Part shown: piece after piece, positions 1 to 43,167 of the stretch
Layout: the number at the start of each line of letters is the position of its first letter
Position numbering within the stretch: the first letter of the stretch is position 1
NCBI GenBank assembly: GCA_019058425.1
Contig: JAHPYZ010000038.1
Span: 1 to 43,167 of the forward strand
Reading direction: 5' to 3'
From: Promethearchaeota archaeon
GTDB lineage: Archaea; Asgardarchaeota; Lokiarchaeia; Sigyniarchaeales; SOKP01
Length of the DNA: 43,167 nt
Program-made: the position numbers and the translations under genes
The notes under the pieces: model-generated
What the model was told of the DNA's origin: nothing
Database searches by the model: none
What the model saw: the letters and a program-made list of their open reading frames with translations, nothing else

Positions 1-80
1 CCACTACACCCCATCCGTCCGCGGCATCCTCACCAGTGTAAAACCCGCTGGTTTCAGCCCGTGCGAATAAGGGACGTGTT
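1..80. other. GC-rich segment of unknown origin at the window edge
   Basis: The first 60 bases contain 37 G or C (about 62%), then composition drops abruptly to the AT-rich level of the rest. One imperfect dyad is visible (ACCAG ... CTGGT, about 32-52). In an AT-rich archaeon such an island usually marks a structured RNA, but I could not fold it into a tRNA and it lacks recognisable 5S, 16S, SRP or RNase P motifs. Open frames also run through it: a plus frame ends at TAA 68-70 and minus frames stay open, so it may instead be the end of a GC-rich foreign gene or a misjoined contig end. Confidence 0.3.
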
Positions 81-230
81 CCAAACTTCACATAAACAAT
101 ATTTATTAAAATGTGTTAATATTTCTTAATATTTCTAATATTTTTGATAACCTTAAACTTAATATACTTATTAAAATAAGAAAAAAATGTTTAACTTTAC
201 TATCTAGGTAAGTTTTGATTTGAGAAGAAC

Positions 231-2258
231 ATGAATTTGCAGAAAGAAGGAACAGTATATACCCCTGAAAATATAGCAAATTATATCGCTAAAACTGCAA
301 TTGAGAAGTTTCTGCTTGAAAAAACAAATAGTAAGTTCTCAAGTAAATTAATAAATTTAAATGAAGTATTTGAAACAAATCATAAAAAAAGAATTGAAAA
401 AGCAAGACTTGAATATATTTTTAAATTATTGCATTCTGTAAAAGTTTTAGATCCTGCTGTAGGCAGTGGACACTTTATAATCGCGGCATTAAAGTTTTTA
501 GAAGGATATTATCTTAACTTGAGAAGTATAGGAATAATAAACTGGTCTAATTATGAAATCAGAGAATACATTATATCAAATAACTTATTCGGTGTTGATA
601 TCGATATTGAAGCGATTATGGCAACGAAAAGACGACTATTAGCTGCACTTAAAGAGTTTATTACCATTACAGAAAATTCAAAGGTAATGCTAAAGATTAA
701 TGCAAATTTTAAGGAAGGTAACGCAATAGTTGGTTTTATAAGACAATCAGAAATTACTATTCCTGTTTGTAAAGATCTAAATTCTTCTTTTTATGAAGAA
801 ATAAAAAATGTGTTTAATTCTCACAAGGATTTAAAGAAAATTGAATTAACCGAAGAAGATAAGAAAGAAAGGGTCTTCAATTTAAAACCATTTCATTGGT
901 TTCATGATTTTCCAGAGATTATGGAAATGGGAGGTTTTGATATAATAATTGAAAATCCGCCTTATATCTCTAATAAGCAGTTAAATCCTTTAGAGAAGGC
1001 TATATTTCAAAATAAATATAAGACTCCTAAGGGTTTAATGAATATTTTTGGAATATTTATTGAACGTTCTATCGAGTTATGTCACTCGTCTTCAATAATT
1101 AGTGCTATAGTTCACAAAAATATTATTCGTTCTAATAATTACGATTTATTAAGAAAATATTTATTAGAGAACACTACAATTGAAGAAATCATTGATATAG
1201 GTGCTGGAGCTTTTCAATCAATAACAGCAGAAACGGTTATTATTATCTTAAAAACAAAAGCACCTCCAGAGGATCATAAGATATTGATAAAAACAAATTT
1301 CTCAATTCTAAATAACTCAATTAATAATGATTTTATGTTAAAGGAAATTAATCAAAAAACATATTTGGCACAGGAAAATTACAATTTCAATTTAGAGCTT
1401 CAATATGAAGAGTTGGATATTATCAATTATATAAAAGAAACAAAAGACTGTGATTTAATTGATTTTTTTGAAGCTAAAACCTGTATAGCAACTGGTAATA
1501 ATGAGAAATTTCTAGCAGATCATAAAATCAATGATTCATATAAGAAAACGCTGAGAGGAAAAAATATAGGACGTTATTATATAGAATTTGATGATCTATA
1601 TGTATTTTATGATGTAAAAACTCTTCATAGGGCAAGAAACGAATCCATATTTCAAAAACATGAAAAATTGATTATGCAAACTATTAGCTCAAATCTTACA
1701 GTAGCATATGACTCTGAGAATTATTATCCCTTAAGTACGTGTATTGCTATTATTCCTCAAAATAAGAAAAAAAATAATTTTAGTATAAAATATCTTCTCT
1801 TAGTATTGAATTCAAGACTAATGAATTTTTATTATGACTTTGTCTTCAATTTAGGCGCTAATCTAACTACTGAAATCTCTGTTAATAATCTCAATCGATT
1901 ACCACTTAAATCTATTCAAAATTATGGACTCTTTGATACGTTAGCAGATTTTATGTACCAGATGAATGAGAAAAAGGCTTTAAGAGAAGAAAATAAAGAA
2001 ACAATCGAATTTTTACAAGATTTGATTGATGGTATCATTACTGAGATATTTTTTTTTGACAAATTTCAATCAGATGGCTTAAATATAGAATTAATTAACC
2101 AAGTATCCAAACATATAATAAATAGAAAGTTTAATTCAATCGAACTGATTAAAGATTGTGTTAAAAATATACAGGATGATAAAAATATCTTAATCCGAAT
2201 AAAAAATATAAAAAACTATCCCTGGGTTAAAATTATAGAGAATTATATTAAAAAATAA
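231..2258 (+). CDS. Eco57I/TaqI-like N6-adenine DNA methyltransferase, no visible nuclease domain
   Basis: Predicted SAM-dependent DNA adenine methyltransferase. Seen: a YTP motif at residues 10-12, SAM-binding motif I DPAVGSGHF (74-82), a GVDID acidic motif near 121-125, and catalytic motif IV ENPPY (241-245) preceded by the FHWFHDFPE block typical of the Eco57I/type IIG group. The C-terminal ~300 residues resemble a TaqI-like target-recognition region. Type IIG enzymes usually carry an N-terminal PD-ExK nuclease and exceed 900 residues; this 675-residue protein begins almost directly at the methyltransferase domain. No restriction partner follows, because the next gene is a convergent MCP; one could lie before the window. 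It may therefore be an orphan methylase or half of a split system. A TATA-like AT block lies near 160-175. The family call is firm and the biological role is open. Confidence 0.85.
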   Translation: MNLQKEGTVYTPENIANYIAKTAIEKFLLEKTNSKFSSKLINLNEVFETNHKKRIEKARLEYIFKLLHSVKVLDPAVGSGHFIIAALKFLEGYYLNLRSIGIINWSNYEIREYIISNNLFGVDIDIEAIMATKRRLLAALKEFITITENSKVMLKINANFKEGNAIVGFIRQSEITIPVCKDLNSSFYEEIKNVFNSHKDLKKIELTEEDKKERVFNLKPFHWFHDFPEIMEMGGFDIIIENPPYISNKQLNPLEKAIFQNKYKTPKGLMNIFGIFIERSIELCHSSSIISAIVHKNIIRSNNYDLLRKYLLENTTIEEIIDIGAGAFQSITAETVIIILKTKAPPEDHKILIKTNFSILNNSINNDFMLKEINQKTYLAQENYNFNLELQYEELDIINYIKETKDCDLIDFFEAKTCIATGNNEKFLADHKINDSYKKTLRGKNIGRYYIEFDDLYVFYDVKTLHRARNESIFQKHEKLIMQTISSNLTVAYDSENYYPLSTCIAIIPQNKKKNNFSIKYLLLVLNSRLMNFYYDFVFNLGANLTTEISVNNLNRLPLKSIQNYGLFDTLADFMYQMNEKKALREENKETIEFLQDLIDGIITEIFFFDKFQSDGLNIELINQVSKHIINRKFNSIELIKDCVKNIQDDKNILIRIKNIKNYPWVKIIENYIKK

Positions 2259-2302
2259 AGTAGAATAGTAGGGAATAAACGCTCTATTAAGAAAAATTTT
2301 AA

Positions 2303-2331
2303 GCTAGAATGAGAATATTTCTCATTCTAGC
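2303..2331. terminator. Perfect 13-bp inverted repeat between convergent genes
   Basis: GCTAGAATGAGAA (2303-2315) is the exact reverse complement of 2319-2331, with a 3-base TAT loop. It lies between the stops of the methyltransferase (2258) and the MCP-like gene (2457), which converge. On the minus strand the hairpin is followed by a T-rich stretch, so a terminator for the MCP transcript, or a bidirectional one, is the simplest reading. Confidence 0.55.
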
Positions 2332-2355
2332 CAAAAAAATGTATATTGGAAAAAG

Positions 2356-2374
2356 AATAATCCAATGGATTATT
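2356..2374. terminator. Second short inverted repeat in the same convergent gap
   Basis: AATAATCCA (2356-2364) and TGGATTATT (2366-2374) are perfect complements around one base. About 7 bases later a CCCTGGG followed by a T run (2381-2396) could end plus-strand transcription. This is weak on its own but fits a terminator zone between convergent genes. Confidence 0.3.
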
Positions 2375-2456
2375 GCTTGACCCTGGGATTTTTTCTAATA
2401 GTAATCTTGAAAAAAAAACTTTCTCTATAATTCCACTCCTAATTTGAAGTATCATG

Positions 2457-3551
2457 TTATGCTAAAGTTGTTTTTAACTTATCAGCAAGAGTTCCAAGCT
2501 TATGAGAAGTTGAGGTGATCTCTTCCATAGATGCGGTTTGCTGTTCAGCAGAGGAGCTAATTTCTTCCATTGAGTTAAAAGAAAACTTAATTTTATCTAA
2601 AATCAGGTTTATTTTATTTCCTGAATTTCTAACAGCTTGCTTGGATTCTTCTGCGAGTTTTCTAACTTCATCAGCTACTACAGCAAAACCCCTACCTTGC
2701 TCACCTGCTCTTCCAGCTTCTATACTCGCATTTAATGCAAGTAAATTAGTTTGATCAGAAATACTTGTAATTATATTCATAATTTCTTGAATTTCATTTG
2801 AGGATGTTAAAACATCTTGAGAAACTTTGGCTACTTCTTGGGTAGATGTAGAAATCTCTTCTGAAGCCGTATTGACCTCACTTGCACTAGCAGCTAATTC
2901 AGTGGATATATTAGAAACATTAATACTTGCCTGTAATGCAGAATCTATAACTGTCTTCAAAGCATTACTTGTTTCATGAATTCTTAATTCAGTAATCGCG
3001 ACGATCCCCATTATGAGATATATTATAACCATGAATGTTTGTGAAAAATTACTAAAATCCTGACCACCTTCATATGATGTTGGATTCGTAAAAGCTGATA
3101 ATAAACTAATAATACCTCCTATAAAGTTTAGAGCATAAAACGCATGTAAAATTGACCGTTTCTTTAGATAAATCCTTATAATTAAAACTAAGCACGTTGA
3201 TAGGAATACTAATAATATAAGGTAAAAACTCATTTCGCCAATACTCATTGTTACGACTGCTGGGAGTAGTTTTGTTGCTGTTATCTTTAATTTTTTGTTT
3301 TTATGAAATGTTTCCCTATATTCTCTAATTACCGCATACATTAAAAGAAAAGTCCCCCCTGTGAAAAAGATCATTGCCATAGGATTAACGTCGCTTTCAG
3401 AAGGGATGGCATTAGCTACGTAACCAACAGCACTGACTACACAAGAAATATACCAAAAACGTAAATCCTTCCTTTTTCTGTAGGCTTGAGTGAAAATTAT
3501 GCATGCAATAATCATTACAATTCCATGAATCATATTAAGCATCATTGCCAT
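2457..3551 (-). CDS. MCP-like signalling protein with multi-pass membrane sensor
   Basis: The N-terminal ~190 residues hold about six or seven hydrophobic segments with almost no outer domain. The C-terminus (~205-364) is a short methyl-accepting chemotaxis signalling helix pair whose hairpin tip is clear: [20 protein letters not shown] followed by [15 protein letters not shown] (269-303). The tip normally binds CheW and CheA, but no che genes are in the window. There is no HAMP domain, and the cytoplasmic part is shorter than in standard MCPs. The membrane part resembles that of the histidine kinase at 4678-7515 (IIRIYLKKR here, LLRIYIKKR there). The ATG at 3551 is used; several Met codons follow closely, and an AGGAG lies 15 bases upstream, which would equally suit a slightly later Met. 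Confidence 0.85.
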
Positions 3552-3781
3552 TTTTTTAAATCACTTCTCCTATTTTTCAGATATTTTTATTTTTGTTTAT
3601 TATAATAAAACAATTATTATTATAAAAAATGAAAGAATTATTATATAAATATTCGTGAATAAATAATCTATCGTTACTGCGTGGACAAATTAATTTGTTG
3701 AATTCTTTCATATTTAAATAACTATATAAATGTGAAAAATATAATTAATTATGTAAATAAAGTATAATTTATTGAGATTTT
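3552..3781. promoter_or_regulatory. Divergent promoter region between the MCP-like gene and the RHH-HisKA-REC gene
   Basis: This is a very AT-rich 230-base gap between divergent genes. It has several TATA-like runs, including TATAATAAAAC near 3601 and TTATATAAATATTC near 3640-3655, which could serve either direction. No clear operator was seen. Confidence 0.35.
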
Positions 3782-4669
3782 TTGGTGGGAATCATCTCTG
3801 GTAATACTAAAAAGACAGCAGATATGCTTAAGTATGAAAACTTAACTGGAAAACATTCAATTTGGAGAGGCTATATTACAGAGGGATATAAAAAGTGGAA
3901 AAAGGGGGAAAAAGAGTATTATTTAGACCAAAAAAGAATAACTTTTTATGTTCCAGAAGCATTAAAAGAAGATTGGAAAGTTTTTGCCTAAGAAAACGAT
4001 TATACCACATTATCTAATTTAATAAGAGAAAGTGTCGATCTATTCATAAAATATAGACCATATGATAATGCGAAATTTTTAGATGTTAATTTATTATCAA
4101 AAATTTCCCATGAATTAAAACAGCCTTTAACATTAATTAAGGCTTACTTACAACTGTTTTTAAAAACATACAAGAGTAAGATAGATGATAATGCCAATGA
4201 TATGCTAAAAAATGTGATTAAACAAGCTCAATCGCTTGAGAATATTATTTATGAAAATTTTGAATCACCCAAAGAGGAGATTGATAAAGTTATGGAAGAA
4301 GAAAAAAACCAATATGATATACTACTTATAGAGGATAATATTGAGACTGTAAAGTTTTTAACTCATTATTTTAAGACAAATGGTTATTCATGTAAGGGAA
4401 TTATGAGAGGAATTCAAGCACTCAAAGAATTAAAAAACATAAAACCGAAATTAATATTGCTTGATATAATATTACCTGATATCAGTGGATATGAGGTTAT
4501 AAAAACACTGAGATTTGAATATTTATATAAAGACTTACCAATTTTCTTTTTAACAGCCGTACCTGGTTCTGATGTTGAAGAGAAAGCAAAAGATCTTAAA
4601 GCTACAGGTTTAATTTTAAAACCATTTGATTTAGAACAATTAGATATAGTTTTTGACTATTTAAAATAA
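3782..4669 (+). pseudogene. RHH - HisKA - receiver signalling gene interrupted by an in-frame TAA
   Basis: One frame runs from 3782 to 4669 apart from a single TAA at 3989-3991. Before it, the protein reads KRITFYVPEALKEDWKVFA, the first half of a ribbon-helix-helix-like fold. After it, ENDYTTLSNLIRESVDLFI completes that fold. A HisKA-like phosphoacceptor motif (ISHELKQPLT, about 4109-4138) follows, with no ATPase domain, and then a receiver domain. The receiver has acidic E-D in LLIEDN (4331-4336), a phosphoacceptor Asp in LLDIILPD, Thr in FFLTA, and Lys in LKPF. No ATG occurs in frame between the stop and 4202, so the HisKA part has no start of its own. The upstream start is TTG 3782 or GTG 3785, with an ATG at 3824. 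A single C-to-T change (CAA to TAA) would explain the break. A strain-level pseudogene, a sequencing error or readthrough remain possible. It converges, 8 bases apart, with a histidine kinase that is a plausible phosphodonor. Confidence 0.75.
4202..4669 (+). CDS. Receiver-domain part of the interrupted signalling gene, possibly expressed alone
   Basis: From the internal ATG at 4202 the 155-residue product would contain a linker helix plus a complete receiver domain: E44-D45 acidic pocket, D88 phosphoacceptor, T118 switch residue and K140. It could act as a stand-alone response regulator without an output domain, a common archaeal form. I saw no strong ribosome-binding site before this ATG. 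The preceding frame clearly encodes the HisKA part of the same protein, so I regard this as the intact 3' half of a broken gene rather than an independent gene. Confidence 0.45.
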   Translation: MLKNVIKQAQSLENIIYENFESPKEEIDKVMEEEKNQYDILLIEDNIETVKFLTHYFKTNGYSCKGIMRGIQALKELKNIKPKLILLDIILPDISGYEVIKTLRFEYLYKDLPIFFLTAVPGSDVEEKAKDLKATGLILKPFDLEQLDIVFDYLK

Positions 4670-4677
4670 GATCATTA

Positions 4678-7515
4678 TTATTTAAAAAGTTGAATTTTAA
4701 CTACCGCTCCTTTATTTCTCCCTTCAGACTCTACTAAAATTTTTCCACCATGCAATTCAACAATTTCGTTTGATATATATAATCCCAATCCTGAACCTTC
4801 AATATCGACATCTAATCCCATACCATATCGTTCTATTTTACCAAATTTTTCAAAAATTTTATTCATTTCATTTTCAGTTATTCCTACTCCATTATCTTCA
4901 ACTATAATTTCAATATGATCCATTTGTTCTTTAAGACTAATATTTACTCTACCTCCTTTAGGTGTATTTTTAATTGCATTAGAGATAATATTTGTAATCG
5001 CCTGTTCCAATCTAAATTTATCTACATTTATTGTTAAAAATTCTGGAAGTGTTGTATTGAGTGATATTTGCCTTTGATTCGCCATATAAGTCATTTCAGC
5101 TACACAATCTCCAACAATTTTGCCCAAATTTTCCTCTTTCTTTTCTAATACTAATTTTTTCGACTCAAGTCTCGAGACATCTAATAAATTATCAATAAGT
5201 TCTTTAAGACGTATTGCACCATGATAAGCGATATTAAGATAATATAAGATATCATCATTCAACTTGGCTTTTTCCTTGAAAAGTAGTATTTGGACAACTC
5301 CATATAATGATGTTAATGGTGTTTTTAACTCATGGGAGATTCTTGTAATAAGATCTTTTCTAGTCTCGTGAAGTTCCAAAAGCTTTTTGTTTTCTTCAAG
5401 TATTAATCTTTCAGCTTCCATTTTTTCAGTTATATCTCTTATAATTGCTTGAACATAGAATTTATCTTCAAAAAAAATCCTACTTACTGATATTTCGGTA
5501 TCGAATAGCGTTCCGTCTCTTTTTTTATGTTGAAAATAAACTCTCTGTGGTTCTCCGTCTAGAGCTTTTTGTCCAAACCTTAAGCCTTCTTTTCTTGAAT
5601 TTTTACCATCTGGTTGTTTTTTGGGAGATATATCCCATGGTGTTAAACCCGTAAATTCTGAAATATCTTGATAACCAAACATTTTTACAGCCATAGTGTT
5701 GGCATCAATAATATTTTCCCCCTCAGTTACAAATATCGCGTCATTCGCACCATCAAATAAACTCCGGTATTTTTGTTCCGAATCCCTAAGTTTTTCTTCT
5801 GCCAGTTTTCTCTCTGAGATATCTCTCACTGATGTAATCCACCCAATCATCTCTCCATTATCATTATTATAGCTATTTGATATGGTAGCAACCCAAATAT
5901 AATGACCGTCTTTATGTCGCCATCGTTGTTCAATTTCGCTAGGTCCTATTATTTTTTTCTCTTTGATTGATTTTTTGTAAAATTCTAGTAGCACTTCACG
6001 GTCTTCTGGATGTATTAACTCAAACATTATTTTATTCGCTTCCTCCTCAGTATAACCTAGAAGATTTGTATATTGAGGAGAAATGTAAAGATGGTTGCCT
6101 TCGAAGCTGGTAACTAAAATAATATCAGTGGTATTTTCAATTATTCTCTTATATTTCTTTTCTGATTCTTCTAATAATTGTTCTGTTTGTTTACGTTTAT
6201 TAATATCCCTTAAAGAAGTGATATATCCAGCTTTTTGGTTTTGTTCATCATAATAATCATTTGTAGTTCCAGTAAACCAGACATATTCTCCTTTAATATT
6301 ACGAATTCGAAATTCTATCTCATCCTTAATCAATACTTCTCTTTCTTTTAAAGATTCTTCATACATCTCTAAAAGTTTTTTTCGATCATCTGGATGAATG
6401 ATTTCAAGTAGAATTTTTGGTTGGATATTTGTCCATCCTAATTTTTTTGTAAGTTGTGGTGATATATAAAGGTGTTCTTGATTGTATCCAGTTACAATTA
6501 GTATATCAGATGTATTTTCCACAATGTTTTGAAAAGTTGATTCTGCTTCTATTAATTTTTGTTTAGATTGTTTTTGCTCAGTAATATCATCAAAAACAGT
6601 AATAAATTTATTCTTTTCGGAAGAAATAACAGATATCCGGAAATGCTTATTCATTGGAGGAAAATATGTTTCAAAAGAGTAAGGCTCCAATGTCATAGCT
6701 ACTTTGGAATAGACATCTAAGTAAGGTGCACTCTTTAATTGATATACTTCAGTAGCAGGTTTACTTATTACATCTTTTCTCTTAAGAGCTAAAATTTGCT
6801 CAAATTGAGGGTTAACATCAGTTAGAATATAATCAATAGGTATTTTATTATGATCAAGTACGATCTTATGATACGCAATTCCACTAGTTGCACCATTAAA
6901 TAAATCCCTATACTTTTTTTCTGATCCCTCTAATTGTTTTTCTACAGGAGCTGCTAATCCTATTGTTAAAAGAAAAGACACTGTACTAAAGTTTCCTACA
7001 TAACTTAGTTCCCAAGAGCCTGTAATTTCATAATAATATAGGATTGTTGCGATAATTGTTATTATAGCCGATGTGAGAGTTAAAAACATAAAAGCATATG
7101 TTACATTTCTTTTTTTTATATATATCCGCAATAGCATGCCTAGTGTTGATACTAATATTATTAAAATAGCAATTTGAATAGAAATCAATGTTATTGTATT
7201 AGAACTTAAGATTAATACAAGAATACTAAAATTCTTTCTAATCCTTGGTTTCTGTTTAAGAAAAAGAGTATAGTATTCATAAGAAACTGCTGAAATGAAT
7301 ATAAGCACTGCTATTAAATAAAATACATTCCCAATCAAACGAAAATAGCTATTAAATTCTTGTAAGTACACAAATATGGATCCTACTGCAAATTGAATGC
7401 AACCAATCATCCAAGGTAATAGATCTCTTTTCTTTATAAAGGCATAACCAAATACGATTGTAGCAATACAAGTGTATATAGCGATAATCAAATCAAGAAT
7501 TTGTTCTTCAAGCAT
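4678..7515 (-). CDS. Membrane histidine kinase with four PAS domains
   Basis: Order: a multi-pass membrane module (residues ~1-190), four PAS domains (~202-317, ~325-443, ~453-571, ~582-699), HisKA with phosphoacceptor H728 in ISHELKTPLT, and a complete HATPase_c domain with N-box (about 838-850), DNGVG (874-878) and GSGLGL (907-912). PAS2 and PAS3 are of the PAS_3 type (HPDD and HPED motifs, WxxxI repeats) and look like a tandem duplication. The kinase core appears intact. There is no receiver domain at its own C-terminus; the convergent gene ending 8 bases away encodes one. The membrane module resembles that of the MCP at 2457-3551. The ligand cannot be read from the sequence; PAS domains often sense redox, light or small molecules. 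Confidence 0.92.
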   Translation of the reverse strand: MLEEQILDLIIAIYTCIATIVFGYAFIKKRDLLPWMIGCIQFAVGSIFVYLQEFNSYFRLIGNVFYLIAVLIFISAVSYEYYTLFLKQKPRIRKNFSILVLILSSNTITLISIQIAILIILVSTLGMLLRIYIKKRNVTYAFMFLTLTSAIITIIATILYYYEITGSWELSYVGNFSTVSFLLTIGLAAPVEKQLEGSEKKYRDLFNGATSGIAYHKIVLDHNKIPIDYILTDVNPQFEQILALKRKDVISKPATEVYQLKSAPYLDVYSKVAMTLEPYSFETYFPPMNKHFRISVISSEKNKFITVFDDITEQKQSKQKLIEAESTFQNIVENTSDILIVTGYNQEHLYISPQLTKKLGWTNIQPKILLEIIHPDDRKKLLEMYEESLKEREVLIKDEIEFRIRNIKGEYVWFTGTTNDYYDEQNQKAGYITSLRDINKRKQTEQLLEESEKKYKRIIENTTDIILVTSFEGNHLYISPQYTNLLGYTEEEANKIMFELIHPEDREVLLEFYKKSIKEKKIIGPSEIEQRWRHKDGHYIWVATISNSYNNDNGEMIGWITSVRDISERKLAEEKLRDSEQKYRSLFDGANDAIFVTEGENIIDANTMAVKMFGYQDISEFTGLTPWDISPKKQPDGKNSRKEGLRFGQKALDGEPQRVYFQHKKRDGTLFDTEISVSRIFFEDKFYVQAIIRDITEKMEAERLILEENKKLLELHETRKDLITRISHELKTPLTSLYGVVQILLFKEKAKLNDDILYYLNIAYHGAIRLKELIDNLLDVSRLESKKLVLEKKEENLGKIVGDCVAEMTYMANQRQISLNTTLPEFLTINVDKFRLEQAITNIISNAIKNTPKGGRVNISLKEQMDHIEIIVEDNGVGITENEMNKIFEKFGKIERYGMGLDVDIEGSGLGLYISNEIVELHGGKILVESEGRNKGAVVKIQLFK

Positions 7516-7734
7516 AAATAGAAATTAATAGTTTTGTAATATATAATTTTGTCATATGAAAAATTACGGTAATTAATGTATTTTGCTTGTATAGTCTAAC
7601 CCAACTAAACCTATAATAGAGTTAGAGTCTTTTTATTAATTAACCTAAATTTTACGATATTAACCTTAGTAGATTAGAAAGTGGATATAATAAGAAATCT
7701 ATTATAGAATTAATTAATTTTATAACTTGATTCT

Positions 7735-8208
7735 ATGTCAAAAAACAATTCTTCATCAGAAAAAGTTAAGTTAACAATACAAATTAATAATTTAATAACT
7801 ATATATGAACAAAAAGCTGAATGTGGCATTTTCTTTAAACTAGAGCAAGAAAAATCACCCCTAGAAATTATTGGTGTATTAGACTTTTTAAAAGACAGAA
7901 TAAAGAGATGGGGGAATACAAATCTCTTTAGTTACCATGGAAATTTATTTAGGAGAGGAGATGTTCTTGTAGTGGGGGCAAGGCATTTAGAAGAAGCTAT
8001 AAGCATAATAATATATATGTATTTATCTAATGTTGTTGACAATGAGAATGGAATTAGTTATCTAATTGAAAAATTAAGCTCTTCACTTGATCTTGAAATA
8101 TTTTTAAGAGATAATTTAGCAGAAAATATTGAGAAAGGTCTTCCCACTAAACCAGATTTGGAATTAAAAATAATAAATCATTTAGATAATATATTAAAAG
8201 ATCAATAG
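7735..8208 (+). CDS. Hypothetical protein, 157 residues
   Basis: I do not recognise this protein. It is soluble and of mixed helix and strand, with a charged N-terminus, a central GNLFRRGDVLVVGARHLEEA stretch (about 62-81) and a Lys/Asp-rich C-terminus. There is no signal peptide, membrane helix or Cys cluster. The codon pattern is like that of neighbouring genes and the frame is clean, so it is probably real. It stands alone on the plus strand between a divergent kinase and a convergent MFS gene. The upstream 219 bases hold an imperfect dyad (TCTAAC 7595-7600 with GTTAGA 7621-7626). Confidence 0.6.
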   Translation: MSKNNSSSEKVKLTIQINNLITIYEQKAECGIFFKLEQEKSPLEIIGVLDFLKDRIKRWGNTNLFSYHGNLFRRGDVLVVGARHLEEAISIIIYMYLSNVVDNENGISYLIEKLSSSLDLEIFLRDNLAENIEKGLPTKPDLELKIINHLDNILKDQ

Positions 8209-8223
8209 AATAAATTCAGAATA

Positions 8224-9492
8224 TCATTGAATTTTTTGTCTTTTTATATTTCGAGAAAGAAATATTAAAGATATCAAAATAATTGGCCCAAGAAATGTTA
8301 AGAACCAATGTATTCCGAATATAAATCCTTCGACGACGTACCCTGCGATTATAGGAGTTAAACCAAAACCTGTTCCAATTATTATTTCATTTATTGTTGC
8401 ATATTTTGAGGTATTTTCTGCTGTACCATATTCAAGCATTATCTTCAAGCCAACACCATGTATAAGTCCTAAAAATAATCCACTAAATGCTGTTATAATT
8501 GTAATATACCATATATCTCCTATAAGAGCAATTGTCAAAGTTACAATAGAAATTGCTATAATACTTACTATCGAGGAGAATTTTCTACTATATATTTTCA
8601 TTGAATTTATCCATGTTAAACCCAATAGTTGCATTAGCTGTATACCAGATTGTACCAAATAAGTTAGATAAGAATAATCCTCCGATAAAAGGGCTTTTAC
8701 AAGAATAGGATAACCAAATATCAATATTGATTTTGAAATTGCCAAAAACGCAATACTCACCCATGAAAATAGGACAGGGTAAACAATCATAGGTGTTTGG
8801 GAGTTAACTACTAAGTCCTCTTTAATATCTAGGTGCGAAAGGGGGTCTTCTGTTTGATAAATTACAATTTGTTTTGATGTAGCTGGTTTTTTATCCTTTT
8901 TCAGAAAGAAACTTACAGGGATTAATAAAAATGAAAGAATCCATGAAATTATCATAGCAAGAAAATCACTCCAAGTTAAAGTCCACAGAAAACCAACAAG
9001 AAGCCCGATTACAAATCCTGAATTCCATGAGAGATTAAAATGCACAAAATTCTTATTTGATTTTTCAACACTACTTACTTTTTGCCATTTACTCAGGAGT
9101 GCTAAGGTATTTGGCCAAAAAAAGCCCATTGTCAAACCTAGTAAAATTCTACAAGTTATTAAAAACCACGCTTCGGGATATACTATTTGTAATCCAGTTA
9201 ACAAAGGTGTCGTGAGTGAAGTTAAGAGAATTGCGTTTCTAATCCCTAAATATTTTCTAGTAATTATTTGCCCTACGAGAGGAGCTACGATGTAAATAAG
9301 AGCCCCTGCTGATGAGATAAAACCTAATGTACTCGCTCTAATACCTATATCATAATATAGATAATTTGATAAGGCCCTTTCAAAAATAGATACGTAAAAT
9401 AATCTTATAAAGGCAATTAGAAATATGGGCCATGCTTTGTAGTTTAATGATTCTTGCTTGTGGTATGAAGGAGTGTTATCCCGAGTTTGCAC
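8224..9492 (-). CDS. MFS transporter
   Basis: This is a 12-helix-like permease of 422 residues with no large soluble domains, apart from a cytoplasmic loop of about 50 residues between the two six-helix halves (around 198-240). The N-half has MFS-style Gly/Pro helices such as CRILLGLTMGFFWPNTLALL. The substrate cannot be assigned. The start appears to be GTG at 9492, with a GGGAC purine-rich site about 8 bases upstream. The stop lies 15 bases from the convergent plus-strand gene. The upstream gap to the ICMT-like gene is 97 bases, so co-transcription with it is possible. Confidence 0.8.
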   Translation of the reverse strand: MQTRDNTPSYHKQESLNYKAWPIFLIAFIRLFYVSIFERALSNYLYYDIGIRASTLGFISSAGALIYIVAPLVGQIITRKYLGIRNAILLTSLTTPLLTGLQIVYPEAWFLITCRILLGLTMGFFWPNTLALLSKWQKVSSVEKSNKNFVHFNLSWNSGFVIGLLVGFLWTLTWSDFLAMIISWILSFLLIPVSFFLKKDKKPATSKQIVIYQTEDPLSHLDIKEDLVVNSQTPMIVYPVLFSWVSIAFLAISKSILIFGYPILVKALLSEDYSYLTYLVQSGIQLMQLLGLTWINSMKIYSRKFSSIVSIIAISIVTLTIALIGDIWYITIITAFSGLFLGLIHGVGLKIMLEYGTAENTSKYATINEIIIGTGFGLTPIIAGYVVEGFIFGIHWFLTFLGPIILISLIFLSRNIKRQKIQ

Positions 9493-9589
9493 TGTAATGT
9501 CCCTATCATTATAATATTAAAAATTAAAATAGTAGCTTACTGATATACTTTTTTGAAGATCGAAATGGCTTGTATCTATTTGCTACTAT

Positions 9590-10204
9590 TTATCTTCTTA
9601 ATTTAGGGATAAACATTGGGACTTTTTTCTTATAATCCTCATATTCATTACCAAATTCTTTCAATAATTCTTTTTCTTCCTTCCAAGATATAAGTAGATT
9701 TAATATGATTATGATTGGAGTACCTATTACTGAAAATAAAGAAGATAGTAAAAAACTAATTCCGATATGCGCTAAAACGCCTCCAAAATATTGAGGATGT
9801 CGTATTCGTGAGTAAAGTCCTTCTTCTACAATTCTTTCTGCTCTATGAGTTTCTGTTACTTTTAGAGTAGTTTTTTTCACACTTGTAATTCCAAACCAGG
9901 CGCCAATTATAATGAAAGGTAATGAGATTATGAAATGTGTTAAACTTATTGATAAATTTATTAGTAGGACGTTTAAAACAAGAGATTCCAAGATTGGTAT
10001 TATAAAAGAAATTTGCGGAGAAAGCCACACTCCAAACCAAAATATAAATAAGCCCCATCCAGAAACCATGCCAAGAATATCACCAATTTTGGTACCTTTT
10101 TCCTTTCCGTATTTTTTTTGAAGGTTTAAGTGCTCAACGGATAAGAAGTGAAGCGGTACCATACAACACATTCCTACAATTGAAACAATAAACCAAATAT
10201 ACAT
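9590..10204 (-). CDS. Isoprenylcysteine carboxyl methyltransferase (ICMT)/PEMT-like membrane methyltransferase
   Basis: This is a small integral membrane methyltransferase of 204 residues. N-terminal hydrophobic helices precede the family signature: RHPQY (135-139) after GLYSRI, then WKEEKELLKEFGNEYEDYKK and VPMFIPKLRR at the end. The RHPxY...EExxL...FGxxYxxYxxxVP pattern is the SAM/lipid site of this superfamily, which includes ICMT, NnrU-like and phospholipid methyltransferases. The substrate may be a lipid, a prenylated thiol or a small molecule; prenylcysteine methylation would be notable in an archaeon with eukaryote-like GTPases but cannot be concluded. The start ATG at 10204 is unambiguous. 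Confidence 0.8.
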   Translation of the reverse strand: MYIWFIVSIVGMCCMVPLHFLSVEHLNLQKKYGKEKGTKIGDILGMVSGWGLFIFWFGVWLSPQISFIIPILESLVLNVLLINLSISLTHFIISLPFIIIGAWFGITSVKKTTLKVTETHRAERIVEEGLYSRIRHPQYFGGVLAHIGISFLLSSLFSVIGTPIIIILNLLISWKEEKELLKEFGNEYEDYKKKVPMFIPKLRR

Positions 10205-10531
10205 TTCCTAAATCCAATCCAATAAACGAATTATATTCTATTAATCCTTATTCTTATTTTTTAATATAAAGTTGGATTATCGTTATTATATTCAATATTT
10301 TAGAAAAATTGGTAGTTTCTGGGTCGTCCAACTCCGGATTCTAACCAAATAAAAATATAGCTGCCCTTTTATGGCTTATAACATATAAATTTTTTCATCT
10401 TAAGGTATTTTAAATCAATATGATGCATTATCTATAAAAATTATAAGTTAAACTTATATCAATAGAATACTTAAAAAACTTAATTGGTACAATTGCAGCC
10501 AAGTGTACACAATTTTAATTAGGTTGTATCA
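10205..10531. promoter_or_regulatory. Divergent intergenic region with the 5' leader hairpin of the cold-shock gene
   Basis: The 327-base gap lies between the divergent ICMT-like and cold-shock genes. ATTGGTACAA (10483-10492) pairs with TTGTATCAAT (10524-10533) over 10 positions with one G-T wobble; the 3' arm includes the first two bases of the ATG. Inside the loop is the perfect palindrome GTGTACAC (10503-10510). A TATA-like AACTTATATC (10451-10460) would place the transcription start near 10482, at the foot of this hairpin. A second, GC-richer dyad (TTGGT/ACCAA, about 10309-10348) has no assigned role. Confidence 0.45.
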
Positions 10532-10786
10532 ATGGGAAAAGGAACTGTAAAATGGTTTAATAAGAAAAAAGGCTATGGATTTATTACTCCAGATGACGGA
10601 TCTCCTGATATATTTGTTCATTATTCTGCCATACAAGGTGGAGCAGATGAATTTAAGATAATCTATGAGGGAGATATTGTAGAATATGAAACAACAGAGG
10701 GTCAAAAGGGTCCTCAAGCCAGTAACGTAACAATTATTGAGAAAGGACCTCGAACGAGTTCACATGGCCGAAAATCTTTTTATTAA
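10532..10786 (+). CDS. Cold-shock domain (CspA-like) RNA chaperone
   Basis: This 84-residue protein has a single cold-shock domain: GTVKWFN (4-10), RNP1 KGYGFI (13-18) and RNP2 DIFVH (26-30), followed by the expected beta strands and a short basic tail. It binds single-stranded RNA or DNA and melts secondary structure. Bacterial-type cold-shock proteins occur only in some archaea, so an ancestral transfer from bacteria is plausible. The gene is monocistronic. Its leader can form a hairpin that hides the start codon, which suggests translational control by temperature or by the protein itself (inference). Confidence 0.95.
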
Positions 10787-10928
10787 TTAGAGAGTTGATT
10801 AATTACAAAAAAGAACAAATGGTTTAAATTTTAGGAATTTTGAAAGATATAAAATACATGAAAATAAGTTTTCTGACTTCTTTTTAAAATTATTTTGCAT
10901 CTTACATATTCCCTTTTTTTTATTTCTC

Positions 10929-12452
10929 TCAGACCTTATGACTTTTATTTGGCTCAATATGTAGTGTATTATCAAAGGTTTGATGAAACCATTCAGGATT
11001 GTCTGTATGTACAGGAATTAATATATCAGGATTAATATATTCTATAGTTCTAATCAAATCAGATTTTGATAAGTGACCCGAAGCATGAAAGCCCTTTTCA
11101 AATGTTGGTTTAACTTTATTCCCCTCCATTATAACATCAAAACCAATAACCTTAAATTCAAAATACTCAAGCCATCTTTTTAGACGAATGAAGTCAAACT
11201 CTGATTCCTCTTCAAAAGCTTCACTAGAAGAATAAATATAAATCCCTTTTTTTGTATTAATATCTAACAGATTTTTCACATCATATAGAGAAAAGCAACA
11301 AATGTAATTCTCAGGTTCTTTTGATATATCAACTGGATCTATATATTCTATTTTTCTATCACTATGTTTAATGGATTTCTCCCAACCTTTATATACTTGT
11401 TTTAAATCTCCATATACAGTTAAATTTTTTAAATAATCAATTTCATTTGCTTTTTCAAGTGCATTCAGTAAATATGCATCTTTAGAAGTAATAACTAGTG
11501 TTCTACCTATTTTTTTTGCTATCTTACTAAACATTTCTAATCTCTCGAAATTACGTGCTGTAAAGTCTGCAATTATAAGCCCTTTTGCATCCTCAGCGGT
11601 TAATAAACAATTTTCAAATACAATCTCTTCAGATTCATTATCGTCTTCTCGTGCAGCCCTAGTCCCTTCAATTATAAGGATGGATGCATCTTTGGCTTTT
11701 TTGATAAATTCTTCAGATTTATTTCTCTTTTTACCATGAAGGCGAAAATCACCTGTATAAGCTAAGGTTGTATCACCAGAGATAATGTAGGCGGTCGCTC
11801 CATAAATCGAATGATCAACTTCAAATGCTTGTATTTTGAATTTAGATGAAAAATCTTGTAAAAGGCTTAAATTACCCTCCTCAAATCTTTTTTTACTCTT
11901 TGTTGATTTTGTAAAGAATTCACTAAAAGTATTGGAGTAATTTTCAGTACAAATAAAATCTCTCCCAATATCTCTAGACCTATCAGTCTCTAAAATTCTC
12001 CCATCTTTCTTTGATATTTTAATTGAATAATAAGCAACACTAGACCCAAGCATGGAACTAGACGCACTATCCAACATTGCTTTAAGGAGCATAATTGTAG
12101 AAGGTGATGCAATAATAGGATAATCCGGTTTCAGTAGTCCAATGTTTCCACAATGATCCATATGGGCATGACTGAGTAAAATCGCTTCAACGTTCAATGA
12201 TGGATAAGTGGAAGTATCTAAATCTTTTGGGATTAAGTCTTCTCGATAAATATTAAGTTTTGGAATTAAATTCAAATGAATAAGATCATAAATACCTCTT
12301 ATAGAACGAGGAGAAATAAACTGTTGAAAGAAATCACCATACTTTTTGAAGTTCATACCAAAATCGAGAAGAATTCCCTTGCCATTTTCCTCTAAATATA
12401 TTTTATTTCCTCCTATAGTATCACTTCCATCAAAAATTTGTATAGAAGCCAT
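10929..12452 (-). CDS. Beta-CASP metallo-beta-lactamase-fold hydrolase, RNase J-like
   Basis: A metallo-beta-lactamase fold with the zinc motif HAHMDH (95-100) in ILLSHAHMDHCGN, the YTGDFRLHG motif near residue 235, and C-terminal beta-CASP motifs HASGH (about 456-460) and PVHTDN (about 480-485). This layout is that of RNase J and related nucleases, which cut or trim RNA. At 507 residues it is longer than typical archaeal RNase J, with an insertion between the two metal regions. It could alternatively be an uncharacterised MBL hydrolase that merely resembles RNase J. An AGGAAAG stretch directly precedes the ATG at 12452. Confidence 0.8.
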   Translation of the reverse strand: MASIQIFDGSDTIGGNKIYLEENGKGILLDFGMNFKKYGDFFQQFISPRSIRGIYDLIHLNLIPKLNIYREDLIPKDLDTSTYPSLNVEAILLSHAHMDHCGNIGLLKPDYPIIASPSTIMLLKAMLDSASSSMLGSSVAYYSIKISKKDGRILETDRSRDIGRDFICTENYSNTFSEFFTKSTKSKKRFEEGNLSLLQDFSSKFKIQAFEVDHSIYGATAYIISGDTTLAYTGDFRLHGKKRNKSEEFIKKAKDASILIIEGTRAAREDDNESEEIVFENCLLTAEDAKGLIIADFTARNFERLEMFSKIAKKIGRTLVITSKDAYLLNALEKANEIDYLKNLTVYGDLKQVYKGWEKSIKHSDRKIEYIDPVDISKEPENYICCFSLYDVKNLLDINTKKGIYIYSSSEAFEEESEFDFIRLKRWLEYFEFKVIGFDVIMEGNKVKPTFEKGFHASGHLSKSDLIRTIEYINPDILIPVHTDNPEWFHQTFDNTLHIEPNKSHKV

Positions 12453-12596
12453 CTTTCCTGTAGATTTATTTTTAAGATTTTTATTTTCTTTTTACTTAAT
12501 TTAATACTGTACAAATCCTTATTAATTAATTACTTTTTTTACTGTTTTACAATGAATTTATAAAAACAATTAAGATTGGATCGTTGTAGAACCCTA

Positions 12597-13064
12597 TTAT
12601 CTTAGTTTCAATTGAAAAAATTTTGCTCCATCAAATGGATTATACCGATAGGATGTGATTTCTTTAAAACCCAAATTAGAGTATAACATGATTGCTTCTT
12701 TCATAAACGGTAGGGTATCCAATCGCATATATTTATAACCAATTTCTTTTGCTTTATGAATAATTTCTTCGGATAAAGCTTTTCCTATATCTTCGCCACG
12801 ATATTTGGGACGAACATAAAGTCTTTTCATTTCACATATATCGTCTTGAAACTTTCTTAGAGCTACACATCCTGCTATTTTGCCCTTTGAGTAAGCTAAT
12901 AATATACATCCTTCGGGTGGAGCATAATTTCCGGGTAAAGTGTTTAATTCCTCTTTAAAATTTTGAAAATCTAAATCAATTGCTAAATATTTAGCATATT
13001 CAATAAACAAATTTCGAACTTTTTTAATTAACCTTTCCGTTAACACTTTTTTTATTACTAACAT
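12597..13064 (-). CDS. GNAT-family N-acetyltransferase
   Basis: This single-domain acetyltransferase has 155 residues. The acetyl-CoA binding loop is seen in MKRLYVRPKYRGEDIGKAL (about 79-97), where RPKYRGEDIG matches the R/Q-x-x-G-x-G/A signature, and the C-terminal motif YSNLGFKEI follows. The acceptor substrate cannot be predicted. It sits downstream of a divergent MFS gene and is separated from the RNase J-like gene by 144 bases containing only AT-rich sequence. Confidence 0.9.
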   Translation of the reverse strand: MLVIKKVLTERLIKKVRNLFIEYAKYLAIDLDFQNFKEELNTLPGNYAPPEGCILLAYSKGKIAGCVALRKFQDDICEMKRLYVRPKYRGEDIGKALSEEIIHKAKEIGYKYMRLDTLPFMKEAIMLYSNLGFKEITSYRYNPFDGAKFFQLKLR

Positions 13065-13183
13065 ATTTGAATATTATATTAACTAAATTTCATGAACCTT
13101 TTCATGAGGACTAATATTATCATATAAACTTCCTTTAAATTAAAAAACAATACTTTAAATTTGAAATACCAATAGTAGAAAAC

Positions 13184-14419
13184 ATGGACCAAAATTCACA
13201 TAATAATATTAATACATTCTCAAAATCAATTGAATTTGTAATATTTTTACTTTTTCTGTTAGGACCATTAACAGGTAACATTATCAATGTCTTATATAGA
13301 GTTCTTTCTACTGATTTTAGTGTTACACCTGATTATATTTTAATTGCAATTCCCGCGTTTATGTTTCCATTTGCTATAACACAACTTTTTTCTGGGGCAA
13401 TTTCAGATATAAAAGGCAGAATCCCAGTTTTAATTTTAGGTTTGATATTATTTTTAGTTGCAATGATAACTGCTGCTCTATCATTTAATCTTGAGATGTA
13501 TATTATTGCTAATGTAATTGGAGGAGTAGGGTTTGGTTTTATAAATCCAGTACTTATTGCTTTGATGACAGATATTACACCAGGTTCGAATCTTCCTAAG
13601 AAAATGGGCTACTTAAGCGCGAGCGCAAATTTAGGAGTGGGATTAGGTCCATTAATTGCTTCTCAAATGATTTTAATTGGTTGGCAGTCGATCTATGTGT
13701 TGTTTATTTTGATAACTTCTTTTTGCTTATTATATTTCTTCCTCACAAAAAGGCCTCTACAAAAAATTACAAGAGAAGGGGGAATTCGTACCTTTGTTTC
13801 TCAGTTATCAGAGGAATGGCGTCGATTTCCGGTTATATTGATGATATTATCTGCATTATTAATTTCACATACCTATATAGCAATCAATATTTGGACTTCA
13901 AAGACTCTCACACAAGCTTATGTAGTAAATGAAACATTAATTGGAATAGTTCTAGGTTTAGCGGGCATTGGAGCTGCGATTACTGGAGTTTTAACAGGGA
14001 ATACGATAAAAAAGCGGGGTGCAAAAACACCTTTGTTATTAGGCTCTTTAATACTGCTTAGCTCTTTGGTGATTTTATTAATCACAGGAGATATAACAAT
14101 TCAAGACAGATTTATATTTCTATCATTTGGTTGGATTCTAACGGGTTTATCAGGAGGAATACTTTTTACTTCAATAACTTATTATAGCCAAGTGTTATCT
14201 CCTGAAAGACGTGGTGCATTAGCAGGTTCATTAACAGCAAGTTATTTTATTGGTATTGCTTTAGTCCCAACAACACTCACCCCATTCTCAAATGCTTATG
14301 GTATTATTGGAGTTTATACTGCAATTATGATAATATCAATAATTTTTATTATAATTACAATGTTATTATATGTATTTGCCAGAAGTATCATTACAGATAA
14401 AAAGACAGCTCATAATTAA
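13184..14419 (+). CDS. MFS drug/metabolite exporter, DHA-like
   Basis: This 411-residue permease has about 12 transmembrane segments. The loop motif after helix 2, GAISDIKGRIPVLILG (about 72-87), matches MFS motif A (G-x-x-x-D-R/K-x-G-R-R/K). The segment with GVGFGFINPVLIALMTD and NLGVGLGPLIAS resembles motif C of proton-coupled drug antiporters. Export of a hydrophobic compound is likely but the substrate is unknown. It is divergent from the GNAT gene. Its stop overlaps the stop of the convergent cupin gene by 4 bases (14416-14419). Confidence 0.85.
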   Translation: MDQNSHNNINTFSKSIEFVIFLLFLLGPLTGNIINVLYRVLSTDFSVTPDYILIAIPAFMFPFAITQLFSGAISDIKGRIPVLILGLILFLVAMITAALSFNLEMYIIANVIGGVGFGFINPVLIALMTDITPGSNLPKKMGYLSASANLGVGLGPLIASQMILIGWQSIYVLFILITSFCLLYFFLTKRPLQKITREGGIRTFVSQLSEEWRRFPVILMILSALLISHTYIAINIWTSKTLTQAYVVNETLIGIVLGLAGIGAAITGVLTGNTIKKRGAKTPLLLGSLILLSSLVILLITGDITIQDRFIFLSFGWILTGLSGGILFTSITYYSQVLSPERRGALAGSLTASYFIGIALVPTTLTPFSNAYGIIGVYTAIMIISIIFIIITMLLYVFARSIITDKKTAHN

Positions 14420-14742
14420 GATTTAATCATTATAAGCATCATTTTAAATTTTTCTGGGGCTTTTAGGGCATGTGGTTCATTAGCGGGCATAATAATCATA
14501 TGACCTTTTCTTAAAACAAATTTTTCACCTGAGATAATTATTTCAGCTTCTCCATCGAATATATAAACGAGTGCATCAAACGGAGCAGTATGTTCACTTA
14601 AACCTTCACCTTTGTCGAAAGAAAATAATGTTACTGTCCCAATATCCTTATTAATCAAAGCCCGACTAACTACAGATCCTTCTTGGAAATCGAGCATAGA
14701 ATCCAAATTTAATACTTCTTTTTTGAGAGTTTTGTCATTCAT
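14416..14742 (-). CDS. Small cupin-domain protein
   Basis: A single double-stranded beta-helix of 108 residues. Cupin motif 1 is partly kept in EHTAPFDALVYIFDGEAEI (about 51-69), with His in the first position, and motif 2 appears as MPANEPHAL (about 87-95). It probably binds a metal or small ligand; such mini-cupins act as isomerases, dioxygenases or sensors, so no function is assigned. The ATG at 14742 is clear. It is convergent with and overlaps the end of the MFS gene. Confidence 0.8.
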   Translation of the reverse strand: MNDKTLKKEVLNLDSMLDFQEGSVVSRALINKDIGTVTLFSFDKGEGLSEHTAPFDALVYIFDGEAEIIISGEKFVLRKGHMIIMPANEPHALKAPEKFKMMLIMIKS

Positions 14743-14883
14743 ATATTACTCATTTTCTTTAGTTTAGTTGTTTTATAATGATTATAAAGAAGAGTTTAAT
14801 ATAAACATAAAACCAAACATGTTTACTTTTGTGATAACCAATTATTCCTAAAGAATGGATAGGAAACAAGTTAAAAATTACTT

Positions 14884-15372
14884 TTACATCTCTACAGGTA
14901 CACGCCATTCCACGCCACATTCACCACAATGATATTTTTTCCCGTACATACGAGGATAATCACAGATAATATGTGTTCTATCAATTGTTTCTCGAATAAG
15001 TACTTTATTATAATTCCCACAGTTAGGACATTCTCTTCTTGAACTTCCTTGGAGTATTTGTCCTTTATGCATTTCCAGTGGAGGAACATCTTGAGAAAAA
15101 ATTGATTCTGTAATTACTATTTCTTTTTTCCGTCCAAGGGGTTTAATTTCCTCTTCTTTAGGGACGTCATCAATTAATATAATAGGCTCATGTGTTTCTG
15201 GCTCATTTACTGGTATTTGGGCCTCCTCTTTAATTGGTTCTTTTTGAATTTCAGCTATCTGATCTTTGCCTTCTAGTTCAGCAATTCTCTTTTTAAGAGT
15301 TTCATTCTCTTTCAATAATTCTTCAATCATTTTCTCATATTCTTTGGGAGTAAAATCTTTTTGATCTGTCAT
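14884..15372 (-). CDS. Coiled-coil protein with C-terminal zinc finger
   Basis: Not a family I can name. A Glu/Lys-rich N-terminal helix (about 12-40) has heptad spacing typical of a coiled coil. An acidic, proline-containing linker follows, and then a C-terminal Cys cluster: CPNC ... C ... CGEC, which can bind one zinc ion. Residues downstream of the second CxxC are aromatic and basic (GVEWRVPVEM). The frame extends to a TTG at 15384, but the ATG at 15372 is the more ordinary start. It is divergent from the gelsolin-domain gene. The pairing hints at a shared role, perhaps in the cytoskeleton or transcription; this is inference only. Confidence 0.65.
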   Translation of the reverse strand: MTDQKDFTPKEYEKMIEELLKENETLKKRIAELEGKDQIAEIQKEPIKEEAQIPVNEPETHEPIILIDDVPKEEEIKPLGRKKEIVITESIFSQDVPPLEMHKGQILQGSSRRECPNCGNYNKVLIRETIDRTHIICDYPRMYGKKYHCGECGVEWRVPVEM

Positions 15373-15384
15373 TTCTTTGCTCAA

Positions 15385-15526
15385 TTTTTTAAAAGTATGT
15401 TTTTTAAAAATTATTAAATATTAAGAACATAATAGAGATTGTATTAAAAAACTTAAGGAAACCGAAAAATAAAATGGGTAAAAAAGATTTTTAAATTTTT
15501 GAATTATTTATTCTTATATTATTAGA
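15385..15526. promoter_or_regulatory. Divergent promoter region of the zinc-finger and gelsolin genes
   Basis: 142 bases, strongly AT-rich, with TATA-like blocks on both sides (TTTTTAAAAATTATTAAATATT near 15400-15421 and ATTTTTAAATTTTTG near 15488-15502). No operator-like repeat was seen. Confidence 0.3.
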
Positions 15527-15547
15527 ATGTACTTGAGAGAGAGTGTA

Positions 15548-16393
15548 ATGCAACTATTTAATATTAGTGATAAGGGAGAATTGATTAAGATAGATAGATT
15601 AGAATTTAATGAGAATGATTGTTATCTCGTTGATGATGAAGATAAAAATACTATTTATATTTGGGTAGGTTTAGAGGTCCTTCAAACAAAAAAGGATGTT
15701 ATAGCAGACATCGCTAGAAAGATTGATAAAGAACGCGGTGGATCAGCAAAAATCTTAATCATGAAACAACGAAGAGAGTATGGATCATTTTTAGCTATGA
15801 TGCATGATCTTGAAAAAGGATTAATACCGGGAAAATCCATTGAAAGACGGCCAGAATTCGTATTTAAAGCACCCCCTAAGACGATAGAATCTGTTAAAAC
15901 TGACGCTATACCTAAAGAGAGAGATGAAAATGTTGAAACAAGAACATTAGAATGGTTTCAACAATTTATGAATCATAGAAGTTATGAACCACCCATAAAG
16001 GCAGAAAAGCCAGCTGAAACTGTAGATTTCGTTAAGTTTGAACAAACTCCAATCATAGTTGAAGACAAGACTAAGGAACAAATGATAGTTGAAGAAAGAA
16101 AAGAAGAACCAGAAGAGCAAGAAGAATCAGATCTTAAGAAACAAATAAGGGAAGCAGCATATTATCTTTCTTTAGATGAATATAGTTATGACCAACTATG
16201 TTGGCTTCTAGCAGAGAAAATTCAGAAAATTAATTTAGAAATGCCTTCAATTGAAGATATTAGAAAAAAGGCAGAAGAAGTCTTCAACTCAAGCTGTACA
16301 TATGATGAACTCTGTTGGCTAAATGCAGAAATGGATATCTTAACTCAAAAAAGCTTTTTGGAAATAGCAGAGAGAAAAAGGTTTAATTATTAA
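15548..16393 (+). CDS. Gelsolin-like domain protein with two C-terminal CWL repeats
   Basis: The N-terminal ~95 residues match a single gelsolin/villin-type domain: the fold core YLVDDEDKNTIYIWVG followed by an amphipathic helix and a GGSAKILIM strand. Gelsolin domains are a hallmark of Asgard archaea, where they act with actin homologues. A flexible Glu/Lys/Pro linker (~105-205) follows. The end holds two tandem units of about 38 residues, each with a YDxLCWLxAE core (YSYDQLCWLLAE and CTYDELCWLNAE, residues 219-230 and 257-268 counted from the upstream Met). I do not recognise this repeat; its Cys-Trp pair looks like a small helical binding module. The frame extends to an ATG at 15527, but the Met at 15548 starts exactly at the domain and follows a purine-rich stretch. 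Confidence 0.8.
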   Translation: MQLFNISDKGELIKIDRLEFNENDCYLVDDEDKNTIYIWVGLEVLQTKKDVIADIARKIDKERGGSAKILIMKQRREYGSFLAMMHDLEKGLIPGKSIERRPEFVFKAPPKTIESVKTDAIPKERDENVETRTLEWFQQFMNHRSYEPPIKAEKPAETVDFVKFEQTPIIVEDKTKEQMIVEERKEEPEEQEESDLKKQIREAAYYLSLDEYSYDQLCWLLAEKIQKINLEMPSIEDIRKKAEEVFNSSCTYDELCWLNAEMDILTQKSFLEIAERKRFNY

Positions 16394-16432
16394 TCATCCA
16401 GGTTAAGCTTAGATTAAGGAAAATTGAATTTC

Positions 16433-16738
16433 TTATCCACAACAACTATTGTTTTGTGGATTTTTCGCTACTGCCCGTGCATTCCATAAACATCCGCAGC
16501 CTTTTTGTTCTTGTAATATTATAGCCATAGTCGGACAATTTCTTTTACAAGCAGAACATTCGGTACAACGTTCTGGTTTATACATCTCATATTTTCCTTT
16601 ATTATTTGGATTGGGGATTCCAAATGGACATACTTCACCACAGATTCCGCAACCTGTGCATAAATCAGGATTTATTGCGATTTTTGGAATATAATCTGAT
16701 AAATTTATTGTTGATGTTTTTAATGTTATTTTTACCAC
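16433..16738 (-). CDS. hgcB: HgcB-like 2[4Fe-4S] ferredoxin
   Basis: Two CxxCxxCxxxCP clusters (CTGCGICGEVCP and CTECSACKRNCP) are followed by the features that set HgcB apart from ordinary ferredoxins: a lone Cys after the second cluster (GCGC, in the place of the conserved GVGCA region) and a vicinal Cys pair at the C-terminus (SCCG). In characterised methylators HgcB supplies electrons to reduce the corrinoid of HgcA and its Cys residues handle Hg(II); both proteins are required. Here it lies 51 bases downstream of the HgcA-like gene on the same strand. The start is GTG at 16738, overlapping an AGGTGGT purine stretch, so the exact first codon is uncertain. Confidence 0.8.
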   Translation of the reverse strand: MVKITLKTSTINLSDYIPKIAINPDLCTGCGICGEVCPFGIPNPNNKGKYEMYKPERCTECSACKRNCPTMAIILQEQKGCGCLWNARAVAKNPQNNSCCG

Positions 16739-16789
16739 CTTTTTTTTCTCTAATTATATTATTTTATATCAAATTTATTTTGTTTTGTT

Positions 16790-18472
16790 TTAAATTATTA
16801 AAAAAAATATGAAACCAAAAGCTTTAACTCCAATCCCAATTATCAATAAGATCATATTTATTTTGCTGAATACAGGATACTCATCTTGAATTTCTCTTGG
16901 ACTAGTCGCCATAGAATATCCACTAAATGACATTGTCGAGAAAAACGCTAACCAAAAGTAAAAAATGCTACTCAGAAGAATAGAGGGTAATGAGTAATGA
17001 AGAAGCCAAGAAATCCCACCGAATAATAAAACATTAATAACTCCAAATACAATTCCTTTAGTGATAAATTTCCGTGTAAAATTCGTTAAAGGGAAGAATA
17101 TCGCGATAAGTGCATTTGATATAATAATCCAGAGCCAGAGTTCGCCTACAATCCATAATTCTGATAACCATATAGTATTAATGAAACTTAACCCAATAAA
17201 TAGCATAATTAAAGCAATACTGGGCCACAGAAAGATTTTTCGAAATAGAAATGTTGTATGTGTAATTTCTGCTCGAAATCGATGCGAGATTGTAAATTTT
17301 GCTAATTTCATTTTATTTGGTTTTCGTGCGGGACGTTCTTCTAAGAATTTAGGTATATCTTTAGCCCATACAGGACCATATAAAATATTGAATGGAAAAT
17401 CTGGTGTTTCAGCTTTAATCAGTGGTGCTGCTATACCCCCTGCTGAGAGTTGAGGTACAATTAGTGTCTTTTTATTAGTAATGTTTGAAATCCCCGAAGT
17501 TTTAACAGCCTCTATTAGTTGTTTGTTTCCAAAATTGTTTCCTCGGGCAGCACACCAAACATTTATTCCTCTTGAATCAACACATAATACCCAAGCATCG
17601 GTTCCTTTAAGAGCACGCATCACTTTAATATACGTATAAACATAATTAGCAGTTACAATAATAGGTGAAGCTTCATTAGGATTACCAGATTGATATATCC
17701 CTGGTTCAATTGGTACATGATCAATTTGTCCTGTAAATAAACAACGATATATACTCAATTGAGAACTAAATCCTTTATATTTTCTTGGTCTTGGACGATA
17801 AAATCCAGGGTTATCTAAATTACTAATTTTTATTAATTCAAGTACCTGAATTGATCCATGTCTCCACTTCTTCACTGCTGATATTTTAAATCCAATTGGT
17901 TCCAAATAATTTAAAAACCACTTTACTAAAAATGTACTTTCTATTCTGAGTCTTCTTAATTTCTTTTTATACCGCCAACGTTTAATATTAAACCCTAGCT
18001 TCCAAAAACCTGAGGGTACAAATTCAGCAGCAAGGATCATTCGACCGTTCGGTTTTAAAGCCTTCCAAGCATTTCTCAGAAAATTTTGCTGTTCAAACGG
18101 TCTAAGTTCTGAAAGCATAAATGTACTAACTATAAGATCTTTAGAGTTTTCATCAACGTTTAGATCATCAATACTGCCTATTTGATACGATAGTTTAAGA
18201 TCTGACTCAGAAGGGTAATTTTTCATAGCAGTTGTGATCATTTTCTGGTTTTTATCTATTGCCAGAACATCATTTCCTTTGAGTGCCATTTTAGCTGCAA
18301 AAATTCCCGTTCCGCACCCTACTTCAAGAATTTTCTCTTGGGTGTTAATTCGCTCTAATATCCAATTTTTTACTTCTTTATTCGCTCCTTTTGTCAAAGT
18401 AGTGAATTTTGAGTCGTATGACTCTGGTTCTAATTCCAATTTTCGCATATAGACAACGGCTATGTTATTCAC
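16790..18472 (-). CDS. hgcA: SAM methyltransferase - HgcA-like corrinoid membrane protein fusion
   Basis: Residues ~1-215 form a class I methyltransferase (motif I ILEVGCGTG at 48-56, LKPNGRMILAAE at 139-150). Residues ~235-385 are an HgcA/CFeSP-type corrinoid-binding domain: GNPNEASPIIVTANY, DAWVLCVDSRGINVWCAARG with the cap-helix Cys C307, TLIVPQLSAGGIAAP and ILYGPVWAKDIPKFL. About five membrane helices follow (~412-560), with MSFSGYSMATSPREI where HgcA proteins have a TSPSGV-like loop. Known family role: the corrinoid, ligated by this Cys, passes a methyl group to Hg(II). Odd points: the N-terminal methyltransferase fusion, and Arg-Gly where the canonical N(V/I)WCA(A/G)GK has Gly-Lys. The start may be GTG 18472 or the ATG at 18448; neither has a well-spaced ribosome-binding site. 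The next gene downstream is the HgcB-like ferredoxin. Confidence 0.8.
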   Translation of the reverse strand: MNNIAVVYMRKLELEPESYDSKFTTLTKGANKEVKNWILERINTQEKILEVGCGTGIFAAKMALKGNDVLAIDKNQKMITTAMKNYPSESDLKLSYQIGSIDDLNVDENSKDLIVSTFMLSELRPFEQQNFLRNAWKALKPNGRMILAAEFVPSGFWKLGFNIKRWRYKKKLRRLRIESTFLVKWFLNYLEPIGFKISAVKKWRHGSIQVLELIKISNLDNPGFYRPRPRKYKGFSSQLSIYRCLFTGQIDHVPIEPGIYQSGNPNEASPIIVTANYVYTYIKVMRALKGTDAWVLCVDSRGINVWCAARGNNFGNKQLIEAVKTSGISNITNKKTLIVPQLSAGGIAAPLIKAETPDFPFNILYGPVWAKDIPKFLEERPARKPNKMKLAKFTISHRFRAEITHTTFLFRKIFLWPSIALIMLFIGLSFINTIWLSELWIVGELWLWIIISNALIAIFFPLTNFTRKFITKGIVFGVINVLLFGGISWLLHYSLPSILLSSIFYFWLAFFSTMSFSGYSMATSPREIQDEYPVFSKINMILLIIGIGVKAFGFIFFLII

Positions 18473-18555
18473 ACCTTTATTTTTACTTTACCATATTTAA
18501 TTTAAAAAAATATATGATTTAATTCTAAAAATTTTAATCAATTTTAGAATTTTTT

Positions 18556-18642
18556 TTATTTACAACAGCAGTCATTTGATTGAGATTCTTCTTTTTCCTC
18601 TTTAACACCTTCAGAACAACAATTTTGGTTTTTTTCTTCCAT
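18556..18642 (-). CDS. 28-residue Cys-rich peptide in the hgc-like operon
   Basis: Sequence MEEKNQNCCSEGVKEEKEES continuing SQSNDCCCK-type: a CC pair near the N-terminus, an acidic/lysine-rich centre, and a CCC triplet just before the final Lys. Five of 28 residues are Cys. A good ribosome-binding site (GAGGT, about 7 bases before the ATG) supports translation. It sits between the iron-sulfur flavoprotein (37 bases upstream) and the HgcA-like gene (83 bases downstream), all on the minus strand. The Cys clusters suggest a metal or metalloid scavenger, carrier or metallothionein-like peptide serving this locus (inference). No known family recognised. Confidence 0.65.
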   Translation of the reverse strand: MEEKNQNCCSEGVKEEKEESQSNDCCCK

Positions 18643-18679
18643 TTTTATTACCTCTTTAAACTTTTTTTAAATTTATATA

Positions 18680-19279
18680 TTAAGTGTTGATTAGATCATC
18701 ACTTTCGTTTTTTTCTTGTAGTGTTTTTGTTAATTTTAAAATGTTGAATCCAAGAATTTCTGCTTGTTTTAACTGGTTTTCTTGGTTTAAAATATCACCT
18801 GGCTTGTCAGCTACAGCTTTTACCCCTGCTAATTCACCAGGAACGCATATAATTCCACATGAGAGCATCCACGCATAAATAGCATTAAGTGTTGTTACTT
18901 GACCTCCCGATGGTGCATTACCGACTGCAATAGCTCCACCTACTTTCCCCTCTAAAGGTTTTTCGATATGTACCGCATAGTGTCTATCAAGTATTGAGAG
19001 TAATTGGGCACTAACATTTAGGTAATATACAGGACTTGAGATTATTATTGCATTACACCATCGAAATGCATCATAAATCCCTTGCATATCATCATTAATT
19101 ATACAAGTACCAGATTCTCTACATGAGTTACAAGCGTTACAAGGTTTAATTTCTAATTCGCTTAAAAGAAAAGTTTTAACGTTCCATCCATTATGTTCGA
19201 AAGGTTTTAGCGCATGCCTTAAGAGGATTTCACTATTACCTTTCTTCCTAGGAGTCCCAGATATACCAATAACATTCAT
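18680..19279 (-). CDS. Iron-sulfur flavoprotein (Isf/NADPH-dependent FMN reductase family)
   Basis: A flavodoxin-like FMN reductase fold. The FMN phosphate loop is GISGTPRKKGNS (5-16), the compact cluster motif is C47-x2-C50-x2-C53-x5-C59, and SSPVYYLNVSAQL and GNAPSGGQVTTLNA bind flavin. This matches the Isf family described from methanogens, which moves electrons between ferredoxin and acceptors. As first gene of a probable operon with the Cys-rich peptide, HgcA-like and HgcB-like genes, it may feed low-potential electrons into corrinoid reduction (inference). The ATG at 19279 follows GAAAGTGG. The promoter lies in the 179-base divergent region shared with arsR. Confidence 0.88.
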   Translation of the reverse strand: MNVIGISGTPRKKGNSEILLRHALKPFEHNGWNVKTFLLSELEIKPCNACNSCRESGTCIINDDMQGIYDAFRWCNAIIISSPVYYLNVSAQLLSILDRHYAVHIEKPLEGKVGGAIAVGNAPSGGQVTTLNAIYAWMLSCGIICVPGELAGVKAVADKPGDILNQENQLKQAEILGFNILKLTKTLQEKNESDDLINT

Positions 19280-19458
19280 CCACTTTCACTCATAATAATA
19301 ACTTTATTGAAAATTATATTTTTAGGGGTTTATAATACTAATAGAATAGATTATATATAAGTTATTCGATTTGAATCTGGATTTATAAATATGAATAAGA
19401 TTTTTATAATTTCATTGATTCTATAATAGTAACAATATAATATTGCATTGATATTCAG
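19280..19458. promoter_or_regulatory. Divergent ArsR-type operator/promoter region
   Basis: Between the divergent flavoprotein and ArsR genes lie two perfect palindromic TATA-like boxes: TTATATATAA (19351-19360), well placed for the minus-strand operon, and ATTTATAAAT (19381-19390), well placed for arsR. Between them is ATTC-N5-GAAT (19364-19376), and a wider inverted repeat TTATTC (19362-19367)/GAATAA (19393-19398) surrounds the second box. A dimeric winged-helix repressor bound here would block both promoters. The repeats are seen; the regulatory role is inferred. Confidence 0.55.
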
Positions 19459-19851
19459 ATGAAGATAGAAAGAAAAAAAAAAATTAAGGAAACATTATGT
19501 GGATGTGATGATTGTTCTAATGGGGATATATACTTTGACAATTTACAGCAAATTGGAAAGGATTTAAATTTTGATCAAAATTTAACTTCATTGTCAATAT
19601 TTCTTAATGCTGTAGGAAATAAGGAACGTTTAACTATATTAACTGCATTAAAGGATAAAGAACGCTGCGTTTGTGAATTGGAAGCGATCTTAGATAAAGC
19701 TCAATCATCAATTTCTCATCATCTACGAGAATTAGAAAAAGTAGGCTTGATTCGGGGATGGAAAAAAGGGAAATATACTTATTATACCTTATTAGAAAAA
19801 GAATTTGAAAAAAATTTATTAAAACTAAATCAAAAATTCAGTTTTAAATAA
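19459..19851 (+). CDS. arsR: ArsR-family thiol metal(loid)-responsive repressor
   Basis: A winged-helix regulator of 130 residues. The metal-sensing motif of ArsR is present as ERCVCELE (C70, C72; classical form ELCVCDL), and the recognition helix region is AQSSISHHLRELEKVGLI (81-98). Unusually the N-terminal tail has three more Cys in CGCDDC (C14, C16, C19), which could complete a trigonal thiolate site for As(III), Sb(III), Hg(II) or Cd(II). Family members repress until the metal binds. It is divergent from the flavoprotein/peptide/HgcAB-like operon and the likely regulator of that operon as well as itself. ArsR-like genes are known to accompany hgcAB in several methylators. Confidence 0.88.
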   Translation: MKIERKKKIKETLCGCDDCSNGDIYFDNLQQIGKDLNFDQNLTSLSIFLNAVGNKERLTILTALKDKERCVCELEAILDKAQSSISHHLRELEKVGLIRGWKKGKYTYYTLLEKEFEKNLLKLNQKFSFK

Positions 19852-19986
19852 CTTATTCTACTAAGTTTTTAATTTAGCTATGAATATTTATTCATTAGAA
19901 TTTTTATTCAACATTACTAAAGTAAAGTTTTAATATTTCTATTATTATCTATAACAAAATTTTAACAAAAAAAATTGGTAATCTAA

Positions 19987-20580
19987 ATGGAAAATAATGA
20001 TGAATTAAAAGAAAAACTGTTTTGGAAAGGAATTTGGAGAGACTTTCGGATACCACTTATAGTAGTAATTTTTGCAGGTATTTGTGCGATTATCGGAGCC
20101 CTTCTTGTGTTATTTTGGTTTATAGGGGTAACTCCTCTTGGAGCATACGGTACAGCATTAATTGGTGAATGGAGAATGCACTGGGTCGTTGGATTTGTTA
20201 TCCTTTTATGTTTATGGGAACTTATTTGGGTTGGTATTCCAGCAGGATTGTTTTTTGGTTTAGGAGGTTATTTATGGTGGCGAAATTTAACTCCTGAAAA
20301 GAAGCAATTCTTCAAAGACAGAGAAAAGAAAGAGACCCATAGAAAGAAAGAATACGGCGGCGGTGGTGGATTTGGATTCTTTATGTTCTTATTTTATTGT
20401 ATTTATCTTGCTTTTGATGGACATTATAACGTACCTTTTGGTAACGAACCCTATACATATTGGGTATATGCATGGTTCTTAACAATAATGTGGCTCCTAA
20501 TTTATATTGGTATTCCAGCAGCAATAATTTTACTAATTGTATACTTTGCTTATTGGAGAAAGAAAAGAACACCTGAATAA
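19987..20580 (+). CDS. Four-helix membrane protein with an internal duplication
   Basis: Unrecognised, 197 residues, with about four membrane segments. Two units resemble each other: WELIWVGIPAGLFFGLGGYL (77-96) ending in RNLTPE, and WLLIYIGIPAAIILLIVYFA (169-188) ending in KRTPE. Each is a Trp-rich helix with an I-G-I-P-A core followed by a basic segment. A Gly-rich hinge (YGGGGGFGFF, about 123-132) and a charged loop join them. The N-terminus is cytoplasmic-like (Lys-rich). It lies 135 bases after arsR, so independent transcription is likely. It converges with the receptor gene 19 bases away. Confidence 0.6.
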   Translation: MENNDELKEKLFWKGIWRDFRIPLIVVIFAGICAIIGALLVLFWFIGVTPLGAYGTALIGEWRMHWVVGFVILLCLWELIWVGIPAGLFFGLGGYLWWRNLTPEKKQFFKDREKKETHRKKEYGGGGGFGFFMFLFYCIYLAFDGHYNVPFGNEPYTYWVYAWFLTIMWLLIYIGIPAAIILLIVYFAYWRKKRTPE

Positions 20581-20599
20581 TTAATTTTCTTCTTTTTTT

Positions 20600-22921
20600 T
20601 TATTTAACTTCGATTTTTTCTTTTAATTGGAAGATATTTCTTTCGATTAGGTTTAAGATATTTTCAATATCTTTTGGTGTACACGCTTTTTCAGGCAATA
20701 AAGAACTTAAGTAAAAGTAATCAATTCTATTGCTTTTCATGAAAGACATAGCTTTACCAATAAGCATTCTTTCAGCAACATTAAATTTAGTTCCATTTAC
20801 CATATTGATTTTCGCTAATCTAAGTGGATAGGTTAATGAAATGTTTAAATACTTTTTCAATAATTTCTCAATAGAATAGAAGGGTTTAACATTTCCATTA
20901 AAATTATCTATTAAATTACCGTAAGAATTATGTATCTCATAAGCTAGGTCTTCTAACGAATATAAGAAATTAGGGGAAGGACTTTCTTTCATTATTAAGA
21001 TTAGTCTTAAATTAACAAATTCAGTCATAAGTATAATCGAATCTTTATATTCTAACTTTATAGTTTGAGATTGGTCTTCAATTTTAATTAATTCAATCCC
21101 GAAAGAATGTATTGCCTGTAAAAATCCTGAAATCATTGCGGCTTCAATTTTTTTCCCTGAAAAATTCTGTTGATACATATTTAATCCAGATTTTTTATCA
21201 GATACAATTAAGTACTCTAGATTTAATACATCCATGCATTTATTAAATAACTTATGAGCTTCTTCCATTCGTTTAATTCTATTCTTTTTTATTGTAATAT
21301 AAGAAAATATAACCGCTATTGAAACCCCAACTGTAATTAATACACTTAAAATAATCCAAATTGGATCTATTGGGACTGGAGGGATATTTATCTGAAATTC
21401 TTGAGATTGAACTCCCGCATCAGTATTATTATTCCAATATACTCTTATAGTATAGGTACCCTCCCGTGAGTTTGAGGGGAGTGTATATGAGAAAAGAAAA
21501 GGTGGAACATCTTCGGATCCTATTTCTTTTACCTCAATGGGAGTATCATAACCAAAACCTAATGGATTAATTAAAAAAAATGTTAAATTAAAAACTCCAA
21601 TGGGAGAATTTACAGAAAATTGCAGATCTTGACCAGGTTGCCATTCTAATTCTGGAAGATTTAAATTAAAAACAATATTCGGCGAATTTGCGTTAATTTT
21701 CCACTCAGCTCCCTCCAATATTGTGTTATTATGAATTGTAAATAATCTTTTACCCCCATAGATACTTTCTGTGAAAGAAATATTTTCCCATAATCCTCCA
21801 GATTTGCGATAAATACTCACATTAAACCATTCATTCGGTAGATTAAACTTAATATAATAGTTAATTGAAATTCTTGAAAATATAGGAGATATTACCCATT
21901 TAATATCTTGGTTTTCTTCAATATTAAGAGAACTTTCAGAAAAGAAAGTTTTTGTTGATTTCATATAAAAAGTATAGTTAAAAATTAAACTAACAGAGAG
22001 TTTATTTTTAATTGGAATGTGTATTGTGTAATCATTCAAAAAATAAGATATATTCTGTATCTTTAGTAATCCTGTCCCTAAACTAGGGCCATTTAATATA
22101 TTAAATTCGTCTCCATTTAATTCCGCAGTCATCTCAATATCTTCAGGATAATAAATTTTATCAGTTTTCTGAATCAATTTATATAAATAAGTTGTGTTTA
22201 TTGTTCCAGTACTCCATGAATTAACATATTGAGAAGTGTATAAATTTTTCGTTGTTGGATTAATATCATTTGCTGACCAATAATAACTCACAGAGTTACT
22301 AAGAGTATCATTTCCAATCATTACTAATGAGTAATTTCCGATTTGAAGTGTAATTGGATCGAATGAAAAATCCTGTAAAAACCAACGAGATTCAGGATTA
22401 TATGACATGTTTAAATCTATTTTTCTGTAAATTGTGTCGTTTGGCTTATTATTTATTACATCATATCCCCTTATTTGAAATTGAATTATTTCAGTTGTAT
22501 TAGTCTTCTTCCCATTGATAAATACTCCATACAAAGTAGTAACTTCTGTTATTTCAAGTCTTACGGCAAGACCAAGCCTTTTTTGGATATTATTTTGTCT
22601 ATAAATACGATTGGGAAGCGTATCACGCAAATCGTTATCCTCAATAGTTTTTATTTCCCGATCTAATTTAATATTTGTAAAGTTAAGTTCAATATCAGTT
22701 ATATTCCAAGCCAACTCTGGAAATTCAAGATTAATTGAAGTATTATTTTCGTTAGAATTAAATACTTCTGAATATTCATGAAATTTAAAGGAGGGGGTTT
22801 TAACAGGCTCACCATTACTCTGCGCGTAAGAAAAAGCTACCGTCTGAAAAAGATTTAATATTAAAACTGATGAAATAAAAATAGAAAGTACAAAAATTCT
22901 TCTGTAGCTCCTTCTTATCAT
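20600..22921 (-). CDS. Single-pass surface receptor with roadblock/longin-like cytoplasmic domain
   Basis: A hydrophobic signal sequence (residues ~8-34) is followed by about 480 extracellular residues rich in Asn, Ser and Thr (many N-x-S/T sites) and beta-strand patterns, including an Ig-like segment with LPSNSREGTYTIRVYWNNN near 475-500. One membrane helix follows (IWIILSVLITVGVSIAVIF, about 522-540). The ~226-residue cytoplasmic tail opens with LFNKCMDVLNLEYLIVSDKK, typical of the roadblock/longin-type modules common in Asgard archaea, where they are thought to partner small GTPases, and ends in a helical region. The whole protein could transmit a surface signal to an internal GTPase system (inference). 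No GTPase gene is in the window. Confidence 0.7.
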   Translation of the reverse strand: MIRRSYRRIFVLSIFISSVLILNLFQTVAFSYAQSNGEPVKTPSFKFHEYSEVFNSNENNTSINLEFPELAWNITDIELNFTNIKLDREIKTIEDNDLRDTLPNRIYRQNNIQKRLGLAVRLEITEVTTLYGVFINGKKTNTTEIIQFQIRGYDVINNKPNDTIYRKIDLNMSYNPESRWFLQDFSFDPITLQIGNYSLVMIGNDTLSNSVSYYWSANDINPTTKNLYTSQYVNSWSTGTINTTYLYKLIQKTDKIYYPEDIEMTAELNGDEFNILNGPSLGTGLLKIQNISYFLNDYTIHIPIKNKLSVSLIFNYTFYMKSTKTFFSESSLNIEENQDIKWVISPIFSRISINYYIKFNLPNEWFNVSIYRKSGGLWENISFTESIYGGKRLFTIHNNTILEGAEWKINANSPNIVFNLNLPELEWQPGQDLQFSVNSPIGVFNLTFFLINPLGFGYDTPIEVKEIGSEDVPPFLFSYTLPSNSREGTYTIRVYWNNNTDAGVQSQEFQINIPPVPIDPIWIILSVLITVGVSIAVIFSYITIKKNRIKRMEEAHKLFNKCMDVLNLEYLIVSDKKSGLNMYQQNFSGKKIEAAMISGFLQAIHSFGIELIKIEDQSQTIKLEYKDSIILMTEFVNLRLILIMKESPSPNFLYSLEDLAYEIHNSYGNLIDNFNGNVKPFYSIEKLLKKYLNISLTYPLRLAKINMVNGTKFNVAERMLIGKAMSFMKSNRIDYFYLSSLLPEKACTPKDIENILNLIERNIFQLKEKIEVK

Positions 22922-23218
22922 AGTGATATTATAATCCTGTTAATTGAGTTCATCGAATGCTGTAATGCTTGAATAATTTATTATTAACACTTATAACAAC
23001 TAAATAGAGGTCCCAATTTTAAATTAATTTCTTATAAATTATTGACTCTAAAATTTTTAGTCTATGTTTTAACAAATATACTCCTTAAATACCTATCCAA
23101 ATAGAAATAATTTTAATTTATATTTTTTTGTTAAAAAAAAAATAAGTTGTTCAAATTAAAATCAGAAAAAAAAAGAATAGAACTATTTCCTTTTTTCCTA
23201 GTTTTATTGAACCTTATT
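22922..23218. other. 297-base AT-rich gap without a recognisable gene
   Basis: The gap lies between two minus-strand genes. It contains TATA-like sequence able to serve the receptor gene (TTATAAATTATTGACTC near 23032-23050) and long A and T runs near 23115-23140. No coding-like frame or strong hairpin was seen. Confidence 0.4.
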
Positions 23219-24613
23219 CTACAAACCTAATTCTTTTATCTTCCTACTATTTTCACGTACTTTCTCAGCGGTCAAATCATATTTTAACCAAAACACAATA
23301 ATTCCAATCATAAGCAATATAAACGGAATTAAAGATTGATGAAAATGTATTCCCCAAATAGCTAATTCTGTTTGTGTTGCACTTTCTTCAACGAATCCTG
23401 TAAGTTCATGAACAATCGCAAAGGTAAGTGCTTGAACTATTATTCCAATTCGTCCAAAAAATTGTTGAAATCCTGTATAAACTCCTTCTTCACGTTTTTT
23501 TGTTAACACAACTGAATTATCTATAATATCCGAAGATACTGGAAAAATCATTAACCAGAATCCACCCATACCCAATCCCCATAAAAGCATATCGGAGACT
23601 ATTGCCCAATAATTTCTAAGAAAAGTAATTGGAAGAGTAAAAGCAGCTAAAATTAAAGCAGAAATGATCATCACTTTCTTGTTATCTTGTACTTTTCGTG
23701 AGTAACGCGTCCAAAATGGAGTAGATATTAATACTCCAATAAGGAAGGCAGCAAATACTAAAGTTGCGGCTTCTTCCTCCATCCCTAAAGAATACTTTAC
23801 TGTATAATGAACAGAAGCTTGCATTATCTCTACCAGAGATTGATATAAGGTAAAAAGCACCATGAATATTATAAACGGACTCTGTTTAAGAGCTATTTTT
23901 AGACTCTTAAAAAAGGAAGATTTTTCACGTTCCTTTTCTTGAGAAGATAAATAAAGTTCTATTGTCTCTCGATCCTCACGGGATCCTGGAATAGCAACAG
24001 CAAAACCGATAAATGTGATAATAGCGACTATAAACCCTTGAAATGCAAAAGATGGAAGATCTCCATAAGTAAAAATTAAAGGAGGTAAAATAGCACCAAT
24101 AGCGACTCCTATAACCCCTATCATGATGTAAATTCCACTAGCAGTTCGACGTTCTTGAATTGATCTAAATTTATCAGGGAATAATGATTGAAAATTTACC
24201 ATTAATAATGAATGGAATGTATCAAAAAGGCATGTAGTAAATAAAAGCCAAAAAAATAAAATCCATGCGCCAGATTCAGCATCATAAGTGGGAGGCATAA
24301 ATATAAGCATATATGTAAATCCCCACGGTAAACCCCCAATTAAGATCCAAGGAAACCTTCGGCCCCATTTTTTTGTAAATCTAAAGGGTCTATTTGTGAG
24401 ATACCCGATAATAGGATCATTAAACATATTATAAATAGCAAAAAGAGTATAAGATAACCCTATTAACCAGACATTTAATCCAAGTTCAGATTCATAAAAA
24501 AAGAAGCCAAAAGAGGTAAATGCAATTCTAAGCAACTCTCTGGAAAAAGAGTTGAAACCATAAGAGACCATACCAAATTTACTATGTTCAATCTGAATTT
24601 CATCTGTTTCCAT
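23219..24613 (-). CDS. GPH-family sugar:cation symporter (MelB-like)
   Basis: This 12-helix permease has the family landmark NDPIIGYLTNR (about 48-58, counted from the upstream TTG), where the Asp is in the cation-site region of MelB-like symporters. FTKKWGRRFPWILIGGLPWG follows, the conserved loop of glycoside-pentoside-hexuronide carriers. It imports sugars or sugar acids with sodium or protons. A TTG at 24625 is in frame, but the ATG at 24613 is the likely start. It follows the two sulfatases on the same strand (92-base gap after the end of the upstream one), so its substrate may be a sulfated oligosaccharide or the uronic acid released from one. Confidence 0.85.
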   Translation of the reverse strand: METDEIQIEHSKFGMVSYGFNSFSRELLRIAFTSFGFFFYESELGLNVWLIGLSYTLFAIYNMFNDPIIGYLTNRPFRFTKKWGRRFPWILIGGLPWGFTYMLIFMPPTYDAESGAWILFFWLLFTTCLFDTFHSLLMVNFQSLFPDKFRSIQERRTASGIYIMIGVIGVAIGAILPPLIFTYGDLPSFAFQGFIVAIITFIGFAVAIPGSREDRETIELYLSSQEKEREKSSFFKSLKIALKQSPFIIFMVLFTLYQSLVEIMQASVHYTVKYSLGMEEEAATLVFAAFLIGVLISTPFWTRYSRKVQDNKKVMIISALILAAFTLPITFLRNYWAIVSDMLLWGLGMGGFWLMIFPVSSDIIDNSVVLTKKREEGVYTGFQQFFGRIGIIVQALTFAIVHELTGFVEESATQTELAIWGIHFHQSLIPFILLMIGIIVFWLKYDLTAEKVRENSRKIKELGL

Positions 24614-24717
24614 TATAAAAACCAATTTTTATTGATAATAGACAAATTTAACCTAAATAGTTAAATATTGTTCGATTAAATATATAAAAGTTATAATTAA
24701 AAATTGGAGAAATTTAT

Positions 24718-26250
24718 TTAGGTACCAGCAATTCTTTTGGGGTACCTCGTCTGGACTTTCAAATTTTCTTGAAACATTATATTTAATAATTCAAAACGTT
24801 TCTCTTTTATGTTGTTGTCATACCATAAATTATTTAATTCATATGGATCTTTTTTACGATCAAATAGATCACCAAAATCTTCAAATCCTTCATATTTTGT
24901 AAGTTTATAATCCTTTGTTATGATATGTCTTAATCTTGCATTTATAATTCCAATTTCCTCATCGTTTTCAATAAAACAGCAATCTCTAGGTTGTGTGTCA
25001 TTATTTTCGGGGTTTTTTAAAACCGGAGTCATATCAAATCCTTGCATATCAGGAGGATGTTGACTTTCTTTTATTCCTAAGAGATTTAAAATAGTCTTGG
25101 GATAATCAATAGAACTCATTAAAGCATCAGTTTTTCCATGTTTAGTAATCCCTGGAACTTTCCAAATCATGGGTATATGAAATACTCCCATATAGGTTGA
25201 TGGACCTTTGAAAAGCATACCATGCTCACCCATTAAGTCACCATGATCACTAGTATATACTACTATAGTATTATCAGCATATCCAAGTTTATCGAGAGAC
25301 GCTAAAATCTGACCTACATAATCGTCAATTAATGAAAGAGTTCCATAAGTATAAGCAATAAATTTTTTTGCCTCTTTTTCTGTTGTTTCTCTAAGCATTG
25401 CTCCTGGCATTACATTGATATAAGGAGCTAAATAGGGATGATTTCTTAATTGTTCAAGATTATTAAAACTTTTAGGTAAATTAATATCTTCAGGATTATA
25501 CATATCCTTATACTTACCAGCAGGCCATACTGGCTGATGGGGATCAGGGAAAGAGCAATGAACATAAAAAGGTTTTTTCCCATAATCTCCCTTAGCATGT
25601 CTTTCGAAAAAAGCAATTGTTCTTTCAGCTACAAATGCACTAGAGTATAGTTTTTCTGGTATATCATGCTCAAGGAATATTGAAAAAAAGTTATCATCAA
25701 TATTTTTCCATCTTTCTCGCATAAGCTCTGCTTGTTTGGGTGATCTTTCTTCCAACCAATCCAAATAATGACCACATAAACAAGCTCCATGTCCTAATAC
25801 CGTTTCAACTTCTTGATATCCATAATATGGAATAGGAAATTTTTCTCGTACAGGATAATCTCCTTTTTGAGGAAATACCCAATCTTGAAAATTTTCTGTG
25901 GATCTATAATGGAGTTTATATGGGGCGACATTAAACTGATGATGTAATTTTCCGAATGCAGCAGTATGCCATCCCTTTTTTACGAGAGTTTGTGTGATTG
26001 TAGGAACCTTATTAGATAGAATCATCCCATTACTTCGAACTCCATGGACATTTGGATACAATCCTGTCAATAATGTTGCTCTGTTAGGCATACACATAGG
26101 GTTAGTACAGAAAGCATTAGTAAAATGTACGCCATCACTTGATAACCTATCTATATTTGGTGTCTTTAAAATCGGATTTCCCGAGCAACTCATGTGATCA
26201 TAACGCTGTTGATCCGTTATTATAAACAAAACATTCATTTTTTCACTCAT
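24718..26250 (-). CDS. Type I sulfatase, copy 1
   Basis: Arylsulfatase-superfamily hydrolase of 510 residues. The formylglycine motif is CMPNRATLLTG with C53, matching C-x-P-x-R. Metal ligands appear in ITDQQRYDH (11-19) and TSDHGDLMGEHG (C-terminal half). There is no signal peptide, so it should act in the cytoplasm on imported substrate. Activity needs conversion of C53 to formylglycine by an FGE or an anaerobic sulfatase-maturating enzyme; neither gene is in the window. It is a close paralogue of the neighbouring sulfatase, 20 bases away. A GGAG about 10 bases before ATG 26250 supports the start. Confidence 0.93.
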   Translation of the reverse strand: MSEKMNVLFIITDQQRYDHMSCSGNPILKTPNIDRLSSDGVHFTNAFCTNPMCMPNRATLLTGLYPNVHGVRSNGMILSNKVPTITQTLVKKGWHTAAFGKLHHQFNVAPYKLHYRSTENFQDWVFPQKGDYPVREKFPIPYYGYQEVETVLGHGACLCGHYLDWLEERSPKQAELMRERWKNIDDNFFSIFLEHDIPEKLYSSAFVAERTIAFFERHAKGDYGKKPFYVHCSFPDPHQPVWPAGKYKDMYNPEDINLPKSFNNLEQLRNHPYLAPYINVMPGAMLRETTEKEAKKFIAYTYGTLSLIDDYVGQILASLDKLGYADNTIVVYTSDHGDLMGEHGMLFKGPSTYMGVFHIPMIWKVPGITKHGKTDALMSSIDYPKTILNLLGIKESQHPPDMQGFDMTPVLKNPENNDTQPRDCCFIENDEEIGIINARLRHIITKDYKLTKYEGFEDFGDLFDRKKDPYELNNLWYDNNIKEKRFELLNIMFQENLKVQTRYPKRIAGT

Positions 26251-26270
26251 TATCTTAATACTCCAATTTG

Positions 26271-27797
26271 TTATGATCCAGCTATACGTTTAGGATAATG
26301 AGTTTGTGCCTTAAGATTTTCATGTAATAGCTTATTTACCAATTCAAATCGTTTTTCATTAAACTTCTCTTCATACCATAAATTATTTAATTCCTGAGGA
26401 TCATTTCTGCGATCATAAATATCACCAAAATTGCTAAGACTATTGTATATTGTTAATTTATAATCCTCGGTAATTAAATGACGCAATCTAGCTTTATAAG
26501 TCCCAACTTCCTCATCATTTTCTATTAAAACGTGGTCTCTTACTTTCTCATCAGGATTTGATAAAATAGGAGAAATATCATAACCTTGCATTTCTGGGGG
26601 ATGGTGTCTCTCTTTTATCCCTAGAAGATTTAAAATTGTTTTTGCATAATCGATTGAACTTACTAAAGAGTTAGAAATTCCTCCCGATTTTGTTACTCCG
26701 GGCACTTTCCATATCAAAGGTAACTGTAAAACACCATTAAAGGGACAAGGTCCCTTAAAAAGCAAACCATGATCACCCATTAAATCTCCATGATCACTCA
26801 TAAAAACGACAATAGTATTATCTGAGTAACCCAGTTTTTCTAATGAAGCTAAGATCTGACCAATACTATTATCGACATATCCTATTGCTGCATATGTTAA
26901 TGCTGTTATCTTTCGGACTTCTTCTTCTGTTGATTCACGGATCCAAGCTTTATCAAAAGGGGGATTCCGTAAATGATATCCTAAGTATTCATGATTATAT
27001 AAATTCTTTATATCATCAAAATTTAATGGGAGTTCAATATCTTCTGGTTTATATTGGTCTTGATAATCCTTAGGGGGATATATTGGATAATGGGGATCTG
27101 GAAATGAACAATGTAAATAAAAGGGTTTACTTCCATAATCACCATTTTTATACCTTTCAAGGAAGGCTAGCGTCCTGTCTCTAACCCATGTGGTGTTATA
27201 GAGTTCTTCAGGAATTGGATCACAATAAAGACTAAATATATAGTCATAATTCATTAATCTTCGTTTCATATCTTCAGCTATTTCTGGTGACCTTTCTTCT
27301 AACCATTCTAAATAATGTCCCGCACACACTGTACCATTTCCAGAGATCAATTCAACTTCTTCATAACCATAATAAGGTAATGGAAAATGTTCTCTCACAG
27401 GATAACTTATATCTCTCTCAAGAGACCAATCAGTAAAACTTTCTGCAGATCTATACTTATGTTTAAAAGCCCCAATCCAGTATTGGTGGTGAATTTTTCC
27501 TATAGCTGCAGTCTGCCATCCTCTTTTTACAAGTGTTTGAGTTATAGTAGGTACCTCTTTAGATAGAATCATACCATTACTGCGAACTCCATGAACGTTC
27601 GGATACACTCCAGTAAGCAACGTCGCTCTATTAGGCATACAAATTGGATTATTACAAAAATGATTTGTAAATCTAACACCCTCTGCTGCTAATTTATCAA
27701 GGTTAGGAGTCCTTACTGTTGAATTTCCTGCACAGCTCATATGGTCTGCTCGCATTGCGTCAGTTATGATAAACAGAACATTATATTTTTCATTCAT
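26271..27797 (-). CDS. Type I sulfatase, copy 2
   Basis: Paralogue of the downstream sulfatase along its whole length (508 residues), with the same C53 motif CMPNRATLLTG and the same DHGDLMGDHG metal loop. The N-terminal metal motif differs: ITDAMRADH in place of ITDQQRYDH, so the residue after Asp13 is Ala rather than Gln. This may shift metal or substrate preference. A tandem duplication followed by divergence is the simplest origin. It is cytoplasmic by lack of a signal peptide, and is preceded by the saccharopine-dehydrogenase-like gene with a 6-base gap, indicating one transcript. Confidence 0.93.
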   Translation of the reverse strand: MNEKYNVLFIITDAMRADHMSCAGNSTVRTPNLDKLAAEGVRFTNHFCNNPICMPNRATLLTGVYPNVHGVRSNGMILSKEVPTITQTLVKRGWQTAAIGKIHHQYWIGAFKHKYRSAESFTDWSLERDISYPVREHFPLPYYGYEEVELISGNGTVCAGHYLEWLEERSPEIAEDMKRRLMNYDYIFSLYCDPIPEELYNTTWVRDRTLAFLERYKNGDYGSKPFYLHCSFPDPHYPIYPPKDYQDQYKPEDIELPLNFDDIKNLYNHEYLGYHLRNPPFDKAWIRESTEEEVRKITALTYAAIGYVDNSIGQILASLEKLGYSDNTIVVFMSDHGDLMGDHGLLFKGPCPFNGVLQLPLIWKVPGVTKSGGISNSLVSSIDYAKTILNLLGIKERHHPPEMQGYDISPILSNPDEKVRDHVLIENDEEVGTYKARLRHLITEDYKLTIYNSLSNFGDIYDRRNDPQELNNLWYEEKFNEKRFELVNKLLHENLKAQTHYPKRIAGS

Positions 27798-27803
27798 ATA
27801 GTT

Positions 27804-28901
27804 TCATACTTTTTTTTGTTTTATCAAGATATTCCTTTTTTCTAGCTCTTTTTTCATTTTATCAAGATTTAGATCGGGGCACCCTTCGGGTGGAAATACA
27901 CCATGAGAACTGATATCTTCATTAAGTATCATTTGAGCTATAATTGAAGCTGGTACTGAAGTAAGTTTTGCAACTTCTCCTATGACCGCATATGATAGAT
28001 GTACATTTTTCTGACTTTTTAAACCAATTACGTCTGTCTTGAATGAAGAAATAATCTCTCTCTCTTCCACATTTCCAGTTATAAGGGGAAAAATCTTCAG
28101 AAAGAAATTACATACTAATTTCATAATTTTATTATGCTTTAATGGAATCAACATATCAAGTATTTTAGTTAATAGAATGTCCGATTCTGGGAGAACGCCT
28201 CCCTTACAAATAGCTTCATCTGTTTCTATATAAAGGGGAAGTGTTACAGGTTCAGGATGCCCAACGAAATATAAAGGAGCGCATCCTAATGGAGCTGGAA
28301 ATTCAACAACTTCTCTATCAGTAAGTGCTTTTATATTGACCCACTCACCATTTATGAATTGTGGGACTTTTCCCATAGCAATGTGAGCCCAATGTGCTAA
28401 CTGCCCAAAGCCAATAGTTTCACCAGTATCCTCAAACCATAATACTCTTATAGAATCAACTTTATCTAGTTGATTTGCTCCCATTTTTGCCATTATATTT
28501 GTCAATCCTGCAGATGCTCCTGAATTAATAAGAAAAGTTAAGTTCTCACGCTCGACCAATTTATTCATTTTTATAAATGTTCGAGTTGCGTCATGATCAT
28601 CGCATATATCAACATAATTTATTCCTGCTTGAATCGTTGCTCGAGGAATCCAATCTCCGAACATGTAATATGGCCCAATATTGTTCACTACTAATTTATA
28701 ATTTTTAAGAACTTCTACTAACTTTTCAAAATCCATAACATCTAATTTTTGAAAGGTGGCTCTTGAGCCTAACTTTTTAGCGATCTTTTTACCTTCAATT
28801 TCCCTTATATCTGCTAAAGTGACTTTATATCCATTTTTTACTAGATCATATGCAATATATCTTCCGATTTCCCCACAAGCACCTAATATAATAATACTCA
28901 T
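27804..28901 (-). CDS. Saccharopine dehydrogenase-like NAD(P)-binding oxidoreductase
   Basis: An N-terminal Rossmann fold with the nucleotide loop IIILGACGEIGRYIA (3-17), then LVVNNIGPYYMFGDWIPRA and YVDICDD, the pattern of the saccharopine dehydrogenase/LOR superfamily. The mid region has a predicted substrate domain with GFGQLAHWAHIAMG. The real substrate is unknown; members act on amino acids, homospermidine, lipids or sugar acids. A strong ribosome-binding site (AAAGGA) precedes the ATG. Its place in front of two sulfatases and a sugar symporter suggests it oxidises or reduces a product of that pathway (inference). Confidence 0.8.
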   Translation of the reverse strand: MSIIILGACGEIGRYIAYDLVKNGYKVTLADIREIEGKKIAKKLGSRATFQKLDVMDFEKLVEVLKNYKLVVNNIGPYYMFGDWIPRATIQAGINYVDICDDHDATRTFIKMNKLVERENLTFLINSGASAGLTNIMAKMGANQLDKVDSIRVLWFEDTGETIGFGQLAHWAHIAMGKVPQFINGEWVNIKALTDREVVEFPAPLGCAPLYFVGHPEPVTLPLYIETDEAICKGGVLPESDILLTKILDMLIPLKHNKIMKLVCNFFLKIFPLITGNVEEREIISSFKTDVIGLKSQKNVHLSYAVIGEVAKLTSVPASIIAQMILNEDISSHGVFPPEGCPDLNLDKMKKELEKRNILIKQKKV

Positions 28902-28920
28902 TAATAATTTCCTTTCTAAA

Positions 28921-29307
28921 TTATGATTTTTTGAAAATTATCTCTCTCTTTTTTAATAATATTATCATTATTATTGACCATAACGTATCATAGGGTATAG
29001 CAAAAAGTAGGATGCCCATAAATTCAGGATAGTCAAAAATGCTAATGATACTAAAAATAACAATAATAACCCTAGCAAATATATTTACTAAAGGAATAAT
29101 TAAGTATTTCTCTACATCTCTCGCAGAATATACTAATAGAATACCATAGCATAATAAGAAAGAACCTGCCATCTGTGTGAAAATTGGTATGTTTTCAAGA
29201 CCAATTTGTTCAAAAATAATATCTAAAAATAAAAATAAACTTCCTATGATAATTTCAACGATCCCACCAATAATTAGTTCTATTTTAAGTAGATTTTCAG
29301 AGTTCAT
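28921..29307 (-). CDS. Small four-helix membrane protein, first gene of the sulfatase operon
   Basis: Unrecognised. About 128 residues with four hydrophobic segments and a Lys-rich C-terminus (LLKKREIIFKKS). The frame extends to an ATG at 29322, but a GAGGAGT ribosome-binding site lies inside those first codons, 6-7 bases before the ATG at 29307, so translation should begin there. It ends 19 bases before the saccharopine-dehydrogenase-like gene and is probably co-transcribed with it. Confidence 0.65.
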   Translation of the reverse strand: MNSENLLKIELIIGGIVEIIIGSLFLFLDIIFEQIGLENIPIFTQMAGSFLLCYGILLVYSARDVEKYLIIPLVNIFARVIIVIFSIISIFDYPEFMGILLFAIPYDTLWSIIMIILLKKREIIFKKS

Positions 29308-29358
29308 TATATTACTCCTCATTAATAATGTATATCTATTTGAAATATAATTTGTATT

Positions 29359-30534
29359 TTAACTATTTTTAAGAGGTGTCATAAATCCTCCGGCTCTTCG
29401 TTCTGTTAATGGGATCATTTTTTCACATTTTCTGATGTTAACATTAGTATTAAAGAAGAATTGCCCAACTTTCTTAGCTTCAGAATAAAGCTCATCAATT
29501 AAATCATTTTCGAGTGAATGGAATAAATAAAATTTAATTAGAAGTTCAGGTTCTTCTTCAGTATCCCAAACTCCAATTGCCTCACCATTCAAGAAAATTG
29601 TTGAAGTAATATTTCCTGATCGATCAAATAAGTAGTTATAATTTTGTGCATTAATATATCTTTCACGTTCCTTATATCCCATAGGATAGGGATCAAGTCC
29701 AGGCAATAAACTTAATGATGGTTTTTCATAAGTAGAATTATTTTCCAAATTGGTTAATTCTTCTTTATCCATGATATAGGTTTTTTGAACATTAGAAATT
29801 TTGACTTTCTCGAGATTTTGCTCTATAGGTTTTAATACTTCTCTAATTTTTGTCTTTTTTAATCCAGTCCACCATGCCATATCTGTTTCTGTCACAGGTC
29901 CAAATGATTTTATATATTTCTCTACTAGGAGTCTAATTGCTTTATTTACTTCATAAATACTTAGGTCAAGTTCTGGAAAATAATCTTTAAATAGAGCATA
30001 TTTATTCCTCCTATCTTTCCAATTTTTGATTGGTTTTCCCCTAATTAACAAACCACGATTACCCATTACTTGAATAATAGCTGGTATATTAGATTTTGAA
30101 TTCAATTCTTTTCTAATTTCAGCTGCAGATAATTCTCTTTCTTTAAGTATTTTTATGATGTTTTGAGAGATTTCTTGATATTCTTTTAAAGATACTTTAT
30201 GAAATTCCATATATTTTTCAAAAGAATACTCAATTAGATGATTTGTTGCAGTATAGACTATTGGGATCCATTTTACAGTCTCTATAAATAGGGTTCTTCT
30301 CATCCCTCGAATTCTTCCGAGTGATTTTTCCTCATATAATTCTCTTTCTAAATCAGATTTCTTAAATTTATTAGTTCTTGCAAAAAGAGACAAATAAGAG
30401 GTTTTTAGCTCAGTTGAATGAAGACCACAAATATCCTCCACAATTTGAACTATATTATCTATTTTTGTATCTATTGTGAGATGCTGTTTTTCTAAAGTTA
30501 GTTTATTAACTTGATCTAAATCCAAAATTTGCAT
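29359..30534 (-). CDS. Winged-helix AlkZ/YcaQ-like (HTH_42) protein
   Basis: 391 residues with the layout of the DNA-glycosylase-related HTH_42 family: an N-terminal helix region with GLHSTELKTSYLSLFART (about 37-54), GRIRGMRRTLFIE (about 72-84), a central winged-helix tandem including TDMAWWTGLKK, and a C-terminal LLPGLDPYPMGYKERERY block. Known AlkZ-type enzymes excise crosslinked or alkylated bases using a QxQ or QxD motif at the start of the 'YLSLFAR' segment. Here that place reads H-S-T-E, so glycosylase activity is uncertain; it may be a different subgroup or a DNA-binding protein. Confidence 0.75.
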   Translation of the reverse strand: MQILDLDQVNKLTLEKQHLTIDTKIDNIVQIVEDICGLHSTELKTSYLSLFARTNKFKKSDLERELYEEKSLGRIRGMRRTLFIETVKWIPIVYTATNHLIEYSFEKYMEFHKVSLKEYQEISQNIIKILKERELSAAEIRKELNSKSNIPAIIQVMGNRGLLIRGKPIKNWKDRRNKYALFKDYFPELDLSIYEVNKAIRLLVEKYIKSFGPVTETDMAWWTGLKKTKIREVLKPIEQNLEKVKISNVQKTYIMDKEELTNLENNSTYEKPSLSLLPGLDPYPMGYKERERYINAQNYNYLFDRSGNITSTIFLNGEAIGVWDTEEEPELLIKFYLFHSLENDLIDELYSEAKKVGQFFFNTNVNIRKCEKMIPLTERRAGGFMTPLKNS

Positions 30535-30648
30535 CTATTACAAGTAAATGAAAGATAGATTTTAAGAGTATAATAATTACATTTAAATTAGTAATTATCG
30601 ATAAGTTTTATACGATAAGATTTATAATAGTTCATTAGATAAAAGTTG

Positions 30649-31995
30649 ATGAGATCAATTCAGCTTAAGAAAAAATTAAAAATATTTTATGCATCGTTAA
30701 TTTTTATATTAATTTTAGTCGATGCTTCTTTTGTAGTAAAAATAGACAATTTTAAATCTTTCAACGAGATAAATAATGATTTAAAATACTCAAACAGCAG
30801 TACAAAAAATAGTGTGATTCTTCTAATAGGAGATGGAATGGGTTATGAGCATTTAAAGCTAGCAAGATTGGTGGAAGTTGGTAATAACAATAAATTTTCA
30901 ATGGAAAGATTACCTTTACATCTCAATGTAACAACATTTAGTGCTGATAATTTAATTACTGATTCAGCAGCAGCAGCGACAGCAATGGCAACAGGTAATA
31001 AAACGAATAATGGGATGTTGTCTATTTCACCCTTGTCTGAACCTTTAGAAACTATTCTTGAAATTTCTCAGGAGTTTGGAAAATCTACAGGAATTATTAC
31101 TACAACTGCAATAACTCATGCAACTCCAGCGGCTTTTATTACTCATGTGAAGTCGAGATCTAATACTACAGAGATATCTCGACAGATCGTAGAAAATTCT
31201 AGTGTTAGTATCATATTGGGAGGGGGTGAGGATCATTTTGATTCCGTACAATTAATGAATTTAGAAGCGAATGGATATACTTTGATAGAAAATCACTCTA
31301 AACTTATGAGTACAGATGCGAATAACTTATTTGGATTGTTTGCCCCTAACCATCTACCGTATGAGATTAGTCGTGATCCTGATGTCATTCCATCCTTATT
31401 AGAGATGACTGTAAAGACAATAGAAATTCTTTCTCAAGATCCAGAGGGCTTTTTTTTAATGGTGGAAGGTGGAAGAATTGATCATGCTAGCCATGCAAAT
31501 AATAAGACAAATGTAGCTTTAGAAACAATTGAGTTTCATTATGCTGTAGATGCAGCTATCTCATATGCTGAGGAACATGATAATGTTTTACTAATAGTTA
31601 CTGCTGATCATGAGACCGGTGGTTTGACAATTTTAAATGAGACGTTAAATGATATTATTCCTTCTTCAAATCGAACTGATGAACAAAATAGGTTATTAAG
31701 AATTGAAAGGATAAATAACATTTCTGTAAGTTGGTCTACAGGATCTCATACCAACCTAGATGTCCCCTTTTTTGGATATAGAACAGATTTCTATGATCTT
31801 ATTAATCTTAGTGTTATTGATAATACTGAGATTTTTGATATAATGAAAGATTTCATATCAGAAGGAACTGATAATGAACCTGATTTTTCCCGTATTATAT
31901 TAATAGGTGTAGGAATTACAGGTTTCTCAATTGGGGGTATTGCTATTATCGTAACTATAAAAAACAAGAAACATTTTAAAAAAAAAAAAAATTAA
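30649..31995 (+). CDS. Surface-anchored alkaline phosphatase
   Basis: PhoA-superfamily phosphomonoesterase. Residue numbers below are counted from the in-frame TTG at 30646, one codon before the likely ATG start. Seen: metal Asp63 in LLIGDGMG, nucleophile Ser107 in TDSAAAATAMATG, Thr/His in THATPAAF, E274/D279/H283 in VEGGRIDHASH, DHETGG at 321-326, and a later His in GSHT. The N-terminus carries a hydrophobic signal or anchor helix (~12-31). A second helix near the C-terminus (IILIGVGITGFSIGGIAIIV) and a Lys-rich tail indicate anchoring with the catalytic domain outside the cell. It scavenges phosphate from organic esters. The gene abuts the convergent flavoprotein (stops 1 base apart). Confidence 0.93.
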   Translation: MRSIQLKKKLKIFYASLIFILILVDASFVVKIDNFKSFNEINNDLKYSNSSTKNSVILLIGDGMGYEHLKLARLVEVGNNNKFSMERLPLHLNVTTFSADNLITDSAAAATAMATGNKTNNGMLSISPLSEPLETILEISQEFGKSTGIITTTAITHATPAAFITHVKSRSNTTEISRQIVENSSVSIILGGGEDHFDSVQLMNLEANGYTLIENHSKLMSTDANNLFGLFAPNHLPYEISRDPDVIPSLLEMTVKTIEILSQDPEGFFLMVEGGRIDHASHANNKTNVALETIEFHYAVDAAISYAEEHDNVLLIVTADHETGGLTILNETLNDIIPSSNRTDEQNRLLRIERINNISVSWSTGSHTNLDVPFFGYRTDFYDLINLSVIDNTEIFDIMKDFISEGTDNEPDFSRIILIGVGITGFSIGGIAIIVTIKNKKHFKKKKN

Positions 31996-32562
31996 CTATT
32001 GTTTTAGTTTTTTAAGTAAAAAAGCAATATTTTTCCCTAAATTTTTAAATGTTCTTATACCTTCTTTGTCATCTAATACTTCTCCCGGTGCTCGTCCAAT
32101 TCCCATATTCCAATAACTTGACCCCACTAAAAACATCTGTTTGATGAGGAAAAAGTAATTAATACTTGAAAACACATGGTTTGCACCAGCTCTCCTAACC
32201 GCTACGACTGCAGCACCAACTTTATATTTTAAGTGACCTCCAGTAGCATATCCTGCACGTTCTATTAATGCTTTTGTGCTAGTTGATAAATCTGAGAAAT
32301 ATGTTGGAGATCCAATAATAATTCCATCTGACTCCAGCATTTTTTCTATATATTCATTCATTTTATCTCCAGGTAATACGCATTTTTGGTCATCATTATC
32401 GACGCATTTCATGCAAGCCGTGCAACCTTGTAATTTCTCCATACCGATCCAATTATAATCGCATTCGACCCCTGCAGCTTTTAACTCGTCCATTACAATG
32501 TTTAAACAATGGTACGTATTTCCCTCTTTTCTAGGACTTCCATTAAATAATACAACTTTCAT
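31996..32562 (-). CDS. Iron-sulfur flavoprotein (Isf-like), second copy in the window
   Basis: Flavodoxin-like FMN reductase of 188 residues with FNGSPRKEGNT (6-16) as the phosphate loop, the cluster motif C47-x2-C50-x2-C53-x7-C61, and GSPTYFSDLSTSTKALIERAG for flavin binding. Family members shuttle electrons or reduce small compounds. Compared with the copy at 18680-19279, the spacing before the last Cys is two residues longer and the C-terminal half has diverged. It stands alone; the TIGR04076-like gene upstream is 224 bases away. Confidence 0.88.
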   Translation of the reverse strand: MKVVLFNGSPRKEGNTYHCLNIVMDELKAAGVECDYNWIGMEKLQGCTACMKCVDNDDQKCVLPGDKMNEYIEKMLESDGIIIGSPTYFSDLSTSTKALIERAGYATGGHLKYKVGAAVVAVRRAGANHVFSSINYFFLIKQMFLVGSSYWNMGIGRAPGEVLDDKEGIRTFKNLGKNIAFLLKKLKQ

Positions 32563-32786
32563 ATTTGTAAACCTTTTAAAACATTATATTAATTTATTTT
32601 TAATAATGCATTTAAACGTTTTAATTTTTATAAAAACTATTTAAAAGATAAAGGATATATTAATTTTAGCTCTTTTTTATTACTTTATTGCCTCAATTAA
32701 TATGGTTAGCTGCTCCTGTTGTTTTTTATTTTATTGCTCTTAGTTTGAAACAAAGAAAAATCGTGATGAATAATTATCAATATTTT

Positions 32787-33110
32787 TTATTCCATTCTTT
32801 CAACTTTAAATATTACATTTCGAAACCAATCACTACATCCAGTAATAACAGTACCATTTTCTTTCATTCCTCGGATATTGCCACCAGCAGCAATAGTCAT
32901 TATATCCTTTCGAATATCACACCATGCCCAGTTGCAAAATTCATCAGGTGCTTTTGCGGTATTTGGATCTATTATTATTTCTTGACCATCTTTGAATACA
33001 TTACATTTTTTAATATCTCCTAATTGGTCATCGATATATTCATCAATCAAATCTTGATTTAAGGTTCTTTTTAAAACTGTTATTTTACATTTTGGCATTG
33101 GGGTATTCAT
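32787..33110 (-). CDS. TIGR04076-like small protein
   Basis: 107 residues. It resembles the TIGR04076 family of unknown function, seen as C8 near the N-terminus, FCNWAWCDIRKD (about 58-69), IMTIAAGGNI and the C-terminal GCSDWFRNVIFKVER. The paired Cys (in FCNWAWC and GCSDWF) and Trp are typical of the family. A GGGAGACC ribosome-binding site about 6-8 bases before ATG 33110 supports the start. Between it and the downstream flavoprotein gene is AT-rich sequence with a short hydrophobic plus-strand frame that I judge non-coding. Confidence 0.7.
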   Translation of the reverse strand: MNTPMPKCKITVLKRTLNQDLIDEYIDDQLGDIKKCNVFKDGQEIIIDPNTAKAPDEFCNWAWCDIRKDIMTIAAGGNIRGMKENGTVITGCSDWFRNVIFKVERME

Positions 33111-33200
33111 TTTTTGGTCTCCCTTACTTTAATAATTTTGAAATTCTTTATCTAATATTGATAGATGAAATATTGTTTATGAATAAGTTGAAATTTTAAT

Positions 33201-34436
33201 ATGAACTATCGCCCAGAATTACTTGCTCCAATCCAAGACTGGAAATCCCTGAAAATAGTAAGTGAGTTAGCAGATGCTATCTATTTTGGCATAAAACAAT
33301 ATAATATGAGGCAGAAAGCTAACAATTTTGATAGAAAAGATTTAAAGAAGGTTTCTGATTTTTGTCACAGCAAGAATCCACCAATTAAAGCATATTTAAC
33401 TACAAATATTTTAATATATGATACGGAATTACAGGATTTAGAAAGACTAATTTTAGAAGCAAAAGATTCAGGAATTGATGCTATTATAGCTCATGATCTA
33501 GCTGCTATTAGAATAGCAAAGCGAAATAATATTGAATTTCATATATCAACCCAAGCTAATGTTTCTAATATTGAAGCTGCTAAATTTTATGAGGAATTAG
33601 GAGCAGAACGGATAATATTGGCCAGAGAATTATCATTAAAACAAATTAAACTTATTAAACATTTACTTTCAAAAACAAAAATTGAGTGTTTTATTCATGG
33701 TTCGATGTGTACTTCAATTTCAGGACGCTGTTATTTTTCTGCGACGATATGTGATTCAGAAGAATATTCAGCAAACCGAGGAAACTGTATTCAGCCTTGT
33801 AGAAGAGAGTGGAGAGTAATTGATGATATGAATAATGAATTTCTTTATGATGGTCAGTTGTTTATGAATACAAAGGATCTGTGCATGATTGAATACATCC
33901 CAGAATTAATTAAAGCCAAAATCGATGCCTTTAAAATTGAAGGACGAATGAAAAATCCGTTATATATAAAAACTGTAGTAGAATGTTATAAAGAGGCTTT
34001 AGACTCATATTTTAATAAGGCTTTTACTAAAGAGAAAGTTAATAAATGGCTTGAAAGATTATCAAAAGTGTACAATCGTGGTTTTCATACAGGTTTTTAT
34101 TTTCAAAGACCAACAATAGAAGATATTGAGTTAAAGCAAAGAGGAAATATATCTCCATATCAAAAGCATTATTTAGGAAAAATCCTCTCATATGATCTAA
34201 AGAGCAAATCTGCTAATGTATTACTTGAGAGTTTAGAGATCCCTTTAAAATTAGGGGACGAGATTAGTATTGAGGGTAATTCAACATTTATGACGGAAAC
34301 CATAAGAAAGATGATTTATAAAGGAGAAAAAATAAGACAAATCTCAAGAAAAAGATACTCTGATCCAGTTAGGATAAATTTACGTTTAAATGAAGAAGTT
34401 AAGCCGAACGATAAAATTTATATCATAAAGAAATGA
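33201..34436 (+). CDS. U32-family protein (probable RNA hydroxylase component)
   Basis: The peptidase U32 signature is plain: ECFIHGSMCTSISGRCYFS (162-180), with further Cys at 184, 196 and 200 in the RGNCIQPCRREW block, likely forming an iron-sulfur site. The N-terminal half is a TIM-barrel-like fold (LLAPIQDWKSLKIVSELADAIYFG). Bacterial U32 members TrhP and RlhA hydroxylate tRNA or 23S rRNA and need prephenate, rather than acting as proteases; the archaeal substrate is not known. A C-terminal beta-barrel region follows at ~325-411. The next gene (pcm) starts 31 bases downstream on the same strand. Confidence 0.9.
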   Translation: MNYRPELLAPIQDWKSLKIVSELADAIYFGIKQYNMRQKANNFDRKDLKKVSDFCHSKNPPIKAYLTTNILIYDTELQDLERLILEAKDSGIDAIIAHDLAAIRIAKRNNIEFHISTQANVSNIEAAKFYEELGAERIILARELSLKQIKLIKHLLSKTKIECFIHGSMCTSISGRCYFSATICDSEEYSANRGNCIQPCRREWRVIDDMNNEFLYDGQLFMNTKDLCMIEYIPELIKAKIDAFKIEGRMKNPLYIKTVVECYKEALDSYFNKAFTKEKVNKWLERLSKVYNRGFHTGFYFQRPTIEDIELKQRGNISPYQKHYLGKILSYDLKSKSANVLLESLEIPLKLGDEISIEGNSTFMTETIRKMIYKGEKIRQISRKRYSDPVRINLRLNEEVKPNDKIYIIKK

Positions 34437-34467
34437 TTTTTTTTTAGCAAATAAAATTCCATTTGCC

Positions 34468-35142
34468 ATGAATTTTGAGGAAAAAAGAAAAAGACTCGTT
34501 GAGAACCTAAAAAGTCGAGATATTTTAACAAAGCCTAATGTAATTAAGGCAATGTTAAATGTACCAAGACATAAATTTGTCCCAAAAGATGCCGAATCAA
34601 GTGCATATTTGGATTCTCCCCTCTCTATTGGTTTAGGACAGACCATTAGTGCTCCGCATATGAATGCTATGATGTGTGAATTCCTTGATCTAAAAGAAGG
34701 GGATAAAGTTTTAGAGATTGGAACTGGTTCAGGCTATCACGCTGCTTTGTGTGCAGAATTGGTAGCTCCAAAAAATACTAAAAATCCAGGGCATGTGTAT
34801 ACAATTGAACGCCATGAAAAATTGGCGCATAATGCTAAAATGAGTCTAAAAGAAACAGGATATGAGTATGATGTTACAGTAATTCATGGAGATGGAACAT
34901 TGGGATTCCCAAAAGAAGCACCTTATGATAAAATATTGGTTACAGCAGCTTCGCCTACAAAGATCCCTCTACCTCTGCGAGATCAATTAGTTGATGGTGG
35001 AATTCTTTGCATTCCTGCGGGATCGAAAAGTTTTAGCCAAAATTTATATGTAATCCAAAAAAGTGGAGATACCTTTGATTCTACTAAAATAACAGGAGTT
35101 CGGTTTGTCCCCCTTATAGGAAAATATGGATTTGAATCATAA
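34468..35142 (+). CDS. pcm: Protein-L-isoaspartate O-methyltransferase
   Basis: PCMT family of 224 residues, the usual size. Seen: an N-terminal helix with NVPRHKFVP (31-39), the PIMT signature GLGQTISAPHM (55-65), SAM motif I VLEIGTGSGYHAA (81-93), YTIERH and the motif DGTLGFP. It repairs isoaspartyl residues in aged proteins using SAM and is widespread in archaea. Co-transcription with the U32 gene is likely from the spacing. Nothing is missing. Confidence 0.95.
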   Translation: MNFEEKRKRLVENLKSRDILTKPNVIKAMLNVPRHKFVPKDAESSAYLDSPLSIGLGQTISAPHMNAMMCEFLDLKEGDKVLEIGTGSGYHAALCAELVAPKNTKNPGHVYTIERHEKLAHNAKMSLKETGYEYDVTVIHGDGTLGFPKEAPYDKILVTAASPTKIPLPLRDQLVDGGILCIPAGSKSFSQNLYVIQKSGDTFDSTKITGVRFVPLIGKYGFES

Positions 35143-35482
35143 AACTTTTTCATATTTAGAAAAGAAGAAATCGAACAATTTAACATAAAATTTTATAGTT
35201 TAAATTTCATTTCTGAAGTTTTTTACGCAGTTTTTCTTCCATTAACTTTTTTCGGGTATTTCGGACATATTGATTATTCTCAATACAAGTTTTCAGAGTT
35301 TTTTTGTTATAAATCCAGCCATTCCGCTTTCCATTTCCGTTCACTCCCATAAGTGTCAAAACCAACGTTAAATTTTATGTTTTCTAGATGTTATTAGGCT
35401 CTTAATATATTTAAAGATAGGGAAAATTGACAAATTCTACACGCATATCTACAAATGTGTATGAGAAGAAAAAGTATATATA
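35143..35482. other. 340-base gap holding one possible small gene and weak dyads
   Basis: Between pcm (plus) and the GH57 gene (minus, ending here). It contains the 49-codon minus-strand frame listed separately (35201-35350) and a short inverted repeat TACAC (35438-35442)/GTGTA (35457-35461). A TATA-like run (AGTATATATATT, about 35472-35483) lies at the GH57 3' end. Confidence 0.4.
35201..35350 (-). CDS. Possible 49-residue basic protein
   Basis: A clean minus-strand frame from ATG 35350 to TAA 35201. The product begins MGVNGNGKRNGWIYNKKTL and ends KLRKNFRNEI; it is rich in Lys, Arg and Asn, with no Cys pairs or membrane helix. The local G+C is higher than in flanking non-coding DNA, which favours coding. 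There is no clear ribosome-binding site and an in-frame stop lies about 30 bases upstream of the ATG. It could be a real small nucleic-acid-binding protein or the tail of a decayed gene. Confidence 0.35.
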
Positions 35483-37660
35483 TTAATAAATTTGTAGTTT
35501 AAAATGAAATTCTAAATTCTTGTTGAGCTTAAAAACAGGAGTAATATTGATTCCTTGGTAAATCTCTTTGTAGCCCTCATCTGTATAAGCATAGGCAATT
35601 ATTGGAAACTTATTGATTTTAATTGATTGATTTTTTCCTTGAATCTCAAATTCAAAGTTAAGATCGTATGATTCATCATAAGCTTTAAAATGCGAACCGA
35701 CATATTGAAATGGTTCTAATAATTCTAAGTTATTTTCCTGCCCAAAATCCACTTGCTTACTTTCCCATTTGAATTTATTTGTATCTCCATTGAAGAAAAA
35801 AGGAATATCAACAGCAATATTTAAATTATTAACAATTCGGTTGAGGATTTTTTCTTTTCCAGCGACTTCGTTGAAATTTATTCTTACTTTTGCTTCAATT
35901 TCATTACCTTCAATATAAATATCTTTTGTTATTCGTACGGGGTTTCTTTCATCAGTTTTAGGATCTTTTATACTTCCTATTCTTTCCATTTCTATAATTG
36001 CAGTTTTACCTTCTTTTTCATTACTAGTCACCCGATAACTTTCTTCAACAAAATCTCCAAACTCATAATACTGATCAGCATGAAGCTGTTCAAGTGTTAC
36101 ATCATCATGTAGGAATCTAAGACGTAAAAGAGATCTTCTAAATCGATCGACCAATACTTCTTCCGATTCAAGTTTCTTACTATCATGATAAGCTTCAGGC
36201 CATCTCGTTAATGTATTCAATAAATTATATGATTTAGGTTTATAATCTAACTCAAAGATTGTTCCGGCATCATCAGGATTAATGTAGATATTAAATAGGT
36301 CTGATTCAATTAAGTATTCTATTTTACTATCCTTATTAAAATCTGTTGGTGTTATGTTGATATAAGATCTTAGTTCTGGATTGATTAATGTATTTATCTC
36401 ATCAATTATCCTCTCAGCATTTATTAAATGTGTATATACTGAAAACCGTAAAAATTGCAGGTATACGCCTCCAAATAACCCATGCCAATAACAATCATTA
36501 CATTGAGCTTTATAAATCTCATCCCATGCATTATTAATTTTTTTCAATATCGAAGAAATTAGATCTTCATCATCAACTTTTAGGAGATTCTCTTCAATTA
36601 AAATTAGTTTATTCCTGACAAACAGCATTTTCTTATGCATATTATTAGATTCTGGATATTTTACAAGAAAATACCTCCAAAATCCACCTTTTAAAAATTG
36701 ATATATGTCTTTCTTTGCCTCATTTTCTCTCAGAGATTTTCTTATTATTTTAAAATTCTTACGGATCTTAGTTGGTAAAACCCATTCTTCCATTTTATCA
36801 TAACTTGCTGTGGGAAGGTATACTAAATCTTTTGCCGGAAATTTATCCATATATTCAGAAAGTGTTAGAGATTTAATCCATGTATTTTTTATTATTTGTT
36901 CAAAAAATGCGGGAATAAACGGTTTCCGTTCATCTCCTTCTTCATGCCCTTGTCCTTCTAAATAGCAAATTTGATGTGTAGTACCCCACACACCCATCTT
37001 TTCAGCATCAGATATGAACAAAACGCATCTATCACCTTCATTGTCCGCAGCATTCCTCAAATAATCAATTGACATATATGTAGGCTTCCAAGGAGTTAAA
37101 TACCTCAACTCTTCGTTAATAGGAAAGATACGTAAAGTTTTACCTTCATCCTCAGTTATATATGAGTAAAAAGTATCCTCTTCAGTAATTCCCGTGGAGC
37201 GAAAATGATTATCATCAACAATGACATATTTCAAACCAGTATCACTTAGGAATGAAGGATAATCTGGTTCCCATACTCTTTCTGATAACCAAGCACCTTT
37301 AACTTCTAGTCCAAATTCTTTTTTTATATAATTAGATAATTTTTTGATTTGTGCAATTTTATCACGATAGGGGATTATAGCAAATATGGGTTCGTAGAAA
37401 CCACCACCAATAATTTCTATTTGGCCTCTTTGAGCCATTATTTTAAGTTTCTCAATTATTTCAGGTTTATACTTTAAAAACCACTCTAATAAATTCCCTG
37501 AAAAATGAAGTGTAAATTTAATATCTTCAAATTGATACATATTTTCAATAAGTGGTTTATATGCTTTCTGATAGCAGTCTTCTATTACCCATGAGAAATT
37601 TCCTTCTGGTTGGTGGAAATGATACACCATAGGAAAACAAACACTTATTTCTTTATCCAT
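35483..37660 (-). CDS. GH57 glycoside hydrolase (4-alpha-glucanotransferase/alpha-amylase type)
   Basis: 725 residues, near the usual size for GH57 4-alpha-glucanotransferases. Conserved regions: HFHQPEG (14-20), GGGFYEPIF (85-93), GAWLSERVWEP (122-132) with probable nucleophile E127, and FISDAEKMGVWG (215-226) with probable acid/base D218. The C-terminal ~300 residues are the beta-sandwich domain seen in the amylase/glucanotransferase subgroup. It acts on alpha-1,4-glucans in the cytoplasm (no signal peptide). A strong ribosome-binding site (GGAGGT, 7 bases upstream) fixes the ATG at 37660. A maltokinase-like gene at the window end suggests a glycogen/maltose theme nearby. Confidence 0.92.
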   Translation of the reverse strand: MDKEISVCFPMVYHFHQPEGNFSWVIEDCYQKAYKPLIENMYQFEDIKFTLHFSGNLLEWFLKYKPEIIEKLKIMAQRGQIEIIGGGFYEPIFAIIPYRDKIAQIKKLSNYIKKEFGLEVKGAWLSERVWEPDYPSFLSDTGLKYVIVDDNHFRSTGITEEDTFYSYITEDEGKTLRIFPINEELRYLTPWKPTYMSIDYLRNAADNEGDRCVLFISDAEKMGVWGTTHQICYLEGQGHEEGDERKPFIPAFFEQIIKNTWIKSLTLSEYMDKFPAKDLVYLPTASYDKMEEWVLPTKIRKNFKIIRKSLRENEAKKDIYQFLKGGFWRYFLVKYPESNNMHKKMLFVRNKLILIEENLLKVDDEDLISSILKKINNAWDEIYKAQCNDCYWHGLFGGVYLQFLRFSVYTHLINAERIIDEINTLINPELRSYINITPTDFNKDSKIEYLIESDLFNIYINPDDAGTIFELDYKPKSYNLLNTLTRWPEAYHDSKKLESEEVLVDRFRRSLLRLRFLHDDVTLEQLHADQYYEFGDFVEESYRVTSNEKEGKTAIIEMERIGSIKDPKTDERNPVRITKDIYIEGNEIEAKVRINFNEVAGKEKILNRIVNNLNIAVDIPFFFNGDTNKFKWESKQVDFGQENNLELLEPFQYVGSHFKAYDESYDLNFEFEIQGKNQSIKINKFPIIAYAYTDEGYKEIYQGINITPVFKLNKNLEFHFKLQIY

Positions 37661-38125
37661 TCAGTTTACCTCCATTAGAAGATTAATAATATAAATATTT
37701 TGAGCAATATTTGAGCTTTTTAGATATTAATAATTTTAAATTCCTTAAAGATTAGAATTTAAAAATATAAAGAATTAAATATTTAAAAAAGAATCTAATT
37801 CTAATTGTGTATTATTCTTTTCTTCGGATTTCAGATTTTCAAACTTGAAATATTCATTAAAATCTTTTCTAATTAGTTCCTAACTTCTATAATGTAAAAA
37901 TAAGGCTTATTGGTAAAATTATTCGCTTTTAAATCCATGGAATATTCCATTTCAGTTCCAAGTTTTGATATATAGGCAATTTCATTAGAGACTTTTACTA
38001 ATCGATGTGTTTGAAAATAAAGTTATTTGATTTTATTGTCAAAGGTAACTTAAATATTAATAAACCTTAATTATTAAATTGCATTAACTAAATTAAAACG
38101 TTCAAAAAACTATTAGAATTTATAA
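37661..38125. other. 465-base gap with a decayed gene and the MarR promoter
   Basis: The gap lies between the divergent GH57 and MarR genes. It contains the minus-strand gene remnant at 37775-38022. Nearer MarR are AT-rich promoter-like sequences (TTAAATATTAATAAACC, about 38050-38066). No further gene seen. Confidence 0.4.
37775..38022 (-). pseudogene. Remnant of a decayed gene, two frames
   Basis: On the minus strand 49 codons (38022 down to stop 37873) read like real protein: HRLVKVSNEIAYISKLGTEM, then MEYSMDLKANNFTNKPYFYI and IEVRN. Reading continues in a shifted frame as LIRKDFNEYFKFENLKSEEK and ends at TAA 37775. No start codon precedes the first part; a stop lies at 38023-38025. A missing 5' end plus one frameshift near 37875-37885 would explain this. 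The original family is not recognised. Chance open frames of this quality in AT-rich DNA are possible but less likely. Confidence 0.45.
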
Positions 38126-38581
38126 ATGGAGCCCGATATTTCAGAAACTATAAAAAACTGGATTAAATTAACTTTATCTAAATCAATTTATAATATTTTA
38201 AAGTTCTCGAAAGAAAGTGAGGTATCTATGCCTCAGATAGGTGCTCTCATACGAATATATCGTAAAGGCAATTGTAATGTATCAATTATTGGTACAGACT
38301 TAGGTATTTCGAGTGCTGGAGCAAGTCAATTACTGCATCGTATGGTTCAATTAGAATTGATAGAAAGAACAGAAGATCCTAATGATCGACGAATTAAAAA
38401 ACTAAATTTAACTCAAAAAGGACTTGAATTTCTTAATGAATGTTTTCAAACCAGTTATAAATGGTTTGAAGATTTTGTGTTTACGTTGACTGATGATGAA
38501 AAGAGAGATATAATAACTGTACTAAATAGATTGATAAATAAGATTAGTATAAATAATGGTAAGTCTGATTTAGAGAAATAA
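38126..38581 (+). CDS. MarR-family transcriptional regulator
   Basis: A winged-helix regulator of 151 residues: VSIIGTDLGISSAGASQLLH as helix-turn-helix, MVQLELIERTEDPNDRRIKK as wing (the DxRxxx/ DRR motif), LTQKGLEFLNE after it. It is followed 50 bases later by the two ABC exporter genes, so it is very likely a ligand-responsive repressor of that operon. The operator is probably in the AT-rich region before 38126, but I could not pick out a convincing palindrome. Confidence 0.92.
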   Translation: MEPDISETIKNWIKLTLSKSIYNILKFSKESEVSMPQIGALIRIYRKGNCNVSIIGTDLGISSAGASQLLHRMVQLELIERTEDPNDRRIKKLNLTQKGLEFLNECFQTSYKWFEDFVFTLTDDEKRDIITVLNRLINKISINNGKSDLEK

Positions 38582-38631
38582 TTAAGTTTTTTTTTGAATA
38601 ATAAATCAAAAATTTTGAAGATAATGAAATT

Positions 38632-40848
38632 ATGAATAGGACATTCAAATATACAAAACCTTACCTACCGATGATAATAGGAGCAATTATACTATTATAT
38701 GTCCAAGCTAATGTTAATTTAGCATTACCAGATTATTTGTCCAAAATTGTTAATGTTGGAATCCAACAAGGAGGAATTGAGGACAAAGTACCAGCAGCAA
38801 TTACTCAAAAAGAAATGAATAGGACATTACTTTTCATAACTAATCCAGGTGATCAAGCGGAAGTACTTGATCAATACACGCTTTATAGCAATAACTCTGA
38901 TAAATATGATTATTATGTTAAATTATATCCGGTTATTAGTAGCGAACCATTATATGTTCTTAACAGTCTCACTAAATCAGAGATCGATCAATTAAGATCA
39001 CTAATAACAAAACCGATTATAATTGTATTTTTTGTTAAACAAATGATGGAAGATCCAGATTTAGCAACTATAATGGGTTTTCCTCCTAATACTCATTTAT
39101 TTCTTTATTTAGAAAGCTTGCCTGAGACTACTAGAAATCTAATAATTGAAGGGTTATATGAACAATTTAATTCTTTTGATGACACTATGTTGGATCAAGC
39201 GGTTGTACAGGGAATAAGATCAGAATATGAAGTTCTTGGTATGAATATGGACACGATTCAGATGAATTATATATGGCGAATCGGCGGCTTAATGTTATTA
39301 ATGACATTAATTTCAGTGTTTTGTATTATCGGAGTGAGTTATTTAGCTTCTAAAACCGCTACTGGAATGGCTCGTGATATTCGAGAGGATCTGTTCACAA
39401 AAATTGAAAATTTTACAAATATCGAGTTTGATAAGTTTTCTACGGCGTCCTTAATAACCCGTTCAACTAATGATATTACCCAAATTCAAATGATAATTAT
39501 TATGTTGATAAGTATTGTATTTTATGCTCCAATATTGGGTGTTGGAGGTATTATTCACGCGATGTCCTCAGCCCCATCAATGTGGTGGATTGTAGCTGTT
39601 GCTGTTGCAACACTAATTTCTATAATAGTTATTGTCTTTATAGTTGCTTTACCCAAATTTAAAATAATTCAAAAATTAATTGACAGACTTAACCTTATTT
39701 CACGTGAAAATTTAACAGGTATGATGGTAATTAGGGGTTTTAATAAACAAAAATTTGAAGAAGAACGTTTTGATAAGGCTAATCTTGATCTAACGAAAAA
39801 TAGTTTGTTTGTAAATAAGGTAATGGTCATATTAATGCCATTCATGATGTTTATAATGAATGGCAGTATGGTTTTAATTATATGGGTTGGATCCCATGAT
39901 GTCGCAGAGGGATTATTGCAAATTGGAAACATGATGGCATTTATACAATATGCTATGCAAATTGTAATGTCATTTTTGATGATTTCGATAATGTTCATCC
40001 TTCTGCCACGAGCTAGTGTGTCAATAAAAAGAATAGGTGAAGTATTAGATACTGAACCATCTATTATAGATTCCCAAGATTTACGCTTGTTTAAAGACCC
40101 ATTCGACGCTACAATTGAGTTTCGTAATGTATCATTTAAGTATCCAGGTGCTGAAGAGAATGTTTTACATAAAATTAACTTCATGGCACGTCCAGGTGAG
40201 ACGACAGCGCTTATAGGTGCAACCGGATCTGGAAAATCCACACTTGTAAACTTGATACTCCGATTTTATGATATTTCTTCTGGATCAATCTTAATCGATG
40301 GCTTGGACATTCGAGAAGTTTCTCAGCATGATTTACGAGAAAAAATTGGGTACGTTCCTCAGAAAAGTTCCTTATTCTCAGGAACCATTTCAAGTAATTT
40401 ATATTATGCGAATGAAAATGCTGAAGATACAGTTATACAATCTGCAATTGAAATTTCGCAAGCATCCGAATTTGTAAATGCTAAGTCTGAAGGTTTGAAG
40501 ACCAAAATCGCACAAGGCGGTATGAATGTATCTGGTGGACAAAAGCAGAGATTATCCGTAGCACGAGCACTTGTTAAACAATCTCCAATATATATATTAG
40601 ATGATAGTTTTTCTGCTTTAGATTTTAAAACTGACAGAGAATTGCGTAAGGCATTCAAAGAAAATTTAGAAGATATCACGTTAATAATTGTGACTCAAAG
40701 GGTTTCCACCATTATGGACGCAGAACAGATAATTGTGCTCGATAAAGGTAAAATTGTAGGTAAAGGTACACACATTGAGCTGTTGAACACTTGTGAAACA
40801 TATAAAGAAATTGCTTTGTCTCAACATACAATGGAGGAATTAATATGA
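38632..40848 (+). CDS. ABC exporter subunit A (degenerate ATPase site), heterodimeric type
   Basis: A type IV half-exporter of 738 residues. TM1 (~12-30) is followed by an unusually long extracytoplasmic insertion of roughly 160-170 residues (about 42-205), then the remaining five helices and the nucleotide-binding domain: Walker A GATGSGKST (529-537), Q-loop YVPQKSS, intact signature VSGGQ (633-637), Walker B YILDD with D658 where Glu is catalytic, and Q689 in the H-loop (VTQR instead of the usual His). These changes mark the non-catalytic partner of heterodimeric exporters such as TM287/288. The stop overlaps the start of subunit B by 4 bases (ATGA). Confidence 0.93.
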   Translation: MNRTFKYTKPYLPMIIGAIILLYVQANVNLALPDYLSKIVNVGIQQGGIEDKVPAAITQKEMNRTLLFITNPGDQAEVLDQYTLYSNNSDKYDYYVKLYPVISSEPLYVLNSLTKSEIDQLRSLITKPIIIVFFVKQMMEDPDLATIMGFPPNTHLFLYLESLPETTRNLIIEGLYEQFNSFDDTMLDQAVVQGIRSEYEVLGMNMDTIQMNYIWRIGGLMLLMTLISVFCIIGVSYLASKTATGMARDIREDLFTKIENFTNIEFDKFSTASLITRSTNDITQIQMIIIMLISIVFYAPILGVGGIIHAMSSAPSMWWIVAVAVATLISIIVIVFIVALPKFKIIQKLIDRLNLISRENLTGMMVIRGFNKQKFEEERFDKANLDLTKNSLFVNKVMVILMPFMMFIMNGSMVLIIWVGSHDVAEGLLQIGNMMAFIQYAMQIVMSFLMISIMFILLPRASVSIKRIGEVLDTEPSIIDSQDLRLFKDPFDATIEFRNVSFKYPGAEENVLHKINFMARPGETTALIGATGSGKSTLVNLILRFYDISSGSILIDGLDIREVSQHDLREKIGYVPQKSSLFSGTISSNLYYANENAEDTVIQSAIEISQASEFVNAKSEGLKTKIAQGGMNVSGGQKQRLSVARALVKQSPIYILDDSFSALDFKTDRELRKAFKENLEDITLIIVTQRVSTIMDAEQIIVLDKGKIVGKGTHIELLNTCETYKEIALSQHTMEELI

Positions 40849-42689
40849 TGCAAAGACGGTCCCAAGGAGGTCCAATGGGTAGAGGTCGAATGGCCATGAT
40901 GAAGGGGGATAAACCGAAAGATTTTAGAGGAACAATTCGAAAATTACTTGATTATATGGGAAAGTATAAAAAAGCGGTACTAATTGTAATCATTTTTGCT
41001 ATAGCTTCCACGATAGCCACCATTTTTGGTCCGAAGATATTAGGTATGGCAACTACAGAATTATTTGAAGGTATCATAGCTCAATTAAGCGGTACAGGTT
41101 CAATTGATTTTGAATATATTGGATTTATTATTCTTTTAACAATTGGGTTATATGTACTTTCTGCGATGTTCAGTTTTATACAAGGTTGGTTAATGGCGAA
41201 AGTTTCCGCAGATACATCTTATCGCTTAAGGAAGGATATTTCCAAAAAGATTAACAAATTACCTCTTAAATATTTCGATAAAAAAACGCACGGTGAAGTA
41301 CTTGCGCACGTAACTAATGATGTAGATGTAATAAACCAGACTCTAAGCCAAAGCCTTACCCAAATAATTACATCTGTTGTTACTGTAATTGGAGTTCTCA
41401 TAATGATGTTATATATCAGTTGGTTTCTGACACTCTTTGCGATGCTTATTATCCCAATCTCATTACTTACAGTGAGTATAATTGCAAAAAGGTCTCAAAA
41501 GTACTTCAAACAACAACAACAATATTTAGGACATGTAAATGGACATGTAGAAGAGATGTTTAGTGGACATGTTGTAATGAAAGCTTTTAACGGGGAAGAA
41601 AAAAGTATTAAAAAATTTACTAAGTATAATAATACACTTTACAAATCTGCTTGGAAAGCAAGTTTTTTTTCTGGTTTACTGATGCCATTGATGTTTTTTA
41701 TTGGGAATTTAGGATATGTTGCAATATGTATATTAGGTAGTTGGCTTGTTATACAAAGTACTATATCTATTGGTGACATTCAAGCGTTTATCCAATATAT
41801 ACGTTCATTTACACAACCCATGACTCAACTTGCAAATATCTCTAATACACTTCAACAAACTATTGCTGCCGCAGAAAGAGTCTTTAAATTCCTTGAGGAG
41901 GAAGAAGAAATTCAAGAAACGCCAAAACCTATTAAAATTCAAGATAGGAATACATACCAAGTTGAATTTAGAGATGTGCATTTTGGATATGACCCAAACA
42001 AAATTGTGATCCATAAATTTTCTGCATTTGCAGAAGCTGGTAAAAAAATAGCAATTGTTGGTCCGACAGGGGCAGGAAAAACAACAATTGTTAAACTTCT
42101 CATGCGTTTTTATGATATACTTGATGGTGCTATTTTAATTGATGGCCAAAATATTAGAAATTTCACTCGAAAAGATCTACGCAAATTATATGCTATGGTT
42201 CTGCAAGATACGTGGCTTTTTAATGGGACAATAATGGAAAATATTCGATATGGACGTATTGATGTAACTGATGAAGAAGTAATTGTAGCTGCAAAAGCCG
42301 CATATGTAGATAACTTTGTTCATTCATTACCTAATGACTATAATATGATTATTAACGAACAAATTACTAACATATCTCAAGGTCAAATGCAGCTTCTAAC
42401 AATTGCTCGTGCTGTTTTAGCAGATCCTAAAATTCTTATTCTTGATGAGGCTACTAGTTCCGTAGATACCCGAACTGAGATATTGATACAAAATGCAATG
42501 GATAAATTAATGGTAAACCGTACTAGTTTTATTATAGCTCATAGATTATCAACGATCCACAATGCAGACCTTATTCTCGTAATGGATGAAGGAAATATAG
42601 TTGAACAAGGTACTCATGAAGAATTAATCGCAAAGAATGGATTTTACGCAGACATCTATAATAGTCAATTTTTAAGTATAAAAAGATAA
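40845..42689 (+). CDS. ABC exporter subunit B (catalytic Walker B, degenerate signature)
   Basis: Half-exporter of 614 residues with six helices (~42-325) and an NBD: Walker A GPTGAGKTT (406-414), Q-loop MVLQDTW, signature degenerate as ISQGQ (510-514), Walker B ILDEA with catalytic E535, and H566 in the H-loop. Its intact Walker B and H-loop pair with the intact signature of subunit A to make one working site, while its altered signature pairs with the altered site of A. This is the known asymmetry of heterodimeric multidrug exporters. The N-terminus is Arg/Gly/Met-rich (RRSQGGPMGRGRMAMMKG). Translation is probably coupled to subunit A through the ATGA overlap. Confidence 0.93.
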   Translation: MMQRRSQGGPMGRGRMAMMKGDKPKDFRGTIRKLLDYMGKYKKAVLIVIIFAIASTIATIFGPKILGMATTELFEGIIAQLSGTGSIDFEYIGFIILLTIGLYVLSAMFSFIQGWLMAKVSADTSYRLRKDISKKINKLPLKYFDKKTHGEVLAHVTNDVDVINQTLSQSLTQIITSVVTVIGVLIMMLYISWFLTLFAMLIIPISLLTVSIIAKRSQKYFKQQQQYLGHVNGHVEEMFSGHVVMKAFNGEEKSIKKFTKYNNTLYKSAWKASFFSGLLMPLMFFIGNLGYVAICILGSWLVIQSTISIGDIQAFIQYIRSFTQPMTQLANISNTLQQTIAAAERVFKFLEEEEEIQETPKPIKIQDRNTYQVEFRDVHFGYDPNKIVIHKFSAFAEAGKKIAIVGPTGAGKTTIVKLLMRFYDILDGAILIDGQNIRNFTRKDLRKLYAMVLQDTWLFNGTIMENIRYGRIDVTDEEVIVAAKAAYVDNFVHSLPNDYNMIINEQITNISQGQMQLLTIARAVLADPKILILDEATSSVDTRTEILIQNAMDKLMVNRTSFIIAHRLSTIHNADLILVMDEGNIVEQGTHEELIAKNGFYADIYNSQFLSIKR

Positions 42690-42996
42690 AAGATCTTCGC
42701 AAAGAATTAAGGCAAGATCATTTCAGTATTTTAAACGAAAATGGGCTATATGTGAATATAGCTCATATTGTTAATCTGACCATGAAATTTATAGTCGAAA
42801 AATGCAAAAATTTCTTAAAAGTTTCGAAAAAGAGTATGAAAAGCTCTTAATAGATAAGATTACTGATGCACAACTTTTTAAACCTATTAATTAACTTGTG
42901 AATAAAATGTTTTAACTAAGTTTCAATGAATTGAAAAATATAATAGTTTTTGAAAATTAATTATTATATCAATTTGACATAGAATAATTGATTTAT
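42690..42996. other. 307-base gap with possible small-gene remnants
   Basis: After the ABC operon a frame reads DLRKELRQDHFSILNENGLY and on to KCKNFLK, without an ATG in its first part. A second frame starting at ATG 42802 continues similar content, MQKFLKSFEKEYEKLLIDKI ... FKPIN, to TAA 42892-42894. The two overlap at the KNFLK/QKFLK point, as if one short protein had suffered a frameshift. The 30-residue frame could also be a true small protein. The promoter of the following gene (TTATTATATC, about 42961-42970) is here too. Confidence 0.3.
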
Positions 42997-43167
42997 ATGT
43001 TTAATTATTTTGATAAGAATGTGATCCAAGGAATATGTAATTCGAATGAGTTTAAGGGATGGTTGCTCTCAAGAAGATGGTTTGGAGATAAATCAGCTCT
43101 CTCAAATTTAGAATTTGATGTGCTGATACAATATTTTGAAACGATCGCGGAAAGAATTTTCCTAACA
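42997..43167 (+). CDS. Maltokinase-like protein, N-terminal fragment cut by window edge
   Basis: 57 codons are present before the window ends. The product contains WLLSRRWFGDKS (22-33), closely matching the RWFxGK motif of the N-terminal cap of maltokinase and of trehalose synthase-maltokinase fusions, followed by a predicted beta strand and helix (LSNLEFDVLIQYFETIAERI). Maltokinases phosphorylate maltose to maltose-1-phosphate. The ATG at 42997 is the first in frame. The GH57 glucanotransferase nearby supports an alpha-glucan or trehalose theme. The call rests on the short cap motif only. Confidence 0.55.
   Translation, partial: MFNYFDKNVIQGICNSNEFKGWLLSRRWFGDKSALSNLEFDVLIQYFETIAERIFLT

Follow-up and report, generated by a model that had tools for sequence, protein, structure and literature searches.

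The window, that is the whole stretch of 43,167 nucleotides from a Promethearchaeota archaeon analysed here, holds at this locus four genes on one strand facing an ArsR-type regulator on the other (Table 1). The five genes placed by the original prediction were all found at those positions, and the profile-model scores of the HgcA-type protein, HgcB and ArsR lie beyond chance. Its account of the genes was nonetheless incomplete, in that the 560-aa "HgcA" also has an N-terminal SAM methyltransferase domain that had been missed.

Table 1. Genes and sequence features of the locus, with positions in the window.
Feature	Positions	Strand	Basis
HgcB-like 2x[4Fe-4S] ferredoxin, 101 aa, C81/C83 and terminal C99-C100	16433..16738	(-)	NF040864, 55.6 bits; Cys columns
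CpaM-HgcA fusion protein, 560 aa, GTG start, single unbroken ORF	16790..18472	(-)	relatives with the same fusion
CpaM-type SAM methyltransferase domain, residues 6-212; SAM motif I G52-x-G54-x-G56, acidic D73	17837..18457	(-)	NF043040, below cut-off
HgcA-type corrinoid and membrane domain, residues 254-549	16826..17713	(-)	NF040863, below cut-off; Pfam CdhD 239-344
Cap-helix motif NVWCAARG, residues 304-311; Cys307, Gly311	17540..17563	(-)	alignment; Cys307 is the expected cobalt ligand
Membrane part, about five hydrophobic helices, residues 408-559	16796..17251	(-)	Kyte-Doolittle segments, overlaps merged by eye
Cys-rich peptide, 28 aa (CC...CCC)	18556..18642	(-)	layout common to nine same-genus loci
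FMN-reductase-fold flavoprotein with CNACNSCRESGTC	18680..19279	(-)	Pfam FMN_red, 8.6e-27
ArsR/SmtB regulator, C70-x-C72 site and N-terminal Cys cluster	19459..19851	(+)	NF033788, 70.2 bits, cut-off 55
Operator-like motif TTCAAATCGA, between ArsR and the operon	19366..19375	(-)	k-mer count, regions beside ArsR

The host looks to be an Asgard archaeon, as had been supposed: gelsolin-repeat proteins are present in this genome and in 0/14 control genomes. An assembly artefact can be ruled out as the origin of the fusion, because it is one ORF here, recurs in 65 loci and is flanked by genes (gelsolin, cupin, MFS) that recur in eight same-genus loci, the window included. The same recurrence makes binning contamination unlikely (bin contamination 7.44%). 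A search of viral contigs found no relative.

Class of the HgcA-like protein and its HgcB

The canonical HgcA model NF040863 scores the window protein at about 174.2-175.7 bits, under its cut-off of 275, which none of the phylum's 227 genomes reaches. The HgcAB-like fusion model NF043039 gives 183 bits (cut-off 285); it describes HgcA and HgcB in one chain, and the window HgcB is a separate gene. In agreement with the original prediction, the corrinoid domain groups with HgcA, apart from the gamma subunit of CFeSP (CdhE/AcsC) of the Wood-Ljungdahl pathway, with 100/100 support, and two trees rule out a CdhD/CFeSP identity. The gamma subunit has a homologous corrinoid-binding domain, but neither the HgcA-type membrane domain nor the NVWC cap motif. 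The window protein falls in a clade of its own (98/95 with 11 rows, 100 with 24 rows) and is excluded from that of canonical HgcA (80/85 in one tree, 98 SH-aLRT in the other); these trees settle the placement in a class, not the deep branching order among classes.

The cap-helix Cys (NVWC, C307 in the window) is found in 32/32 canonical and 65/65 other rows. Position 311 is Gly in the window and in 65/65 non-canonical rows, and Lys in canonical HgcA, whose cap motif we take to be NVWCAAGKG. Protein searches in four other phyla returned 67 HgcA with GKG, four of these from seed genomes, and three CpaM-coupled HgcA, all with Gly; one Chloroflexota protein has neither residue. Judged by sequence, the window protein is HgcA-like and not canonical HgcA. 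The earlier label "mercury-methylation-type" is thus not supported, in view of the HgcA score below the cut-off in this and all other genomes of the phylum, the non-canonical clade, the Gly for Lys and a methyltransferase domain absent from the canonical loci surveyed, and further of a gene context in relatives that points to arsenic instead.

The ferredoxin scores below the HgcB cut-off of 99 bits (Table 1), but has the predicted HgcB features: two clusters (C27/30/33/37 and C58/61/64/68), the extra C83 and the terminal C99-C100. Mercury methylation is tied to this extra Cys and to the terminal CC of HgcB. The C83 column is Cys in 56/65 separate Asgard HgcBs, 128/133 canonical HgcBs and 0/33 HgcA-HgcB fusions (triple fusions included), and the HgcB part of the fused HgcAB-like proteins has neither the extra Cys nor the CC tail.

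Coupling of CpaM to HgcA across the phylum

Residues 6-212 match the CpaM model NF043040 with 137.6 bits, under the cut-off of 180, and Pfam Methyltransf_25 with 9.4e-17. Among 106 aligned CpaM domains, the SAM-motif glycines G52, G54 and G56 occur in 106, 106 and 105, respectively, and the acidic D73 in 103, a conservation that rules out a degenerate methyltransferase domain. The domain combines this SAM motif with coupling to an HgcA-type corrinoid protein and, on these sequence features, is of the CpaM type.

We surveyed 107 HgcA-family ORFs from the 227 genomes. In 65 of them CpaM and HgcA form one chain, in 38 CpaM lies within 150 nt upstream, and in two more it is found 990 and 2577 nt upstream; for the last two, both abutting contig ends, it was not found. 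Four architectures occur: CpaM-HgcA (62 loci, of which 56 have HgcB as a gene of its own no more than 200 nt downstream), HgcA-HgcB with a separate CpaM (30 loci), HgcA alone (12 loci, eight with both CpaM and HgcB adjacent) and a single CpaM-HgcA-HgcB chain (three loci). This exchange of three modules among four architectures suggests that CpaM, HgcA and HgcB act as one enzyme. The CpaM-HgcA fusions do not form one clade (five changes in one tree, two in the other). No CpaM, fused or adjacent, was found among at least 119 canonical loci, which were chosen by the cap motif they then show and of which 24/119 have less than 800 nt before the HgcA domain, where such a CpaM could escape. The unselected check is given by the protein searches, in which none of 67 canonical HgcA had a fused or adjacent CpaM (1/67 with less than 800 nt upstream).

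On another contig, this genome encodes an HgcAB-like fusion (368 bits) and a stand-alone CpaM (250 bits), both above their cut-offs. That system (NF043039 with NF043040) resembles the window locus in its CpaM partner and non-Lys cap motif, but there HgcA is joined to HgcB, CpaM is separate, and the HgcB part has neither the extra Cys nor the terminal CC; in its 29 loci with sufficient flank, no ArsR or ACR3 was found upstream.

Arsenic genes and regulation

Of the CpaM-HgcA loci, 55 have an upstream flank of 1.5 kb or more. In 38 of these the flank contains ArsR, a Cys-rich MarR or ACR3; the other 17 have none of the three within the sequence read, which in most reaches about 2.2 kb upstream. 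Among the other kinds with enough flank the count is 0/38 (HgcA-HgcB 29, HgcA alone 9), and one of the three triple fusions has such a gene, at a distance. Most arsenic-linked loci come from one family and are therefore not independent, and the neighbour tallies rest on limited flanks and on our own HMMs and clusters built from window proteins and fetched loci. Moreover, coupling to CpaM does not by itself imply arsenic, since the HgcA-HgcB loci with CpaM show 0/29 arsenic context.

The comparison of gene order across Asgard genomes, proposed at the outset, pointed to arsenic rather than mercury: in sister genomes, a divergent ArsR faces ACR3, CpaM-HgcA, HgcB and two further families (fam3, fam4), in that order. 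ACR3 directly precedes the fusion in 16 loci; two examples score 278 and 274 bits over the full length of TIGR00832, just under the cut-off of 282.8. One ACR3-type operon with the cassette also contains ArsM (347 bits, cut-off 263). Beside the window fusion, neither ACR3 nor ArsM was found. Elsewhere, this genome has ArsM and, on another contig, an operon in which a divergent ArsR faces ACR3, fam3 and fam4 without the CpaM-HgcA cassette. An ArsM thus accompanies the cassette in one operon and again in this genome, so simple methylation of arsenite is a task already provided for.

As predicted, the regulator opposite the window operon is an ArsR of the metal(loid) type, scoring above its cut-off (Table 1). 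C70 and C72 are both kept in 26/26 aligned ArsRs, and the orientation of ArsR at CpaM-HgcA loci differs between families (divergent in 23, same strand in five). The motif TTCAAATCGA occurs with at most one mismatch in 22/26 regions beside ArsR, against a mean of 0.58 and a maximum of 3 in 200 mononucleotide shuffles; the regions used for the count are related to one another and had also served to select the motif, and the shuffle is the sole control. The motif was not found at this genome's own ACR3 operon, and an inverted-repeat search gave no clear palindrome common to the regions beside ArsR.

The Cys-rich peptide is probably a real gene, as nine same-genus loci (window included) have an ORF of 25-37 aa with the same CC...CC layout. 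Pairwise codon differences among these ORFs are 332 non-synonymous and 85 synonymous, so only the layout is kept. The flavoprotein lies beside six of the 62 CpaM-HgcA loci, window included.

A candidate metal(loid) methyltransferase

On balance we favour, with modest confidence, a membrane-bound SAM:corrinoid:metal(loid) methyltransferase as the product of the locus, its native substrate being more likely arsenic(III) than mercury(II). A native role other than mercury methylation had already been allowed by the original prediction, and the arsenic context of the relatives agrees with it. The sequences themselves show the domains, the intact SAM motif, the placement of the corrinoid domain in its class, the Cys residues, the link of CpaM to this class of HgcA and, in relatives, the surrounding arsenic genes; we infer the transfer, substrate, reaction direction and regulation as follows. 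The CpaM domain would bind SAM and methylate the cob(I)alamin carried by the HgcA domain to which it is fused, the product being methylcob(III)alamin whose lower ligand is Cys307; we know of no class I methyltransferase for which methyl transfer from SAM to cob(I)alamin has been demonstrated. The Co(I) state would be restored with electrons from HgcB, whose C83 and terminal CC may deliver a thiophilic metal(loid) ion to the methylated corrinoid. The product of this methylation would be exported or processed further. ArsR would repress the operon until a metal(loid) occupies its Cys site. For purified canonical HgcAB, a methyl group derived from SAM via methylcobalamin was reported in 2024 (PMC11588087), and the portion of that paper available to us names no SAM-binding domain.

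Could the locus instead encode an HgcAB that methylates mercury and belongs to an unusual lineage, its fused methyltransferase doing the job that canonical HgcAB does with free SAM? The likeness is considerable: a CFeSP-type corrinoid domain placed with HgcA and not CFeSP, the NVWC cap helix with its Cys, the membrane domain, and an HgcB with both clusters, C83 and CC tail are all kept. ArsR is sometimes near canonical hgcAB too, which is also under ArsR control according to the part of PMC10349881 available to us. However, the fused N-terminal SAM methyltransferase, the Gly in place of Lys, the separate clade, the sub-cut-off scores for HgcA and HgcB, and the ACR3 and ArsM neighbours of relatives set the window locus apart, and we regard mercury as an unlikely native substrate. 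Additionally, as far as the consulted part of PMC5893877 goes, two cultured organisms with fused hgcAB gave methylmercury not above controls, although those genes are of the HgcA-HgcB kind, unlike the window.

Two enzymes might also share one chain and work in turn, CpaM methylating the metal(loid) directly like ArsM and HgcA adding or removing a further methyl group. CpaM has the SAM methyltransferase fold and the operon context in common with ArsM, which can occur in the operon, and arsenite methyltransferase models score the window domain at 38-48 bits, making it distantly ArsM-like. ArsM methylates arsenic directly, with no corrinoid partner. Yet the coupling of CpaM to HgcA persists where no arsenic gene was found nearby, no Cys is among the residues common to at least 90% of CpaM domains, and a long branch at 100 separates CpaM from two ArsM-type rows, one of them identified as ArsM, in a tree of which only the larger groups were used because two weak methyltransferase rows with very long branches fell among CpaM. 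We find this arrangement improbable. Slightly less probable still is the methylation of an organic metabolite or cell component, with ArsR and ACR3 adjoining by chance or through shared stress regulation: this genome's stand-alone CpaM is UbiE/MenG-like (75 bits) and the HgcA-HgcB fusions have neither nearby metal genes nor the Cys tail, but the CpaM-HgcA class keeps that tail, ArsR occurs in two arrangements across families, and ACR3 sits within the same gene run.

The part of PMC10349881 available to us states a role of HgcAB besides methylmercury production as an open question. A natural fusion of a SAM methyltransferase with HgcA makes the question of the methyl donor testable within a single protein, and the ACR3, ArsR and ArsM neighbours in relatives provide a specific, testable guess at the native substrate. 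The result is also a caution for surveys: a match of an Asgard protein to an HgcA model is, by sequence alone, no ground for scoring a mercury methylator. More tentatively, the HgcA family may comprise two biochemical classes, a canonical one with the cap Lys that uses SAM without a partner domain, and a Gly class in which a dedicated SAM methyltransferase charges the corrinoid. In Asgard archaea, the Gly class might then detoxify arsenic as a metalloid methyltransferase that depends on a corrinoid and differs from ArsM, and the HgcAB family might have begun with the handling of metalloids, not of mercury.

The window locus and its genome

All five genes named in the original prediction (HgcB-like ferredoxin, HgcA, Cys peptide, flavoprotein and ArsR) are present where it had placed them. 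The reading of the 560-aa ORF as a plain HgcA did not hold: uninterrupted by internal stops, it carries an N-terminal CpaM-type (corrinoid protein-associated) methyltransferase domain, matched by several Pfam methyltransferase families as well, ahead of an HgcA-type part. The HgcA and HgcB identities stood in so far as profile-HMM matches were found, all of them under the curated cut-offs. NCBIfam already names CpaM and an HgcAB-like fusion, so the link of CpaM to corrinoid proteins is known to curators. In the open-access literature, preprints excluded, we found nothing on the CpaM-HgcA fusion or its ars-operon setting.

The guess of an Asgard host fits the gelsolin-repeat proteins of the window genome, against none of 14 control genomes being positive; from these we infer the assignment. 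One gelsolin-repeat protein adjoins the operon and is kept there in eight loci including the window, which also fits an Asgard host. A membrane protein without a Pfam family above its cut-off adjoins ArsR and is kept in 11 same-genus loci, again counting the window. Further along lie two neighbouring sulfatase-like ORFs with near-alike sequences.

Features of the window and of compared loci (model scores in bits, curated cut-offs in brackets)
Feature	Position	Strand	Remarks
Gelsolin-repeat protein	15527-16393	+	
HgcB-like ferredoxin	16433-16738	-	HgcB model 55.6 (99)
CpaM-HgcA fusion	16790-18472	-	560 aa
CpaM domain	residues 6-212 of fusion	-	NF043040 137.6 (180)
HgcA-type domain	residues 253-549 of fusion	-	NF043039 183 (285); NF040863 174 (275)
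Membrane part	residues 408-559 of fusion	-	about 5 segments by hydropathy
ArsR	19459-19851	+	
Membrane protein	19987-20580	+	197 aa
Sulfatase-like ORFs	24718-27797	-	508 and 510 aa; family assigned by eye
Second HgcA-family locus, window genome (L003 / L173)	G000:C105, ~78.8-80.6 kb		stand-alone CpaM (219 aa), then HgcA-HgcB fusion (363 aa); both above NCBIfam cut-offs
Cys-rich AbrB/MazE-like ORFs	L350:2632-3018; L144:2014-2268; L162:2029-2292; L175:2710-2982		ahead of ArsM or CpaM-HgcA

Distribution and placement of the fusion

Among 227 searched genomes of the window's phylum, mostly MAG data, the protein query P0001 matched 91 at 1e-20 and the canonical HgcA model NF040863 matched 110 at the same threshold, its curated cut-off being reached in none of the 227. 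We kept the 106 HgcA-family places above 130 bits with NF040863; the next score was 103.7 bits, where long CFeSP-type proteins begin in that ranking. Two partial places were added, one of which (L175) supplied a 107th HgcA ORF. Called with our own HMMs made from window proteins, and with several ORFs cut by contig ends, the 107 comprise 62 CpaM-HgcA fusions, 30 HgcA-HgcB fusions, 12 HgcA alone and three CpaM-HgcA-HgcB chains (L163, L166 and L172; 640-647 aa). CpaM is fused in 65 ORFs, lies at most 150 nt upstream in 38, and 990 and 2577 nt upstream in two; it was not found for L085 and L165, both at contig ends. A separate HgcB follows within 200 nt downstream in 56 of the 62 CpaM-HgcA ORFs, and none was found there in L076, L107, L147, L168, L169 and L175.

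Canonical HgcA has Lys in its cap helix (NVWCAAGKG), at the position of Gly311 in the window protein (NVWCAARG). A pattern search for NVWCAAGKG in named genomes gave at least 119 canonical loci. None of the 119 listed has CpaM fused or adjacent (reporting thresholds 60 and 40 bits), and a weak methyltransferase match (49-71 bits) lies more than 1 kb away in five; 24 of them have less than 800 nt before the HgcA domain, so that CpaM absence in those 24 carries little weight. Because these loci were chosen by motif, protein searches were run in four other phyla, each containing one seed genome. Matches came from 31 of 246 genomes in the phylum with the Methanolobus seed, 8 of 251 with the Anaerolineales seed, 7 of 243 with the Thermoplasmata seed and 28 of 348 with the Bacillota seed (74 in total). 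In 67 of the 74 matches the GKG motif is present and CpaM (≥40 bits) absent within about 1.5 kb either side, a flank shorter at contig ends (at least 800 nt upstream in 66 of 67); four of the 67 are from motif-picked seed genomes, and some others may overlap the 119 loci. Two Chloroflexota proteins are CpaM-HgcA fusions with Gly replacing Lys, and one further match, in which HgcA is fused to HgcB and CpaM lies 289 nt upstream, shows the same replacement. L346, whose ORF extends past the end of the stretch, has neither residue, and the remaining three matches, of which the Methanolobus phylum contributed one, are CFeSP-like or unclassified. Lys thus pairs with CpaM absence and Gly with CpaM presence, L346 being the one exception. 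Across the aligned rows, Lys occurs in 32 of 32 canonical proteins (by selection) and Gly in all 65 others.

Two HgcA trees, a quick one of 108 rows and a careful one of 65, each give support of 100 to the split between CFeSP gamma subunits and the HgcA family, which bears out the predicted placement of the corrinoid domain. The window falls in a clade of CpaM-HgcA fusions (support 100 with 24 rows in one tree, 98/95 with 11 rows in the other), and other such fusions are placed elsewhere within the family. The canonical clade excludes the window, with support of 98 in the former tree and 80/85 in the latter, to which two divergent Bacillota rows had been added. A settled order of the deep HgcA-family branches was not obtained from the trees; the CpaM domain tree recovers the same larger groups. 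L295, L299, L301 and L310 encode CFeSP-gamma-like proteins of about 600 aa in which the HgcA model covers 255-266 aa, a longer match than in CFeSP-gamma-like proteins of 470-490 aa.

HgcB cysteines and the arsenic gene neighbourhood

At the column of C83 in the window's HgcB, Cys is found in 56 of the 65 separate HgcBs from Asgard genomes, in 128 of the 133 canonical ones and in none of 33 HgcA-HgcB fusions, triple fusions included; the counts with CC among the final 12 residues are 47, 106 and one, respectively. On this alignment C83 would be the counterpart of C73 in PMC11588087, whose introduction describes the importance of such HgcB cysteines for mercury methylation. Judged by sequence, the HgcB of the window class retains features said to be necessary for that reaction. 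All 26 aligned ArsR relatives have C70-x-C72, and of these 16 have the N-terminal Cys at position 14 of the window's ArsR and 21 that at position 16. Beside ArsR, the motif TTCAAATCGA occurs with at most one mismatch in 22 of 26 regions (shuffle mean 0.58), having been chosen from the same, related regions; at this tolerance it was not found in L074, L119, L141 and L349.

Gene-order comparison among relatives found a recurring ars-type run in sister genomes, most commonly a divergent ArsR followed by ACR3, CpaM-HgcA, HgcB, fam3 and fam4. Some fam3 members have a Cys-rich start, and for the tested members of both families neither Pfam (at gathering level) nor NCBIfam gave a match. Of 55 CpaM-HgcA loci having 1.5 kb or more of upstream sequence, 38 carry ACR3, ArsR or a Cys-rich MarR there, as does none of 38 other loci (29 HgcA-HgcB, 9 HgcA alone), the arsenic-linked loci strongly sharing ancestry; among the triple fusions ACR3 occurs in one of three, at greater distance. 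ACR3 stands immediately ahead of CpaM-HgcA (<100 nt) in 16 loci, and in L133 ArsM (347 bits, cut-off 263) lies between the two; the two ACR3 members tested scored 278 and 274 bits, under the cut-off of 282.8. The window's own genome also carries, on contig C60 (L349), divergent ArsR, ACR3, fam3 and fam4 without the CpaM-HgcA cassette (ArsR, fam3 and fam4 identified by eye), and on contig C76 an ArsM (337.6 bits) behind a Cys-rich AbrB-like ORF recognised by eye. In L144 and L175 an ORF of this kind, matching Pfam PF04014, stands before the fusion, and L162 has a similar one without a hit. These ORFs possibly sense metal(loid)s, and are perhaps akin to the prlF/mazE-type antitoxin gene reported ahead of hgcA in archaeal methylators (PMC10349881). 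According to the same paper, hgcAB of P. mercurii ND132 is under ArsR control, with an arsenic response shown; acr3 and arsM are reported from Asgard genomes (PMC10060404).

A possible methyl transfer route

In purified canonical HgcAB, SAM methylates the cobalamin and transfer to mercury is a second step (Zheng et al., PMC11588087), on which the authors raise open questions; the portions of that paper we examined name no SAM-binding domain for HgcAB. In the window protein, the CpaM domain could take the first step, passing the SAM methyl group to the corrinoid of the fused HgcA-type domain, and a natural CpaM-HgcA fusion is what one would expect if it did. The second step, methyl transfer, would require a thiophilic acceptor, which is favoured by ArsR, ACR3 and the Cys tail of HgcB. 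Fused hgcAB of Methanococcoides methylutens gave methylmercury not above controls (PMC5893877), as did that of Pyrococcus furiosus (cited therein). For the substrate of the CpaM-HgcA system, only gene context leads us to prefer arsenic over mercury.
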